Below are positions 1 through 64,000 of a DNA stretch of 64,000 bases, one piece after another. Both the position numbers and the translations under genes were made by a program. The stretch spans positions 1 to 64,000 of the forward strand of contig CAJXYS010000001.1 in the NCBI GenBank assembly GCA_913063035.1. Reading direction: 5' to 3'. The notes below the pieces were generated by a model. It worked only from the letters and a program-made list of their open reading frames with translations. It had not been told where the DNA came from and did not search any database. The stretch is from an uncultured Maritimibacter sp. GTDB taxonomy: Bacteria; Pseudomonadota; Alphaproteobacteria; Rhodobacterales; Rhodobacteraceae. Position 1 is the stretch's first letter, and every line of letters begins with the position of its first letter.

Positions 1-12
1 TCGGAGGGGCGC

Positions 13-696
13 GTGCACATCGACAAGCTGTATTTCACGCTCCCCGAGGTGCTCGAGCGCTGGCGGATCTCCGAGACGGACCTCGTCTACCTGGCCGAGA
101 ACGACAAGCTCCGGCTGTCGGTGCGGGTCTTCGGCGAGCCGGTCGAGTTCGGCGACTACGAGGAGGGCCAGGGCGGCGAGCGGTTCCGCGTGCCGTGGGA
201 GCAAAAGCCCTTCAGCGGGCTGCTCGACCTGCACGCCTGCGACGTCTTCCAGCTGTTCCGCTGTGGCGAGCTCCATGTCAGCGAGTTTCGCACGCCACGC
301 GCGGATTATGCGTCGCTCTATGGCGAGGCCAAGCCGGTCTTCGTGATGATCGGCGATCTTCTGCTAAGGCGTGAGGAACGCGATCGTTTCGAGCTTCAGT
401 CCGGCTTCTCCTCGGGCGGCTCGGCGATGGAGGAGAGCACCTTCATCGCCTCGGCCGACTACCAAGAGGTGCGCTGCAACGGCTACCGCTTCCGGCTCGG
501 GCCGATCCAGGCGCAGGTCGTCCGCGCCCTGCACGAGGCCGCGCAGAGGGGCGAGGCGTGGCAGAGCGGCAAGGCCATCCTGTCCTCGGCGGGCTCGAAG
601 AGCCTGCGCATGGCCGACGTCTTCAAGTCGCAGAAGGACTGGCGGCAGCTGATCCGCTCCGACTGCCGCGGCGGCTACCGTCTCAACATCGACTGA
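13..696 (+). CDS. Hypothetical protein, possible DNA-binding (accessory region)
   Basis: The 227-residue protein starts at a GTG preceded by a good GGAGGGG ribosome site at positions 3-9, so it is probably complete at the window edge. The N-terminus (LPEVLERWRISETDLVYLAEN) looks like a MerR/excisionase-type helix-turn-helix. The C-terminus, from about residue 150 (YRFRLGPIQAQVVRALHEA to GYRLNI), looks like a winged-helix module. No function can be named. With the two following small genes it forms an accessory patch next to the photosynthesis cluster. Conserved hypothetical proteins of this style are typical of variable or mobile regions in alphaproteobacteria; that placement is inference. 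Confidence 0.7.
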   Translation: MHIDKLYFTLPEVLERWRISETDLVYLAENDKLRLSVRVFGEPVEFGDYEEGQGGERFRVPWEQKPFSGLLDLHACDVFQLFRCGELHVSEFRTPRADYASLYGEAKPVFVMIGDLLLRREERDRFELQSGFSSGGSAMEESTFIASADYQEVRCNGYRFRLGPIQAQVVRALHEAAQRGEAWQSGKAILSSAGSKSLRMADVFKSQKDWRQLIRSDCRGGYRLNID

Positions 697-761
697 CTCG
701 CCTGCCATCCCCCATGCGGGGTCTCGGATCGCGCTCGGTGTGGGATCGGCTGGGGGATGGA

Positions 762-779
762 GGGGGATGACGATCCCCC
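762..779 (+). terminator. Hairpin after the first accessory gene
   Basis: A perfect 7 bp inverted repeat, GGGGGAT / ATCCCCC, with loop GACG lies 66 bp past the stop of the preceding gene. No T-tract follows, so it may be a weak terminator or only a structured leader of the next gene. CCATCCCCC-type repeats recur around it. Confidence 0.35.
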
Positions 780-907
780 GGCGAGCCGTCCAAGCCTGTC
801 CTGCAAGGCCATATCCATCCCCCTCTGCATCCCCCTGCGATCCTGACGACATCCCATAGCGGGATTTCGCAATCTCTCTCCGAAGCACACGCAAACGGAG
901 AGAGCCG

Positions 908-1120
908 ATGCAGCAGAAGCATTGCCTGAACCAGAAGGAACTCGCCCGGCGCTGGACGATCTCGCATCGCACGCTGGAGCGCTGGCGGTGGGCGGGTGAA
1001 GGCCCGGCCTACATGAAGATCGGTGGACGGGTCGTCTACCGCCTCGAGGACATCGTCGCATTCGAACGCGACCAGCTCCAGCACACTATGGACACCCAGC
1101 CGCGCGCGGGAGCGGCCTGA
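908..1120 (+). CDS. Small helix-turn-helix (excisionase/MerR-like) protein
   Basis: This 70-residue protein is essentially one HTH_17/excisionase-like domain: LNQKELARRWTISHRTLERW is the helix-turn-helix, followed by a wing-like GPAYMKIGGRVVYRLEDIVAFE. It has a clear GGAGAGA ribosome site upstream. Proteins of this size and fold act as excisionases or small repressors of mobile elements. No integrase lies within the window. Its stop overlaps the start of the next gene by one base, so the two are probably co-translated. Confidence 0.75.
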   Translation: MQQKHCLNQKELARRWTISHRTLERWRWAGEGPAYMKIGGRVVYRLEDIVAFERDQLQHTMDTQPRAGAA

Positions 1121-1473
1121 TGGGACGCCTGTCGCCCATCACCGAGGCCGAGGTCGTGCAGCTGCATGGCGCGAACGGGCCGGGGCTCGACGAGGTCGGG
1201 CTTGCCGCCTGGATCGCGCAGGCCGAACCCGGCGAGGCTCTGGTCTATCACCGCGGCTTCCTCGCCGTCGACGCCACGTCGGTCATCTCGAAGCTGCCGG
1301 CGGACCGGCAACGCGCGCTGCAGTTGGTGGCGGCCGCCGCCCGGCGTGCGGCCGAGCAGAACCTCGTCCACCTCGTGCAGTCCCGGCTCGGCCCGGACGC
1401 TTTCGCCTACATCGCCGTCGCTCGTGCGAAACCCGGCCCGTCCGCCATCCCCCCTATGATCCCGTCGTCATGA
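1120..1473 (+). CDS. Hypothetical protein (accessory region)
   Basis: This 117-residue protein is translationally coupled to the small HTH gene (TGATG overlap). The central segment GEALVYHRGFLAVDA and later LVHLVQSRLGPDAFAYIAVAR look like a compact conserved domain, but I do not recognise its function. No signal peptide or membrane segment is present. The gene ends 11 bp before the convergent stop of bchJ, so the accessory patch directly abuts the photosynthesis cluster. Confidence 0.65.
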   Translation: MGRLSPITEAEVVQLHGANGPGLDEVGLAAWIAQAEPGEALVYHRGFLAVDATSVISKLPADRQRALQLVAAAARRAAEQNLVHLVQSRLGPDAFAYIAVARAKPGPSAIPPMIPSS

Positions 1474-1484
1474 CCGGTCAGGTC

Positions 1485-2081
1485 TTACCGCTCCGGCGCG
1501 CCGCGCCGGAAAACGAAACGGCATGCGCTGGCCCCGGTCGCGCAGCATGCCGTTTCCTCGACATGGGTGTCGGCAGCCACGAGGGCCCGGAACAGCGTCT
1601 CCAGTACGGCGCAGTGCCAGGGGCAGCCGGGCGTCGCGAGCGGGTTTCGGGCGATCGTCAGAACGGGACTCCGCCCCGCGGTGGTCGTGACATCCCCCGA
1701 ACCGGCGAAGGTCCAGGCATGGCGGCGGATCGCCGCGAGCAACACCGGTGCGGCAAGCCGTGGCGGCAACCAGCGCAGCAGCTTCTGGACCGGCTTCGGG
1801 ATCCTGTGGGCGAGGATATAGGCCCCCGTCCGCCGCCCCGCATCGCGGGCCACGGCCGCGGCCTGCGCCGGGGGCAGGCCGGCCGCGATGGCGGCATGAA
1901 GGCGGGCGGCCTCTTGCTCTGCCACCATCTCGTCGGGCGGCGCCGAGAGGTAGGGGGCCAGGCCGGCGGCCCCGAACATGGCCCGCGCCAGCGTCTCGCC
2001 GCCCGCGGCGCGCAGCGCCGCGGCGGTCTGGGTGATCGCGTTGGGACCGACACGCGCGACGCCCGCGCCCTCGCCGGGCAT
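1485..2081 (-). CDS. bchJ: Bacteriochlorophyll 4-vinyl reductase-type V4R protein BchJ
   Basis: The protein is about 198 residues with a C-terminal V4R (4-vinyl reductase) domain ending in the cysteine-rich segment ETACCATGASACRFVF. BchJ was first assigned to 8-vinyl reduction of the chlorin ring; in this family it may serve as an accessory or substrate-delivery protein rather than the reductase itself. I chose the ATG at 2081, seven bases after the bchE stop. A longer version starting at 2135 would overlap bchE and has no better ribosome site. It is co-transcribed with bchE. Confidence 0.8.
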   Translation of the reverse strand: MPGEGAGVARVGPNAITQTAAALRAAGGETLARAMFGAAGLAPYLSAPPDEMVAEQEAARLHAAIAAGLPPAQAAAVARDAGRRTGAYILAHRIPKPVQKLLRWLPPRLAAPVLLAAIRRHAWTFAGSGDVTTTAGRSPVLTIARNPLATPGCPWHCAVLETLFRALVAADTHVEETACCATGASACRFVFRRGAPER

Positions 2082-2088
2082 CGCGGGA

Positions 2089-3744
2089 TCACTCCGCCGG
2101 GGTTTGGCTGACGCGGTCCTCGCCGCCGCAGGCACGGGCGCCGGCCTGGATCTCGGCCAGGCGGGCCTTCTCGGCCTTGATCTGGTCGCGCACCGCGGCC
2201 TTGCGCTCTGCCGCCTTGCGCTTGCGATCGGCGGTGGCTTCCCAGTCGGCCATCTGCGCCTCGGCGATCTGGCGGCTGTCGTCGAAATGGAAGTCCACCT
2301 TCTCCTTCGACTGCGGCCCCCAGTAACCGACCTTGCCGAGGTCGTAGAACGTCCGGGCGAAGCCCGCCTTGGCGAAGGCCTTCAGGCAGCCCAGCAGGTA
2401 TTTCCTGCGGAAACCCGTGCCGCGCCAGGGGTAATGGAACAGCGCCTTGTTCATGTAGAAGCGCCGGTAGTTGTGCATCACCCGGTCGAGCAGCGTCGCC
2501 CGGTCCATCGCATCGGGCTTCATGATCGGGGTGACGAAGTTGTATTTCTCGAAGTCGAACACCTCGACCTTGTCGCCCAGCTCCTGGAAGAGCGGCGTGA
2601 AGGGCCAGGGCGTGTACATCGTCCAATTGGCGAGATCCGGGTTCCAGTCGCGCGCGAAACGGTAGGTCTCTTCGAGGGTTTCCTCGGTCTCGTTGTCGAG
2701 CCCGACGATGAACTGCGCCTCGGTGAAGATGTCGGCCTCGCGCAGCAGGCGGATGGCTTCCTTGTTCTGCTCGACGCGGGTCTCCTTGTTGAAGAGATCG
2801 AGCTTCATCTGCGCCGCCGCCTCCGTGCCAAGGCTGACATGGACGAGGCCCGCGCGCCGCCAGAGCGGCAGCATCTCCTTGTCGCGCTGGATGTCGGTGA
2901 CACGGGTGTTGATGCCCCATTTGACCCGTTCGGGCAGCCCCCGCGCGATCAGTTCTTCGCAGAAGGCGGTGAATTTCCGCTTGTTGATGGTGGGTTCCTC
3001 GTCGGCGAGGATGAAGAAGCCGACGCCGTGGTTTTCCACGAGATCCTCGATCTCGTCCACGACGGCCTTGGGGTCGCGGACCCGGTAGTCGCGCCAGAAT
3101 TTCCACTGCGAGCAGAACGAGCAGGTAAACGGGCAGCCCCGGGCCATGCTCGGGATCGCGAGCCGCGTGTTGAGCGGGATGTAGACGTAGTTCTCCCATT
3201 CGAGGATCGACCAGTCCGGCGTCAGGCCCTCGAGGTTCTTGACCGTGGGCGCCGCGGCGGTGGCCACGATCTCGCCGTCGGCGCTGTAGGCGATGCCCTT
3301 GATGCGCTTGGGCTCCGCCGGCCAGCGGCCATCCTCGACGGCACGGACGAAATCGAGAAACACCTCCTCGCCCTCGCCGCGGACGATCACGTCGACCTGC
3401 GGGGCTTCCGAGAGAACCTGCTTGAACATGAAGGTGGCATGCACCCCGCCCAGCACCGTGACGGCGTCGGGGGCGGCCTCCTTGGCGATCTCCAGCGCGC
3501 GCTCGGCCTTGTAGATCGAGGGCGTGATCGCGGTGCAGCCGACGATATCCGGGGCAAGCGCCGCGATCCGCGCGCGCAGGTCGTCCTCGCCGATGTGGTG
3601 GGTCATCGCATCGATGAAGGTGATATCGGTATAGCCGGCCTCCTTCAGCGGACCGGCCAGATAGGCCACCCAGGCGGGCGGCCAGTTCCCGGCGATCTCC
3701 GCGCCACCGGAATGGTAGTTGGGATGGATCAGGACGATTTTCAT
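2089..3744 (-). CDS. bchE: Anaerobic Mg-protoporphyrin IX monomethyl ester oxidative cyclase BchE
   Basis: The 551-residue radical-SAM enzyme forms the isocyclic E ring of bacteriochlorophyll without oxygen (oxygen atom from water). The N-terminal half looks like a cobalamin-binding (B12) domain ([16 protein letters not shown] start). The radical-SAM 4Fe-4S motif CPFTCSFC has cysteines at residues 204, 208 and 211. The start at 3744 follows a strong GGGGGAG ribosome site; an upstream in-frame start at 3780 lies in the promoter. The upstream region carries overlapping PpsR and FNR-type sites. The cluster also encodes AcsF, the oxygen-dependent alternative enzyme. Confidence 0.95.
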
Positions 3745-3781
3745 AACGGCTCCCCCTTTGCCCCAAGGGTGGCACGTCATC

Positions 3782-3799
3782 TGTCAACATTAATTGACA
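3782..3799. promoter_or_regulatory. PpsR/CrtJ operator upstream of bchE
   Basis: TGTCAACATTAATTGACA is an exact TGT-N12-ACA palindrome with TGTCAA/TTGACA arms, 37 bp before the bchE ATG. It is the consensus site for the PpsR repressor encoded at 7797-9227. Confidence 0.88.
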
Positions 3800-3807
3800 C
3801 AGATCAA
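3794..3807. promoter_or_regulatory. FNR/FnrL-type site upstream of bchE
   Basis: TTGACACAGATCAA fits TTGAY-N4-RTCAA and overlaps the last six bases of the PpsR box. FnrL control of bchE is known in Rhodobacter; here the operator overlap is read directly from the sequence and its use is inference. Confidence 0.65.
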
Positions 3808-3835
3808 TGCGTCGGAAATTTACAGGGTCTTGCCG

Positions 3836-4351
3836 TCACGCGAAAATCTGCGCGGCGTGCTCCTCGAGGTAAATCCGAAGCCAGGGCGTGTAGCGCGACG
3901 GGTCGCGCCGCGTCCGCGCGCACAACTCGGCCATCCCGACCCAGGCGGTGTCCATCACCTCGTCGGGGTTGGGGCTGACGCGGATGCGCCGCGCCACCCG
4001 CGCGAGGAAAATATCCACGACCTCGTGCTCGATCAGGCCGCCGCCCACATCGGCGCGGTATTCCACCTGTTCGCGCGGCGACAGAGCCAGTCCGGTGATC
4101 CCGAGTTCTTCTCGCAGCCTGCGTTCGGCGCAGGCCGCCGGTGCCTCGTCCATTCGGGGATGGGTGCAGCAGGTGTTGGCCCAAAGCCCCGGCGTGTGAT
4201 ACTTGCCGCGCGCGCGGCGCTGGATCAGCACCGCGTCGCCGCACATCACGAAGACGGACACCGCCTTGTGCCGCAGGCCGCGGCGATGCGCCTCCAGCTT
4301 TTCGACCGGCTGCAGCCGGCCCTCGACCCAGGCGGGAATGAGATCGGTCAT
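3836..4351 (-). CDS. idi: Isopentenyl-diphosphate delta-isomerase, type I
   Basis: The 171-residue Nudix-fold enzyme interconverts IPP and DMAPP, supplying prenyl units for carotenoids and the bacteriochlorophyll tail. Visible marks are the WANTCCTHP active-site segment (catalytic Cys region) and the Nudix-box helix AERRLREELGI. Its start overlaps the bchP stop (ATGA, 4 bp), so it is the last gene of the bchG-bch2-bchP-idi unit. Together with dxs at 26.4 kb it gives the cluster its own isoprenoid supply. Confidence 0.93.
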   Translation of the reverse strand: MTDLIPAWVEGRLQPVEKLEAHRRGLRHKAVSVFVMCGDAVLIQRRARGKYHTPGLWANTCCTHPRMDEAPAACAERRLREELGITGLALSPREQVEYRADVGGGLIEHEVVDIFLARVARRIRVSPNPDEVMDTAWVGMAELCARTRRDPSRYTPWLRIYLEEHAAQIFA

Positions 4352-5526
4352 ACGTAGGCCGCCGGCACCAGGCGTGCGAGATGCGCCAGGTTCTTGACGC
4401 CGATCTTCAGATGCGCCAGCGGGCGTGCACGCACGAGTTTCTTGTTCATGTAGGCCTCGAAGGTCAGCCGTTGCACGTCGACATCATGGCAGAGCGAGAC
4501 GAAACGCTCCCGCCGTTCATCCGACTTGTAATAGGCATTCTGCATCGAGGCCAGCACCCGGAACACGGTCTTGTGCTCGCGCATGAAAAGCTGGCGCGCC
4601 AGCTTCAGATCCCGCACCCGGCCGGAAGCCAGACAGGCCGCCGCCGCAGTGGCCGCCACGCGCCCGCCGACCATGGCGTAATAGATCCCTTCTCCGGAGC
4701 TTGGCGCGACCACACCGGCGGCATCGCCCGCCAGGACCACGTCGCGACCGTTGTCCCAGCGGTCGAGCGGCTTCAGCGGGATCGGGGCGCCTTCCTTGCG
4801 GATCGTCGGGCAATCGGCCAGGCCGCTCGCCGCGCGCAGATCGGCCGTCGCCCGCTTGAGATCGACGTCCGGCACCATGGACCCCATGCCGACGCTGGCG
4901 GATTTCCCGTGCGGGAAGACCCAGCCGTAGAAATCCGGCGAGATCCGGCCGTCATAGACAACGTCGCAGCGCGCCGGGTCATAGGCGCCGACCTTGCCCG
5001 GTGCCTCGATGATCTCGTGATAGGCGATGACGTAGGGAATGCTGTCACCGCCCGGCACCTCGGCGCGCGCGACCCGCGACCGGGCGCCGTCGGCCCCGAT
5101 GACAAGGCGCGTCTCGACGGCCCGTTCGGCCCCGCTCTCCTTGTCGCGGTAGATCACGCGCGTCGTGCCGCCGTCGCGCGCGATCCTCTGGAACGTGCCG
5201 GTCAGGCGCGTCGCCCCGGCCCCTTGGGCGCGGTCCCGAAGGAAGGCGTCGAAATCCTCGCGGTCCACCATGCCCACGAAGCCGTTCTCGATCGGGATGT
5301 CGACCTGGCGCCCGGTGGGCGAGATCATGCGGGCGGTGGTGATCCTGGCGACGAGCTGTGCGTCCGGAATATCGAAATCCGCGATCAGGCGCGGCGGAAT
5401 GGCGCCGCCGCAGGGCTTGATCCGGCCCGCGCGGTCCAGCAACGCCACGTTGTGGCCCGACCGGGCGAGGTCTTCTGCGGCTGTTGCACCGGACGGGCCT
5501 CCGCCCACGACGACGACGTCAAACAT
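4348..5526 (-). CDS. bchP: Geranylgeranyl bacteriochlorophyll reductase BchP
   Basis: The 392-residue flavoprotein reduces the geranylgeranyl tail to phytyl, the last step of bacteriochlorophyll a synthesis. The N-terminal dinucleotide motif is VVVGGGPSGATAAEDLARSG and is followed by the family signature KPCGGAIPP. The FAD-binding GDAAG segment (VLAGDAAGVVAPSSGEGI) lies near residue 275. It sits 3 bp after the PucC-family transporter gene and overlaps idi by 4 bp. Confidence 0.95.
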   Translation of the reverse strand: MFDVVVVGGGPSGATAAEDLARSGHNVALLDRAGRIKPCGGAIPPRLIADFDIPDAQLVARITTARMISPTGRQVDIPIENGFVGMVDREDFDAFLRDRAQGAGATRLTGTFQRIARDGGTTRVIYRDKESGAERAVETRLVIGADGARSRVARAEVPGGDSIPYVIAYHEIIEAPGKVGAYDPARCDVVYDGRISPDFYGWVFPHGKSASVGMGSMVPDVDLKRATADLRAASGLADCPTIRKEGAPIPLKPLDRWDNGRDVVLAGDAAGVVAPSSGEGIYYAMVGGRVAATAAAACLASGRVRDLKLARQLFMREHKTVFRVLASMQNAYYKSDERRERFVSLCHDVDVQRLTFEAYMNKKLVRARPLAHLKIGVKNLAHLARLVPAAYV

Positions 5527-5529
5527 CTT

Positions 5530-6819
5530 TCATTCTCCCGGAACCATGGCGGCGGGGCGGCCCCGGCCAAGCTCGATGACCCGCAGCGCCATCAGCGCCG
5601 CGACGACGAAAAGCGCGGCCTCGGCGAGGAAGACCGTGCCGAAAGCGGCGGCATCGCTGGCCAGCGCCAGGCGCATGACGTCCACGGCCGCCGCGCCGAG
5701 CAGCCCGCCAAAGCCGGCGGCGATGGCCTGCGCCGCCCCCCAGAGACCCATCCGCATCCCTTCGCGGGCATCGCGCCCCTGCCCGGCCAGCGCCATCATC
5801 GACCCGATGGCCGCCACCGCGAACATGCCGTTGAAGAACCCCAGCGCCACCACGGCCGGCATCAGCATCGACGCCAGCGCGGTCTTGCCCAGCAGCGCAA
5901 TGGCCCCGAGGCTGGCGGCCGAGCCGAGGCATCCGGCCACGACCCAGCCGCGCAGGCTCCCGAGGCGCAGGCCGGTGGCGGCGATCCCCACGGTCAGCAT
6001 GCCGAAGAAGACACCGCCGTTCTGCGCACCGCTGAGCGTCGTCGACTGTCCCGGCGTCATGGCGAAAACCAGGCCTGCATAGGGCTCGAGAATCAGTTCC
6101 TGCATGAAATAGGCCGTCATGGACAGGAAGACGAAGATCGTGAAATTGCGCGCCGCGGGCTCGGCCCAGACCTCGTGCAGGCAGTCGAGGAACCGCGTGG
6201 CGTCCGGCCGCGCGCGCACGGCTTGTACGCGCGACTCGATTCCCCATACGGAAAGGATCGTCAGCAGGACCGCGCCCCCCGTGACGACGGCCACGATCCG
6301 GAGCAGGAGCGCCGGCGAATAGGGATCGAGAAACGCCCCCACGGTCCCGGCGGTCAGGGCGATCCCGGCGATCATCATCAGCCAGGTGATGGTCGCCGCC
6401 GCGGGACGGCGGCTCGGCAGGGTCGCGGTCGCGAGCAGCGCCAGCAGCGACGTGCCGGAGGCTCCCACCCCGAGCCCGATCAGCGCATAGGCCAGCACCG
6501 ACAGCACCAGGGCCGCGGTGAAACTGGTCTCGAAAAGCACGACGCCGGCGGCGGCCCCCAGCGCCCCCAGCGCCAGCGCGACCATGCCCCCGATGATCCA
6601 GCGCGTTCGATGCCCGCCCGCGTCGGACAGGAAACCCCAGTTCGGGCGCGTGATCTGCACCCCGTAGTGAAGCGCTACGAGAAGCCCCGGCAAGACCGCC
6701 GGCAAGGCCAGTTCCACCACCATCAGCCGGTTGAGCGTGGATGTCGTCAGCACCACGATGGCGCCCAGCGCCATCTGGACCAGCCCGAGCCGAAAGATGG
6801 AAATCCAGCCCAGCGACAT
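5530..6819 (-). CDS. PucC-family membrane transporter of the bchG-bchP unit (Bch2/Orf428 type)
   Basis: This 429-residue polytopic membrane protein of the PucC branch of the major facilitator superfamily has about 12 hydrophobic segments. Signature features include TLNRLMVVELALPAVLPGLLVALHY near the N-terminus. The gene between bchG and bchP in purple bacteria is Orf428/Bch2 ('bacteriochlorophyll synthase 44.5 kDa chain'); it probably moves or delivers bacteriochlorophyll to light-harvesting assembly. Its start overlaps the bchG stop by one base. LhaA at 18956-20404 is a second family member. Confidence 0.9.
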   Translation of the reverse strand: MSLGWISIFRLGLVQMALGAIVVLTTSTLNRLMVVELALPAVLPGLLVALHYGVQITRPNWGFLSDAGGHRTRWIIGGMVALALGALGAAAGVVLFETSFTAALVLSVLAYALIGLGVGASGTSLLALLATATLPSRRPAAATITWLMMIAGIALTAGTVGAFLDPYSPALLLRIVAVVTGGAVLLTILSVWGIESRVQAVRARPDATRFLDCLHEVWAEPAARNFTIFVFLSMTAYFMQELILEPYAGLVFAMTPGQSTTLSGAQNGGVFFGMLTVGIAATGLRLGSLRGWVVAGCLGSAASLGAIALLGKTALASMLMPAVVALGFFNGMFAVAAIGSMMALAGQGRDAREGMRMGLWGAAQAIAAGFGGLLGAAAVDVMRLALASDAAAFGTVFLAEAALFVVAALMALRVIELGRGRPAAMVPGE

Positions 6820-7727
6820 CAGCCCGCCCCCATCGCCCGCAAGGCGGTCGCCGAGATCATCATTCCCGTCACGTAGAAGGTCACGCCGGTGGCATTATAC
6901 CAGGGCGCCCGGCCCTTCGGGTCCGACAGGAGAACCCGCATCGCCCAGAGCTGCGCCAGCAACAGCGCGGCCACGGCGGCGGCGTGCCAAGGCCTGTCCC
7001 AACCCAGCAGAAGGGCCACGACCGCGACCTGTGGCAGCGCCATGACCCAGCAGGCGACCCGCGCGGCGCGCGCCGGGCCAAGCGTCACGGGCAGCGAGTT
7101 CACGCCGGTCTGGCGATCACCCTCCAGCGCCTTGAAATCATTGAGCGTCATGATGCCGTGCGCACCCAGCGCATAGAGCGCGGCAAGCGTGACCACCGGC
7201 CAGGAGGGCGCCCCGGCCGAAAGTACGGCCGCGCCGGTAAACCAGGGCAGCCCTTCGTAGCAGAGCCCGACCAGTCCCGGCCCCCAGATCCCCGAACGCT
7301 TGAGCCGGACCGGCTCGGCCGAATAGGCCCAGGCCGCCAGCACGCCCACGACGGTGGCGCCGAACCCCCACGGCCCCAGCAACGCCCCGAGACCGAGCGC
7401 AAGCCCGCTCATCGCCAGCGCGATCCAGAGCCCCCAGCGCCCGGGCACGGCGCCCGACGGGATCGGGCGGTCGGGCTCGTTGATCGCGTCCACATGGCGA
7501 TCGCACCAGTCATTGGCGGCCTGGCTCATCCCGCAGACGACGGGACCGGCCAGCACGACACCGACCAGGACGAGGAACGGCGCCGACGAGACCGGCGCCC
7601 CCGAGGCGACGACGCCGCAGAGATAGGCCCAGATCGGCGGGAACCAGGTAATCGGCTTCAACAGCCGCAGCACGGCGCGCGGCGCGGGGTAGCGGAGATC
7701 GGTTTGTAAGGTTTCGCTGACACTCAT
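6819..7727 (-). CDS. bchG: Bacteriochlorophyll a synthase (geranylgeranyl transferase) BchG
   Basis: The 302-residue UbiA-family integral membrane prenyltransferase esterifies bacteriochlorophyllide a with geranylgeranyl diphosphate. The first Asp-rich motif (NDWCDRHVDAINEPDRP) and the N-terminal LLKPITWFPPIWAYLCG are typical of ChlG/BchG. I prefer the ATG at 7727 (MSVSETLQ) because family members begin this way; a TTG at 7748 is possible. The start codon lies only two bases from the PpsR box, leaving no room for a ribosome site and implying a very short leader. Confidence 0.93.
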   Translation of the reverse strand: MSVSETLQTDLRYPAPRAVLRLLKPITWFPPIWAYLCGVVASGAPVSSAPFLVLVGVVLAGPVVCGMSQAANDWCDRHVDAINEPDRPIPSGAVPGRWGLWIALAMSGLALGLGALLGPWGFGATVVGVLAAWAYSAEPVRLKRSGIWGPGLVGLCYEGLPWFTGAAVLSAGAPSWPVVTLAALYALGAHGIMTLNDFKALEGDRQTGVNSLPVTLGPARAARVACWVMALPQVAVVALLLGWDRPWHAAAVAALLLAQLWAMRVLLSDPKGRAPWYNATGVTFYVTGMMISATALRAMGAG

Positions 7728-7729
7728 GG

Positions 7730-7747
7730 TGTCAATTAAACTATACA
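7730..7747. promoter_or_regulatory. PpsR/CrtJ operator abutting bchG
   Basis: TGTCAATTAAACTATACA is an exact TGT-N12-ACA match whose edge is two bases from the bchG ATG. On the minus strand it contains TATAGT (7745-7740), a plausible -10 element. Confidence 0.85.
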
Positions 7748-7796
7748 ATCCGATTCATTGGAAGGGTGTTTCCGACGCCCGGCGAGATGCGGGCCG

Positions 7797-9227
7797 TCAG
7801 TCGCCACCGCCCGAATGCAGCAGGCCGTGCTTGCGAAGCTTCACGTAGAGGCTCTGGCGCGACAGGCCGAGCATTTCGGCCGCGGCGACGCGGTTGTTCC
7901 CGGTCATCTGGATCGCCGTCTCGATGCACATCTTTTCGACCACGTCCGACGTCGCCGAGACCAGCTCCTTCAGCGAGGCGGTGCCGACCAGGTCCATCAC
8001 GTTCTTGACGGCATCCTGGCTGACCATCGAACCGGGCTCGGCGGCCGCCATGGTGTCCTCTTGGGACACGTCCCGGATAATCAGCCCGATCCCGAGATCC
8101 CCGCCCCTCTGGCGAAGATGTGCCGCGGAGATATCGACCGGCAGGCGGGTTCCGACGACACTCTTGATCTGGGCCATGTAGCTGCGAATGCGGCCGGTCT
8201 TGATCGCGTTCTCGAGGATCAGGGTCAGGTCGACGGTCCCACGCATCAGGAACTCGCCGAGGGACTGATCCTTGACGTCGCGCAGCTGCGCGGCGTCGGT
8301 CATCACGAGGAAGGCCTCGTTGGCTTCGCGGATCACGCCCTTGGCGTCCGTCAGCACGATCGCGTCGGTCGTCGAGGCGAAGAGCGATGCAAGCGACTGC
8401 GTGAATTCCGGCCCGCGCACATCCTGGTCGTCGATGGCGGTCACGCGGCACAGCAGCACAAGATCGCCCGCAGCCCGGAAGAACTCGGGCAGGAGGGTGA
8501 CCACGCGCCCGTTGCGCCGCGCCACCGCCTCTATCCCCTTGAGCTCGCTCGTCGAGGCCGCGCCCTTGAGCGCCTCGAGGAACTCGGTGCGCCGTCGCCC
8601 CTCGAAGGCCTGCGCGATCCCGCTGTCGGACAATCCGTCCACGGTGCTGCCCAGCAACTGGGCCGCCGCCGTGTTCAGGTCGCGGATCTTTCCACCCTCG
8701 GGATCGACCAGCACCAGCGGCGTCTCCGAGGCCTCCAGCACCACGCGGAAATAGGTCTCGATCCCGCGCATGCGCTGCTGTTCGCGCTCGCGCGCCATCT
8801 GCTCGCGCACGAGTCGCTGCTGCACCTCGGCGAAGGGCTGCAGATCCCGCCCGAGCAACAGCACCGTTTCCCCGCCACGGATCCGGTGCATCGTGTAGCG
8901 GATCGGAAACTCCCACTTCGCATTGTCGATGTGGTTGAGCTCGATCGGACGCACCTGCGCATCCGGGCTCTCGCGCAGCGCGCGCGCCCGGGTTTCGAAC
9001 TTGTCGACACATTCGTCGGTCAGGAAATCGGCGAAGGGCCGCCCCACCCAGTGGTCGAGGCACCCAAGCGTCGGGCATTCTGTATTGACGGAAATTCCGC
9101 TGACGACACCGGCTTCGTCCACTACGACGGCAATATCTGAAGACCGTTCGATCGCCTGATCGATATCGGTAGCTTCTGGCAGGACACCAGCGCGGAACCG
9201 TTCCGATGTCCTCAGTTGCCGTATCAC
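7797..9227 (-). CDS. ppsR: Photosynthesis repressor PpsR (CrtJ)
   Basis: The 476-residue redox-responsive regulator represses bch, crt and puc genes. Order of parts: an N-terminal region and PAS domains (about residues 20-130, 160-265 and 280-390), a linker coiled coil (QQRLVREQMAREREQQRMR), and a C-terminal Fis-type helix-turn-helix (NNRVAAAEMLGLSRQSLYVKLRKHG). Cys260 and Cys434 lie close to the positions of the redox cysteines 251 and 424 of Rhodobacter sphaeroides PpsR. It starts at GTG with an upstream GAGGTGAAGG. Its recognition sequence occurs eight times in the window. It is followed by bchG and preceded by ppaA, the usual order. Confidence 0.95.
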   Translation of the reverse strand: MIRQLRTSERFRAGVLPEATDIDQAIERSSDIAVVVDEAGVVSGISVNTECPTLGCLDHWVGRPFADFLTDECVDKFETRARALRESPDAQVRPIELNHIDNAKWEFPIRYTMHRIRGGETVLLLGRDLQPFAEVQQRLVREQMAREREQQRMRGIETYFRVVLEASETPLVLVDPEGGKIRDLNTAAAQLLGSTVDGLSDSGIAQAFEGRRRTEFLEALKGAASTSELKGIEAVARRNGRVVTLLPEFFRAAGDLVLLCRVTAIDDQDVRGPEFTQSLASLFASTTDAIVLTDAKGVIREANEAFLVMTDAAQLRDVKDQSLGEFLMRGTVDLTLILENAIKTGRIRSYMAQIKSVVGTRLPVDISAAHLRQRGGDLGIGLIIRDVSQEDTMAAAEPGSMVSQDAVKNVMDLVGTASLKELVSATSDVVEKMCIETAIQMTGNNRVAAAEMLGLSRQSLYVKLRKHGLLHSGGGD

Positions 9228-9262
9228 ACCTTCACCTCAATGCCGTTTTTCGTCGCCCCCGG

Positions 9263-10066
9263 TCAAAGCGACGCGCCAACAGACAATGTTTCGGCGACAG
9301 ACGCAAGCCCGCACCGCTCGACAGCCTCGCGGACGCTTTTGACGGCGTGATCGACGCCGGTTTTGTCTTCTATGTCGTCCGCGATCTCGACCGCTTTGCC
9401 CCCGACGACGATCGGCGGGCACTCGGCCACTTTCGCGCGCAGATCTTTCACCATGTCCGCAAGCGGTTCAATGGATTTCCGCACGGCGAGCGTGACCCCG
9501 ACCATCGCGAACCTGCCTTCGCGCACGACTTCCGCAATCTCTTCGGCGGTCATGCCGATCGCCATGTTCACCCAGATGCCATGTCGGCGGAACTGGTCCG
9601 CGGCCACGAAGGCCCCCAGCGAATGCTCCTCGAAATCGGGCACGGCCATCAGGATCGACTGCCCGAGCGGGATGCTGCGATCCATCCACTTGCCGCAGCC
9701 CTCGTCGCCGCTGTGGCGGAACAGCTTTTGCAGCCGCGCCGCGCCGACGGTCACGTCGACGAAGCTTGCCTCGTCCTTCAGCCACATCTGGCCGAGCTGG
9801 CGCGCGGCCTCGGGGACGTAGGCCTGGTAGATCTCCTGCGAACTCACCCCCTTGGCGACAAGCTCGGTGATCACGGCGTGGTGGCTGGTCTCGGACTGCG
9901 ACATCAGCGCCTCGCAGAAACGCTCCACCCATTCGGCCCGTGTCTCGGGGTGGGCGGGGCTGTGCGACGACGCGATGCTGCGCAGCGCCGATTCTGCGAG
10001 ATACCGTATCCCCCTGCCCTGCTGGTGCGAGAAACCGGCCCGCTCTTTACGAAAATCATTTGGCAT
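9263..10066 (-). CDS. ppaA: PpaA/AerR-type cobalamin-binding antirepressor
   Basis: The 267-residue protein belongs to the PpaA/AerR family that binds a corrinoid through a SCHIC-type fold and relieves PpsR repression. His148 in the segment VPDFEEHSLGAF is the likely cobalamin axial ligand, by analogy with the AerR histidine. The N-terminal part is helical (QSETSHHAVITELVAKGVSSQEIYQAYV) and the C-terminal half is Rossmann-like (FAMVGVTLA, PPIVVGGKA). It starts at ATG 10066 with GGGGGGTG just upstream. It lies 35 bp before ppsR and shares a regulatory region with the divergent bchF. Confidence 0.9.
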   Translation of the reverse strand: MPNDFRKERAGFSHQQGRGIRYLAESALRSIASSHSPAHPETRAEWVERFCEALMSQSETSHHAVITELVAKGVSSQEIYQAYVPEAARQLGQMWLKDEASFVDVTVGAARLQKLFRHSGDEGCGKWMDRSIPLGQSILMAVPDFEEHSLGAFVAADQFRRHGIWVNMAIGMTAEEIAEVVREGRFAMVGVTLAVRKSIEPLADMVKDLRAKVAECPPIVVGGKAVEIADDIEDKTGVDHAVKSVREAVERCGLASVAETLSVGASL

Positions 10067-10159
10067 TTTGCACCCCCCTGGGCCTTGCGCTGGCCGCGGT
10101 GCGTCTGGTGCGTCACATCAGCTAGCCGATACCATAACCTTGCGAGTCAATTTCGAAAA

Positions 10160-10177
10160 TGTCAAATATAGTTGACA
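10160..10177. promoter_or_regulatory. PpsR/CrtJ operator, ppaA side
   Basis: TGTCAAATATAGTTGACA is an exact TGT-N12-ACA palindrome with TGTCAA/TTGACA arms, 94 bp upstream of the ppaA start. Confidence 0.88.
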
Positions 10178-10334
10178 GGCCGCAAGCCGCAACAACCGCA
10201 TCGGCCTGTTATGACAAGAAAATACCCACATGCCAATTACCCAATAATATAAGCATACTCTTGCATGTATGCCCGACTCGGGCGCGGCGCTCGCGGCGAG
10301 TCCAGTTGCGCTGACACCAGAGGCCCGTTCGGAG

Positions 10335-10346
10335 TGTAAGTTTTAG

Positions 10347-10352
<6 letters not shown>
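10335..10352. promoter_or_regulatory. PpsR/CrtJ operator, bchF side
   Basis: TGTAAGTTTTAGTTGACA matches TGT-N12-ACA and contains the -35 hexamer of the bchF promoter. Confidence 0.87.
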
Positions 10353-18278
<7,926 letters not shown>

Positions 18279-18279
<1 letters not shown>

Positions 18280-18959
18280 TGTCCTATGACCGCACGCTCA
18301 GCCGGGTCGAGACCTATTTCGACCGCACCGCCACCCGCACATGGGAGAGGCTGACCAGCGACGCGCCGGTCAGCCGCATCCGCGAGACGGTGCGGGCGGG
18401 GCGCGACCGGATGCGTGCGCAGATGCTCGCGCGGCTGCCCGACGACCTGCAGGGCGCGCGGGTTCTCGACGCCGGCTGCGGCGCCGGCCAGATGACGGCC
18501 GAGCTTGCGGCCCGGGGCGCCGACGTCGTGGCCGTCGACATCTCGCCGTCGCTGGTCGGGATCGCCGAGGCCCGCCTGCCCATCGACCTGCGGGGGCGGG
18601 TGAGCTTCCGGTCCGGGGACATGCTGGACGCGCGGCTCGGGCGCTTCGATCACGTGATGGCGATGGACAGCCTGATCTACTACGCCGATGCGGATATCGC
18701 CCGCGCCCTCGCGACGCTGGGCGGGCGCACCGCCGGCCGCGTCGTCTTTACCGTTGCACCGCGCACGCCTTTGCTGATGGCGATGTGGCGGGTGGGCAAG
18801 CTGTTCCCGCGCGCGGACCGGTCGCCGACCATGGTGCCGCACAGCCCCGCCGGTCTTGCCCAGGCTCTGGCCGAGGCCGGCGCGCCGGGCCGGCTCGCCG
18901 CGCTTGAGCGGGTGACCTCGGGCTTCTACATCTCCCAGGCGATGGAGCTTGCGTCATGA
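18279..18959 (+). CDS. bchM: Mg-protoporphyrin IX O-methyltransferase BchM
   Basis: The 226-residue SAM-dependent methyltransferase esterifies the C13 propionate of Mg-protoporphyrin IX, making the substrate of BchE and AcsF. The SAM-binding glycine motif LDAGCGAGQMTAELAARGADVVAVDIS is clear near residue 65. The ATG is fused to the bchL stop (TGATG), and the stop overlaps lhaA by 4 bp. Confidence 0.95.
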
Positions 18960-20404
18960 GCCCGCGCCGTCCCTCGCCGCTGATGCACCTGACCACGCGC
19001 ATCCTGCCCTTCGCGGATGCGGCCAGCGAAGGGCTGCCGATGGGCCAGCTTCTCCGGCTCTCGCTGTTCCAGGTGTCGGTCGGGATGGCGACCGTGATGC
19101 TGCTCGGCACGCTCAACCGCGTGATGATCGTCGAGCTTTCCGTGCCGGCGACCATCGTGGCGCTGATGATCGCGCTGCCGGTCCTGATCGCGCCGTTCCG
19201 CGCGCTTCTGGGGTTCCGGTCGGACACCCATCGCAGCGCCATCGGCTGGAAGCGTATTCCCTATCTCTGGTTCGGGTCGCTCTGGCAGATGGGCGGCTTT
19301 GCCGTGATGCCCTTCGCGCTGCTGGTCCTGGGCGGCCAGCAGGCCGTCGGCCCAGGCTGGGCCGGCGAGGTCCTCGCCGCGCTGGCCTTCCTGATGGCCG
19401 GTCTGGGCCTGCACATGACCCAGACCGCGGGACTCGCGCTCGCCACCGATCGCGCCGACGACGAGACCCGCCCGCGGGTCGTCGCGCTGCTCTACGTGAT
19501 GTTCCTGCTCGGCATGGGGCTCTCGGCGGTGATCATCGGCTGGCTGCTCACCGATTTCTCCAGCTTCAGGCTGGTGCGCGTCGTTCAGGGCGCGGCGGTC
19601 GTCGGCATCCTGCTGAACCTGATCGCGCTCTGGAAACAGGAAAAGGTGCGCCCGATGACCCGGGCCGAGCGCGAGGCGCCGCGCCCGCGCCTGCGCGACG
19701 CCTGGGCCGACCTCGTGGCCGGCGGACAGGCCGGGCGCCTGCTGGCCGTGGTCTTCCTGGGCACGCTGGCCTTCAACATGCAGGACGTCCTGCTGGAACC
19801 CTATGGCGGCGAGATCCTCGGGCTCTCGGTCGCGTCGACCACCCTGCTGACCACCGTCTGGGCCGCCGGCGCGCTGGCCGGTTTCGGGCTTGCGGCGCGC
19901 ATGCTCGGACAGGGTGCCAACCCCTATCGCATCGCCGGGCACGGGCTGCTTGCCGGCATCGCCGCCTTCTCGACCGTGATCTTCGCCGCGCCGATGGGGT
20001 CGGCCACGATCTTCTTCGCCGGCGCCACGCTGATCGGCTTCGGCGCCGGGCTGTTCGCGGTGGCGACGCTCACCGCCGCAATGACCATGCCGGCGCGCGG
20101 CGGCAAGGCCGGGCACGGGCTGGCGCTGGGCGCCTGGGGCGCCGCGCAGGCCACCGCGGCGGGGCTGTCGATCGGCTTCGGCGGGGCGATCCGCGACACG
20201 GTCAACGCCATCGCCACGAGCGGCGCCTGGGGCGAGGCCCTGAACACGCCGGCGACCGGGTACTCCGTCGTCTACCACATCGAGATCGGACTGCTGTTCG
20301 TGACGCTCACGGTTCTCGGACCGCTGGTGCGCTACGCCCGGTCCACGCCTGAAACTCCGAAAACGGGAACGGGACGGATCGGCCTGACCGACTTCCCGAC
20401 ATGA
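18956..20404 (+). CDS. lhaA: Light-harvesting 1 assembly transporter LhaA (PucC family)
   Basis: The 482-residue, roughly 12-helix membrane protein of the PucC branch of the major facilitator superfamily is needed for LH1 assembly and possibly bacteriochlorophyll delivery. The segments LLGTLNRVMIVELSVPATIVALMIALP and GWKRIPYLWFGSLWQMGGFAVMPFALL are typical. Its position between bchM and puhA is the standard place for lhaA (Orf477). It shares the PucC fold with the gene at 5530-6819. Confidence 0.93.
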   Translation: MSPRRPSPLMHLTTRILPFADAASEGLPMGQLLRLSLFQVSVGMATVMLLGTLNRVMIVELSVPATIVALMIALPVLIAPFRALLGFRSDTHRSAIGWKRIPYLWFGSLWQMGGFAVMPFALLVLGGQQAVGPGWAGEVLAALAFLMAGLGLHMTQTAGLALATDRADDETRPRVVALLYVMFLLGMGLSAVIIGWLLTDFSSFRLVRVVQGAAVVGILLNLIALWKQEKVRPMTRAEREAPRPRLRDAWADLVAGGQAGRLLAVVFLGTLAFNMQDVLLEPYGGEILGLSVASTTLLTTVWAAGALAGFGLAARMLGQGANPYRIAGHGLLAGIAAFSTVIFAAPMGSATIFFAGATLIGFGAGLFAVATLTAAMTMPARGGKAGHGLALGAWGAAQATAAGLSIGFGGAIRDTVNAIATSGAWGEALNTPATGYSVVYHIEIGLLFVTLTVLGPLVRYARSTPETPKTGTGRIGLTDFPT

Positions 20405-20432
20405 CCCGCCGATCCTGCGAAAGGACAGACCC

Positions 20433-21206
20433 ATGACCGAAACATTCTTTGGACAAGTCGATCTGGCCAGTGTCAGCCTCTGGCTGTTCTGGATCTTCTT
20501 CGCGCTGCTGATCTTCTACATCCAGCGCGAGAACATGCGCGAGGGCTACCCGCTCGAGGACGACGACGGCAACCCCTCGGCCAACCAGGGCCTTTTCCCC
20601 GTGCCCGACGACAAGACCTTCAAGCTGCCGCACGGCCGGGGCGAGGTCACCGTGCCCTCGGGCCAGACGCCCGAACGTGCGGACATCGCCGTCGAGAAGA
20701 CCGCCGCCGGGAACGGCTTTCCCTTCGTGCCGACGGGCGACCCGATGGCCGACGGCGTGGGCCCGGCCTCCTGGGCGCCGCGCCGCGACGTGCCGGAACT
20801 GGACGGCCAGGGCCATCCCAAGATCGTGCCGATGGCCGCGACCGAGCATTTCCACGTGGCCGCCGGTCGCGACCCGCGCGGCCTGCCGGTGCAGGCCGGC
20901 GACGGCGAGGAGGTCGGCACCATCACCGACATGTGGATCGACGAGCCCGAGCAGCTGGTCCGCTATCTCGAGGTCGAGCTCGACTCCGCGCATGGCGGCG
21001 GCAAGCGCCTGATCCCGCTGACCATGGCGCGGATCCAGTCGAAGCGCGTCAAGGTCCGTTCGATCTTCGGCAAGCATTTCGCGGGGGTCCCCGCGCATGC
21101 CTCGCCGAACCAGGTGACGCTGCTCGAGGAAGACAAGATCTGCGGCTATTATGCCGGCGGCACGCTCTATGCCAGCGAGAGCCGGCTCGAACCGCAGCTC
21201 GGCTAA
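20433..21206 (+). CDS. puhA: Reaction centre H subunit PuhA
   Basis: The 257-residue H subunit caps the cytoplasmic face of the L-M reaction centre and guides proton entry to QB. A single membrane helix (about residues 12-31, VSLWLFWIFFALLIFYIQRE) is followed by the PRC-barrel domain (GTITDMWIDEPEQLVRYLEVEL). The start has a GAAAGGACAG ribosome site. It heads the puhABC group. Confidence 0.97.
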   Translation: MTETFFGQVDLASVSLWLFWIFFALLIFYIQRENMREGYPLEDDDGNPSANQGLFPVPDDKTFKLPHGRGEVTVPSGQTPERADIAVEKTAAGNGFPFVPTGDPMADGVGPASWAPRRDVPELDGQGHPKIVPMAATEHFHVAAGRDPRGLPVQAGDGEEVGTITDMWIDEPEQLVRYLEVELDSAHGGGKRLIPLTMARIQSKRVKVRSIFGKHFAGVPAHASPNQVTLLEEDKICGYYAGGTLYASESRLEPQLG

Positions 21207-21222
21207 CAAACGGGAGGGTGCC

Positions 21223-21861
21223 ATGCACCACGATCACGACGATTTCGCCGTAGAGCCGGTCAAGGGCCTGCCGGAACGCCCGCCCGAGGGCGAACACATC
21301 CTGTGGCAGGGCCGCCCGAACTGGTGGGCGCTGACACGGGAATCGCTCAGCCTTTACTGGGTGGCCGGCTATTTCGTGGCGCTGGCGGTCTGGCGCTTCG
21401 TCACGATGGCCGACCAGGTCGGTGCCGTGATCGCGTTCCGGGCCTCCTTCCCCTTCATCATCCTCGGCGCCATCGTCTGCGCGCTCCTGATGATCGTCGG
21501 CTGGGTCCAGGCCCGCGCCGCCGTCTACACCATCACGAACCGCCGCGTCGCCATGCGGATCGGCGCGGCCCTCACCGTGACGCTGAACCTGCCCTTCACG
21601 CAGATCCGCAACGCGGGCCTCGACCTGCGCCGGGGCGGCACCGGGACGATCGCGCTCGAGCTGATGGGCGAGACGCGGCTCTCCTACCTCGTCTGCTGGC
21701 CGCATGTCCGACCCTGGGTGATGCGCCGCACGCAGCCGGCCCTGCGCTGCATCCCCGAGGCCGAGCGCGTCGCCCATATCCTGGCCGAGGCCGCCGAGGC
21801 CCGGGTCAGCACGCCGCAGCTCCAGCGTCAGCCCACCGCCGCCTCCGTCGCGGCCGAATGA
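21223..21861 (+). CDS. puhB: Photosynthetic complex assembly protein PuhB
   Basis: The 212-residue protein has two to three N-terminal hydrophobic segments (SLYWVAGYFVALAVWRFV; PFIILGAIVCALLMIVGW) followed by a PH-like domain (AAVYTITNRRVAMRIGAALTVTLNLPFTQI). PuhB assists reaction-centre assembly. The ATG at 21223 is 16 bp past puhA, with CGGGAGGG just upstream. The N-terminus HHDHDDFAVEPVKGLPERPPEGE is family-typical. Confidence 0.92.
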   Translation: MHHDHDDFAVEPVKGLPERPPEGEHILWQGRPNWWALTRESLSLYWVAGYFVALAVWRFVTMADQVGAVIAFRASFPFIILGAIVCALLMIVGWVQARAAVYTITNRRVAMRIGAALTVTLNLPFTQIRNAGLDLRRGGTGTIALELMGETRLSYLVCWPHVRPWVMRRTQPALRCIPEAERVAHILAEAAEARVSTPQLQRQPTAASVAAE

Positions 21862-21865
21862 ACAC

Positions 21866-22342
21866 GTGATCGCCATGTCCCACAGCCAGACACATCCCCA
21901 CGCCCCGCCCCGCGACAAGGAACTGATCCCGCGCGCCATGGCGCGCGCGATGCTGGCGCTGGTGCTGACGACGCTGGTTCTGGTGACCGCCGCGCGGCTC
22001 ACCGACCGGCCGCTGATCGCGACGCCGCCCGAAGGCGAGGTCAGGCTCAGCCGCGAGATTCTTCTCTCGGGCGACATGGCCGGTGCGGCCACGATCCGCG
22101 ACCTCGATGGCCGGATGATCGCGGATCTCACGCCCCAGGAGGGCGGATTCATTTCAGGCGTCTGGCGCGTCATCCAGCGCGAGCGGACCAAGCACCGCGT
22201 CGCGCTCGATGGCCCGGTGGCTCTCGTCGCCTACGACACCGGACGCATTTCGATCCACGACCCGAGCACGGGCTGGAGCGCCGATTTAATGGGATTCGGC
22301 GCAGACAACGCCAACGCCTTCGCGAGGCTGTTGGCAAAATAG
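21866..22342 (+). CDS. puhC: Photosynthetic complex assembly protein PuhC
   Basis: This protein of about 155 residues has one N-terminal membrane helix (AMLALVLTTLVLVTAARL) and a periplasmic domain (ATIRDLDGRMIADLTPQEGGFISGVWRVIQRER), the PuhC layout. Two starts are possible: the GTG at 21866 given here and an ATG at 21875; neither has a strong ribosome site, so translation may be coupled to puhB, which ends 4 bp earlier. PuhC supports LH1/reaction-centre assembly. Confidence 0.88.
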   Translation: MIAMSHSQTHPHAPPRDKELIPRAMARAMLALVLTTLVLVTAARLTDRPLIATPPEGEVRLSREILLSGDMAGAATIRDLDGRMIADLTPQEGGFISGVWRVIQRERTKHRVALDGPVALVAYDTGRISIHDPSTGWSADLMGFGADNANAFARLLAK

Positions 22343-22355
22343 GGAGGAAGCCAAA

Positions 22356-22652
22356 ATGGGATGGCTGACCAAGGATATCGAACACGCGCCATGTACCGTG
22401 GAAGTGAGTCACAAGTTCGAAAGCCTGCACGCGCATGTGCGCTTCAACAACGGGACGACCGTCTACCCCGGTGACGAGGTCAAGGTTCACGGGCCCGAGA
22501 TCATGGCGCCCTTCGGTGAAATCGTCCGCGAGGACCGCGACGCCACGATCGTGCGCGCCTCCAAGCTCGAGCAGCTCTGGACCCGCCTGACCGGCGATTT
22601 CGAGGTGATGGAGCTTTGCGAGTTCTCCTTTTCCGAGGAGGTCACGCTATGA
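22356..22652 (+). CDS. Conserved-looking small protein between puhC and acsF, function unknown
   Basis: This 98-residue soluble protein has no signal peptide or membrane segment. It has a clear AGGGAGGAAG ribosome site and is translationally coupled to acsF (ATGA overlap). Visible segments: CTVEVSHKFESLHAHVRFNNGTTVYPGDEVKVHG, which reads like a small beta-barrel, and an acidic C-terminus (EVMELCEFSFSEEVTL). Its fixed place suggests a role with AcsF or reaction-centre assembly; I cannot name one. Confidence 0.85.
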   Translation: MGWLTKDIEHAPCTVEVSHKFESLHAHVRFNNGTTVYPGDEVKVHGPEIMAPFGEIVREDRDATIVRASKLEQLWTRLTGDFEVMELCEFSFSEEVTL

Positions 22653-23773
22653 ACATGCAAAGCAAGCATACCGCCGACGCGACGACCGTCGAAGAGGGAC
22701 TCGCGATCCAGGAAGAGCAGGCCAAGCTCGACAGCAAGTTCGCCACCGACGTGGCGATGCAGAACACGCTGCTCACCCCGCGCTTTTACACCACCGATTT
22801 CGACGAGCTCGACGGGATCGACGTCTCTTCCGTCCGCAAGGACTGGGATGCGCTGATCGACGAGATGGAGGCGGACCCGAACAAGGGCCACTTCAAGAAG
22901 AACGAGGACTGGGATCACGTCGACTGGGACGGCATGGACCCCGACCTGAAGAAAGAGTTCATCGACTTCCTGATCTCGTCCTGCACCGCGGAGTTCTCGG
23001 GCTGCGTTCTCTACAAGGAGATGAAACGCCGCGGGAAGAATTCCGACATCGTGCAGCTCTTCCAGCTCATGGCCCGCGACGAGGCCCGGCATGCGGGTTT
23101 CATCAACGACGCCCTGCGCGAGGCGGGCGTGGCGGTGAATCTCGGCTTCCTGACGCAGAAGAAGAAATACACCTACTTCCGTCCGAAATTCATCTACTAC
23201 GCCACCTATCTCAGCGAGAAGATCGGCTATGCCCGCTATATCACGATCTTCCGGCACCTCGAGAAGCACCCCGAGCACCGCTTCCACCCGATCTTCAAGT
23301 GGTTCGAGGAATGGTGCAACGACGAGTTCCGTCACGGCGAGGCGTTCGCCCTCCTGATGAAGACCGACCCGAAACTGACCGCGGGGCGCAACGTCCTGTG
23401 GATCAAGTTCTTCCTGACGGCCGTCTTCGCCACGATGTATGTGCGCGACCACCAGCGCCCGGCCTTCCACGAGGCGCTCGGCGTCGATACGGACTGGTAC
23501 GGCGAGGAGGTCTTCCGCAAGACCTCTGAACTCTCCAAGCAGATCTTCCCGATCACGCTGGATATCGACAATCCGCGCTGGGCCGCGGGGCTGAAGAAGC
23601 TCCAGAAGGCCAACGCCGACCTGGCCCGCGCCAAGGCCGGGTCCGGTCTCGGGGCCATGCTGCGCCGGATGTCGGCACAGGCACGCGCGGCGGCGGCCTT
23701 CGCCGGGCTCTACATGATCCCGGCGAAAAAGCACGCCGTCCCGGCCACCACTCGGCTCGAGCCCGCCTACTGA
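22649..23773 (+). CDS. acsF: Aerobic Mg-protoporphyrin IX monomethyl ester cyclase AcsF
   Basis: The 374-residue di-iron enzyme forms the E ring using O2. Di-iron ligand motifs DEARHAGF and NDEFRHGEAF are present, as is the N-terminal TLLTPRFYTTDFDE. The ATG at 22649 overlaps the preceding gene by 4 bp and follows GAGGAG; a start at 22616 lies upstream in the other gene and is less likely. With bchE also present, ring closure is encoded for both oxic and anoxic conditions. Confidence 0.95.
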   Translation: MNMQSKHTADATTVEEGLAIQEEQAKLDSKFATDVAMQNTLLTPRFYTTDFDELDGIDVSSVRKDWDALIDEMEADPNKGHFKKNEDWDHVDWDGMDPDLKKEFIDFLISSCTAEFSGCVLYKEMKRRGKNSDIVQLFQLMARDEARHAGFINDALREAGVAVNLGFLTQKKKYTYFRPKFIYYATYLSEKIGYARYITIFRHLEKHPEHRFHPIFKWFEEWCNDEFRHGEAFALLMKTDPKLTAGRNVLWIKFFLTAVFATMYVRDHQRPAFHEALGVDTDWYGEEVFRKTSELSKQIFPITLDIDNPRWAAGLKKLQKANADLARAKAGSGLGAMLRRMSAQARAAAAFAGLYMIPAKKHAVPATTRLEPAY

Positions 23774-23836
23774 TGCGGGCCGGGACGACATACGGCACGG
23801 TCCGGGGCGGTCGCGCCCCGGCGCAGGGGGGCTGAG

Positions 23837-24652
23837 ATGGGCGAAGCCTGGATCGCCGCGCTCTTCGCGCTTTTCGTCTGGTGGTTCTCCACCGGCGCGA
23901 TCCTGATGCTGGTCCGCCATGCCGAGCGCGCCGGGCCCCGCGCCCCCTTCGGCTGCACCCTTGCGGCCCTTCCACTGCTGGCGCTGGGCATCTGGGGCTA
24001 TGTCGCCTCGCTGCCCGCGACAGGGCTCGGCGGGGCCTATGCGGGTTTCCTGTCGGCCCTGGCGATCTGGGGCTGGATCGAGCTGTCCTTCCTGACCGGC
24101 ACGATCACGGGGCCGGTGCTGCGCCGCTGCCCGCCCGGCGTGCCCGAACTGGAACGGTTCCTGCGGGCCTGGGGCACCATCGCCTATCACGAGATGCTTC
24201 TGACGGCGGTGCTGGTCCTGATGTGGCTCTACGGCGCCGGGGCCGAGAACGCCTTCGGGCTCTGGACCTTCGCGACGCTCTACCTCGCGCGGATCTCGGC
24301 CAAGCTGAACCTCTATTTCGGCGTGCCGCGCATCAACACCGAATTCCTGCCCGAGGCGCTTGGCCATCTGGAGAGCCATTTCCGCATCTCGCGGCTGAAC
24401 TGGGTCTTTCCCATTTCGATCACCGCGCTCAGCTTCGCGGTGGCCTGCTGGCTGGAGCGGCTGCACACGGCGGGCACGCCGGGCGAGATCGCCGGCTACG
24501 CCCTGCTGACCGCGATCACCGGGCTGGCACTGCTGGAACACTGGCTGATGGTCCTGCCGCTGCCGGACGCGAAACTCTGGCGCTGGATGCTGCCCGCGCC
24601 GAAGCAGACACGAAGAACAACAACACGACCGGAGGGACATCATGGATTTTGA
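23837..24652 (+). CDS. puhE: Photosynthetic complex assembly protein PuhE
   Basis: This 271-residue integral membrane protein has about seven hydrophobic segments, the PuhE layout. Marks include [14 protein letters not shown] and [33 protein letters not shown]. PuhE modulates bacteriochlorophyll production and reaction-centre assembly in Rhodobacter. It begins 63 bp after acsF and overlaps the hemA start by 11 bp. Confidence 0.88.
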
Positions 24653-25856
24653 TGCCATGTTCGCCGCGCAGCTCGATGCGCTGAGGCAAGAGGGAAACTA
24701 CCGCGTCTTCGCGGAACTCGAGCGCCGCTGCGGCGCCTTTCCCCGGGCCCGCAGCCATGACGAGGACAGCCCCGACGAGGTGACGGTCTGGTGCTCGAAC
24801 GACTATCTCGGCATGGGCCAGCACCCGGCGGTGCGCCAGGTGATGAAGGACGTGATCGACGAATGCGGCACCGGCGCCGGCGGCACGCGCAACATATCGG
24901 GGACGAACAGCCACCATGTCGCGCTCGAGCACGAGCTTGCGGACCTGCATGGCAAGGATGCCGCGCTGCTCTTCACCTCGGGCTACGTCTCGAACTGGGC
25001 CGCGCTCTCGACGCTGGGCAGCCGGCTGCCCGACGCCGTGATCCTGAGCGACGCGCTGAACCACGCCTCGATGATCGAGGGCATCCGCGGCTCACGCGCC
25101 CACAAGGTCATCTGGAAACACAACGACCCCGAGGATCTCGACCGCAAGCTCTCGGCGCTGCCGGTCAACGCGCCAAAGATCGTGGCCTTCGAATCCGTCT
25201 ACTCGATGGATGGCGACATCTGCCCCATGGAGGAGATCATCGAGGTGGCCGAGAAGCACGGGGCCATGACCTATCTGGACGAGGTCCACGCGGTCGGGCT
25301 CTACGGCCCGCGCGGCGGCGGCGTGTCCGAGGAACTGGGGCTCGCCCATCGCATCACGCTGATCGAGGGGACGCTCGGCAAGGCCTTCGGCTGCATGGGC
25401 GGCTACGTGACCGGCTCGGCGGCGCTTTGCGACTTCATCCGTTCCTTCGCCAGCGGCTTCATCTTCACCACCGCCCTGCCCCCGGCCGTGGCGGCGGCCG
25501 CACAGGCCTCGATCGCGCATCTCAAGACCTCGGATACCGAGCGCCGTCTCCAGCGCGAGCGGGTCGCCTACATGCGCGCGCGGCTGGATGCGCAGGGAAT
25601 TCCCCACATGGACAACCCCAGCCACATCATCCCCGTTCCGATCAAGGATCCGGTCAAGTGCCGGATGCTGTCGGATATCCTGATGCGGGACTGGGGCATC
25701 TACGTCCAGCCGATCAACTACCCGACGGTCCCAAAGGGCACCGAGCGGCTGCGCTTCACGCCGGGGCCGCTCCACAGCGAGGCGGATATCGACCATCTGG
25801 TGGCCGCGCTCTCGACCCTTTGGAAGCAATGCGCCATCGCGCACGCGGTCGCCTAG
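24642..25856 (+). CDS. hemA: 5-aminolevulinate synthase HemA
   Basis: The 404-residue PLP enzyme condenses glycine and succinyl-CoA into 5-aminolevulinate, the entry to tetrapyrrole synthesis. The catalytic lysine is Lys247 in [10 protein letters not shown]; other family marks are [20 protein letters not shown] and [15 protein letters not shown]. Its presence inside the cluster ties precursor supply to pigment demand. A ribosome site GGAGGGAC lies within the end of puhE. Confidence 0.96.
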
Positions 25857-25927
25857 ACGGCCGGCCCGTTGACTTGGCGACCAGCGCGCTAGTTTCTTCA
25901 CCCAGTCTTTAGCAGGAGGAGAACACC

Positions 25928-26368
25928 ATGACGCGCGTTATTCCAATGGCCTTCGCGGCTGCAACGCTGGCCTCGCCGGTGTTCGCGGACAACCATGCCT
26001 CCGGCGATCCGGCCGAGGGAGAGCAGGTTTTCCGCCAGTGCAGGGCGTGCCACATGATCGTCGATGACGACGGCAACAACATCCAGCGCGGCGGACGCGT
26101 CGGCCCGAACCTCTATGGTATCGTGGGCCGGACCGCAGGCTCGGTCGAGGGCTTCAACTATTCAGACCTGATGGTCACCGCCGGCGAGCAGGGCCTCGCC
26201 TGGGACGAGGAGAGCTTCGCGGCCTACGTGCAGGACCCGACCGGCTACCTTCAGGAAACGACCGGAGAGTCCGGCCGGGGCAAGATGTCCTACATGGTGC
26301 GCAGCGAGGAAGACGCCATCAACGTCTGGGCGTATCTCGCCTCCGTCAGCCCGGCCCCCGAAAGCTGA
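25928..26368 (+). CDS. cycA: Cytochrome c2
   Basis: The 146-residue periplasmic monoheme cytochrome carries electrons between the bc1 complex and the reaction centre. A signal peptide ends at VFA (about residue 20). The heme motif CRACH covers residues 38-42, and a Met ligand is likely in RGKMSYMV. Insertions near GLAWDEESFAAYVQDPTGYL make it a long c2 type. The ribosome site is AGGAGGAG. A hairpin between this gene and the convergent dxs probably ends transcription. Confidence 0.93.
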   Translation: MTRVIPMAFAAATLASPVFADNHASGDPAEGEQVFRQCRACHMIVDDDGNNIQRGGRVGPNLYGIVGRTAGSVEGFNYSDLMVTAGEQGLAWDEESFAAYVQDPTGYLQETTGESGRGKMSYMVRSEEDAINVWAYLASVSPAPES

Positions 26369-26389
26369 TCGACGGGCCAGCCGTTTCGC

Positions 26390-26419
26390 GGGGCCGTGCC
26401 GGGAAACCGGTGCGGCCCC
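26390..26419. terminator. Bidirectional hairpin between cycA and dxs
   Basis: GGGGCCG-tg-CCGG-GAAA-CCGG-tg-CGGCCCC forms a 13 bp stem (two G-U wobbles) with a GAAA tetraloop. It lies 22 bp past the cycA stop and 17 bp past the dxs stop on the other strand, so it could serve both transcripts. Confidence 0.65.
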
Positions 26420-26435
26420 GTTGCCTTGGCGGCCT

Positions 26436-28364
26436 TCAGCGTGCCGCCGAGAGCGGGTAGACCTTTCCACGCCCGTCGAAGGCGCCGCGCGCGGCCTGGG
26501 CGATGTCGGCGGCCGTCATGCCGGCCTCGGCATACATCTCTTCCGGGCTGGCCTGGTTGATGAGGCGGTCGGGCAGGCAGATGTTGCGGATCGCGAGGCC
26601 CCGGTCGAAGACCCCGTGACGCGCAAGCGCGTGCATCACGATCGATCCGAAACCGCCTTCGGCCCCCTGCTCCACCGTCAGCAGCACCCGGTGGCGTCTC
26701 GCAAGCTGCAGCACCAGGTCGGTGTCGAGCGGCTTGGCAAACCGCGCATCGGCCAGCGTGACGCTGATGCCCTCGGTCGCGAGCGCGTCGGCGGCGGCAC
26801 GGCACGCGCCGAGATGCGCGCCGAAGGAAAGGATCGCCACGTCCTCGCCGTCCCGAAGGATCCGGCCCCGGCCGATATCGAGCACTTCGCCGCGCTCGGG
26901 CAGCGCGGCGCCCGTGCCCGCGCCCCGGGGGTAGCGGAAGGCGATCGGCCCGGCGTCATGGGCCGCGGCGGTCGCGACCATGTGGGTCAGGTCGGCCTCG
27001 TCGGCCGCGGCCATCACCGTGAAGCCCGGCAAGGCGGACAGGTAGCCGATGTCGAAGACACCGGCATGGGTCGGCCCGTCGGCCCCCACCAGCCCGGCCC
27101 GATCGATGGCGAAGCGCACGGGCAGCCCCTGCAGGGCCACGTCATGGACCACCTGGTCGTATCCGCGCTGAAGAAAGGTCGAGTAGATCGCGCAGAAGGG
27201 TTTCAGCCCGCTCGCGGCCATTCCGGCGGCGAATGTCACGGCATGCTGTTCGGCGATCCCCACGTCGAAGACCCGCGCCGGGAAGCGTTCGGCCATGATG
27301 TTGACGCCGGTGCCCGAGGGCATCGCCGCGGTGATCGCCACGATCTCGGGATGGCGCTCGGCCTCGGCGGCGAGGGCCCGACCGAAGACGCTGGTGTAGG
27401 ACGGCGCGGCGGCGGATTTCTTCGCCTGGGTGCCGGTCTCGACGTCGAACTTGCCGACGCCGTGATACTTGTCGGCGCTGGTCTCGGCCGGGACGTAGCC
27501 CTTGCCCTTGACCGTGCAACAGTGGATCAGGACCGGCCCCGTGGCCCGCGCCCGCGCCGCGCGCAGCACGCGCAGAAGCTGGTCCATGTCATGCCCGTCG
27601 ATGGGGCCGACATAGTCGAATCCCAGCTCCTCGAACAGCGTGCCGGACCCGGTCAGCCCCGTCACCAGCTGGCGGGCCCGCCGCGCGCCCTGGCGCACGG
27701 GTTCGGGCATGGCGGCTTCCACGCCCTCGGCAAAGTCGCGCATGCGCGCGAAGGGCTCGTCGGCATAGAGCCGGCTCAGATAAGAGGACATCGCGCCCAC
27801 CGGGGGCGCGATGCTCATCTCGTTGTCGTTCAGGATCACGAAGAGCCGCCGGCCCTCGTGCCCGGCATTGTTCATCGCCTCGTAGGCCATGCCGGCGCTG
27901 ATCGCACCGTCGCCCACCACGGCGATGGCGTCGCCGGTGGCCTGGCCCATGTCGCGCCCGACGGCAAAGCCCAGCGCCGCCGAGATCGAGGTCGAGGAAT
28001 GGGCCGCGCCGAAGGGATCGTAGGGGCTCTCTGCGCGCTTGGTGAACCCCGAGAGCCCATCCTTCTGGCGCAGCGTCCGGATCCGGTCGCGGCGGCCGGT
28101 GAGGATCTTGTGGGGATAGCACTGGTGGCCGACGTCCCAGATCAGCTTGTCCATCGGCGTGTTGAAGACCGCGTGCAGCGCCACCGTCAGCTCGACGACC
28201 CCGAGACTGGAGCCGAGATGGCCGCCGGTCTCCGACACCGCCGAGATGGTCTCGGCGCGCAGGTCGTCGGCCAGCCGTTTCAGATCGCGGTCCGGCATCT
28301 GTCGCAGGTCCGCGGGTCCGGCAACCCGGTCGAGCGTTGGTGTGTTCGGCAGATCCCTGGTCAT
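26436..28364 (-). CDS. dxs: 1-deoxy-D-xylulose-5-phosphate synthase
   Basis: The 642-residue thiamine-diphosphate enzyme makes DXP from pyruvate and glyceraldehyde 3-phosphate, the first step of isoprenoid synthesis. The TPP segment [20 protein letters not shown] and the pyrimidine domain ([37 protein letters not shown]) are clear. It follows pufC in the same direction after a 106 bp gap containing a strong hairpin, so it may be partly insulated from the puf transcript. It supplies prenyl units for carotenoids and the bacteriochlorophyll tail. Confidence 0.95.
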
Positions 28365-28437
28365 CGCACCCTCCCCTGGGCGGTGGCTCTGGCGTCGCCC
28401 GCGCGACGGGACTCAACGCAAGCGGCGCGATGTGAAA

Positions 28438-28465
28438 CGGGCCGGCGCGCAGCCGCGCCGGCCCG
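28438..28465 (-). terminator. Strong hairpin directly after pufC
   Basis: A perfect 12 bp inverted repeat (CGGGCCGGCGCG / CGCGCCGGCCCG) with loop CAGC starts five bases past the pufC stop on the minus strand. Only a weak T-run follows (CGTTTCAC). It may end the puf transcript or protect its 3' end before dxs. Confidence 0.65.
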
Positions 28466-28470
28466 GAAGC

Positions 28471-29589
28471 TCAGTTGCCGTAGTCCGGCGCCCCCGTCGT
28501 GGCCAGTTCCGGCCAGTCCTTGATGACGTTGGTGCCCTGCAGCGGCTGCTGGTAGCCCTTGTGGCAGGTCTTGCAGGCCGCCTTCGGCGCGTCCGCATGG
28601 ACCGGGCCCAGGCGTTCGGGCGGGTAGAGATCGCGGAGCGGCACGAGATACTCGTTGTTCATCTCCTGCACCATGCCGATCCCGAGGCTCTCGGTCGCCC
28701 ATTGCGGGGTGACCTGGCTGCCGTCGTAGAACGCCCGGCTGTTATGGCAGAACAGGCAGTTCACCCCGAGCGAGTTCGAGACGTAGTTCATCAGCGCGTA
28801 GGTGCGCTCGGCCTGCTGGATGCCCGGATAGTCGTCCTGGCCGGGAATGCCGGCGACCCGGCTCTCGAGATCGTGGACCCCGATCCGGCCATAATCGAGC
28901 AGGTAGGTCTCCAGCGCGTCCGAGGGCAGAGAGGTGTACTGGCTCTGCATCGTCACGCGGTTCTGGTTGCTCGACCAGCCCGAGGTCGCCTCGGTCACCG
29001 GCGTCATCTTGAACCAGATGTCGCTCGGCACGTTCTCGCCGCGATGGCAGGTCATGCAGGTCACGCCCACCTGCTTGTTGGCGTTGACATGCCCGTCCCA
29101 GTTCTCGTTGAAGTTCTGGGTCATCTGGATCATCCGGCGCGCGACGACCTTGGTATAGAGGTTGTCCTCGCCATAGGTCTCGAGCGGCCCGTCGCCGTGG
29201 CAGTAGGCACAGCCTTCCTCGGGCGCGACCCAGCGGGTGATGGCGTTCATCACCCGCAGGAAGTTGCCTTCGGGCACGTCGGCCAGAACCTGGACATTCT
29301 CGTAGACCTCGCCGGCCAGCGGCTCGCCTTCCATCGGCGGATAGGGCGGATCCTCGAGCAGCAGCGCGATGTCCGGGTCCGGCTCGGCCAGGTCGACCTT
29401 GAACTCGGGCACGGACATGCCGGTGCCGCGCGGCCCGGTCTGCATGCTGTCGGTGGCATAGGGCTGGCCCCAGGCCACCAGCATCGTGGCGACGAAGACG
29501 GCGCCCCCGATCGCCCCGATGATGACGGCAGGCCCATAGATGTCGGTGGGATTCTCACGATTCCACTTGTCGAACCATTTGGGAAACAT
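28471..29589 (-). CDS. pufC: Reaction centre tetraheme cytochrome c subunit PufC
   Basis: The 372-residue periplasmic electron donor is bound to the reaction centre. Four CXXCH heme motifs are visible: CAYCH (127-131), CMTCH (178-182), CLFCH (278-282) and CKTCH (339-343). The N-terminus has an uncleaved membrane helix (about 19-40) and no lipobox cysteine, so it is anchored by the helix rather than by lipid. Its presence with no pufX is the roseobacter-type puf layout. It lies 3 bp after pufM. Confidence 0.96.
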   Translation of the reverse strand: MFPKWFDKWNRENPTDIYGPAVIIGAIGGAVFVATMLVAWGQPYATDSMQTGPRGTGMSVPEFKVDLAEPDPDIALLLEDPPYPPMEGEPLAGEVYENVQVLADVPEGNFLRVMNAITRWVAPEEGCAYCHGDGPLETYGEDNLYTKVVARRMIQMTQNFNENWDGHVNANKQVGVTCMTCHRGENVPSDIWFKMTPVTEATSGWSSNQNRVTMQSQYTSLPSDALETYLLDYGRIGVHDLESRVAGIPGQDDYPGIQQAERTYALMNYVSNSLGVNCLFCHNSRAFYDGSQVTPQWATESLGIGMVQEMNNEYLVPLRDLYPPERLGPVHADAPKAACKTCHKGYQQPLQGTNVIKDWPELATTGAPDYGN

Positions 29590-29592
29590 CGC

Positions 29593-30579
29593 TCAGTCCT
29601 CCTGCCCTATGAAGGCCTCGTAGGACCCGTAGCTCTCGTAGCCGTAGGACCCGTCATACATCGGCGCGAAATTGTGCTCCTGCGCCCAGATGAACCAGTT
29701 GTCCACGACCGTTCCGGTGAGCAGGATCCCGATGCCGCCCGTGATGGGGGTCAGGACCGCGAACCACCAGGCCCAGCGGTGAATGCCTTCCATCGTGGCG
29801 TTGAAGCCCATGGTCCAGCGCCAGAACAGCGCCGCGCGTTCGCTTGCCGTGCCCCGGTCGTAGATCTGCTCCAGCTCGCGGTCGCCGCCGAAGCGGGTCA
29901 CGGCCAGGATGGTCGCGCCATGCATCGCGAAGAGCAGGACCGAGCCATAGAGGAACACGATCGAGAGGCAGTGGAAGGGATTGTAGTAGAGGTTCCCGTA
30001 GCGGATCGAGAAAGCCGTGGTCCAGTCGAGATGCGGGAAGATGCCGTAGGGCACCGCCTCGGACCAGCTGCCCATCAGCACCGGGCGGAAGAGCCCCAGC
30101 ACGAGGAACAGCCAGATCGCCGAGGCGAATGCCCAGGCGACGTGCTTGCCCATCTTCTGCTGCTTGGCCAGCAGGTACGACCGCAGCCACCAGGTACAGA
30201 CGCTCACCAGCAGGAAGAAGGAGGCTATGATGTACCACCCGCCATCGTCGAGGGGCGGCATCGACAGGCCATGTTCCGGCCCCGGCGGTTCCAGCGCCAG
30301 CCAGAAGCCCTGGCGCAGGAATTCCGGGATCGACCAGCCGACCTGCGCCAGCATGTTCAGCCCGATGATGTTGAGCCACAGGATCCCCGTGGCCAGGCTG
30401 ATCAGGCCGGTCCAGCCCAGGTAGACCGGGCCGATCTGGGCGTTGCCGATCCAGCCGACGAGCCGGCTGAAGAACGGGGTGATCATCCGTTCCGCGGCCA
30501 TGTTGTTTTCGTTGTCCATGCCCAGTTCCGGGGGACCCTGAACCTGAACCTGGGTGAATATGTTCTGATACTCGATCAT
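29593..30579 (-). CDS. pufM: Reaction centre M subunit PufM
   Basis: The 328-residue five-helix core subunit binds the special pair, QA and the non-heme iron. Diagnostic stretches are [40 protein letters not shown] and [23 protein letters not shown]. It carries a C-terminal tail rich in Tyr and Gly ([21 protein letters not shown]), longer than in Rhodobacter. It lies 3 bp after pufL. Confidence 0.97.
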
Positions 30580-30582
30580 GTC

Positions 30583-31422
30583 TTACATCCCCACTTGGCT
30601 GGGCCAGATCGGCAGCTCGAGCCACCAGTTCCACCACTCGGGCCAGCCCTTGGTCCAGACGGGTCCGCTGATGATGATGCAGACCGCCGACCAGAATCCG
30701 GCATTGAGCGCCAGCAGCAGGCCGAGCCGGTGGATCCCCAGCGTGCCGACCGAGTAGCCGATGAAGTCACGGAAGAAGGTGTCCTCGTGATCCGGCGTCT
30801 TGGCCTCTTCGCCCTTCTCGGGATTGGCCGCCGACAGGATCAGGCCGCCATGCAGCGCCAGCGCCAGCGTGGTGGTGAAGAAGAAGGTCACCGCCAGCAT
30901 GTGGGCCGGGTTGTAGTGGAAGTGCAGGTAGGCGTAGCCGGTGTTCGACACCCAGTCGAGATGGCTGAAGATACCGTAGGGGAAGCCGTGCCCCCAGGCC
31001 CCCATCAGGAGCGGGCGGAAGACCACGAGCGTCGCGTAGGCGAGGATCGCGAAGCTGAAGGCGATCGGCACGTGATAGCCGATGCCGAGCTTGCGGCAGA
31101 TCTCCACCTCGCGCAGCGCCCAGCTTATGAAGGCGCCGAGCGCGCAGATCGTGATGATCTGCCAGAGCCCGCCTTCCATGAGCGGCGCCAGCCCGAGGCC
31201 GTATTTCAGGTCGGGCGGCGCGATGTTGATGAGCCAGGGGTTGAAGGTTCCCTGGTGGGCCGCGCCCCACAGGATCAGGATCGTCCCGAGGGCGGCGAAG
31301 AAGGCCGTGGTGACCCCGAAGAAGCCCACGTAGAACGGGCCGACCCAGAAGTCGAACAGATCGCCGCCGATCAGCGTCCCTCCGCGGACCCGGTATTTGC
31401 GTTCGAAACTAAGCACCGCCAT
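30583..31422 (-). CDS. pufL: Reaction centre L subunit PufL
   Basis: The 279-residue five-helix subunit binds half of the special pair and QB. The N-terminus [14 protein letters not shown]-like start ([20 protein letters not shown]) and the segment [34 protein letters not shown] are diagnostic. It is preceded by the pufA-pufL intercistronic hairpin. Confidence 0.97.
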
Positions 31423-31492
31423 TTCCGTCGTCTCCGCTTTTCGCGGCCTGTCGGGGCGGGTCCCCGGCGGACCGTTCTATCTCTCTGCGATG

Positions 31493-31520
31493 GCCGCGGG
31501 CGAGCCGACCCGCCCGCGGC
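31493..31520 (-). other. pufA-pufL intercistronic hairpin
   Basis: A perfect 10 bp inverted repeat, GCCGCGGGCG / CGCCCGCGGC, with an 8 nt loop begins 20 bases past the pufA stop. In Rhodobacter a hairpin at this place stabilises the upstream pufBA message and sets the excess of antenna over reaction centre; the same role is inferred here. Confidence 0.8.
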
Positions 31521-31540
31521 AGTCTTGCGTCAGGCGTGGA

Positions 31541-31702
31541 TCAGCGCCCGTACTTCTCAGCGGCGATTTCAAACCAGTTGAAACCGTCGGTGCTGAGCAG
31601 CACGAGATGGATCATCGCCGCGAGCAGGAACAGGAACACGCCCTGCGCCACGAAAACGCGGCGGGGGTCGAAGATCAGCCAGATCTTGTAGAATTTAGCC
31701 AT
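31541..31702 (-). CDS. pufA: Light-harvesting 1 alpha subunit PufA
   Basis: The 53-residue antenna polypeptide was found by direct translation of the minus strand. It reads [20 protein letters not shown], then a single membrane helix with His32 ([10 protein letters not shown]), the bacteriochlorophyll ligand. [16 protein letters not shown] is the LH1 alpha signature. The ribosome site is GAGGAAGGGG. It starts 15 bp after pufB. Confidence 0.96.
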
Positions 31703-31717
31703 TTCTCAACCCCTTCC

Positions 31718-31867
31718 TCAGAACCACGGGAACCAGATGAACGTCGCGATGTGCGCGACGACTGCAACCAGCGCGAACAGCCAAAGGCCGCTCATGTACA
31801 CCGAATGCAGTTCCTGGGCCTGCTCGTCTGTGAGACCTGTGAAGGACAGGTCGGATTTATCAGCCAT
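31718..31867 (-). CDS. pufB: Light-harvesting 1 beta subunit PufB
   Basis: The 49-residue antenna polypeptide was found by direct translation of the minus strand. It begins [20 protein letters not shown], has two conserved histidines (21 and 39, the latter being the bacteriochlorophyll ligand in [10 protein letters not shown]), and ends WFPWF. The ribosome site is GGAGGAAAG. It is the first antenna gene after pufQ. Confidence 0.96.
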
Positions 31868-31999
31868 GAACTTTCCTCCGGAACGTTATGCTGACGCCGC
31901 GACCCCCGCGGCCGGGTCCCCCGGGGCCGGATGGCCCCGCGGGAGTCTGTCCGCCCTCACGGGCAGGCAGTCGGTATCTCGGATCACCGGGCAAAAAGC
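31868..31999 (-). promoter_or_regulatory. pufQ-pufB intercistronic region with GC-rich structure
   Basis: This 132 bp non-coding gap between pufQ and pufB can fold: CCCGCGG (31905-31911) pairs with CCGCGGG (31937-31943), and an inner CCGGG/CCCGG pair lies at 31912-31924. It may be a processing or stability element in the superoperon transcript. I see no clear promoter. Confidence 0.4.
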
Positions 32000-32221
32000 T
32001 CAGGCCGAGAAGATGAAAGGCGTGATCCGGTCCGCTTCGGCCCAGGCACGGGCCAGCGGGCCGCGCAGGTTGAGCGTCCGGAACCGCACGATGTCGCGCA
32101 GCCAGCGGAAGCTGCCGAAGGGCAGCGCCAGCAGGAAGATCATCGCGAAATAGACGTGGAACTCGATGCTGCGACCCGAGGATGCGCGCGGGCGCGCCGG
32201 GCTTGATGTGACATCGGTCAT
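32000..32221 (-). CDS. pufQ: PufQ, bacteriochlorophyll-related regulatory/carrier protein
   Basis: The 73-residue protein has one membrane helix (FHVYFAMIFLLALPFGSFRWL) and the conserved end RITPFIFSA. PufQ stimulates early bacteriochlorophyll synthesis, possibly by carrying precursors, in Rhodobacter. It begins 3 bp after bchZ, as in other bchCXYZ-puf superoperons. Confidence 0.92.
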   Translation of the reverse strand: MTDVTSSPARPRASSGRSIEFHVYFAMIFLLALPFGSFRWLRDIVRFRTLNLRGPLARAWAEADRITPFIFSA

Positions 32222-32224
32222 GGA

Positions 32225-33697
32225 TCAGTCCTCCTTGTGAACCGTGCGGGATTCGGGCGAGAGCGCCCGGACCGTTTCGATGGCGACCCGCGTGTCGCCC
32301 TTGCGCAAAGCCGCTTCCTCGGCGGCGTCGCGCAGGCTCTTGGCGGCAGAAATGCGGGTCAGAACAGGGTGGTCGGCGACGATGCGGTCGAGCGCGCGCT
32401 GTGCGTCCTCGTCCCAGGGCAATTCGCGCCGGAGCGGTGTCGGGGTCGCGGCGGCGGCGTCCATCTCGCTGCCGAGCGGCAGGATATGGAACAGCGCATC
32501 GAAGAGGCCGTTGCAGACTTCCTGGAGCAGGTAGGTCGCGCCGGCATAGCCCATCATCGGCGTGCCGGTGGCGCGCCGGATCGCGGCGCCCGGGAAGCTG
32601 GCCGGAATGAAGGCGGGCCGCGGCCCGTGGCCGGCCTGCAGCTCCGCCAGGTACATCTTCTCGTTGATCGAGCCGAGCAGGATCAGCGGACGTTCGCGGG
32701 CGATGAGCGCGCGCACCTCCTCGTTGTCGGTCTTCGCCCCGGCGCAGCGCGCGACCGCGAAGGCACAGGGCAGGCCCAGGTCGCCTTCGAGGAACTTGCG
32801 GATGCCGCGGGCATAGGTCTCGTTCGCGACGATGCCGAACTTGGCGGTGGCGAAGAAATCCTGCGTGACGGACCGCCAGAGATCCCAGACCGGCTTGATC
32901 GTCGAATGCTTCTCGCGCGCGATGAACGGTTCCGGATCGAGATCCAGAAGCTCGCCCAGCTTGCGCAGGAAGAGGGTCGTGCTTTCGACGCCGATCGGCG
33001 CCTGCAGGTAGGGCTTTTCCAGCACCTCGGCCAGGCCGCGGCCGAACTCGCGATACATGCAGATGTTCACGTCGGCGTTGACCAGATCGCGCATCTCGGC
33101 CAGGTGCGCGCCCAGCGGCATCACCATGTTGATCTCGGCGCCGATGCCTTCGACCAGGCGGCGGATCTCGTGCAGGTCGGAGGGCATGTTGAAGGTGCCG
33201 TACATCGGGCCAAGGATATTGACCCGCGGCCTGGCGCCTTCCGCGCGCTTCTTCTCCTTGGGCATTCGGCCCTTGGTCATGCCGAACTCGGTGAAGACCC
33301 AGGTCATCGCGCGGTCGGCGGCCTCCCACTGGTCCTCGTCGATGGTGCGCGGCAGGAAGCGCTGGATATTGGTGCCCTCGGGCGTGACGCCGCCGCCGAT
33401 CATCTCGGCGATGGACCCGGTCACAACGACCGCCGGCAGCGCCGGGTCGAGCGTGCCCCAGGCCCGCTTCATGGCGCCTTCGGTGCCGTCCCGGCCCAGT
33501 TCTTCCTCGCCCAGACCGGTCACCACGATCGGCAGTTCATGCGGCGGCAAGGCGTCGGTGTAGTGCAGGACGGAGGTGACCGGCAGGTTCTCGCAGCCGA
33601 CGGGGCCGTCGATCACGACCTGCAGGCCCTTCACGGCGCAGAAGGCGTAGACCGCCCCCCAGTATCCGCCGGCCCTGTCGTGGTCCTGCACCAGCAT
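32225..33697 (-). CDS. bchZ: Chlorophyllide a reductase subunit BchZ
   Basis: The 490-residue nitrogenase-like subunit pairs with BchY and reduces ring B of chlorophyllide a. The start [31 protein letters not shown] is diagnostic, and the cluster cysteine is in [27 protein letters not shown]. The ATG at 33697 overlaps the bchY stop by one base. Its C-terminus ends 3 bp before pufQ. Confidence 0.96.
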
Positions 33698-35259
33698 CAG
33701 ATCATCTCCTGCGCCTTGCGGGCGCGTTGCTGTTTCTCGAGTTTCTTGAGGTTCTGCGCGCGGTATTCCGGGCGCAGGTTCGGATCGCCCTCCCAGACGC
33801 CGGCGGTGTCGCCCTCGCCCACGCCCTCGAAGAAGGCGCGCATGTGGTCCATGCGGGACTTGCCCGCGATGGCGGCGTTCATCACCTCGGCGAGGCTGCC
33901 GGCCCCGGCGGGACCCATCAGCGGGCGGGCCGAGATCAGGTTGGTGAAGTACAGCGCCGGGATGCCCAGCTCCTTGGCCTTCTGCACGACCGGGGTGGTG
34001 CCGATGGCCAGGTCGGGCTTCACGCCCTCCATCGCGGCGCAATCCTCTTCGAGGGAGGCACGGAACTTCACCGTCGCACCCTTCGCCCGCAGCCATTCGG
34101 CATCGGCCTCGGACCAGGGCGTCCGCGGGCAGGCGGTGCCGACATAAGGTACCTCCGCCCCGCTCTCGATCAGCAGACGCGCGACGAGCAGCTCGCTGCC
34201 CTCGTACCCGCTGAGCGTGATCGTCCCCTTGATGGGGGCCGCGGCCAGCGCGCCCCTGATCGCCGGGAGGAAGGCGTTCTGCGCCGTGGCCACCTTGTCC
34301 GCGGGCAGGCCGAAGGCGTCGCCGATGGCCGCGAGCCAGGCGGCGGTGCCGTCGTGACCGACCGGCGCGCTGCCCACGATCGGACGCCCCGCCGTTTCGA
34401 ACTCGCGGACCGCCGCGGTGTAGAAGGGATGGATCGCCGCCACCGCGCCGCAATCCAGCGCCGCGTAGAGCTCGCGCCATTCGCGGCAGGGCACGACCGG
34501 GCCGGCGGCCAGGCCGAGCGGGTCCAGCATCTGGCCGATCACCACGGGATCGGCCGGGAACATTTCGCCCAGAAGCGTGACGGTCGGCCGGTCGGACACC
34601 CCGCTCTCGGGCTTCGGCACGGGGCCCGCCTCGGCCTCCTGGCGGGCATAGTTCAGCATCGCGCCGGCCAGCACGTCCTTGGCTTCGGCGTGGGTCGGAA
34701 TGCCGAAACCGGGCACGTCGATGCCCACGATCCGCACGCCGTCGATCTCGTCTGGCAACAGCCGCAGCGGCACGCCGCTGGCCGTGGGAACGCACAGATT
34801 GGTGACCACGATCGCGTCGAAGCGATCCGGGTCGGCCAGCTGGTGCACGCTGTCGCGGATATCCTCGAAAAGCTTGCCCGTGACGAGCGTCTCCGAGTTG
34901 AAGGGCACGTAGCCCACCGACCGGCGCGCGCCGTAGAAATGCGACACGAAGGTCAGCCCGTAGACGCAGCAGGCCGACCCGCTGAGCACCGTGGCCACGC
35001 GCTTCATGCGCAGGCCCACGCGCAGGCTGCCAAAGGCCGGGCACATGGATTGCGGCTTGTCATGGGGGCCCGTGGGATAGTCCCGCGCGTACTGGTCGAG
35101 CAGATCGGACTGCCCGGCCATGCGCGCGGCGGTCTCCATCTCGGAGCCGGAATGACAGCCGAGCCCGGGATCGCCTTCCAGCGCGGGCGCGTCGGGACGG
35201 GATTCGCCCCGGATCACCTCGGCCTCGGCGGCGTCGTCATATGTGACTTCGTCGCTCAT
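33697..35259 (-). CDS. bchY: Chlorophyllide a reductase subunit BchY
   Basis: The 520-residue nitrogenase-like partner of BchZ. Cysteine ligands are visible in [38 protein letters not shown] and [14 protein letters not shown]. Its ATG overlaps the stop of a 47-codon small ORF that separates it from bchX; the bchY ribosome site (GAGGAGGGG) lies inside that ORF. Confidence 0.96.
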
Positions 35260-35399
35260 CTGGCCTCGGCCCCCTCCTCTGCGGAACCGCTCGCGTAGAT
35301 GTCGTGCAGCAGGCGGCGGATCTGGTCCGGCCGGGCCTGCTTCAGCAGGGCCTGGACCTCGCGCAGCGTGGTTTCCCTTACGGGATCACGTTTCGTCAT
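35256..35399 (-). CDS. 47-residue small ORF between bchX and bchY, unknown function
   Basis: Translation gives a charged, helical protein starting [20 protein letters not shown], continuing with QARPDQIRRLLHDIYASGSA and ending EEGAEAR. The start has a near-perfect GGAGGTGATC ribosome site three bases upstream. It overlaps the end of bchX by 14 bp and overlaps bchY by 4 bp (ATGA). These signs argue that it is translated, either as a real small protein or as a coupling leader for bchY. I know of no described family. Confidence 0.65.
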   Translation of the reverse strand: MTKRDPVRETTLREVQALLKQARPDQIRRLLHDIYASGSAEEGAEAR

Positions 35400-36387
35400 A
35401 GATCACCTCCAGGCTTTCCTTGGGCTTGGCGTTCTTGCCGCGCATATCCGCGTCGGTCGCCGGTTCCAGCGTGACGCCGGCCCCCGTGTCCGAGCCGTCG
35501 AAGAGATTCAGGAGGGCGTCCTGATCAAGCGGTGCGGGACGCACCGGCGGCGCGCCCGACACGGCCTCGGCCAGACCGGCGAAGAGATCGCCCCACTGGC
35601 TCTCGGCGGTGCCGACGATCTGGTAGTTCGCGGATTTCTTGCGCAGGTCGTCGTCCTGCGGGATCGCGGCCAGGACCGGGATGTCCACCGCCTCGGCGAA
35701 GGCCTGCGCCTCGCCCGAGCCGTCATCCTTGTTGATCACCAGCCCGGCGACACCGACATTGCCGCCGAGCTTGCGGAAATATTCCACCGCCGAGCAGACG
35801 TTGTTGGCGACGTAGAGCGACTGCAGGTCGTTGGACCCGACCAGGATCACCTTCTGCGCCATGTCGCGGGCGATCGGCAGGCCGAAGCCGCCGCAGACCA
35901 CGTCGCCGAGGAAATCCAGCAGCACGTAGTCGAAATCCCAGTCGTGGAAGCCAAGCTTTTCCAGCAGCTCGAAGCCGTGGATGATCCCACGTCCGCCGCA
36001 GCCACGGCCCACTTCGGGACCGCCCAGCTCCATCGCGAAGACGCCGCCGCGCTTGAAGCAGACATCGCCGATCTCGACCTGCTCGCCGGCGAGGTTCTTC
36101 TTGGTCGAGGTCTCGATGATCGTCGGGCAGGCCTTGCCGCCGAAGAGCAGCGAGGTGGTATCGGATTTCGGATCGCAGCCGATCAGCAGCACGCGCTTGC
36201 CCTGCTCGGCCATCATGTGGCTGAGATTGGCCAGCGTGAAGCTCTTGCCGATGCCGCCCTTGCCGTAGATCGCGATGATCTGGGTCTTCTTGGTCGGTTC
36301 GTCGGTCACGAGATCGGCGAGATCCTCGTGGGCCTCGTCGCGCAGGCGCTGGTCGAAATCTTTGAGGTTCGGTACGTCGTCCTTCAC
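35386..36387 (-). CDS. bchX: Chlorophyllide a reductase iron protein BchX
   Basis: The 333-residue NifH-like ATPase donates electrons to BchY-BchZ. It has Walker A GKGGIGKS and cluster cysteines in [12 protein letters not shown] and [10 protein letters not shown]. It starts at a GTG that overlaps the bchC stop (GTGA). The N-terminal extension [26 protein letters not shown] is typical of BchX as opposed to BchL. Confidence 0.95.
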
Positions 36388-37325
36388 GCTGCGTCCTTCC
36401 AGTTGAGTATCATTTTCAGACAGGCCGGATCGTAGAAGGCCGTTCTGTAGGCCTCTGGCGCGTTCGCCGCGGGCGCGCGATGCGTGATCAGCTCATCGAG
36501 CGAGAGCGCCCCGTTCTCGACCAGCGCGGCCGTCGCGGCCAGGTCGTCGCGGGTCCATTCGGCGGCGACGCGGAAGCGGGCTTCCTTCATGAAGGCCGGC
36601 GGGAAGGCAAAGCTGAGAGCCTCGGGGTAAAAGCCGGCGAGCACGATCTCGCCGCCCTTGGCGAGCCGCCCGATCAGCTGGTCGAGGATCTCGGGGCTGC
36701 CCGAGGCGTCGTAGATCGCGCGGTAGTCGCGCCGCGGATCGTCCTCGGGCGCGATCACCTGGTAGCCGGCGGCACCGGTCCGGCGGTCGGGCTCGGAGTC
36801 CCAGACGGTGGGCGCGGGCGCACCGGCCGCCACGGTCAGGCGCGCCAGCAGCCGGCCAAGAACGCCGTGCCCCACGATCAGTTCGGGCACCGCCTTTTCG
36901 AGCCCGGCCATGGCGTGGCGGGCCGTGGCGGCCAGCGCCAGCAACGCGCCCTCGGCGCCAAGCGCCGGGTCGATGCGGGTCACGCGGTCGGCCGCGGTCA
37001 CCAGCCGTTCCGCCGCGCCGCCGAACAGGCCGTGGGCGCCGTCGAAACAGTCGGCCCCGGGCACGAAAACATGGTCCCCCGGCCGGAACCCGGTGTCGGG
37101 CCCGGCCTCGACCACCTCGCCGGCGGCCTCGTAGCCCGGCACCAGCGGATAGCCCATGCCCGGGAAAGGCGGCATGCGGCCGGAATAGAAGAGCTTTTCC
37201 GTCCCGGTCGAGATCCCGGAATGCGCGATGTCCACGACGATGTCACCGCGCCCGGGCGCCTTCAGCGCCAGCGTATCAAGGCGAAGATCCTCGACATCGT
37301 TCAGGAAGACAGCGCGGGTTTCCAT
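36384..37325 (-). CDS. bchC: 3-hydroxyethyl bacteriochlorophyllide a dehydrogenase BchC
   Basis: The 313-residue zinc-type alcohol dehydrogenase-fold enzyme oxidises the C3 hydroxyethyl to acetyl. The start [16 protein letters not shown] at 37325 follows AAAGGGAGG; an upstream in-frame start at 37397 lies inside the promoter. Segments [35 protein letters not shown] and [13 protein letters not shown] are typical. It is first in the bchCXYZ group and has tandem PpsR boxes. Confidence 0.95.
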
Positions 37326-37389
37326 CTGCGCCTCCCTTTTCGCGGCCCATTCGCTGGTCGGCATGACTCGGTGACGACGAATGTCCTTC

Positions 37390-37407
37390 TGTAACACTAA
37401 CTCAACA
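37390..37407. promoter_or_regulatory. PpsR/CrtJ operator 1 of bchC
   Basis: TGTAACACTAACTCAACA matches TGT-N12-ACA. It covers the -10 region of the bchC promoter and is separated from the next box by exactly 8 bp. Confidence 0.82.
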
Positions 37408-37421
37408 GTTCAATGTGTCAA
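37394..37421 (-). promoter_or_regulatory. Sigma70-like promoter of bchC
   Basis: On the minus strand TTGACA (37421-37416), a 16 bp spacer and TAGTGT (37399-37394). The two hexamers each lie in one of the two PpsR boxes, the classic bchC arrangement. It overlaps no gene; crtF ends at 37452. Confidence 0.6.
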
Positions 37422-37433
37422 GTTTACATTACA
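37416..37433. promoter_or_regulatory. PpsR/CrtJ operator 2 of bchC
   Basis: TGTCAAGTTTACATTACA matches TGT-N12-ACA and contains the -35 hexamer of the bchC promoter. Confidence 0.87.
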
Positions 37434-37451
37434 CTTTCTGGGAGAGAGGTG

Positions 37452-38582
37452 TCATGCCGGCTTCACGCAGGTCAGCGCGCCCGTGATGTAGGGGCGGCGT
37501 GCCCGCGGAATCTGCACGTCGGCGAATCCGGCGGCCCGGCACATGTCGGCAATCCGCGCGGCGGACCGCGCCTGCCCCGTGCCCATGGCCATGGTGTAGA
37601 AGGCAAAGTAGACGTCCCCGGCAGGCTCGGGCACGGCGCCGCCGGCCATCGGCTCCGCCACGATGAGCCGTCCGCCGGCCGGCAGCGCGGCGAAGACGGC
37701 CCCCAGCAGCGCCGCCACCGTGGCGTCGTCATGGTCGTAGAGCACCCGGACCAGCGAAATCGCGTCGGCGCCGGCCGGCAACGGATCCCGACGGAAGGAG
37801 CCGGCGTGACAGGTCACCCGTGCTGACAGATTCGCGGCGGCCAGCCTGGCCTCGGCCGCGGGCAGCACCGCGGGAAGGTCGAAAAGCCCGAGCTGCATCC
37901 GCGGGTAGCGCGCCGCGACGGCCGCGACGAAGGCCCCGGCCCCGCCGCCGACATCCAACAGGTGGCGGACCCCGCGCAGCGGCACCATGTCCAGCGTGTC
38001 CTCGGCCACCAGCGCCTGCGACTGGGCCATCAGCTCGGAATAGGCCGCGGCCGTCTCGGGCGGGACGTCGCCCGTCGCGCCGAGAACATAGGGCCAGAAC
38101 CGCGCGAGCTCGGTCTCGCGGCTGCCGGCCAGCACCGCGACCGGATCGGACATGTCGCGATAGAACACGGCGTTGTGCCGGATCATCAGCTCGAGCCCCG
38201 GCACCCCGAGCAGTGCCGCGCCACGCCGCGACAGCCGGAAACGCCCGTCGCGCCGCCGGCGCAACAGGCCGATCGCCGCCCCGGCCTGCAGCAGGATCGC
38301 CATGCGCTCGGGTGTGAGCCCGCTGCCCGGCGCAAGATCGGCCGGCGCGGCCGGGCCGCGCAGAAGGCGCCGCAAAAGGTCAAGCTCCACCAGCGCCAGG
38401 AGAACCTGGGATTTCGCGAAACCCTGCAACAGATCGAAGAGCGCCGCGCCCTCGCGGCGGGCGATACCGCGCGAGAGCGGCATGCGCGCGGCGATCCGCT
38501 GGAACCCGGGGCGCGCCACGAGGCCCGCGATCCATGCCGCCGGCGAGAAGCCGCCCGTCGCCCCGTCCACCCGCGTGGCCAT
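37452..38582 (-). CDS. crtF: Demethylspheroidene/hydroxyneurosporene O-methyltransferase CrtF
   Basis: The 376-residue SAM-dependent methyltransferase makes the 1-methoxy group of spheroidene. It has an N-terminal dimerisation helix region and the SAM motif HLLDVGGGAGAFVAAVAARYP near residue 210, with the family end RRPYITGALTCVKPA. It lies 5 bp after crtE and ends 18 bp before the bchC operators, so transcripts from crtE can read through into the puf genes. Confidence 0.94.
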   Translation of the reverse strand: MATRVDGATGGFSPAAWIAGLVARPGFQRIAARMPLSRGIARREGAALFDLLQGFAKSQVLLALVELDLLRRLLRGPAAPADLAPGSGLTPERMAILLQAGAAIGLLRRRRDGRFRLSRRGAALLGVPGLELMIRHNAVFYRDMSDPVAVLAGSRETELARFWPYVLGATGDVPPETAAAYSELMAQSQALVAEDTLDMVPLRGVRHLLDVGGGAGAFVAAVAARYPRMQLGLFDLPAVLPAAEARLAAANLSARVTCHAGSFRRDPLPAGADAISLVRVLYDHDDATVAALLGAVFAALPAGGRLIVAEPMAGGAVPEPAGDVYFAFYTMAMGTGQARSAARIADMCRAAGFADVQIPRARRPYITGALTCVKPA

Positions 38583-38587
38583 GCGGG

Positions 38588-39457
38588 TCAGGCCCGACTG
38601 CCGGCGGGAACGCTGGGAACGAGCTGGGCGGCCTGCATCCGTACCATCCGGGCAAGATCGGCCTCGCCCGGGCAGGAGGGAATCGAGGCGATGGCGCCCG
38701 CGAGAATATCGGTCAAACGCTTGGTCGCGCCCTCGACGCCGAGCGCCTGGACGGCGTTCGGCCGGTTATGCGCCGCGTCCTGGCCGGCGGGCTTGCCCAG
38801 CGTGTCCTGGTCCATCAGCGCATCGCGCAGATCGTCGGCCACCTGGAAGGCCTCGCCGATCAGGGCTCCCAGATCGTGCCAGGCCTCCGGATCGTGGCCG
38901 GCGGAAATGGCGCCCATCTCGGTCGCGGCGATGAACAGCGCCCCCGTCTTCGAACGATGATAGGCGGCGAGATCGACCTGCGGTTCGCTTTCCCAGCCCT
39001 GCCCGGCGCAAATGCCGTTGGGCATTCCGGTCCGCCGCGCCAGGGACAGCACCAGCTGCGCCCCGCGCGCGGGGTCCGTGACGGCGGCCCGCGCCAGGAC
39101 CTCGAAGGCCAGGACGATCAGGCTGTCGCCGGTCAGCACCGCCAGCGGTTCGGAATACGCCCTGTGGACGGAGCGCTTGCCGCGCCGCATGTCGGCATCG
39201 TCGAAGCAGGGCAAATCATCATGGACGAGGCTGGCGCAATGGATCAGCTCCAGCGCAGCAGCGGCCGCGTCCGACACGGCCGGCCGGTCGTCGCCACAGG
39301 CCCCCGCCACCGAGAGCAGGATCGTCGGCCGGATGCGCGCCCCACCGGGGGTCGTCGCGTAGCCCAGCGCGTCGGCAAGCTGCCGGGGGGCGGGATCGAC
39401 CCGCGCCGCCGAAATGGCCCGGGTCACCGCGGCATCGATCCGGTCGCGTAGTGGCAT
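38588..39457 (-). CDS. crtE: Geranylgeranyl diphosphate synthase CrtE
   Basis: The 289-residue trans-prenyltransferase makes GGPP for carotenoids and for the bacteriochlorophyll tail. The first Asp-rich motif is in HDDLPCFDDADMRRGKRSVH and the second is FQVADDLRDALMD. It begins the minus-strand superoperon leading to bchCXYZ and puf. Confidence 0.95.
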   Translation of the reverse strand: MPLRDRIDAAVTRAISAARVDPAPRQLADALGYATTPGGARIRPTILLSVAGACGDDRPAVSDAAAAALELIHCASLVHDDLPCFDDADMRRGKRSVHRAYSEPLAVLTGDSLIVLAFEVLARAAVTDPARGAQLVLSLARRTGMPNGICAGQGWESEPQVDLAAYHRSKTGALFIAATEMGAISAGHDPEAWHDLGALIGEAFQVADDLRDALMDQDTLGKPAGQDAAHNRPNAVQALGVEGATKRLTDILAGAIASIPSCPGEADLARMVRMQAAQLVPSVPAGSRA

Positions 39458-39504
39458 ATCAGACTCCCCGGCGAACGCCTGTCAGATTTTTCAGTCACAT
39501 AATG

Positions 39505-39522
39505 TGTAAATCATTCTGGACA
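39505..39522. promoter_or_regulatory. PpsR/CrtJ operator between crtE and crtD
   Basis: TGTAAATCATTCTGGACA matches TGT-N12-ACA in the 94 bp divergent gap. It overlaps the -35 of the crtD promoter. Confidence 0.82.
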
Positions 39523-39545
39523 GTTCGGTGCGTCGAGTCAATAAT
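39517..39545 (+). promoter_or_regulatory. Sigma70-like promoter of crtD, apparently leaderless
   Basis: TGGACA (39517-39522), a 17 bp spacer and AATAAT (39540-39545). The first transcribed base would be at about 39552, the A of the crtD ATG, matching the lack of any ribosome site before that ATG. Confidence 0.55.
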
Positions 39546-39551
39546 TCCCCC

Positions 39552-41141
39552 ATGCGCGATGTTCACGGGGCAGCAACGCCCGGCGACCGGGTCCTGATCG
39601 TGGGTGCCGGTGTGGCCGGGCTCGCCGCGGCCGTGCGCCTGGCCCATGCCGGGCAAGACGTGCTGGTGCTGGAACGCCACGCGCGGCCGGGTGGCAAGAT
39701 GCGCACCCTGCCCTCGCCGGCCGGTCCGGTCGATACCGGCCCCACCGTCCTGACCATGCGCGGCGTCTTCGACGATCTTTTCCAGGCCGCGGGCACGCGG
39801 CTCGACGATCACCTGACCCTTGTGCGCCAGAATGTTCTGGCGCGCCATTTCTGGCCCGACGGCGGCCGGCTGGACCTCTTCGACAGCGAAGACGAGAGCG
39901 CGGCAGCCATCCGGGATTTCGCCGGCGCCACCGCCGCGCGGCAATTCCGCGCCTTCTCGGAAAGGGCCCGGCGGCTTTTCGCAGGCTTCGAGGCCCCGGT
40001 GATGCTGGCCCCGGCCCCCGCGCCGGGCAGGCTCGCGGCCCATATCGCGCGGCATCCGGCGCTTCTGCCGGCCATGGCGCCCCTCTCGACGCTCGCCGGG
40101 CTGCTCGCGCGAAGCTTCGACGATCCGCGCCTCGCCCAGCTCTTCGGCCGCTACGCCACCTATGTCGGCGGCGCACCGGATCGCGTGCCGGCGCTGCTGG
40201 CGCTGATCTGGCAAGCCGAGGCCGCCGGCGTCTGGGTGGTCGAGGGCGGCATGCACCGGCTGGCCGAGGCGCTTGCCGACCTCGCACGGCAGGGCGGGGC
40301 CCGGTTCGAGTTCGGCGCCGGGGTCGCGCGGATCGAGGCGCCCGGGGGCGCCGCGTCCGGCGTCGTGCTGGAGGACGGCACACGCATCGCCGCCGACACG
40401 GTGCTTTTCAACGGCGATCCGCGGGCGCTGGCCACCGGCGCGCTCGGCCCCGACTGCACGGGTGTCGCCGGGATCACCCGCCGCGTGCCGCGCAGCCTCT
40501 CCGCCGAGGTCTGGGCCTTCGCCGCCACGCCCAGGGGGACCGACCTGGCCCACCACAACGTCTTTTTCCGCGAGACGCCCGAACCCGAGTTCGACGCCCT
40601 CGCCGCCGGGCGTCTTGCCGCGGACCCGACGCTCTATGTCTGCGCGCAGGATCGCGGCGTATCCGGGGCGGCGCCCGCGCTGGAGCGCTTCGAGATCATT
40701 GCCAACGCCCCGCCGCTGACAGACAGTTCCGAAGAGGAGGATCCGGACCGATGCCGGACACGCACGTTCCAGACGCTGGCCCGTTTCGGGCTGACCTTCG
40801 ATCCGACCCCGACCGCGCGCGCCCTGACGACGCCGACGGGCTTCGAGAGGCTCTTCCCCGCCTCGGCCGGGTCTCTTTACGGGCAGAGCCCACAGGGCAT
40901 GATGGCCGCCTTCCGCCGGCCGACGGCCCGGACCGCGATCCGCGGGCTCTACCTGGCGGGGGGCGGCACGCATCCGGGGGCGGGGGTGCCGATGGCGACC
41001 CTCTCCGGCCGGCACGCGGCCGCGGCGATCATGACCGACCGAACTTCGACCTCGACGTACCGGAAAACGGCTATGCCTGGTGGTATGTCGACGGGATCAG
41101 CGACGACGGCGACCGGGCCGTCAGCGTCATCGGATTCATAG
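39552..41141 (+). CDS. crtD: Methoxyneurosporene dehydrogenase CrtD
   Basis: The 529-residue FAD-dependent desaturase of the CrtI family introduces the C3,4 double bond. The FAD motif is VLIVGAGVAGLAAAVRLAHAG. The C-terminal family segment GLYLAGGGTHPGAGVPMATLSGRHAAAAI ends near residue 493; about 36 residues beyond it overlap crtC in another frame. The ATG at 39552 gives the expected start; a GTG at 39528 is possible but lies in the promoter. Confidence 0.93.
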   Translation: MRDVHGAATPGDRVLIVGAGVAGLAAAVRLAHAGQDVLVLERHARPGGKMRTLPSPAGPVDTGPTVLTMRGVFDDLFQAAGTRLDDHLTLVRQNVLARHFWPDGGRLDLFDSEDESAAAIRDFAGATAARQFRAFSERARRLFAGFEAPVMLAPAPAPGRLAAHIARHPALLPAMAPLSTLAGLLARSFDDPRLAQLFGRYATYVGGAPDRVPALLALIWQAEAAGVWVVEGGMHRLAEALADLARQGGARFEFGAGVARIEAPGGAASGVVLEDGTRIAADTVLFNGDPRALATGALGPDCTGVAGITRRVPRSLSAEVWAFAATPRGTDLAHHNVFFRETPEPEFDALAAGRLAADPTLYVCAQDRGVSGAAPALERFEIIANAPPLTDSSEEEDPDRCRTRTFQTLARFGLTFDPTPTARALTTPTGFERLFPASAGSLYGQSPQGMMAAFRRPTARTAIRGLYLAGGGTHPGAGVPMATLSGRHAAAAIMTDRTSTSTYRKTAMPGGMSTGSATTATGPSASSDS

Positions 41142-41968
41142 GCTCCGTCTTTTCGCCCTGGTATGCCTGGTCGGGCCGCAAATCCCCCGACAACCATGTC
41201 TGCATCAACGTGGCCACCTACGGGCCCGGCGGACGCTTCACCATGACCGACCGGGGGCGGGCCGCGCTCCGCCAGGATCGCGACAGCCTGACGGTCGGCC
41301 CTTCGGCGATGCGCTGGACCGGGTCGGAACTGGTGATCGAGGTGAACGAGATCTCGTCGCCACCGCTGATCTCGCGTGTGCGCGGCAGGATCCGCGTGAT
41401 CCCCCGGGCCATGAGCGCCGTTGAGATGCCGCTCACCGCCGACGGCACCCATGTCTGGCGCCCCTTCGCACCGACCTGCGACATCGTCGTGGACCTGGAG
41501 GCCGCCGGCTGGCAGTGGCGCGGGCATGGCTATTTCGACGCCAATTTCGGCACGCGCGCGCTCGAACAGGATTTCGCCTACTGGAGCTGGGGGCGCTATC
41601 CGACCGGCACGGGCAGCACCTGCTTCTATGACGCGACGCGGCTGGACGGCAGCCGGCTGGGCGTCGGGGTTCGGTTCGATGCCGCCGGCCGCGCCGAGGC
41701 GATCGCACCGCCGCCCGAGGCCCGGATACGCCGCAGCCTCTGGGGCGTGGCGCGCAGCACGCGCGCCGACCCGGGCCATGCACCGAGGCAGGTCAAGGCA
41801 ATGCTGGATGCCCCCTTCTACTGCCGCTCGGCGGTCCGTACGCGGATCGGCGGCGAGGACACGGTGGGGGTTCACGAGTCCCTCGATCTGCGGCGGTTCC
41901 GCTCCCCGCTGCTGAAGCCGATGCTGGCGGTGCGGGTGCCCCGGCGGGCCGGCTGGCGCTTTGGCTAG
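41039..41968 (+). CDS. crtC: Carotenoid 1,2-hydratase (hydroxyneurosporene synthase) CrtC, start undetermined
   Basis: The coding frame for CrtC is clear from PNFDLDVPENGYAWWYVDGI through SVFSPWYAWSGRKSPDNHVCINVATYGPGGRFTMTDRG to the TAG at 41968, about 309 codons, the family length. However no ATG, GTG or TTG exists in this frame between the unrelated ATG at 40751 and a GTG at 41210, which is too far downstream. Either a one-base indel or an unusual start is involved. The frame is -1 relative to crtD. The product adds water to the psi-end in spheroidene synthesis. Confidence 0.85.
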   Translation, partial: PNFDLDVPENGYAWWYVDGISDDGDRAVSVIGFIGSVFSPWYAWSGRKSPDNHVCINVATYGPGGRFTMTDRGRAALRQDRDSLTVGPSAMRWTGSELVIEVNEISSPPLISRVRGRIRVIPRAMSAVEMPLTADGTHVWRPFAPTCDIVVDLEAAGWQWRGHGYFDANFGTRALEQDFAYWSWGRYPTGTGSTCFYDATRLDGSRLGVGVRFDAAGRAEAIAPPPEARIRRSLWGVARSTRADPGHAPRQVKAMLDAPFYCRSAVRTRIGGEDTVGVHESLDLRRFRSPLLKPMLAVRVPRRAGWRFG

Positions 41969-42447
41969 GCCGGGCCGGCCGTGCTGCCCTCGGCCTGATC
42001 GGGGTTGAGCCGCAAGACGCTGAAATTAAGCGCCGCCGCCACCGACACCCAGCCGAGATAGGGCAGGAACAGAACCCCGGCGATCCAGTCGACCTGCCAG
42101 AGCGCCGCGCAGGTCGCCGCGACCGACAGCCACAGTGCGCACAGCACTCCCAGGCCAAGCCGCATCCGGCGCAGTCCGAAGAATACCGGCGTCCAGAGCC
42201 CATTCAGCGCGATCTGCAGCGACCAGAGCGCCATGGCGAGCGCATTGTCGGCGCTGACCGCGACCCGCGCCCCGGCGGCCGCCATGCACAGGTAAAGCAT
42301 CGACCACGCAACGGGAAACAGCCAGTTCGGCGGCGTCCAGCGCGGCTTTCGCAGGTCGCGGTACCAGGCCCCGGGCGGGAACAGCCCCCCGGTGGAGCCG
42401 GCCGCGAAGCAGGCACCGAGGAAAATGGCAAAGCAGATCCAGATCAT
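41965..42447 (-). CDS. tspO: Tryptophan-rich sensory protein TspO
   Basis: The 160-residue five-helix outer-membrane-type TspO/MBR protein is rich in Trp and Pro. The signature GLFPPGAWYRDLRKPRWTPPNWLFPVAWSMLYLCM is present. In Rhodobacter TspO binds porphyrins and represses pigment genes in oxygen. It is the last gene of crtI-crtB-tspO, overlapping crtB by 4 bp (ATGA), and its stop overlaps the convergent crtC stop by 4 bp. Confidence 0.93.
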   Translation of the reverse strand: MIWICFAIFLGACFAAGSTGGLFPPGAWYRDLRKPRWTPPNWLFPVAWSMLYLCMAAAGARVAVSADNALAMALWSLQIALNGLWTPVFFGLRRMRLGLGVLCALWLSVAATCAALWQVDWIAGVLFLPYLGWVSVAAALNFSVLRLNPDQAEGSTAGPA

Positions 42448-43493
42448 GCGGTTTCCCTAACCCGGCCCACCGATTGCATCAATGCCGTTCGTTTCTCGGT
42501 ATCGCGGGCCTTCAGCCGGGCCATGGTCGCGCAGAGCGTGTCGCTCCAGCCGGTATCCTCGGCCGGCGCGGCGGCGGCCGCATCGACGAGAAACGCGGTC
42601 TCGGGCAGCGGCCGGGCATAGATCAGCGGCGATCGCGGCATCACCAGCGTCCCGCCGGTGCGCAGCACCGACAGCATCAGCCAGCCGAGTTTCTGCCCGC
42701 CGGAGGTGTGAGCACGGTCCGTCAGCGCGGCGGCGCCCTTGGCGCGCACGCGGCCGCCGATCCCGGCATAGATGTAGCGCGCCGCGAATATCCCCGGGCG
42801 GCACGACAGCGGCAGGGCCGCGATCCCGGCCTCGGAGCGGGCGTAAAGCCCCTCGGCCTCGGCCAGCAGGCGCAGCAGCAGGCGGGGCGTCTCGGGGCTG
42901 GCCGCCGGGTTGCGCAGGAAAGCCGGGGAAGAAAGGCCCGCCTCCTCCAGCCACTCGGTCGGCAGGTAGAGCCGCCCCTCGGCCGCGTCCTCGCCCACGT
43001 CGCGGGCGATATTCGTCAATTGCATCGCCACGCCGAGATCGCAGGCGCGGGCCAGCGTGTCCCGCGACCGTGTCCGCATCAGGACGCACATCATCGCCCC
43101 GACCGCCGAGGCCACCCGCGCCGAATAGGAACGCAGGTCGGACAGGCTGGCATAGCGCCGCCCCTCGGCATCCCAGGCGAGGCCCTCGAGCAGGGCCTCG
43201 GGCAGCGCGCGGGGCATGTCGAAATCCTCGATCAGCGCGGCGAAGGCCCGGTCCGGCGCATCGTCCCGCGGCCGGCCGGCATAGGCCAGGTCCAGCCGGT
43301 CCTGCAGGCGCAGCACGGCGTCGATCTTCGCGCCGTGCAGGTCCACGGCATCATCGGCCAGCCGGCAGAAGGCATAGAGCGCCAGCGCCGGGTCGCGCAG
43401 CCGCGCCGGCAACAGCCGGGAGGCCGCGTGGAAAGAGCGGGATCCGTGCCGGATCGCCGCCACGCAGTAGTCCATGTCCCGCGCCGCGATCAT
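42444..43493 (-). CDS. crtB: Phytoene synthase CrtB
   Basis: The 349-residue prenyl transferase condenses two GGPP to phytoene. The first Asp-rich motif is in LADDAVD (residues 46-51) and the second in DVGEDAAEGRLYLPTEWL. I take the ATG at 43493, which overlaps the crtI stop (ATGA); an internal ATG (MDYCVAAIRHGSRSFH) six codons in is also possible. Confidence 0.95.
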   Translation of the reverse strand: MIAARDMDYCVAAIRHGSRSFHAASRLLPARLRDPALALYAFCRLADDAVDLHGAKIDAVLRLQDRLDLAYAGRPRDDAPDRAFAALIEDFDMPRALPEALLEGLAWDAEGRRYASLSDLRSYSARVASAVGAMMCVLMRTRSRDTLARACDLGVAMQLTNIARDVGEDAAEGRLYLPTEWLEEAGLSSPAFLRNPAASPETPRLLLRLLAEAEGLYARSEAGIAALPLSCRPGIFAARYIYAGIGGRVRAKGAAALTDRAHTSGGQKLGWLMLSVLRTGGTLVMPRSPLIYARPLPETAFLVDAAAAAPAEDTGWSDTLCATMARLKARDTEKRTALMQSVGRVRETA

Positions 43494-45043
43494 GACCGGG
43501 GCACCTCTGCCGGATCGGGCACGATCTTGCCCAACACCTCGGCGCTGGAGATCACGCCGGGCAGCCCGGCGCCGGGATGGGTGCCGGCACCGACGAGGAA
43601 CAGCCCCTCGGCTTCCTCGCTGACATTGTGCGGGCGGAACCAGGCGCTTTGCAGGATGCGCGGCTCGATGGAGAACCCGGTGCCGTGCGGGCTGAGATAG
43701 CGGTCGCGGAACGTCTCGGGCGTGAAGACCTGCGAGGCCGAGAGGCGCGCGCCCAGGCCGGGCAGCAGCTGCTCCTCCAGCACCGCCTGCACCTTGGCGC
43801 GGTAGGGCTCGGCCATTGCCGCCCAGTCGACCGGGTCGCGATGGCCGAGATGCGGCACCGGGCTGAGCGCGTAGAAGGTATCGCCGCCCTCGGGCGCGAC
43901 CGAGGGATCGGTCACGCTTGGGCGGTGGACGTAGAGGCTCATGTCCTCGGCGAGCCGGCCCTTGAGGAAAATGTCCCGCACCAGTCCGCGATAGCGCGGC
44001 CCGTTGAGAATCGTGTGATGCCCGACATCCGGCCACAGGTCGCGCGTGCCCTCGGTGCCGAAATACCAGACGAAGAGCCCCATGGACCAGCGCATCCGGT
44101 CAAGCCGGCGCCGGGTCCAGCGCCTGCGGCCGCGATTGCGCAGGAGATGGCTATAGGTGTGCCCCGCATCGGCATTGGACACCACGATATCGGCGGTGAC
44201 GATCTCGCCCGAACTGAGCCGCACGCCGCGGGCGCGATTGTCCTTCAGAAGGATCTCGTCGACCTCGGCCCCCTGTCGCACGAGACCGCCCTGGTCCTCG
44301 ACCACCCGCACCATCGCCCGCGCGATCGCGTCGACCCCGCCCATCGCGTAGTGCACACCGAAGGCCTTTTCGAGATGGCTGACGAGCGTGTACATCGACG
44401 TCACGTTGAACGGGTCGCCTCCGATGAAGAGCGGATGGAACGACAGCGCCATGCGGAGGCGTTCGTCCTTCACGCGCCGGGCGGCATGGGCATAGACCGA
44501 GCGATCCGCGCGCAGCCATGCGAAGGTGGGCAGCACCTTGATGAGATCGCCGAGCCTGTGCATCGACCGACGGCCCAGGTCCTCGAAACCGACCCAGTAG
44601 CGGCGCTCGCTGTCCTGCAGGAATTTCGTGTAACCGGCCAGGTCGCCCGGCGAGAGCCGCGCGACCTCGGCCTTCATGGCCGCCTCGTCCTGCCGGGCGG
44701 TGAAGCGGCTGCCGTCCGGCCAGCGGATCTCGTAGAACGGGTCCAGCGCGCGAAGGTCCACATCCGCATCGAAATCGCGGCCGCAGGCCTGCCAGAGTTC
44801 GCGGAACACCTGCGGCACGGTGACGATGGTGGGGCCGAGATCGAAACGATGGCCGTTTTCCCGGATGCTCGAGCCGCGCCCCCCGGGATCCTCGAGCCGG
44901 TCGAGCACCGTCACCCGGTAGCCCCGCGCGCCGAGACGCATGGCCGATGCCAGCCCGCCGAGACCCGCGCCGATCACCACGGCATGGGGGGCAAGCCCCG
45001 TCTTGGCCTCGGCTCCGAGACCGGGATCGACACGCGTCAACAT
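43490..45043 (-). CDS. crtI: Phytoene desaturase CrtI
   Basis: The 517-residue FAD-dependent desaturase converts phytoene to neurosporene. The N-terminal dinucleotide motif is AVVIGAGLGGLASAMRLGARGYRVTVLD; the C-terminal family signature is LFLVGAGTHPGAGLPGVISSAE. It shares a 70 bp divergent control region with crtA containing one PpsR box. Confidence 0.95.
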   Translation of the reverse strand: MLTRVDPGLGAEAKTGLAPHAVVIGAGLGGLASAMRLGARGYRVTVLDRLEDPGGRGSSIRENGHRFDLGPTIVTVPQVFRELWQACGRDFDADVDLRALDPFYEIRWPDGSRFTARQDEAAMKAEVARLSPGDLAGYTKFLQDSERRYWVGFEDLGRRSMHRLGDLIKVLPTFAWLRADRSVYAHAARRVKDERLRMALSFHPLFIGGDPFNVTSMYTLVSHLEKAFGVHYAMGGVDAIARAMVRVVEDQGGLVRQGAEVDEILLKDNRARGVRLSSGEIVTADIVVSNADAGHTYSHLLRNRGRRRWTRRRLDRMRWSMGLFVWYFGTEGTRDLWPDVGHHTILNGPRYRGLVRDIFLKGRLAEDMSLYVHRPSVTDPSVAPEGGDTFYALSPVPHLGHRDPVDWAAMAEPYRAKVQAVLEEQLLPGLGARLSASQVFTPETFRDRYLSPHGTGFSIEPRILQSAWFRPHNVSEEAEGLFLVGAGTHPGAGLPGVISSAEVLGKIVPDPAEVPRS

Positions 45044-45059
45044 GGGACCACCCTACATG

Positions 45060-45077
45060 TGTCTACTTAAGTTGACA
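45060..45077. promoter_or_regulatory. PpsR/CrtJ operator between crtI and crtA
   Basis: TGTCTACTTAAGTTGACA matches TGT-N12-ACA and contains the -35 of the crtA promoter. Confidence 0.86.
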
Positions 45078-45100
45078 ATTGCCCTCTGCGCCCCTTTCAT
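45072..45100 (+). promoter_or_regulatory. Sigma70-like promoter of crtA, very short leader
   Basis: TTGACA (45072-45077), a 17 bp spacer and TTTCAT (45095-45100). The expected start of transcription is about 7 nt before the crtA ATG at 45114, and no ribosome site is seen. Confidence 0.5.
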
Positions 45101-45113
45101 CGGTTTTCAGATC

Positions 45114-45866
45114 ATGTCAGTATTCCGCGACGGGCGGCAAAAAAGGACCGGCGCCATTCAAACCGTGAGCCTCAGCTTCTTCCGTTTCGCGCCGGGGGCA
45201 GCCCGTCTCTGGGCGTTCGCGATGATGGGACTGGCGCGCCCGGCGATGCGCCGGATCGAGGGGATCGGCTTCTGGAAACTGCTGGGCTCGGGGACGGGCG
45301 AGGGTTTCACGCCGGTGCCGAACACCGGCGTCTACGCGATTCTCGCGACCTGGCCCGATCTCGAGACCGCGCGGGCCCGGACCGAATCCGCGTCGATCTT
45401 CCGTCGCTATGCCGCGCGCAGCGTCGAGAACTGGCAGGTCTTCCTCGCGCCGGTCTCGGTGCGCGGCCGCTGGTCGGGCGAGACGCCGTTCGGGGCCGAT
45501 CGCGGCACCGGGCAGGACGGCCCGCTCGCCGCGCTCACCCGTGCGACGATCCGGCCGCGCGCCGCGGTCCGGTTCTGGCAGCGCGTGCCCGACATCAGCA
45601 CGGTGATCGGCAGCGATCCGAACGTGGCCTTCAAGATCGGCGTCGGCGAAGTGCCGCTCTTTCACCAGGTCACCTTCTCGATCTGGCCCGACGCCGCCAG
45701 CATGGCGGCCTTCGCGCGGGCCGACGGACCCCATGCGCGCGCCGTGCGGGCCGTGCGCGACGGGGACTGGTTCAGCGAAGAACTCTATGCGCGCTTCCGT
45801 GTCCTGGGCGACCGGGGCAGTTGGCACGGCACCTCGCCCCTGAGGCGGCTCGAAGGACAGACATGA
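45114..45866 (+). CDS. crtA: Spheroidene monooxygenase CrtA
   Basis: The 250-residue heme-type enzyme adds the 2-keto group to make spheroidenone in oxygen. The segments TVSLSFFRFAPGAARLWAFAMMGLARP and KLLGSGTGEGFTPVPNTGVYAILATWPD are typical. The ATG at 45114 lies just after the PpsR-controlled promoter; longer in-frame starts (44940) fall inside crtI. It overlaps bchI by 4 bp (ATGA). Confidence 0.93.
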   Translation: MSVFRDGRQKRTGAIQTVSLSFFRFAPGAARLWAFAMMGLARPAMRRIEGIGFWKLLGSGTGEGFTPVPNTGVYAILATWPDLETARARTESASIFRRYAARSVENWQVFLAPVSVRGRWSGETPFGADRGTGQDGPLAALTRATIRPRAAVRFWQRVPDISTVIGSDPNVAFKIGVGEVPLFHQVTFSIWPDAASMAAFARADGPHARAVRAVRDGDWFSEELYARFRVLGDRGSWHGTSPLRRLEGQT

Positions 45867-46867
45867 CCCACAGCTTTCCCTTTTCCGCGATCGTCGGCCA
45901 GGAACAGATGAAACTGGCGATGATCCTGACCGCGATCGAACCACGCCTGGGCGGCGTCCTGGTCTTCGGCGACCGCGGCACCGGCAAATCGACAGCGGTG
46001 CGGGCACTGGCGGCGCTCCTGCCGCCGATCACCGTCGTCGAAGGCTGCCCGGTGAATTCCGAACGTCCGCAGGACTGCCCGGCCTGGGCCCATGTGCCCT
46101 CGACAGCGACCGTGTCGCGGCCGACCCCGGTGATCGACCTCCCGCTCGGCGTGACCGAGGATCGCGTGACCGGCGCGCTCGATATCGAGCGGGCGCTTAC
46201 CCAGGGCGAAAAGGCGTTCGAGCCGGGGCTCCTGGCGCGCGCCAATCGCGGCTATCTCTATATCGACGAGGTAAACCTCCTGGAGGATCACATCGTCGAC
46301 CTGCTGCTGGACGTGGCGCAGTCAGGCGAAAACGTGGTCGAGCGCGAGGGCCTGTCGGTCCGCCACCCGGCCCGTTTCGTGCTGGTCGGCTCCGGCAACC
46401 CGGAGGAAGGTGAGCTGCGCCCGCAGCTTCTGGACCGCTTCGGGCTGTCGGTCGACGTCGCCTCGCCAAGCGACATCGACGAGCGGATCGAGGTGATCCG
46501 CAGGCGCGACGCCTTCGACACGGACCCCGCGGCCTTCATCGCCGACTGGGCGCCGCGCGATGCCGAGATCCGCGACCGCATCCTGGCCGCGCGCGACCGG
46601 CTGGCCGAGACCGAGGCCTCCGACGACATCCTGCGGGATTGCGCGGAACTCTGCGTCGCGCTCGGCGCCGATGGCCTGCGGGGCGAACTGACGCTGCTGC
46701 GCGCGGCGCGCGCCCTGGCGGCCTACGAGGGGACCGGCGCCGTGACGCGCGACGCGTTGCGCCAGGTTGCGGCGCTGGCGCTCAGCCATCGCCTGCGCCG
46801 CGACCCGCTGGACGAGGCCGGGTCTGGTACGCGCGTCGCCCGCACCGTGGCCGAGGTTCTGGGATGA
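45863..46867 (+). CDS. bchI: Magnesium chelatase ATPase subunit BchI
   Basis: The 334-residue AAA+ motor of Mg-chelatase. Walker A is GDRGTGKST near residue 36 and Walker B is in RGYLYIDEVNLLEDHIVDLLLDVAQSG. Start MTHSFPFSAIVGQEQMKLA at 45863 overlaps crtA. It is followed by bchD with a 4 bp overlap. Confidence 0.96.
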   Translation: MTHSFPFSAIVGQEQMKLAMILTAIEPRLGGVLVFGDRGTGKSTAVRALAALLPPITVVEGCPVNSERPQDCPAWAHVPSTATVSRPTPVIDLPLGVTEDRVTGALDIERALTQGEKAFEPGLLARANRGYLYIDEVNLLEDHIVDLLLDVAQSGENVVEREGLSVRHPARFVLVGSGNPEEGELRPQLLDRFGLSVDVASPSDIDERIEVIRRRDAFDTDPAAFIADWAPRDAEIRDRILAARDRLAETEASDDILRDCAELCVALGADGLRGELTLLRAARALAAYEGTGAVTRDALRQVAALALSHRLRRDPLDEAGSGTRVARTVAEVLG

Positions 46868-48558
46868 CCGCGGAGGCCGGCACTGCCTGGGACCGCGCGC
46901 TGCGCGCCCTTGCCCTGCTGGCCGTCGATCCCACGGGTCTCAAGGGGCTCACGTTGCGCGCCCGCGCGGGCCCGGTAAGACAGGCCTTCGAAGAGGCGCT
47001 CGCCCGCCTGCCCGGCCCGGCGCGGCGGATCCATGTCGACCTCAGCGACACCCAGCTTTTCGGCGGCCCCGATATCGCCGCCACGCTCGCCGAGGGGCGG
47101 CTGGTGACCGAGCGCGGTATCGCGGAACGGCCGGCGCGCCTGGTGCTCCCGATGGCCGAGCGGACACCGCCGGCCCTGGCCGCGCGGCTGGCGCAGCTGC
47201 TCGACGCGGAGCGCGGCCACGGCCTGGTGCTGCTGGACGAGGGCACCGACGAGGACGAGGCCGCGCCGGCCGCGCTGCGCGACCGGCTGGCCTTCGACGT
47301 CGACCTGGGCACGACGCGGTGGAACGCCGCGCCCATCCTGCTGCCCGCACCCGCCGACCTCGACGCGGCGCGCGCCCGGCTGGCCGCGATCGAGATGCCG
47401 GAGGCGACGTTGCCCACCCTCGCCGCGCTTGCGGCACGGTTCGGGATCGACAGCCTGCGCGCGCCCCTGCTCGCCCTCAGGGCGGCGCGGGCGGCGGCCG
47501 CGCTGGCAGGCCGGAGCGCGGTTTCCGATGCGGATATCCGCGAAGCGGCGGAACTGGTCTACCCGGCCCGCGCGACGCGCATGCCCCAGGAAGACCCGCC
47601 GCCCGCGGACCCGGACGACGCCCCCGAGGAGACCTCACCGCCCGAGACCGCCGAGGACACGGACGGCCCGGACGCGCCGGGCGACATCCCGGACGAGATG
47701 CTGGTGGATGCGGTGGCCGCGCTTCTGCCGCGCGGCCTGCTCGACCAGATGGCCGAACGGGCCGGGTTCCGTGCGCCGGCCGGCGGCGCCGGGGCCGGGG
47801 CGCCGCGCAAGGGCAACCGGCGCGGCCGCCCGCTGCCCGCCCGCCCGGGCCATGCGGATGGCCGCGCGCGCATCGACGTGGTCGCGACACTGCGCGCCGC
47901 CGCCCCCTGGCAGCCGCTGCGCCGCGCACAGCGCAGGCCCGGGCAACGGGTGGTCGTCCACCCTTCCGACATCCGGCTGCATCGCTACGAGGACCGGTCG
48001 GACCGGCTGCTGATCTTCACGGTGGATGCCTCGGGGTCGCTTGCCATGGCGCGGCTCTCGGAATCCAAGGGCGCGGTGGAGAACCTGCTGGCCCAGGCCT
48101 ATGCCCGCCGCGACCACGTGGCGCTGATCGCGTTTCGCGGCGCGGAGGCGCAGCTCCTGCTGCCCCCGACGCGCTCGCTCGTTCAGGCCAAGCGGCGGCT
48201 TGCCGCGATGCCCGGGGGCGGTGGCACGCCGCTGGCCGCGGGGCTGGTCGCCGCCACCCGGCTGGCCCGGCAGGCCCGCGGCCGCGGGCTGAGCCCCGCC
48301 CTGGCCCTGCTGACGGACGGGCGGGCCAATGTCGCGCTCGACGGCGCCGGGGGCCGTGCACAGGCCGGCGCGGATGCCGAGGCGGTGGCGCTTCAGCTGC
48401 GGCTGCAGGGCATCCCGGGGCTCGTGATCGACACGTCGGTGCGCCCCGACGACAAGCCGCGCCTGCTGTCGGACCGGCTGGGCGCGCGCTATCTCGCGCT
48501 GCCGCGCGCGGATGCCGAGCGCATCAGCCGCGCGGTCAGCGCCGCGCTCGACGGCTGA
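46864..48558 (+). CDS. bchD: Magnesium chelatase subunit BchD
   Basis: The 564-residue adaptor has an N-terminal AAA-like domain lacking a good Walker A, an acidic Pro-rich linker (about residues 240-280, rich in Asp, Glu and Pro) and a C-terminal von Willebrand A domain with a MIDAS DASGS (IFTVDASGSLAMARLSESKG). It bridges BchI and BchH. Confidence 0.95.
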   Translation: MTAEAGTAWDRALRALALLAVDPTGLKGLTLRARAGPVRQAFEEALARLPGPARRIHVDLSDTQLFGGPDIAATLAEGRLVTERGIAERPARLVLPMAERTPPALAARLAQLLDAERGHGLVLLDEGTDEDEAAPAALRDRLAFDVDLGTTRWNAAPILLPAPADLDAARARLAAIEMPEATLPTLAALAARFGIDSLRAPLLALRAARAAAALAGRSAVSDADIREAAELVYPARATRMPQEDPPPADPDDAPEETSPPETAEDTDGPDAPGDIPDEMLVDAVAALLPRGLLDQMAERAGFRAPAGGAGAGAPRKGNRRGRPLPARPGHADGRARIDVVATLRAAAPWQPLRRAQRRPGQRVVVHPSDIRLHRYEDRSDRLLIFTVDASGSLAMARLSESKGAVENLLAQAYARRDHVALIAFRGAEAQLLLPPTRSLVQAKRRLAAMPGGGGTPLAAGLVAATRLARQARGRGLSPALALLTDGRANVALDGAGGRAQAGADAEAVALQLRLQGIPGLVIDTSVRPDDKPRLLSDRLGARYLALPRADAERISRAVSAALDG

Positions 48559-48562
48559 GCCG

Positions 48563-49435
48563 ATGGACTGGGCGCGCGATCTGCCGGGCTGGCCCAATGC
48601 GGCGCTGTCGCACCGGGTCCGCCACGCCACCCATCTCTGGCACGTGCAGGAGGACGGGTCCGGCGAGACGGTGCTCCTGCTGCACGGCGCAGGCGGCTCC
48701 AGCCACAGCTGGCGCGACCTGCTGCCCCGCCTGGCGCGACACCGTCACGTCATCGCGCTCGACCTGCCGGGCCAGGGCTTCACCCGCACGAGCAATCCCG
48801 CGCGGCTGGGACTAGATCCCATGACCGAGGATATCGCCGCGCTCTGCGCCGACCAGGGTTGGACGCCCGGCGCGGTGATCGGCCATTCGGCAGGCGGCGC
48901 CATCGCGCTCAACCTTGCCCGGCACCTGTCGCGCCCCGACGGGACGCCGCCCCGCGTCATCGGGATCAACGCCGCGCTCGACCGCTTCGAGGGGATCGCC
49001 GGCTGGCTGTTTCCCGTGCTGGCGAAGATGCTGGCTCTGAACCCGTTTACCGCCACGCTCTTCACGCTGGGCAGCCGCGAGACGGATCGCGCGCGGCGGC
49101 TGATCGAGGGCACCGGGTCACAGATCGACGCCGCCGGGCTGGCCTGTTACGCCCGGCTGATCGCCGACCGCGCCCACGTCGAGGCGACGCTCCAGATGAT
49201 GGCGCGGTGGAACATCGACCGGCTGATCGCGCGGCTGCCCGAGATCCCGGCGCGCTGCCTGCTGATCACCGGCGCCGCGGATACCGCCGTCCTGCCGGCC
49301 GTCTCGGCCCGCGCCGCGGAACGGTTGCCGGACGCGCGGACGGTGGATATGGACGGGCTGGGCCACCTGGCGCACGAGGAGGCCCCCGACCGCGTTCTGG
49401 CCGAGATATCCGGCTTTCTCGACGACGCCGGCTGA
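48563..49435 (+). CDS. bchO: BchO, alpha/beta-hydrolase associated with Mg-chelatase
   Basis: The 290-residue alpha/beta-hydrolase has a nucleophile elbow GHSAGG (VIGHSAGGAIALNLARHL) and an oxyanion region LLLHGAGGSSHSWRDLLP. Its late His lies in DGLGHLAHEEAPD. BchO always follows bchD in purple bacteria; its reaction is not settled, though it is linked to Mg-chelatase. It is the last gene of the photosynthesis cluster, converging with the thuA-like gene 4 bp apart. Confidence 0.92.
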   Translation: MDWARDLPGWPNAALSHRVRHATHLWHVQEDGSGETVLLLHGAGGSSHSWRDLLPRLARHRHVIALDLPGQGFTRTSNPARLGLDPMTEDIAALCADQGWTPGAVIGHSAGGAIALNLARHLSRPDGTPPRVIGINAALDRFEGIAGWLFPVLAKMLALNPFTATLFTLGSRETDRARRLIEGTGSQIDAAGLACYARLIADRAHVEATLQMMARWNIDRLIARLPEIPARCLLITGAADTAVLPAVSARAAERLPDARTVDMDGLGHLAHEEAPDRVLAEISGFLDDAG

Positions 49436-49439
49436 CGCG

Positions 49440-50174
49440 TCAGGCCGCGGAGGCGCCTCCGGCGGCAATCGCCTTTCCCTCGGCCGCCCAGATCGCGCCG
49501 CGGCGGATCATCTCGGTCACCTGCGGCACCTTGAGATCGTCGAGTTCATGCCCGATGGAGCAGTAGAAGACCCGCCCCCTGTCCCAGCGCCGGGTCCAGG
49601 TTACCGGGATGACGGTGCCCTCGATCCACCAGAGATGATCGCCCGAGAAGGTCGTCGTCGCCAACACCTCGTTCGAGGGATCGACCAGCATGTAGTATTG
49701 CTCGGACCGGATGCGGAAGCTCTTGATCCCCCGCACCAGCGGATGGTCCGGCTTGCAGATGGTCACGTCGTAATCGACGTAATCCTCCTGCGGCTGCAGG
49801 TTGTCCGGCCAGCCCGGCGGATGGGCGACGAACTGCCCGCCGATCAGGAAGTGGTAGGTCGGGCGGTCGCGGAAGGCGTCGCCCATGTGCCCGTGCCAGC
49901 CGGCCAGGCCGCAGCCGTTGCCGATCAGCGCCAGCAGGCCGTCTTCCTGCGGCTTGGTCATGTTGCCGAATTCTTCCTTGTGGCCGGACCGGGCCGACGA
50001 CCAGATCGGCGTGATCAGGTCCAGCTCCGCCAGATCGCCGGGACGCTCCAGCGGCTCCAGCGTGTCGTAGACATCGACCTCGAAGCCGTTCTCCTTCAGG
50101 AGGGCCTCGTACCAATCCGCGAAATGGGTCGGGGTGTGGCCTTCCCAGCCACCGACGAAAAGGGCCGCCTTCAT
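49440..50174 (-). CDS. ThuA-like domain protein
   Basis: The 244-residue cytoplasmic protein of the ThuA/trehalose-utilisation fold (class I glutamine amidotransferase-like). Visible stretches: MKAALFVGGWEGHTPTHFADWYEALLKENGFEVDVYDT at the start and GNGCGLAGWHGHMGDAFRD in the middle. Family members act in sugar and polyol catabolism. It is last in the minus-strand operon and overlaps the dehydrogenase upstream by 4 bp. Exact reaction unknown. Confidence 0.85.
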   Translation of the reverse strand: MKAALFVGGWEGHTPTHFADWYEALLKENGFEVDVYDTLEPLERPGDLAELDLITPIWSSARSGHKEEFGNMTKPQEDGLLALIGNGCGLAGWHGHMGDAFRDRPTYHFLIGGQFVAHPPGWPDNLQPQEDYVDYDVTICKPDHPLVRGIKSFRIRSEQYYMLVDPSNEVLATTTFSGDHLWWIEGTVIPVTWTRRWDRGRVFYCSIGHELDDLKVPQVTEMIRRGAIWAAEGKAIAAGGASAA

Positions 50175-51043
50175 TCGTTCCTCTCCCGCATGAAATCGAG
50201 CATTGCCGCCATGTCGCGGCCCGCGAAACCGGCCGCGCTGGCCTGCGACAGTTTCTCGAGCGTCACCCGTCCTTGCGGCATGGCCACGCCGAGCCGGTCG
50301 GCCAGCGCGGCGGTGACAGCCATGTCCTTCCGGGCCAGCGCGACGGTGAAGGTCACGTCATGCGCCGCCTCGTCCAGGTAGAGGGGCCGGCGGTATTTCA
50401 GCATCGGCGCGCAGGCCGCCGAGGCCTCGATCACGTCGAACGCCCTTTCCGGCGCGATCCCCGAGGCCTCGGCCAGGGTCATCGCCTCGGCCAGGGTCTG
50501 GTTGATGCCGTGGATGAGCGAATTGACGGCGAGCTTCATCACCGCGCCCGCGCCCGTTCGGCCGAGACAGATCGTTCGCTTGCCCATCGCGTCGAAGAGC
50601 GGCAGGAGCGGTTTTGCCGCGTCCTCGGGGCAGCCGGCCATGATCATCAACGCGCCATCCGCCGCGGCCTGCGTCGCCCCGGAGACGGGCGCGTCGATGA
50701 CCTGCACGCCCGCGGGCGCACGGGCGGCGAGCTCGGCGATATGATCCGGGCTCATCGTGCCCATCTCGACGAAGATCCCGGCCCCGGTGCCCGCGGCGAA
50801 AAGGCCGTCCGCGCCGAAATGCACCGCTTCCGACGACGGGTCGTCGGCCAGCATCGTGACGACCACCTCGGTCGCGGCGGCCAGTTCGGCCGGCGTCCCG
50901 GCGACGGCGCAGCCAAGCTCCGCCGCGAGCGCCGTGGCCTTGCCGGCCGAGCGGTTCCAGAGGGTCACGTCATGGCCCGCCGCCGCGAGGTTCCGCGCCA
51001 TGTGGGCGCCCATGCGCCCCAGCCCGGCGAAGCCCACCCGCAT
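50171..51043 (-). CDS. NAD(P)-dependent beta-hydroxyacid dehydrogenase (3-hydroxyisobutyrate dehydrogenase family)
   Basis: The 290-residue enzyme has a Rossmann GLGRMGAHMARNLAAAGHDVTLWNRS start, the substrate-binding signature DAPVSGATQAAADGAL and the catalytic lysine in GAVMKLAVNSLIHG. These enzymes oxidise 3-hydroxyacids or related aldonates. Its start shares one base with the stop of the upstream ATPase gene, so it belongs to the transport operon. Substrate not determinable. Confidence 0.88.
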   Translation of the reverse strand: MRVGFAGLGRMGAHMARNLAAAGHDVTLWNRSAGKATALAAELGCAVAGTPAELAAATEVVVTMLADDPSSEAVHFGADGLFAAGTGAGIFVEMGTMSPDHIAELAARAPAGVQVIDAPVSGATQAAADGALMIMAGCPEDAAKPLLPLFDAMGKRTICLGRTGAGAVMKLAVNSLIHGINQTLAEAMTLAEASGIAPERAFDVIEASAACAPMLKYRRPLYLDEAAHDVTFTVALARKDMAVTAALADRLGVAMPQGRVTLEKLSQASAAGFAGRDMAAMLDFMRERNE

Positions 51044-52554
51044 CAGGCCACCTTTTCGGATTCGATCCCCGAGATCGCCTGGATCAGGCTGTCCTCCGTC
51101 ACCTCCTCGGCACTGAACTCGCGCATGATCCGGCCGTGATACATCGCCACGATCCGGTCGGAGACATGCAGCACCTCGGGCATTTCCGAGCTGATGACGA
51201 TGACCGCGTAGCCCTGCCCGGCCAGATCCCGGATCAGGTTGTGGATCTCGGACTTGGAGCCGACGTCGATGCCGCGCGTGGGCTCGTCCACGATCAGCAC
51301 GTTCGGATGCATCGAGAGCCACTTGCCGATGACGATCTTCTGCTGGTTGCCGCCCGAAAGGTTGCCCACGGTCTGCCGCCAGCCGGGCGTGCGGATGTCG
51401 AGCTTGTCGCGGTACTGGTCGAAGATCGCGATCTCCGCGCCGTCCGACACGAAGGGCCCCGCGGTCAGGTCGTCCACCTGCGGCAAGGTCATGTTGTCCC
51501 GGCAGTTCATCCCCAGCACGAGCCCCTGGCCCTTGCGGTCCTCCGGCACGAGGCTGATGCCGTGACGGATCGCGTCGACCGGCGAATGGATGCGCAGTTC
51601 CTGCCCGTCGAGCAGGATCTGCCCCTCGGACGGATCGCGCAGGCCGAAGATCGTCTCGGCGATCTCGGTCCGTCCGGCGCCCACGAGCCCGTAGAAGCCG
51701 ACGACCTCGCCCCGGTGCACCTTGAAGCTGACATCGCGGTAGAGATCCCCGCAGGAAAGCCCGCGCACCTCCAGCGCGACCTCTCCATGCTCGCGATGCT
51801 CCTCGTTGCGCGACAGGTCGAGGCTGCGCCCGATCATCAGCTGGGTCACCTCGTCCTCATCGGTCTTCGCCGTCTCGAGCGTGCCGCGATACTGCCCGTC
51901 GCGCAGCACGCTGATACGGTCGGTGATCTTGAAGATCTCCTCCATCCGGTGCGAGATGTAGACGATCCCCACCCCGCGGGACTTGAGATCCGCGATCACG
52001 TCGAAGAGCACGACCTTCTCGGCATCGGTCAGCGAGGCCGTCGGCTCGTCGAAGATCACCGCGCGCGGATCGACGGTCAGCGCGCGCGCGATTTCCACCA
52101 TCTGCTGGTTGGCGATCGACAGGTCGCCGACGCGGGTCCGGGCGTTGAAGCCCACGTTCAGCGTCTTGAGAATGGCATCCGTCTGCTCGTAGAGCTTGCC
52201 CCAGTCGACGCGGCCGAAGGACTTGCGCGGCAGTTCACCCAGAAAGATGTTCTCGGCCACGCTCAGCTCGTCCGCGAGGCTGAGTTCCTGGTGGATGAAG
52301 ACGACCCCCTTGGCCTTGGCATCGAGGGGGGTCGTCATGATCGTCGACTCTTCCTCGATGAAGATCCGCCCCTCGTTGGGCTGAAGGATTCCGCCCAGCA
52401 CCTTCATCAGGGTGGACTTGCCGGCGCCGTTCTCGCCCATCAGGGCATGGACCTCGCCGGGCATGACCGCGAAGGACACGTCGTCGAGCGCCCGCACGCC
52501 GGGGAAGGTCTTGACGATGTTCTCGAGCCGCAGGGCCGGTTTCTCATCGGTCAT
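51043..52554 (-). CDS. Sugar-type ABC transporter double ATPase (RbsA/MglA family)
   Basis: The 503-residue protein has two nucleotide-binding domains. The first has Walker A GENGAGKST and ends with the Walker B/D-loop IFDEPTASLTD; the second has the degenerate Walker A GLVGAGRTE, signature LSGGNQQK and Walker B VLIVDEPTRGID. This is the RbsA/MglA layout of monosaccharide importers. It is coupled to two permeases and a binding protein in the same operon. Confidence 0.94.
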   Translation of the reverse strand: MTDEKPALRLENIVKTFPGVRALDDVSFAVMPGEVHALMGENGAGKSTLMKVLGGILQPNEGRIFIEEESTIMTTPLDAKAKGVVFIHQELSLADELSVAENIFLGELPRKSFGRVDWGKLYEQTDAILKTLNVGFNARTRVGDLSIANQQMVEIARALTVDPRAVIFDEPTASLTDAEKVVLFDVIADLKSRGVGIVYISHRMEEIFKITDRISVLRDGQYRGTLETAKTDEDEVTQLMIGRSLDLSRNEEHREHGEVALEVRGLSCGDLYRDVSFKVHRGEVVGFYGLVGAGRTEIAETIFGLRDPSEGQILLDGQELRIHSPVDAIRHGISLVPEDRKGQGLVLGMNCRDNMTLPQVDDLTAGPFVSDGAEIAIFDQYRDKLDIRTPGWRQTVGNLSGGNQQKIVIGKWLSMHPNVLIVDEPTRGIDVGSKSEIHNLIRDLAGQGYAVIVISSEMPEVLHVSDRIVAMYHGRIMREFSAEEVTEDSLIQAISGIESEKVA

Positions 52555-53552
52555 ATCTTCAACTCCTCCTTGCCCTTGCGATTGAGCTGGCGATCGAGGA
52601 ACAGCACCGCGATCAGGATCAGGCCGATCACGAGGTTCACCGTCTCGGTGTCCGCCCCGATATGACCGAGCCCCTTGCGCAGCAGCTGGATCGCGATGAC
52701 GCCACCCAGCGTCGAGACGATCGAGCCGTAGCCGCCCGTCAGCTTGGTGCCGCCCAGCACGACGGCCGTGATCGCCCAGAGTTCGTAGAGCATCCCGTCA
52801 TTCGGGTTCACCGAGCCGGACTCGGAGTAAAACACAACGGCCGAGAGCGCGGCGAGAAACCCGATCAGCATGAAGTTCAGCAGGAAATGCGGCCCGACCC
52901 GGATGCCGGCATTCACCGCCGCCTCGCGGTTGTTGCCGATGGCATAGGCGTTGCGGCCATGGACGGTCTTGGTCATAACCAGCCAGAGCACCAGCGCCGT
53001 GCCCAGCAGGAACCAGGTCGCGGTGTGAAGCCCGAGGAATTGCGCCTCGGCGAAATCGACCAGCGTCCAGTTCAGATGGCTCGTGGGCTGCTCGCCGTTA
53101 TACATGAAGACGAGCCCGCGATAGCCCAGCATCGCCCCCAGCGTCACGATGAAGGCATCGACACCGGTCTTCCAGACGATCAAGCCGTTGATCGCCCCCA
53201 GCACGACGCCGGTCAGCAGCGCCAGGGTCCACGACACCGGGATCACCCAGTCGCCGAGGCCGGCGAAGATCGGCCAGGTCATCGAGTCGAGCAGCACGAT
53301 GGCGCTGAGCGCGAAGGTCGCGCCGACGCTCAGGTCGATATTGCCGTTGATCATGATGATCGTCATGCCGAGCGCGATAATCCCGATCGGCGCCGACTGC
53401 TTCAGCAGAAGAAGCATGTTGTCGAAGTCGATGAAGGACTGCTCGGAGACCGACATGAAGTTTCCGGCCACGGTGAAGAAGATCAGCTCCACCACGATGA
53501 AGGCCCAGATCGCCCCCTGCTTGACGAGATTTGCGCGGGTGTCCTTGGTCAT
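52551..53552 (-). CDS. Sugar-type ABC transporter permease (RbsC family) 1
   Basis: The 333-residue permease has 8-10 hydrophobic helices. The RbsC-family segment INGNIDLSVGATFALSAIV and the later GTKLTGGYGSIVSTLGGVIAIQLLRKGL are diagnostic. It overlaps the ATPase gene by 4 bp (ATGA). Together with permease 2 it forms the membrane channel. Confidence 0.93.
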   Translation of the reverse strand: MTKDTRANLVKQGAIWAFIVVELIFFTVAGNFMSVSEQSFIDFDNMLLLLKQSAPIGIIALGMTIIMINGNIDLSVGATFALSAIVLLDSMTWPIFAGLGDWVIPVSWTLALLTGVVLGAINGLIVWKTGVDAFIVTLGAMLGYRGLVFMYNGEQPTSHLNWTLVDFAEAQFLGLHTATWFLLGTALVLWLVMTKTVHGRNAYAIGNNREAAVNAGIRVGPHFLLNFMLIGFLAALSAVVFYSESGSVNPNDGMLYELWAITAVVLGGTKLTGGYGSIVSTLGGVIAIQLLRKGLGHIGADTETVNLVIGLILIAVLFLDRQLNRKGKEELKI

Positions 53553-53563
53553 GGTCCCCTCCC

Positions 53564-54538
53564 TCAGGCGATCGGCGACAGGAGCCGGCCGCGCTTGGCC
53601 GCGATATCCAGCCAGACCGCCAGGATGATGATGACCCAGGTCACGACGTACTGGACGTAGAATTCCAGCCCGACGAGAAGCAGGCCGTTCTGGATGAAGC
53701 CGAGGATCAGCACCCCGATCACCGTCTTGAAGACCGTGCCCGACCCCCCCAGAAGCGACGCGCCGCCGAGAATGACCGCGGCCAGCACCTCGAGTTCCAT
53801 GCCCTGGCCCACCGTGTTCTGGCTGCCGAGCGAGCGGCTTGCCTGTATTAGCCCCGCCGTGGCGACGCAGAAGGCCGAGATCAAGTAGGTCATGAAGACC
53901 ACCCGCGCCCGCGGCACGCCCGAGAAGGTGGCCGCCATGCCGTTGCCGCCCACGGCGTAGACTTTGCGCCCGAACGGCGTCTTGGCCAGCACCATGCTCA
54001 GCACCACGGCGAGCAGCGCGAAGATCAGGATCGGCACCGGCACGCCCAGGATGCTGCCCTGCCCGAAGATGCCGAACCAGGTGCCTTCCTTGTCGGCGAT
54101 GTCCATGTTCTTGCCGCCCGAATAGGTCAGGGTCAGCCCATGGATGGCCGAGAGCATGCCGAGCGTCACGATCAGCGAGTTGAGCTTCAGGTAGCCCACC
54201 AAAAAGCCGATGAACGCGCCCAGCGCCAGCGTCATCCCGTACATCGCGGGAATGCCGAGCGCCGGGCCGAGCTTGTCGTGAAGGTCCAGCACCACGATGG
54301 TCGAGAAGGACATCATCGAGCCGACCGAAAGATCGAGATTGCCGCCGATCACCACGAAGGTCACCCCGAGCGCCATGACGCCGAGGATCGCCGAGGACCG
54401 GATCACGCCGAAGATGTTGTCCATCGTGATGAAGCGATCATTGGCCAGCGCGAACCCGATCATAAAGAGAACGAAGGCCACGATGATCCCCTGGCGTGCC
54501 AGGAAGCCGCCTATGTTTTTCGTTGTCAGCGCCGCCAT
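53564..54538 (-). CDS. Sugar-type ABC transporter permease (RbsC family) 2
   Basis: The 324-residue permease has 8-10 hydrophobic helices. Family segment: IGGNLDLSVGSMMSFSTIVVLD; later GGASLLGGSGTVFKTVIGVLILGFIQNGL. It begins MAALTTKNIGGFLARQ. It lies 11 bp before permease 1. Confidence 0.92.
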   Translation of the reverse strand: MAALTTKNIGGFLARQGIIVAFVLFMIGFALANDRFITMDNIFGVIRSSAILGVMALGVTFVVIGGNLDLSVGSMMSFSTIVVLDLHDKLGPALGIPAMYGMTLALGAFIGFLVGYLKLNSLIVTLGMLSAIHGLTLTYSGGKNMDIADKEGTWFGIFGQGSILGVPVPILIFALLAVVLSMVLAKTPFGRKVYAVGGNGMAATFSGVPRARVVFMTYLISAFCVATAGLIQASRSLGSQNTVGQGMELEVLAAVILGGASLLGGSGTVFKTVIGVLILGFIQNGLLLVGLEFYVQYVVTWVIIILAVWLDIAAKRGRLLSPIA

Positions 54539-54571
54539 GAATTCCTCCCCTTCCGGCTGCCGCCTCGATTG

Positions 54572-55369
54572 TCAGACCAGGGTCATACCGCCGTCGATCA
54601 TGACGATTTGCCCGGTCATGTAGTCGCTGTCCCGCGAGGCCAGGAACGTCGTGGTACCGGTAATGTCCTCGGGCGTCGCGACGCGCCCTTTCAGGATATC
54701 GGCCGAGAACTCTTCCATCGCCTGGCCCGGGCGCTCCGACGCGCCGATGGCCATCAGGTCACGGTCGACCTCTTCCCACATCTCGGTGGCGACAACCCCG
54801 GGGGCGAACCCCGTGACCGTGATATCATGTTTCGCGAGATCCCGCGCGCCCGACTGGGTCAGCGACACCACCGCCCATTTGGACGCGCAGTAGGGCGCGA
54901 CGTTGTCGAACCCCTGCCGGCTGGCGATCGAGGCGGTGTTGACGATCTTGCCGCCGCCGCCCTGCGCGATCATCTGCCGCGCGGCTTCCTGCATGCCGAT
55001 CATGCAGCCCAGCCCGTTCACGCCCATGATGAAATTCCAGTTGTCCTCGGTGACGTCGAGGAAGTTCATCGGCTTGTTGACGCCGGCATTGTTGAACTTG
55101 ACGTCGAGCTTGCCGAACATCTCGACCGCGTGGGCGATCATCGCCTGCACCTGGGCGCGGTCGGTGACGTCGACCGCCGCGCTCGTGACACGGCCGCCGC
55201 CCGCTTCGGCGCGCTGGCGGCTGGCTTCCGCGACCCCGGCGACCTTCTCGCCGTTTATGTCGGCGAAACAGACATCGGCGCCCGCGTCGAGCAAGGCCTC
55301 GCCGATGGCACGCCCGATGCCCTGTGCGGCCCCCGTGACAATACAGGACCGGCCCGAGACTCGACCCAT
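54572..55369 (-). CDS. Short-chain dehydrogenase/reductase 1
   Basis: The 265-residue SDR has the cofactor motif TGAAQGIG, the NNAG stretch (FNNAGVNKP), and the Ser/Tyr/Lys catalytic set in NTASIAS...YCASK. It is similar through its length to the SDR at 58456-59265 (shared DNW segment, MIAQG and DSDYMTGQ endings), so the two are paralogs. It lies between the permeases and the binding protein, so it may oxidise the imported sugar or polyol. Confidence 0.92.
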   Translation of the reverse strand: MGRVSGRSCIVTGAAQGIGRAIGEALLDAGADVCFADINGEKVAGVAEASRQRAEAGGGRVTSAAVDVTDRAQVQAMIAHAVEMFGKLDVKFNNAGVNKPMNFLDVTEDNWNFIMGVNGLGCMIGMQEAARQMIAQGGGGKIVNTASIASRQGFDNVAPYCASKWAVVSLTQSGARDLAKHDITVTGFAPGVVATEMWEEVDRDLMAIGASERPGQAMEEFSADILKGRVATPEDITGTTTFLASRDSDYMTGQIVMIDGGMTLV

Positions 55370-55457
55370 CTCGTCTCCCCCTCGTGTCGTGGTCTTGTGA
55401 GGCCGGAAAACGCGCGGGGCACGCGACCGTGCACACCCCGCGCATTCCGGGAGGAGA

Positions 55458-56408
55458 TCAGAAGACGGGCTTGTCGAACTGATCCATGTTGTCCTGGGTG
55501 ATCTTCGGCGTGTCGAAGTAGTTCAGGAACGGAACCTCTTCGCCGTTGAGCACGTCGATCGCGGTCTGCAGCGCGGCCTCGGCGTCGTCCACCGGCGACT
55601 GGTAGATCGAGCCCCAGTAATCGCCCGCGGCCATCGCCTCGTAGCCGACGGCGAAGTTGGTCGCGCCCACGAAGATGATGCCCTCGCGGCCGGCGGCCTT
55701 GGCGGCGTTCAGCGCGCCGACGCCCATGTTGTCGTCGCCAGAATAGACGCCGTCGATGTCGTCATACTTGACGAGGAAGGCTTCCATGACCTGCTGCGAC
55801 TTCTCGCGGTTCCAGTCGCCCGGCTGCTGGTCGATCTGCTCCACGTTCGGGCAGACTTCGGGCAGGCGGTCGTTGAAGCCCTTGGCGCGCTCGATGGCGG
55901 TGGTGTAGCCGGGCTGACCGGTGATGTGCACGACCTTGGCCTCGTCCTCGATGCCCATGTCCTTGAACTTGTCGCACATGATCTCGGCGGAGCGCCGGCC
56001 CTGGGTGATGTTGTCGGGGCCCGAGAAGGAGGCGACGAAGTCGAAGCCCTGCTCGGCGATGTTCGAGTTGGTGACGATCACCGGGATGTCGGCCTGGTGC
56101 GCCTTGCGGACGGCCGGGATGACGGCCTCGCCGTTGGTCGGCCAGATGATGATCGCGTCGACTTGCTGCTGGATCAGGTCTTCCATCTGCGCGATCTGGC
56201 GGGCGACGTCGCCGCCGGCGTCGAGCACCACGGTCTCGACGTCGGGGTTCGCCTCGGCCGCGGCGATGAAGGCCTTTTCATAGGTCGTCTGGTAGCTGTC
56301 GACACCGACGTTGTTCTGGGTGATGCCGATGGTCATTTCCTGCGCGACGGCAGCGGTGCCGAGCAGCGCGGTAGAGGCGAAAAGAGTCGCCGTGATCGAG
56401 TGTTTCAT
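55458..56408 (-). CDS. Periplasmic sugar-binding protein of the ABC transporter
   Basis: The 316-residue periplasmic-binding-protein type 1 (ribose/galactose-type). A signal peptide (MKHSITATLFASTALLGTAAVAQE) is cut near residue 22. The core begins MTIGITQNNVGVDSYQTTYEKAF, with IDGVYSGDDNMGVGALNAAKAAG near the hinge. Ribosome site AAGGGAGG. It is the first gene of the transport operon and divergent from the regulator. Confidence 0.94.
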   Translation of the reverse strand: MKHSITATLFASTALLGTAAVAQEMTIGITQNNVGVDSYQTTYEKAFIAAAEANPDVETVVLDAGGDVARQIAQMEDLIQQQVDAIIIWPTNGEAVIPAVRKAHQADIPVIVTNSNIAEQGFDFVASFSGPDNITQGRRSAEIMCDKFKDMGIEDEAKVVHITGQPGYTTAIERAKGFNDRLPEVCPNVEQIDQQPGDWNREKSQQVMEAFLVKYDDIDGVYSGDDNMGVGALNAAKAAGREGIIFVGATNFAVGYEAMAAGDYWGSIYQSPVDDAEAALQTAIDVLNGEEVPFLNYFDTPKITQDNMDQFDKPVF

Positions 56409-56528
56409 TGCGGGGTCCTCCCTTGAGACGTTCTAACCCGATTGCCGCTGTCCTCCCAGCCCGGGAATCAGCCCGGTGCAATCGACTCCCATCCAGCATG
56501 TTTCGCACGGACGGCGCGGCCGGGTATC

Positions 56529-56545
56529 TTATCCGATATGGATAA
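56529..56545. promoter_or_regulatory. Inverted repeat in the divergent regulator/transporter gap
   Basis: TTATCC-gatat-GGATAA is a perfect 6 bp inverted repeat with a 5 bp spacer. Further half-sites TATCCG (56551) and GGATAT (56583) follow in an AT-rich island. It is a candidate operator for the adjacent regulator. Confidence 0.45.
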
Positions 56546-56615
56546 TTTACTATCCGTAACGGACATTTTTGAGATACTGGCTGGATATCAATCTGAACAA
56601 TTTGGGGGGCGCGCC

Positions 56616-58445
56616 ATGACGGCACGTGGGCACCGGGGCGGAACCGCCCAAGAGAACACAGCTTACATGAACCAGGAAACGACACAAATTGTCCGAAATG
56701 GATATCCGGTTGGTGGGTCATCCGAGGCCTCCGCGCCCTCGGGCGGCGGCGCGGACCTGGATCGTGTCGTCCGGTTCCTCGAAGAGCTCTGTGTCGAGCT
56801 CGACACCGCGCTGGAGCCGACGACGCCCAATCCGCATCTCAACATGATCCTGCACCTCCTGCGCAGCCATGTTGAGGGGCGGCTCGTCTCGGCCTCGTCG
56901 CTGGTGGCGGCCTCGGGCGTGCCCTACGCGACGGCGATGCGCAAGCTGGGCGACATCCAGAAAGCGGGCCTCGTCGAGCAGCGACCGCGCACCAAGACCG
57001 GCAAGAGCTTTTCGCTGCATCCCAGCGCGCAGCTACTGGAGGACTGGCAGCAGATCGCCGACCGGATCGAGCGGATCGCGACCGAATCCTTCGGCGACGC
57101 CTCCGGCGGCCGTGGCCAGGCGGAATACTATTTCGGCGATTCCTACCAGCCGGGCCAGGCCCTGATCCCGCCGCCGCGCGCCCTGCCCCAGCCGCTGCGC
57201 CTGTCGGGCGGGGTCCGGATCCTCGTCCATGGCGACCCGACCTTCATGGTCATGGAAAACCTGAAGCGCCAGTTCGAGCAGATCGTCGGCACCTCGATCC
57301 ACCAGCGCGCCTTCTCGATCGACCGGCTGCGCGAGGAAGCGCTGCGCAACGCCACCCGGGCCAAGAGCCGCTATGACCTGATCGCCGTCGACCTGCCCTG
57401 GATCGGTGAGTTCGTGAAGCGCGGGGTCGTGCGCCCGCTGACCGAGGTCATGGATACCGGGCGGCTCGACCCCAGCGATTTCCACACCGCCGGCTGGCGC
57501 GCCGCGCACTGGAACGGCGTGCCCTACGGCGTGCCGAGCCAGACCACGCCGGAGCTGATGTTCTACCGCCGCGACTGGTTCGCCACCGAGGGCCTGGAGC
57601 CTCCCGCGACCACGGACGCGGTCATCGAGGCCGCGCGCCGCTTCCACGCCCCGCGCAAGGGGCGCTACGGCATCGCCTGGAACGCCGCGCGGGGCACGGC
57701 GCTCGGCCATACCTTCATCATGACCTGCGCCGATTTCGGCCAGCCGGTCATCGACATCCCCCGCATCGCGGGCGGCTTCGACGCCGACCATCTCGAGCGG
57801 CCGGACATCCGCCCGACCATCGACACCCCGCGCGGCCGCGCGGCGGCGGAATACCTGATGCAGCTGATGGAGTTCTCGCCGCCCGACATCCTGTCGATGT
57901 CCTGGTACGAGCGGGTTCGCCCCTATGCCGCCGGCAAGGTGGCGATGGCCTACGGCTATACCCTGCTGGCCCCCTATTTCGAGCTGGACACCGGCTGCCC
58001 GGCGCATGGCAACACCGGATACGTTCCGCATCCGCACGGCCCGGAAGGCGCGCCCATCGCGCCCGTCGGCGGCTACGTGCTCTGCCTGCCGGCGAACCTG
58101 TCGGAAGACCGCCTGGAGGACGCGGTCGAGGCGCTGATCGCCTTCACCTCGCCGGCCGCACAGAAACTCTATGCCCAGAACGGCAGCCGCACCGCCCCGC
58201 GGTACTCGGTCGGGGCCGATCCCGAGGTGCGGCGGCTCTCGCCCATCTTCGAGATGGTCGACCAGATGTCCTGGCGCGACGAGCTGCAGTTCTGGCCGCG
58301 CCCGCCGATCCCGCAGATTTCCGAGATCATCCGGATCTGCGGCCACGAGCTGCACGACATGCTGCGCGGCGTCGTCGCGCCCGAGGACGCCCTCGCGCGG
58401 GCCCAGGCCCGCGCCGAGGAAGCCATGACAAAACCGGTCACTTAG
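56616..58445 (+). CDS. Winged-helix regulator fused to a solute-binding-protein domain
   Basis: The 609-residue protein has no signal peptide. Residues about 75-137 read as a winged helix (HLLRSHVEGRLVSASSLVAASGVPYATAMRKLGDIQKAGLVEQRP). From about residue 199 to the end it reads as an extracellular family 1 solute-binding protein (VRILVHGDPTFMVMENLKRQFEQIVGTS; FYRRDWFATEGLEPPATTDAVIEAARRF). This suggests a cytoplasmic one-component sensor. I chose the ATG at 56616 (GGGGGG ribosome site); an in-frame ATG at 56538 is possible. It is divergent from the ABC operon and followed 10 bp later by an SDR gene. Confidence 0.8.
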   Translation: MTARGHRGGTAQENTAYMNQETTQIVRNGYPVGGSSEASAPSGGGADLDRVVRFLEELCVELDTALEPTTPNPHLNMILHLLRSHVEGRLVSASSLVAASGVPYATAMRKLGDIQKAGLVEQRPRTKTGKSFSLHPSAQLLEDWQQIADRIERIATESFGDASGGRGQAEYYFGDSYQPGQALIPPPRALPQPLRLSGGVRILVHGDPTFMVMENLKRQFEQIVGTSIHQRAFSIDRLREEALRNATRAKSRYDLIAVDLPWIGEFVKRGVVRPLTEVMDTGRLDPSDFHTAGWRAAHWNGVPYGVPSQTTPELMFYRRDWFATEGLEPPATTDAVIEAARRFHAPRKGRYGIAWNAARGTALGHTFIMTCADFGQPVIDIPRIAGGFDADHLERPDIRPTIDTPRGRAAAEYLMQLMEFSPPDILSMSWYERVRPYAAGKVAMAYGYTLLAPYFELDTGCPAHGNTGYVPHPHGPEGAPIAPVGGYVLCLPANLSEDRLEDAVEALIAFTSPAAQKLYAQNGSRTAPRYSVGADPEVRRLSPIFEMVDQMSWRDELQFWPRPPIPQISEIIRICGHELHDMLRGVVAPEDALARAQARAEEAMTKPVT

Positions 58446-58455
58446 GGAGGAAACC

Positions 58456-59265
58456 ATGGACCCCAATCGCCTGAACGGAAAAAACATCCTGATCACCGGC
58501 GCCGCCCGCGGCATGGGCGCGGCCAACGCCGAGAGCTTCGCCGCCCAGGGCGGCAACGTGTGCATCGGGGACCTGGACCTCGACGAGGCCCAGAAGGTGG
58601 CCGACCGCATCAACGCGGCCGGCAACGGCAAGGCGATTGCGGTCAAGATGGACGTCACCAAGCGCGAGGACAACGCCGCCGCCGTCGCGGCCACCGTCGA
58701 CGCCTTCGGCTCGATCAATGTCGGGCTCTTCAACGCGGGCCTGAACAAGCCCCGGTTCTTCATGGATATCGATGAAGACAACTGGGACATGATCATGAAC
58801 GTCAATACCAAGGCGATGTGGCTCGGCATGCAGGAGACGGCCAAGCAGATGATCGCGCAGGGCCCGATGGAAGATCATCCCTACAAGATCATCAATGTCG
58901 GCTCCATCGCGTCGCGCAAGCCGCTGGTGGACGTGACCGTCTACTGCACCTCCAAATACGGCTGCCTCGCCCTGACCCATTGCGGCGCCGTCGCGCTGGC
59001 CGAGCACAACATCACCGTCAACGGCTACGCGCCGGGCGTGGTGGTCACGCCGCTCTGGGAACAGCTCGACAAGGATCTCGTGGATATCGGCTTCAAGCAG
59101 AAGGCCGGCCAGGCCTACGAAGACATCGTCCGCGACGCGCTCCAGATCAAGCGGGTTTCCTACCCCGACGACATCACCGGCACGGCGTCGTTCCTGGCCA
59201 GCAACGACAGCGACTACATGACCGGCCAGATGATCCATATCGACGGCGGCTGGTGCATCCAGTGA
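58456..59265 (+). CDS. Short-chain dehydrogenase/reductase 2
   Basis: The 269-residue SDR has the cofactor motif TGAARGMG, FNAGLNKP at the NAG position and catalytic Ser/Tyr/Lys in NVGSIAS...YCTSK. It is a paralog of the SDR at 54572-55369. Its ribosome site is AGGGAGG, 10 bp after the regulator, so it is probably co-transcribed with it. Substrate unknown, likely a polyol or hydroxyacid. Confidence 0.93.
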   Translation: MDPNRLNGKNILITGAARGMGAANAESFAAQGGNVCIGDLDLDEAQKVADRINAAGNGKAIAVKMDVTKREDNAAAVAATVDAFGSINVGLFNAGLNKPRFFMDIDEDNWDMIMNVNTKAMWLGMQETAKQMIAQGPMEDHPYKIINVGSIASRKPLVDVTVYCTSKYGCLALTHCGAVALAEHNITVNGYAPGVVVTPLWEQLDKDLVDIGFKQKAGQAYEDIVRDALQIKRVSYPDDITGTASFLASNDSDYMTGQMIHIDGGWCIQ

Positions 59266-59349
59266 CGCCACCGGGCGCGCCCAAGCCGCGCGCCCGCCCC
59301 TACCCACCTTGAAACGGTGCGCCTTCCGCGCACCAAACGGAGTTTTGCC

Positions 59350-60648
59350 ATGTCTCGCGCACTCATGCCCAATATGCTCACCCCGCAGGACCTCGAGCCG
59401 AACTGGCGCTGGGAAGGGCGGCTGCCGGCCTGGGGCCACACCTCGGTCGATTTCGAGCGCCGCATCGACCATGACCGCCTGCGCCGCTACCGGCTTGCCC
59501 GGACCCGCGAGGCGCTCAAGGCGTCGAACGCGGGCACGCTGCTGCTGTTCGACGTGAACAACATTCGCTACGTCTCGGCCACCAAGATCGGCGAGTGGGA
59601 ACGGGACAAGATGTGCCGCTTCTGCCTGCTGACGGGCGATGACTCGCCTTACGTCTGGGACTTCGGCTCGGCCGCGGTGCACCACCAGAAGTATTCCGAC
59701 TGGCTGGAACCCGATCACTGCCTCGCCGGCGTCGTCGGCATGCGCGGCACGATCCCGCCGGAATTCGGCCTGATGCGGAAATATGCCAAGCAGATCGCCC
59801 AGCTGATCAAGGATGCCGGCATGGCCGACATGCCGGTGGGCGTGGACTACGCGGAAACCGCCATGTTCCACGCGCTGCAGGAGGAAGGCCTGCACGTGGT
59901 CGACGGCCAGCAGATCATGCTGGCGGCGCGCGAGATCAAGAACTGGGACGAGATCCAGCTTCTGACCCAGGCGGCCAGCATGGTCGACGGCGTCTACCAC
60001 ATGATCTACGAGGAGCTGAAGCCGGGCGTTCGCGAGAACGACATCGTCGCGCTGTCCAACAAGATGCTCTACGAGATGGGCTCGGACGACGTCGAGGCGA
60101 TCAACGCGATCTCGGGTGAGCGGTGCAACCCGCATCCGCATAACTTCACCGACCGGTATTTCCGCCCCGGCGACCAGGCGTTCTTCGACATCCTGCAGTC
60201 CTACCAGGGCTACCGGACCTGCTACTACCGGACCTTCAACATCGGCCGCGCGACCAGCGCCCAGACCGACGCCTACGTAAAGGCGCGGGAATGGATCGAC
60301 GCCTCGATCGACCTGATCCGCCCCGGCGTGACGACCGATGTCGTGGCGCAGGCCTGGCCGACGGCCGAGGAATTCGGCTTCCCGTCTGAAGACGCGGCCT
60401 TCGGCCTGCAGTTCGGCCACGGGCTCGGCCTCGCGCTGCACGAGCGGCCGATCATCAGCCGCGCGGTCAGCCTCGATCACCCGATGGAGATCCAGACCGG
60501 CATGGTCTTCGCGCTGGAGACCTACTGCCCGGCCACGGACGGCTACTCGGCCGCGCGGATTGAGGAAGAGGTCGTCGTGACCGACACCGGCTGCGAGGTG
60601 ATCTCGCTCTTCCCGGCCGAGGAACTGCCGATCGCCAACCGTTACTGA
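59350..60648 (+). CDS. M24-family (creatinase/prolidase-fold) protein with one altered metal ligand
   Basis: The 432-residue pita-bread-fold protein has an N-terminal creatinase-like domain (LLLFDVNNIRYVSAT) and a C-terminal M24 domain. Of the five usual metal ligands four are visible: Asp280, His357 (FGHGLG), Glu390 (FALETYC) and Glu405 (RIEEEV). The second Asp position is Cys291 in YQGYRTCYYRTF. The start at 59350 follows CGGAG; a start at 59317 is less likely. It is probably a non-standard hydrolase or lyase rather than a normal peptidase. Confidence 0.85.
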   Translation: MSRALMPNMLTPQDLEPNWRWEGRLPAWGHTSVDFERRIDHDRLRRYRLARTREALKASNAGTLLLFDVNNIRYVSATKIGEWERDKMCRFCLLTGDDSPYVWDFGSAAVHHQKYSDWLEPDHCLAGVVGMRGTIPPEFGLMRKYAKQIAQLIKDAGMADMPVGVDYAETAMFHALQEEGLHVVDGQQIMLAAREIKNWDEIQLLTQAASMVDGVYHMIYEELKPGVRENDIVALSNKMLYEMGSDDVEAINAISGERCNPHPHNFTDRYFRPGDQAFFDILQSYQGYRTCYYRTFNIGRATSAQTDAYVKAREWIDASIDLIRPGVTTDVVAQAWPTAEEFGFPSEDAAFGLQFGHGLGLALHERPIISRAVSLDHPMEIQTGMVFALETYCPATDGYSAARIEEEVVVTDTGCEVISLFPAEELPIANRY

Positions 60649-60652
60649 GAGC

Positions 60653-60699
60653 GTCCCTGCCGGCCCTCCCCCTGTCCGGGGGGGGGACCAAGCAGGGAC
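60653..60699 (+). other. Stem-loop with G9 run between the M24 gene and E1alpha
   Basis: GTCCCTGC (60653-60660) pairs with GCAGGGAC (60692-60699), and inside it C-runs face a nine-G run (60678-60686). It sits in the 64 bp gap and could be an internal terminator or mRNA-stability element. No T-tract is seen. Confidence 0.4.
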
Positions 60700-60712
60700 C
60701 AGGGAGACCCCG

Positions 60713-61690
60713 ATGAGCGACGCCAAGCACAACTCCGAGGATTACCTGCGGATGTACCGCCAGATGGTGCGCATCCGCACCTTCGAGGACAACGCGAACC
60801 AGCTTTACCTCTCGGCCAAGATGCCGGGGCTTACGCATATGTATTCGGGCGAGGAAGCCGTCGCGGTGGGCATCTGCGAGGCGCTGACCGACGACGACCG
60901 CATCACCTCGACCCATCGCGGCCACGGGCACTGCGTCGCCAAGGGCGCCGAGTTCAAGGAGATGTTCTGCGAGTTGCTCGGCAAGGAAGAGGGCTATTGC
61001 CGCGGCAAGGGCGGGTCGATGCACATCGCCGACCAGAGCCACGGCAACCTGGGCGCCAACGCCATCGTCGGCGGCTCGATGGGGATCGCGACGGGCTCGG
61101 CCCTGCGCGCCAAGCTGCAGGGCTCGGACGACGTCACGGTCTGCTTCTTCGGCGACGGTGCCACCGCGCAGGGGCTTTGGTACGAGGTCATGAACATGGC
61201 CGCGCTCTGGAAGCTGCCGGTCATCTACGCCTGCGAGAACAACGGCTATTCCGAGTACACCAAGACCGAGGAAATCGCCGCCGGCTCGATCACCGCGCGG
61301 GCCGAGGCCTTCGGCATCGAGGCGCACCAGGTCGACGGGCAGGACGTGCTCGCCGTGAACGCGTTGACGCGGAAACTGGTCGACCGCGCGCGCAAGGGCG
61401 AAGGCCCGTTTTTCATCGAGTTGATGACCTACCGCTACCACGGCCACCACGTCGGCGACATCAACCGCGAGTACTACCGGTCCAAGGACGAGGAAAAGGA
61501 CTGGAAGGAAAACCGCGACCCGATCGTCCGCTTCCGCGGCTGGCTGGTCGAACAGGGCATCGCCAGCGAGGACGAGATCGAGGCGATGAACGCCGAGATC
61601 AAGAAGGACGCGAGTGATGCCGTCGCCTATGCCGAGGCCGCCAAGTACCCCGAGGCGTCCGAGGTCGACATGCATGTTTACGCGGACTGA
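60713..61690 (+). CDS. Dehydrogenase E1 alpha subunit (pyruvate/acetoin type)
   Basis: The 325-residue thiamine-diphosphate subunit has the TPP motif GDGATAQGLWYEVMNMAALWKLPVIYACENNGY and an N-terminal RMYRQMVRIRTFEDNANQLYLSAKMPGLTHMYSGEEAVAVG typical of E1alpha. Ribosome site AGGGAGA. Followed 11 bp later by E1beta. Acetoin dehydrogenase (AcoA) is the closest general type; the true substrate is unknown. Confidence 0.92.
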   Translation: MSDAKHNSEDYLRMYRQMVRIRTFEDNANQLYLSAKMPGLTHMYSGEEAVAVGICEALTDDDRITSTHRGHGHCVAKGAEFKEMFCELLGKEEGYCRGKGGSMHIADQSHGNLGANAIVGGSMGIATGSALRAKLQGSDDVTVCFFGDGATAQGLWYEVMNMAALWKLPVIYACENNGYSEYTKTEEIAAGSITARAEAFGIEAHQVDGQDVLAVNALTRKLVDRARKGEGPFFIELMTYRYHGHHVGDINREYYRSKDEEKDWKENRDPIVRFRGWLVEQGIASEDEIEAMNAEIKKDASDAVAYAEAAKYPEASEVDMHVYAD

Positions 61691-61701
61691 GGAGAGATAA
61701 G

Positions 61702-62697
61702 ATGCGAGAGATTACCCTGTCCCAGGCCGTGAACGAAGCCATCGCCGAGGAAATGCGTCGCGACGAAACGGTCTTCCTGATCGGCGAGGACGTGGCCGAG
61801 GCCGGCACCCCCTTCAAGGTGCTCTCGGGCCTCGTCGACGAGTTCGGCACCGACCGCGTCATCGACACGCCCATCGCCGAGCCGGGCTTCGTCGGGCTGG
61901 CCGTCGGCGCCGCCATGACCGGGGCGCGGCCAATCGTCGACCTGATGTTCGGCGATTTCATCTACCTGGTGATGGATCAGCTCTGCAACCAGGCGGCCAA
62001 GCAGCACTACATGTCCGGCGGCAAGCTCAAGGTGCCGATGGTGCTGCGCACGAATCTCGGCGCGACGCGCCGCTCGGCCGCGCAGCACTCGCAGTCGCTG
62101 CAGGCGCTCGTGGCGCATATCCCGGGGCTGAAGGTGGCGCTGCCCTCCTCGGCCTACGAGGCCAAGGGCCTGATGAAGACGGCGATCCGCGACAACAACC
62201 CGGTCGTCATCTTCGAGGACAAGCTGATGTACCAGGACAAGGCCCCCGTGCCCGAAGGGGAATTCCTGATCCCCTTCGGCGAGGCCAACGTCAAGCGCGA
62301 GGGCGGTGACATCACGCTGATCGCGACCTCCTCGATGGTGCAGGTGGCCGAGAAGGCCGCCGAGACGCTCGCCGCCGAGGGCATCGAGGCCGAGGTGATC
62401 GACCCGCGCACCATCGTGCCGCTGGACGAGGCGACGCTGCTGGACAGCGTGAAGAAGACCTCGCGCGCCATCGTCATCGACGAGGGCCACCAGAGCTACG
62501 GCGTCACCGCCGAGATCGCGAGCCGCCTGACCGAGAAGGCCTTCTACCACCTCGACGCGCCGGTCCTGCGGATGGGCGCGATGGACGTGCCGGTGCCCTT
62601 CAGCCCGGCGCTCGAGGACCTGACCGTGCCGACGCCCGAGGCCGTGGTCGAGAACGCGCGCAAGCTCTGCGCCGGGGAGATGATCCATGCCGCATGA
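61702..62697 (+). CDS. Dehydrogenase E1 beta subunit (pyruvate/acetoin type)
   Basis: The 331-residue transketolase-like E1beta has the stretches FLIGEDVAEAGTPFKVLSGLVDEFG and DTPIAEPGFVGLAVGAAMTGARPIVDLMFGDFI. The C-terminal domain has VIDPRTIVPLDEATLLDSV. Ribosome site AGGAGAG. It overlaps the E2 gene by 11 bp. Confidence 0.92.
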   Translation: MREITLSQAVNEAIAEEMRRDETVFLIGEDVAEAGTPFKVLSGLVDEFGTDRVIDTPIAEPGFVGLAVGAAMTGARPIVDLMFGDFIYLVMDQLCNQAAKQHYMSGGKLKVPMVLRTNLGATRRSAAQHSQSLQALVAHIPGLKVALPSSAYEAKGLMKTAIRDNNPVVIFEDKLMYQDKAPVPEGEFLIPFGEANVKREGGDITLIATSSMVQVAEKAAETLAAEGIEAEVIDPRTIVPLDEATLLDSVKKTSRAIVIDEGHQSYGVTAEIASRLTEKAFYHLDAPVLRMGAMDVPVPFSPALEDLTVPTPEAVVENARKLCAGEMIHAA

Positions 62698-64000
62698 GGT
62701 GATCATGCCGGCGCTCGGCATGGCGCAGGACAGCGGCGTGATCGTGCGCTGGCTGAAATCGGCGGGCGACCCGGTCAAGGAGGGCGACGCGCTCTTCGAG
62801 GTCGAGACCGACAAGGCCACGATGGAGGTCGAGGCCCAGGGTGGCGGCTTCCTGACGGACGTCGCGGCCGCGGCCGGCGACGACGTGCCGGTGGGCCGCG
62901 TGATCGCGCGGATCTCCGACACGGCCGAGGACAGCGGCCCGCCCGCGGCAGACGGCGCGCCAGCGGCGGAAACCGCGGAAGATGGCGCGGGCGATGCCCT
63001 GCCTGACGGGCAATCCGTCATCATGCCGGCGCTCGGCATGGCCCAGGACAGCGGGCTGATCGTCAGCTGGCAGAAAGCGCCCGGCGACGCGGTCGCGGCC
63101 GACGACGTGCTCTTCGAGGTCGAGACCGACAAGAGCACGATGGAAGTTCCCGCCGGCCATGACGGCTATCTCGCCGCGACGCTGGCCGTGGCGGGCGAAG
63201 AGGTGCCGGTGGGCGAAAGCGTGGCCATCATAGCCGCCGGGAAACCCGACGCCCCCGTCGCGCGCAGCCGGGCGGAGGCCCCAGCCGCCCCCGCCCCGGC
63301 CGCGGCGCCCCCCGCCGCCGAGGCCGCGCCCGCGCCCCCTGCCGAGAAACCCGCGGCCCCGGCCCGGGCGGCCCCGGCCGAGACCGGCGGGCGCGTCCTG
63401 GCCTCGCCCAAGGCGCGCCGGCTGGCGCTGCAGGAAGGCCTCGACCTCGCCCGGCTGGCCGAGGCGGGCCATCCGCAGCCCTATCATGTCCGCGATCTCG
63501 ACACGCTTCGCGGCATGCCTGCCGCGCAGGCCGCCGCGGCGCCCGGCACCGCGGCGGCCGCGCAGCGGCTGGTTGCGGAAACCGCCGCGGACGGCTTCGC
63601 GGATTTCGCCGCCTGGGCGGCCGAGGGCGCCGGCCTGGCCGACGACATGGCCCTTCTGGCAGGCCTCGGCGCCGCCAGCCTGCGCCGCAGCGGCGCAGAG
63701 GGCCCGCTGACCGTCGCGGTGGCGCGGTTCGGAACCGAGCGGCGCTATGCCGATCCCGACCGGCCCGCGCTTGGCCGGGCGGCGCACGACCCCGACGCCC
63801 CGGCGCCGGACCTGGTGCTGCGCGACCTGCGCCAGAGCGCCATCGCAAGCGTCGCGATGGGGGCCGAACCCGCCCCGGTCCTGACGCTCACGCGCGCCGG
63901 CGACGGGCTCTCGATCACCCTCGAATGCGGGCCGGGGCAGCTTGCGCCCGGCCGGGCGATCACGCTTCTCACCGAATTCGCAGGCCGGATGGAGCAGCCG
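62687..64000 (+). CDS. Lipoyl E2-like protein with degenerate catalytic domain, partial at window end
   Basis: 438 codons are visible and the frame is open at the edge. Two near-identical lipoyl domains carry lipoyl lysines in ETDKATMEV (about 43) and ETDKSTMEV (about 148). An Ala/Pro linker (about 195-230) leads to a peripheral-subunit-binding domain (VLASPKARRLALQEGLDLARL). The remaining C-terminal part matches the shape of an acyltransferase domain, but the usual DHRVVDGA is replaced by GPGQLAPG, so His and Asp are lost. It is thus probably a lipoyl carrier without normal acyltransferase activity; more sequence may lie beyond the window. Confidence 0.88.
   Translation, partial: MPHEVIMPALGMAQDSGVIVRWLKSAGDPVKEGDALFEVETDKATMEVEAQGGGFLTDVAAAAGDDVPVGRVIARISDTAEDSGPPAADGAPAAETAEDGAGDALPDGQSVIMPALGMAQDSGLIVSWQKAPGDAVAADDVLFEVETDKSTMEVPAGHDGYLAATLAVAGEEVPVGESVAIIAAGKPDAPVARSRAEAPAAPAPAAAPPAAEAAPAPPAEKPAAPARAAPAETGGRVLASPKARRLALQEGLDLARLAEAGHPQPYHVRDLDTLRGMPAAQAAAAPGTAAAAQRLVAETAADGFADFAAWAAEGAGLADDMALLAGLGAASLRRSGAEGPLTVAVARFGTERRYADPDRPALGRAAHDPDAPAPDLVLRDLRQSAIASVAMGAEPAPVLTLTRAGDGLSITLECGPGQLAPGRAITLLTEFAGRMEQP

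Follow-up and report, generated by a model that had tools for sequence, protein, structure and literature searches.

BchE is an oxygen-sensitive cyclase, and the closest described system for control of its gene is that of R. sphaeroides. In this organism FnrL binds TTGACatgcATCAA upstream of bchEJGP (PMC2908626), and changing the T of TCAA at -57 in the box cuts FnrL-driven activity by approximately 90% (PMC4263372). The PpsR motif obtained by ChIP at bchEJ is TGTCAACTGAAATGGACACA (PMC4344238). In arrays of an fnrL deletion strain the change in bchE was not in the expected direction (PMC4263372), and bchE has been counted as FnrL-activated in R. capsulatus and as FnrL-repressed in R. sphaeroides (PMC4634722); the parts of that paper available to us give no direct FnrL site for R. 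capsulatus bchE. Presence or absence of oxygen made little difference to the occupancy of bchE by the R. capsulatus repressor CrtJ (PMC5362033), a result not expected from a simple exclusion switch. One paper on D. shibae states that the photosynthesis cluster showed no oxygen-dependent regulation and that PpsR reads light (PMC10890935), although a paper that it cites reports that several bch genes are activated anaerobically by FnrL (PMC5398030). According to a review, both cyclase systems of Rubrivivax are under oxygen-responsive control by FnrL (PMC4500134). The usual position of the box in FNR-activated promoters of E. coli is -41.5, or class II (PMC3688515). In the parts of the literature that were searched, we found no description of an overlap between FNR and PpsR sites at bchE, or of the two-slot pattern described below.

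The window, a stretch of 64,000 nucleotides analysed here as a whole, encodes the 551-amino-acid anaerobic Mg-protoporphyrin monomethyl ester cyclase BchE on the minus strand (2089-3744), with its ATG at 3744. The identity of the gene, as named in the original prediction, was borne out by the TIGR02026 model (807 bits, cut-off 481). The genes bchG, bchP and idi form a run upstream of bchE in the same orientation, and idi (3836-4351, minus strand) is separated from bchE by an intergenic gap of 91 bp. The start of bchG has tandem PpsR motifs 7 bp apart (7705-7722 and 7730-7747); both would fall inside the longest bchG reading frame (TTG at 7748), which suggests that the true start is probably later. 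Read-through from this run, with its own tandem motifs at 7705-7747, could bypass the bchE promoter. The repressor gene ppsR (7797-9227, minus strand) encodes a protein with PAS and Fis-type helix-turn-helix domains (TIGR02040, 384 bits), and is near a gene for a B12-binding co-regulator (9263-10066, minus strand, PF02310) labeled as PpaA/AerR-type from its position and domain. The oxygen-dependent cyclase acting at the same step as BchE is encoded by acsF (22742-23734, plus strand; TIGR02029, 532 bits, cut-off 192.5). FnrL is encoded in the source genome as an Fnr-type helix-turn-helix protein (NF045989, 446 bits, cut-off 300), with a CSSC...CSRC arrangement close to the N terminus which we take to be the FnrL-type cysteine cluster.

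The original prediction placed overlapping PpsR and FNR-type sites at 3782-3807, and both the coordinates and the six common bases were correct: on the forward strand TGTCAACATTAATTGACA occupies 3782-3799 and TTGACACAGATCAA occupies 3794-3807, with TTGACA (3794-3799) belonging to both. Read on the bchE strand, the predicted FNR/FnrL box TTGATCTGTGTCAA (3794-3807) is an exact match to TTGAY-N4-RTCAA and starts at -63 from the ATG, while the predicted PpsR operator TGTCAATTAATGTTGACA (3782-3799), here called P1, starts at -55 and shares TGTCAA with the box. The arms of P1 are perfectly palindromic as TGT-N12-ACA, in the best form TGTCAA...TTGACA, with 12/12 consensus arm bases. A possible tandem partner 7-8 bp away, TGCCACCCTTGGGGCAAA (3757-3774, minus strand), is degenerate, with 4/6 core bases, and falls in a register that we call P2. 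A purine-rich, Shine-Dalgarno-like AGGGGGAG is present at 3750-3757 on the same strand. A terminator-like match at 3813-3796 was dismissed, as a single match was found against a shuffled mean of 0.5.

The PpsR half-site TTGACA contains the FNR half-box TTGAC, so that independent evidence for FNR comes solely from the distal half, TTGAT. Since the half-sites are alike, our case was built on comparison across genomes and not on motif scores. Within the window TGT-N12-ACA was found 12 times against 3.0 expected, and the FNR box alone, at no more than one mismatch, twice against 1.8 expected, which is not unusual. The second of these FNR matches (45027-45040) lies inside the 5' coding end of a minus-strand reading frame (43490-45043) taken by inspection to be crtI. 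An apparent second FNR-PpsR pair there (45027-45077), also offset by +33, was rejected, as its FNR-like match has a mismatch and sits in a coding start. Across the source genome, exact TTGAYN4RTCAA occurs in 28 places and a reversed control pattern in one; the 14-base box of bchE, TTGATCTGTGTCAA, is present a second time at G000:C7:3039-3052 (L201). The composite TTGAYN3TGTCAAN6TTGACA, with up to three mismatches, matched four times in the window against 0.05 expected. These matches represent two loci, each with its mirror-image match, and only the bchE locus has zero mismatches. The exact composite occurs in one place in the 3.2-Mb source genome and the control in none.

We compared bchE promoters in two samples, which partly share species. 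Set A consisted of the best 80 of 576 confirmed bchE relatives from the genome_contigs database plus the window, and set B of one genome per genus of the family (394 genomes). A BchE-family match at E ≤ 1e-100 was present in 86 of the 394 genomes, which yielded 76 promoters of true BchE, the window included; two of the genes have in-frame stops. Eleven lower-scoring BchE-like family genes (L182-L192, with N termini such as MRITLLHPPHTAIGSR; the start of L189 is unsure) had neither an FNR nor a PpsR motif upstream and are probably not the cyclase. The R. capsulatus bchE promoter was not identified within either set. In set B an exact FNR box precedes bchE in 72 of 76 promoters, 65-71 bp before the start codon in 62 of the 72. 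With up to one mismatch allowed, a box was found upstream in 76 of the 81 members of set A (best 80 of 576 plus the window) and was absent upstream of L026, L036, L065, L069 and L080, which are two Woeseiaceae MAGs, two Novosphingobium and one Rhodospirillales MAG. One gammaproteobacterial MAG (L015, upstream of 3001) has a bchE 78% identical to that of the window, preceded by an FNR box, P1 and a P2-register motif spaced as in the window; this represents either transfer of the gene together with its promoter or misbinning.

The strict composite was matched in 22 of the 394 family genomes, with no matches to the control. Seventeen of these lie at bchE (one clipped by a contig end) and one at a broken bchE; of the others, two are at bchC, one is at a gene for a prenyl diphosphate synthase that scores below the model cut-offs, and one is elsewhere. 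The broken gene (L094:1501-1650) retains the FNR/P1 composite ahead of an early stop, and its promoter seems to have outlived it. Upstream of bchC, the overlapping PpsR/FNR composite was seen in L086 and L089 (around 1501), the copy in L086 being mirror-oriented relative to bchE.

The PpsR motifs upstream of bchE fall in two fixed places. We collected TGTN12ACA within 300 bp upstream of the 72 boxed genes of set B and counted offsets from the start of the FNR box. Among the 88 motifs, 40 are at +8 (P1) and 40 at +33 (P2), together 80, with one at +32, one at +34 and six elsewhere. The P2 motif is separated from the FNR box by 19 bp (in two promoters by 18 and 20 bp) and lies 25 bp beyond P1, as expected for tandem PpsR sites with 7 bp between them. 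The offsets thus make the overlapping site the upstream member of a two-slot arrangement. An overlap peculiar to the source genome was rejected as an explanation, as P1 is present in 40 of 72 genus-level promoters. In set B both registers are filled in 14 promoters, P1 only in 26, P2 only in 28 and neither in 4 (Fisher p = 8.9e-6), and in three of the last four P1 is otherwise good but has its TGT replaced by CGT. The corresponding numbers in set A (best 80 of 576 plus the window) are 12, 20, 38 and 6 (p = 1.7e-5). In P1-only promoters, 19 of 26 keep at least 4/6 core bases in the P2 register; offset +6 also scores 19 of 26, which we read as an echo of the palindrome of P1 itself. A lost slot often persists in degenerate form.

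A BchE tree of 156 rows, 147 of them with traits, was built from the combined sets as a quick gene tree with a midpoint root, and the sets share species. On this tree P1 changed 34 times and P2 29 times. Among 15 independent pairs differing in P1, P2 was opposite in 7.8 and the same in 0.3 on average, with a median p of 0.016 in each direction (0.002-0.29 in one and 0.004-0.51 in the other); in set A alone (best 80 of 576 plus the window) the independent-pairs test was not significant (median p 0.125). A model of correlated evolution on the combined tree gave a likelihood ratio of 30.0 (4 df, p = 4.9e-6). This suggests repeated movement of the repressor site between the overlapping place and another at a fixed distance of 25 bases further on.

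The core promoter was predicted from alignment on the FNR box. In the 55 promoters without P2, an A at box position 37 and a T at position 41 occur together in 42, and the next best of 26 offsets reaches 14 of 55. Taking these bases as -11 and -7 of a -10 element centers the FNR box at -41.5. In the window the predicted -10 element is CACCCT (3766-3771, minus strand), which has the A at -11 and the T at -7 but is weak. A predicted transcription start at 3759 on the same strand, placed from the -10 and class II spacing, would leave a 15-nucleotide leader; the start base is an A in 63 of 72 promoters. A scan with the sigma-70 consensus gave no match on the bchE strand, its sole match being on the opposite strand (3819-3847). 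With this start, P1 would span -40 to -23 and P2 -15 to +3, and the bchE promoter is predicted to be of FnrL-activated class II type with two PpsR slots.

The best explanation, to which we assign a probability of roughly 0.72, is that PpsR covers a class II FnrL promoter at bchE and that competition between the two regulators belongs to one of two interchangeable placements. FnrL, active without oxygen, would bind the box at -41.5 and bring RNA polymerase to a -10 element lacking a good -35. The upstream half-site of P1 falls within the promoter-proximal FNR half-site, so PpsR bound at P1 should exclude FnrL and also cover the -35 and spacer region; the weak P2 may aid PpsR through tandem binding. 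We infer that bchE would be on only with active FnrL and with PpsR off. Both sites look selected and, as had been proposed, are of the right kinds for bchE; FnrL and PpsR are both encoded.

Both registers cover predicted core elements, so PpsR should be able to block polymerase with or without blocking FnrL. The overlap could be a by-product of occlusion, with PpsR at P1 or P2 simply barring polymerase, a reading that we hold at about even odds. The overlap may derive from a -41.5 site abutting an operator pair, given the TTGAC common to both half-sites, and the interchange of the registers fits this, as does the presence of PpsR sites over both -35 and -10 at bchF of D. shibae (PMC10890935). 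Even so, exclusion of FnrL would still occur at P1, and occlusion does not make the overlap harmless.

The original prediction went further and took the overlap as a direct switch. In its strong form, this reading makes competition of FnrL and PpsR for the common bases the principal mechanism and the overlap the very feature that selection maintains. As a general mechanism we consider this doubtful. The overlapping register is found in 40 of the 72 genus-level promoters, and in set B a TGT within the FNR box tends to be accompanied by a far-arm ACA (40/13/6/13, p = 0.0016; for tree-based pairs the median p is 0.06 in one direction and 0.03 in the other), but 28 of the 72 have only the non-overlapping register, clear of the box, and the registers interchange often. 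Elsewhere the non-overlapping register seems to serve the same purpose, and competition is thus not accepted as a conserved principle; the conserved theme appears to be PpsR covering an FnrL promoter. The proposal fares better at the window itself. Simultaneous binding of FnrL and PpsR is implausible given six common recognition bases, and a perfect P1 beside a degenerate P2 makes mutual exclusion likely here; direct competition is probably real at this bchE. It is a plausible property of the window and the other P1-only promoters, 26 of 72 in total.

It is also possible, though we would not favor it, that a different CRP/FNR protein (CrpK- or Dnr-like) serves as the activator, or that PpsR is mainly light-responsive, making the logic one of light plus anoxia. 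CrpK too binds and activates bchE in R. sphaeroides (PMC4263372), and the source genome has two further Crp-family matches, but it also encodes a clear FnrL. D. shibae PpsR reads light (PMC10890935). Whatever the activator, the repression in air that had been proposed is uncertain: the nearest rows to the window by BchE (among the best 80 of 576) include Roseovarius, and for the roseobacter D. shibae one paper denies any observed oxygen-dependent control of the cluster (PMC10890935), although the paper it cites reports anaerobic activation by FnrL (PMC5398030). It is very improbable that PpsR acts alone and that its half-site has been extended into an FNR box by chance: the half-site does contain an FNR half, and boxes with a single mismatch are no rarity in 64 kb, but the box is exact in 28 P2-only promoters without a complete P1-register motif, by which its origin as a by-product of the PpsR arm was rejected, and the box mutation in R. 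sphaeroides (PMC4263372) argues against it as well.

A more tentative idea, less likely than not, is that bchE promoters form a natural series: a single repressor would shift between two set positions, competing with the activator from P1 and blocking only polymerase from P2, selection would keep at least one slot, and the slot would set the logic. If true, enough active FnrL would displace PpsR in P1 genomes, with anoxia overriding light or redox repression, while in P2 genomes PpsR would win regardless of FnrL. The timing of bchE switch-on helps decide between use of BchE and AcsF, both of which the source genome carries, and the two-slot pattern offers matched natural promoters in which to test operator position against regulatory logic.

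Compared with known systems, the nearest counterpart is bchE of R. sphaeroides, the same gene with the same two regulators and a box at -67 rather than -63 from the start codon. One promoter in our samples (L107) is letter-identical to the published R. sphaeroides motifs, with sites at -67 and -34 and thus an offset of +33. Read from this sequence, the R. sphaeroides box ends in ...CATCAA, there is no P1, and the PpsR site at +33 is 19 bp clear of the box, whereas the window has an overlapping P1 and a degenerate P2. The R. sphaeroides promoter that has been studied is thus without the overlap, and the behavior of overlap promoters cannot be read from its data. In R. capsulatus, bchEJGP is among the promoters with CrtJ motifs 45-500 bp apart (PMC6199135), as against the 25-bp pair at bchE here. 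The bchC promoter of R. capsulatus has two TGTN12ACA palindromes across the core promoter, at -47 to -30 and -21 to -4, 26 bp apart and the lower one over the -10 (PMC5362033). Unlike those of bchC, the bchE slots are 25 bp apart and phased to an FNR box, and a single full-core member is present in 54 of 72 promoters. The class II FNR promoters of E. coli have the box near -41.5 (PMC3688515), the position predicted for bchE, but at bchE the operator of a photosynthesis repressor is built into the FNR box.

Follow-up and report, generated by a model that had tools for sequence, protein, structure and literature searches.

A putative cytoplasmic one-component regulator combining a MarR-like winged helix with a MalE-type binding-protein domain beside a sugar ABC operon of an uncultured Maritimibacter sp.

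In this work, we present a computational analysis of a gene from an uncultured Maritimibacter sp. (Rhodobacteraceae), located in a 64,000-nucleotide stretch of contig CAJXYS010000001.1, further called the window. Its product is very probably a cytoplasmic one-component transcription regulator, in which a winged helix would bind tandem palindromes and a solute-binding-protein (SBP) domain would sense a sugar, a polyol or an early catabolite, switching two divergent operons. The gene is best read as encoding a local regulator of a locus for the uptake and oxidation of a polyol or sugar, and in dozens of marine bacteria it adjoins one sugar-uptake operon. The protein also probably represents an undescribed regulator family, built of a MarR-like winged helix and a complete MalE-type binding protein. 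In Alphaproteobacteria it would comprise several paralogous clades; a sugar ABC operon adjoins most members, variants of one operator candidate are common to several clades, and public annotation presents the proteins as extracellular solute-binding proteins.

If this is true, regulators have been counted among the transport proteins of marine alphaproteobacteria and transporter counts need correction, while sugar and polyol loci lacking a known regulator gain a ready operator and regulon. An intracellular sensor would then have arisen from the MalE-type sugar-binding class, just as LacI makes use of PBP type 1, and the SBP domain would offer a handle for finding which substrate this uncharacterised pathway takes up and oxidises.

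Domain architecture and predicted structure

The open reading frame is intact and full-length. The position of its first ATG (56616) is kept in many orthologues; residues 1–44 are disordered and poorly conserved (11% identity), so M18 (ATG 56667) is a possible start as well. Coordinates of all features are collected in Table 1.

A preliminary description, made from the sequence alone, had placed a winged helix at about residues 75–137 ahead of a full-length family 1 binding-protein domain, and had proposed structure prediction and profile searches as checks. Both agree with it. In Pfam the protein matched SBP_bac_1 (E 3e-23) and also SBP_bac_8, and SBP_bac_1 was found in 60/60 homologues. Matches to the winged helix were weak on the single sequence (residues 77–126; MarR_2 0.013, HTH_IclR 0.058) and firmer over the 60 homologues, with MarR_2 present in 27 (best 2e-6) and HTH_IclR in 19. 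NCBIfam held no family matching the protein. The AlphaFold2 model of the full-length regulator, for which the alignment consisted of 60 natural homologues from other genomes, has a mean pLDDT of 87 and contains a winged helix at 73–136 (helices 73–87, 93–99 and 104–116, strands 120–124 and 132–136) flanked by helices 45–65 and 138–159. A disordered linker (160–198, with a low-confidence stretch at 161–180) leads to a complete SBP fold at 199–605.

Folded alone, the N-terminal domain reached pLDDT 89, and its top fold matches were winged-helix proteins of the MarR type (Foldseek, VIA), with Z up to 9.0, which is modest given how small and common the fold is. The SBP part (model residues 192–604) superimposes on 5iai with Z 47 over 395 residues (VIA). 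The nearest solved SBP structures, 5iai, 1eu8 and 4rya, include trehalose/maltose binders, and 4rya was deposited as a sorbitol-binding protein. Conservation of the SBP domain is strong, its mean identity between orthologues being 76%, and W262, W430, Y446, R499, W560 and R562 are near-invariant over 60 divergent members.

Table 1. Features of the regulator locus (positions in the window)
Feature	Position	Strand	Basis or remark
ThuA-like protein	49440..50174	-	
3-hydroxyisobutyrate/tartronate-semialdehyde-type dehydrogenase	50171..51088	-	
Sugar ABC ATPase, RbsA-like, two ABC domains	51043..52554	-	
Sugar ABC permease 2	52551..53552	-	
Sugar ABC permease 1	53564..54538	-	
SDR dehydrogenase	54572..55369	-	best NCBIfam match acetoin reductase, below cut-off
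Periplasmic binding protein, PBP type 1 (Peripla_BP_4)	55458..56408	-	
Operator 1 (putative), TATCCGATATGGATA	56530..56544	.	position, co-conservation
Operator 2 (putative), TATCCGTAACGGACA	56551..56565	.	21 bp from operator 1
One-component regulator (predicted), 609 aa	56616..58445	+	alternative start ATG 56667
Operator 3 (putative), TGTCCGAAATGGATA	56690..56704	.	inside 5' end of regulator gene
Winged-helix DNA-binding domain, residues 73–136	56832..57023	+	AlphaFold2, fold match to MarR proteins, Pfam over homologues
MalE/SBP_bac_1-type ligand domain, residues 199–605	57210..58430	+	Pfam, structure match
Second SDR dehydrogenase	58456..59265	+	directly downstream of regulator
M24-fold enzyme, distantly DddP/creatinase-like	59350..60648	+	
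TPP-dependent dehydrogenase E1 alpha	60713..61690	+	
Dehydrogenase E1 beta	61702..62697	+	conserved synteny, Phaeobacter orthologue annotation
Lipoyl/E2-type protein	62687..64000	+	runs past window end; synteny, Phaeobacter annotation

Cellular location

The N-terminus of the regulator has neither a signal peptide, as the preliminary description had held, nor a lipobox or a twin-arginine motif (RR), and its hydropathy is low; residues 1–70 contain a single Cys, C59, which is preceded by EEL. Nearly all annotated plasmid matches carry the label of extracellular solute-binding protein, and we give almost no credence to what that label implies, namely a normal periplasmic protein with a mis-called start. 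Besides the absence of an export signal, the winged helix is kept in all aligned homologues, upstream of the SBP domain and in the same frame, a conserved operator candidate is present, and a PBP-type SBP is already encoded at the locus. The absent export signal, the structure model and the conservation contradict this reading, and it was rejected. A fusion produced by a frameshift or an assembly error was rejected too, since the frame is the same in 78 GTDB loci and in 34 paralogue loci; one paralogue, in locus L122, is split by a stop.

Neighbouring genes

The regulator gene faces a ribose-type ABC operon on the minus strand (49440–56408), whose binding protein, as stated beforehand, is of PBP type 1. 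Downstream, in the annotated Phaeobacter locus, the operon of the regulator continues with genes for a lipoyl protein, an aldehyde dehydrogenase, E2 and lpdA, and in the genome studied here an aldehyde dehydrogenase gene and an E2 catalytic-domain gene lie just beyond the window. Two acetoin-reductase-like SDRs, found together with an aldehyde dehydrogenase and an E1/E2/E3 complex, hint at a pathway in which a diol or polyol would be oxidised to an acyloin, subsequently cleaved to acyl-CoA and an aldehyde. The M24-fold enzyme is among the most conserved proteins of the locus (81–96% identity in the main orthologous loci) and is only distantly like the DMSP lyase DddP.

Tandem palindromes in the divergent promoter region

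A 15-bp palindrome, TRTCCR-NNN-YGGAYA, occurs in the divergent promoter region between the ABC operon and the regulator gene, within the segment 56409–56615 that had earlier been proposed for EMSA. Two copies are spaced by 21 bp, which corresponds to two helical turns and places them on the same DNA face; a third copy, inside the gene, recurs at the corresponding position in close orthologues. A spacing of exactly 21 bp between two copies was found in 56/76 orthologous regions, compared with 0.37 on average and never more than 2 among 100 dinucleotide-shuffled sets; about a quarter of the regions are without a clear pair. A pattern search of the 3.2-Mb genome returned six copies of the perfect palindrome, three of them at this locus. 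Another conserved element, TCAATCTGAACA, stands just before the regulator start (56585–56605) and resembles a degenerate operator half.

Variants of the palindrome accompany the paralogues as well. With up to 2 mismatches, TGTCAGATYTGGACA-like sites are present upstream of 11/11 members of clade a (shuffle mean 1.5), TGTCCANTYTGGAAT-like sites upstream of 5/5 members of clade c (shuffle mean 0.7) and TGTCCAATTTGGACA-like sites upstream of 3/3 members of clade e (shuffle mean 0.4). In clade b a variant was found upstream of only 2/6, and in clade d, which is 31–34% identical and has a different wing sequence, no palindrome beyond chance was found upstream. This co-variation of site and paralogue clade is, at the level of sequence comparison, the strongest evidence that the winged helix may read the palindrome.

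The palindromes could also belong to another regulator, with the fusion protein controlling something else. This is very unlikely in our opinion: clade d without a site would fit it, and operator binding by the fusion protein is itself putative, yet orthologues have the sites at this gene, paralogues with other neighbouring genes have variants of them upstream, and the rest of the genome is almost free of such sites. The regulatory role, formerly a guess, draws strong support from the conserved tandem operator candidate and from the presence of the same fusion across Rhodobacterales.

Distribution and paralogues

The search for the fusion covered Pseudomonadota. The same combination of winged helix and SBP_bac_1 was found in 78 GTDB loci, nearly all of them with one conserved gene order, which is nearly invariant where enough flanking sequence is available. 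A search in other Rhodobacteraceae had been suggested for the fusion, and a relative is indeed present in 71/395 genomes of the family. Strong matches occurred in 9/385 genomes at the class level, where one genome matches over the SBP domain only, and in 6/398 at the phylum level; among the carriers at these two levels are some genomes of 1.4 Mb and one that belongs to a different class. In its own genome the regulator is single-copy, the sole other match being a weak, partial one to the SBP.

Paralogues are 31–53% identical to the regulator and reside mostly beside other sugar ABC operons; in the tree each of their clades is monophyletic with strong support. Clade b regulators (about 45% identical; loci L111–L115 and L143) adjoin the orthologous second SDR gene, mostly also those of the M24 enzyme and E1, and their ABC transporter differs from that of the main locus. 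Judging by gene content, it looks as if one catabolic core had been kept while the module of transporter and regulator next to it was swapped. L119 and L123 belong to a single genome, in which regulators of two different clades stand in one cluster on either side of a ribose-type ABC operon.

Proposed mechanism and ligand

We propose that the MarR/IclR-like winged helix, probably dimeric through the flanking helices 45–65 and 138–159, binds TRTCCR-NNN-YGGAYA at the tandem operators between the divergent operons and at the third operator within the gene start. The C-terminal MalE-type domain would bind an imported sugar or polyol, or an early catabolite, in the cytoplasm, and its open/closed change on ligand would alter DNA binding. 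The targets switched in this way would be the ABC uptake operon and the regulator-SDR-M24-E1-E2 operon, and the regulator is probably autoregulated. Control could be by repression or by activation, because the putative sites lie ~121–157 bp upstream of the start codon of the transporter SBP and a promoter consensus scan gave no match.

A variant of this reading, which we consider tentative, is that the SBP domain senses a downstream metabolite (e.g. an oxidised or phosphorylated intermediate) instead of the transported compound. The transporter's own binding protein is of an unrelated fold class, so the ligand need not be shared with the regulator, and clade b regulators stand by the same M24/E1 genes with another transporter; against it, the nearest SBP structures bind a sugar or polyol. 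An SBP domain which has lost small-molecule binding and serves as a protein-protein module, e.g. reading transporter activity, seems improbable. A cytoplasmic location is unusual for an SBP domain, but the fold is complete and close to a solved sugar-type SBP (Z 47), and its aromatic and charged residues are near-invariant over the 60 divergent members.

Comparison with known regulators

The classical analogue is LacI, a local sugar-gene regulator in which the LacI HTH is fused to a PBP type 1 fold and which acts at a palindromic operator. The protein described here shares with it the fusion of an HTH to a periplasmic-binding-protein fold, presumed local control of sugar genes and a putative palindromic operator, but has a winged helix and a MalE-like (type 2) ligand domain, the LacI-like type being that of the neighbouring transporter SBP. 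Pfam gave no match to the LacI HTH or Peripla_BP in the window protein. MarR proteins have about 140 aa and bind ligand between the DNA-binding and dimer regions, while IclR carries a GAF-like effector domain. Both resemble the regulator in the winged-helix fold and the palindromic operator and differ in the effector domain, which here is an SBP; the protein exceeds the stand-alone MarR size of ~140 residues without a separate effector, and Pfam found no IclR effector domain in it beside the weak HTH_IclR match. Operator-like sites at its own promoter, a feature of one-component regulators, are present as the conserved tandem palindrome. The SBP_bac_1 transport proteins 5iai, 1eu8 and 4rya share the fold of the ligand domain and are without a DNA-binding domain; the export signal or lipobox typical of extracellular members is absent from the regulator.

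The closest known design is that of SgrR of E. coli, which, as DsvR of Vibrio cholerae, is a transcription factor of sugar metabolism with an N-terminal HTH and a C-terminal SBP_bac_5 domain (PMC13060122). The common trait is an HTH and a solute-binding domain in one transcription factor tied to sugar metabolism; the difference lies in the ligand domain, SBP_bac_1/SBP_bac_8 here, and in the location next to a sugar ABC operon, where the regulator has a tandem operator candidate to itself. In Pfam the window protein had no SBP_bac_5 and, at E up to 1, no SgrR-type HTH, with weak MarR_2/HTH_IclR matches instead. The HTH-SBP design is hence already known from SgrR, DsvR and LacI, and the defining features of SgrR and LacI that were tested fail here. 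SBP Pfam domains are also known to occur as sensors of regulators (survey, PMC9602780). In the literature, of which subscription papers were mostly outside our reach, we found no description of a family joining a winged helix to SBP_bac_1, only the SgrR-type precedent and this general statement on SBP sensors.

Leader of the ABC operon

Rfam matched no family in 56300–56800. The 5' leader of the ABC operon (56440–56487, minus strand) has a conserved predicted RNA structure in which GATTGC ... GCAATC closes two hairpins. One of them (GCUG-GGAGGA-CAGC) has in its loop GGAGGA, a repeat of the Shine-Dalgarno sequence, and might possibly act as a decoy or a small-RNA target. Hairpins with GGAGG in the loop and at least 5 perfect stem pairs were found in 17/76 orthologous leaders, against 0.86 in shuffles.
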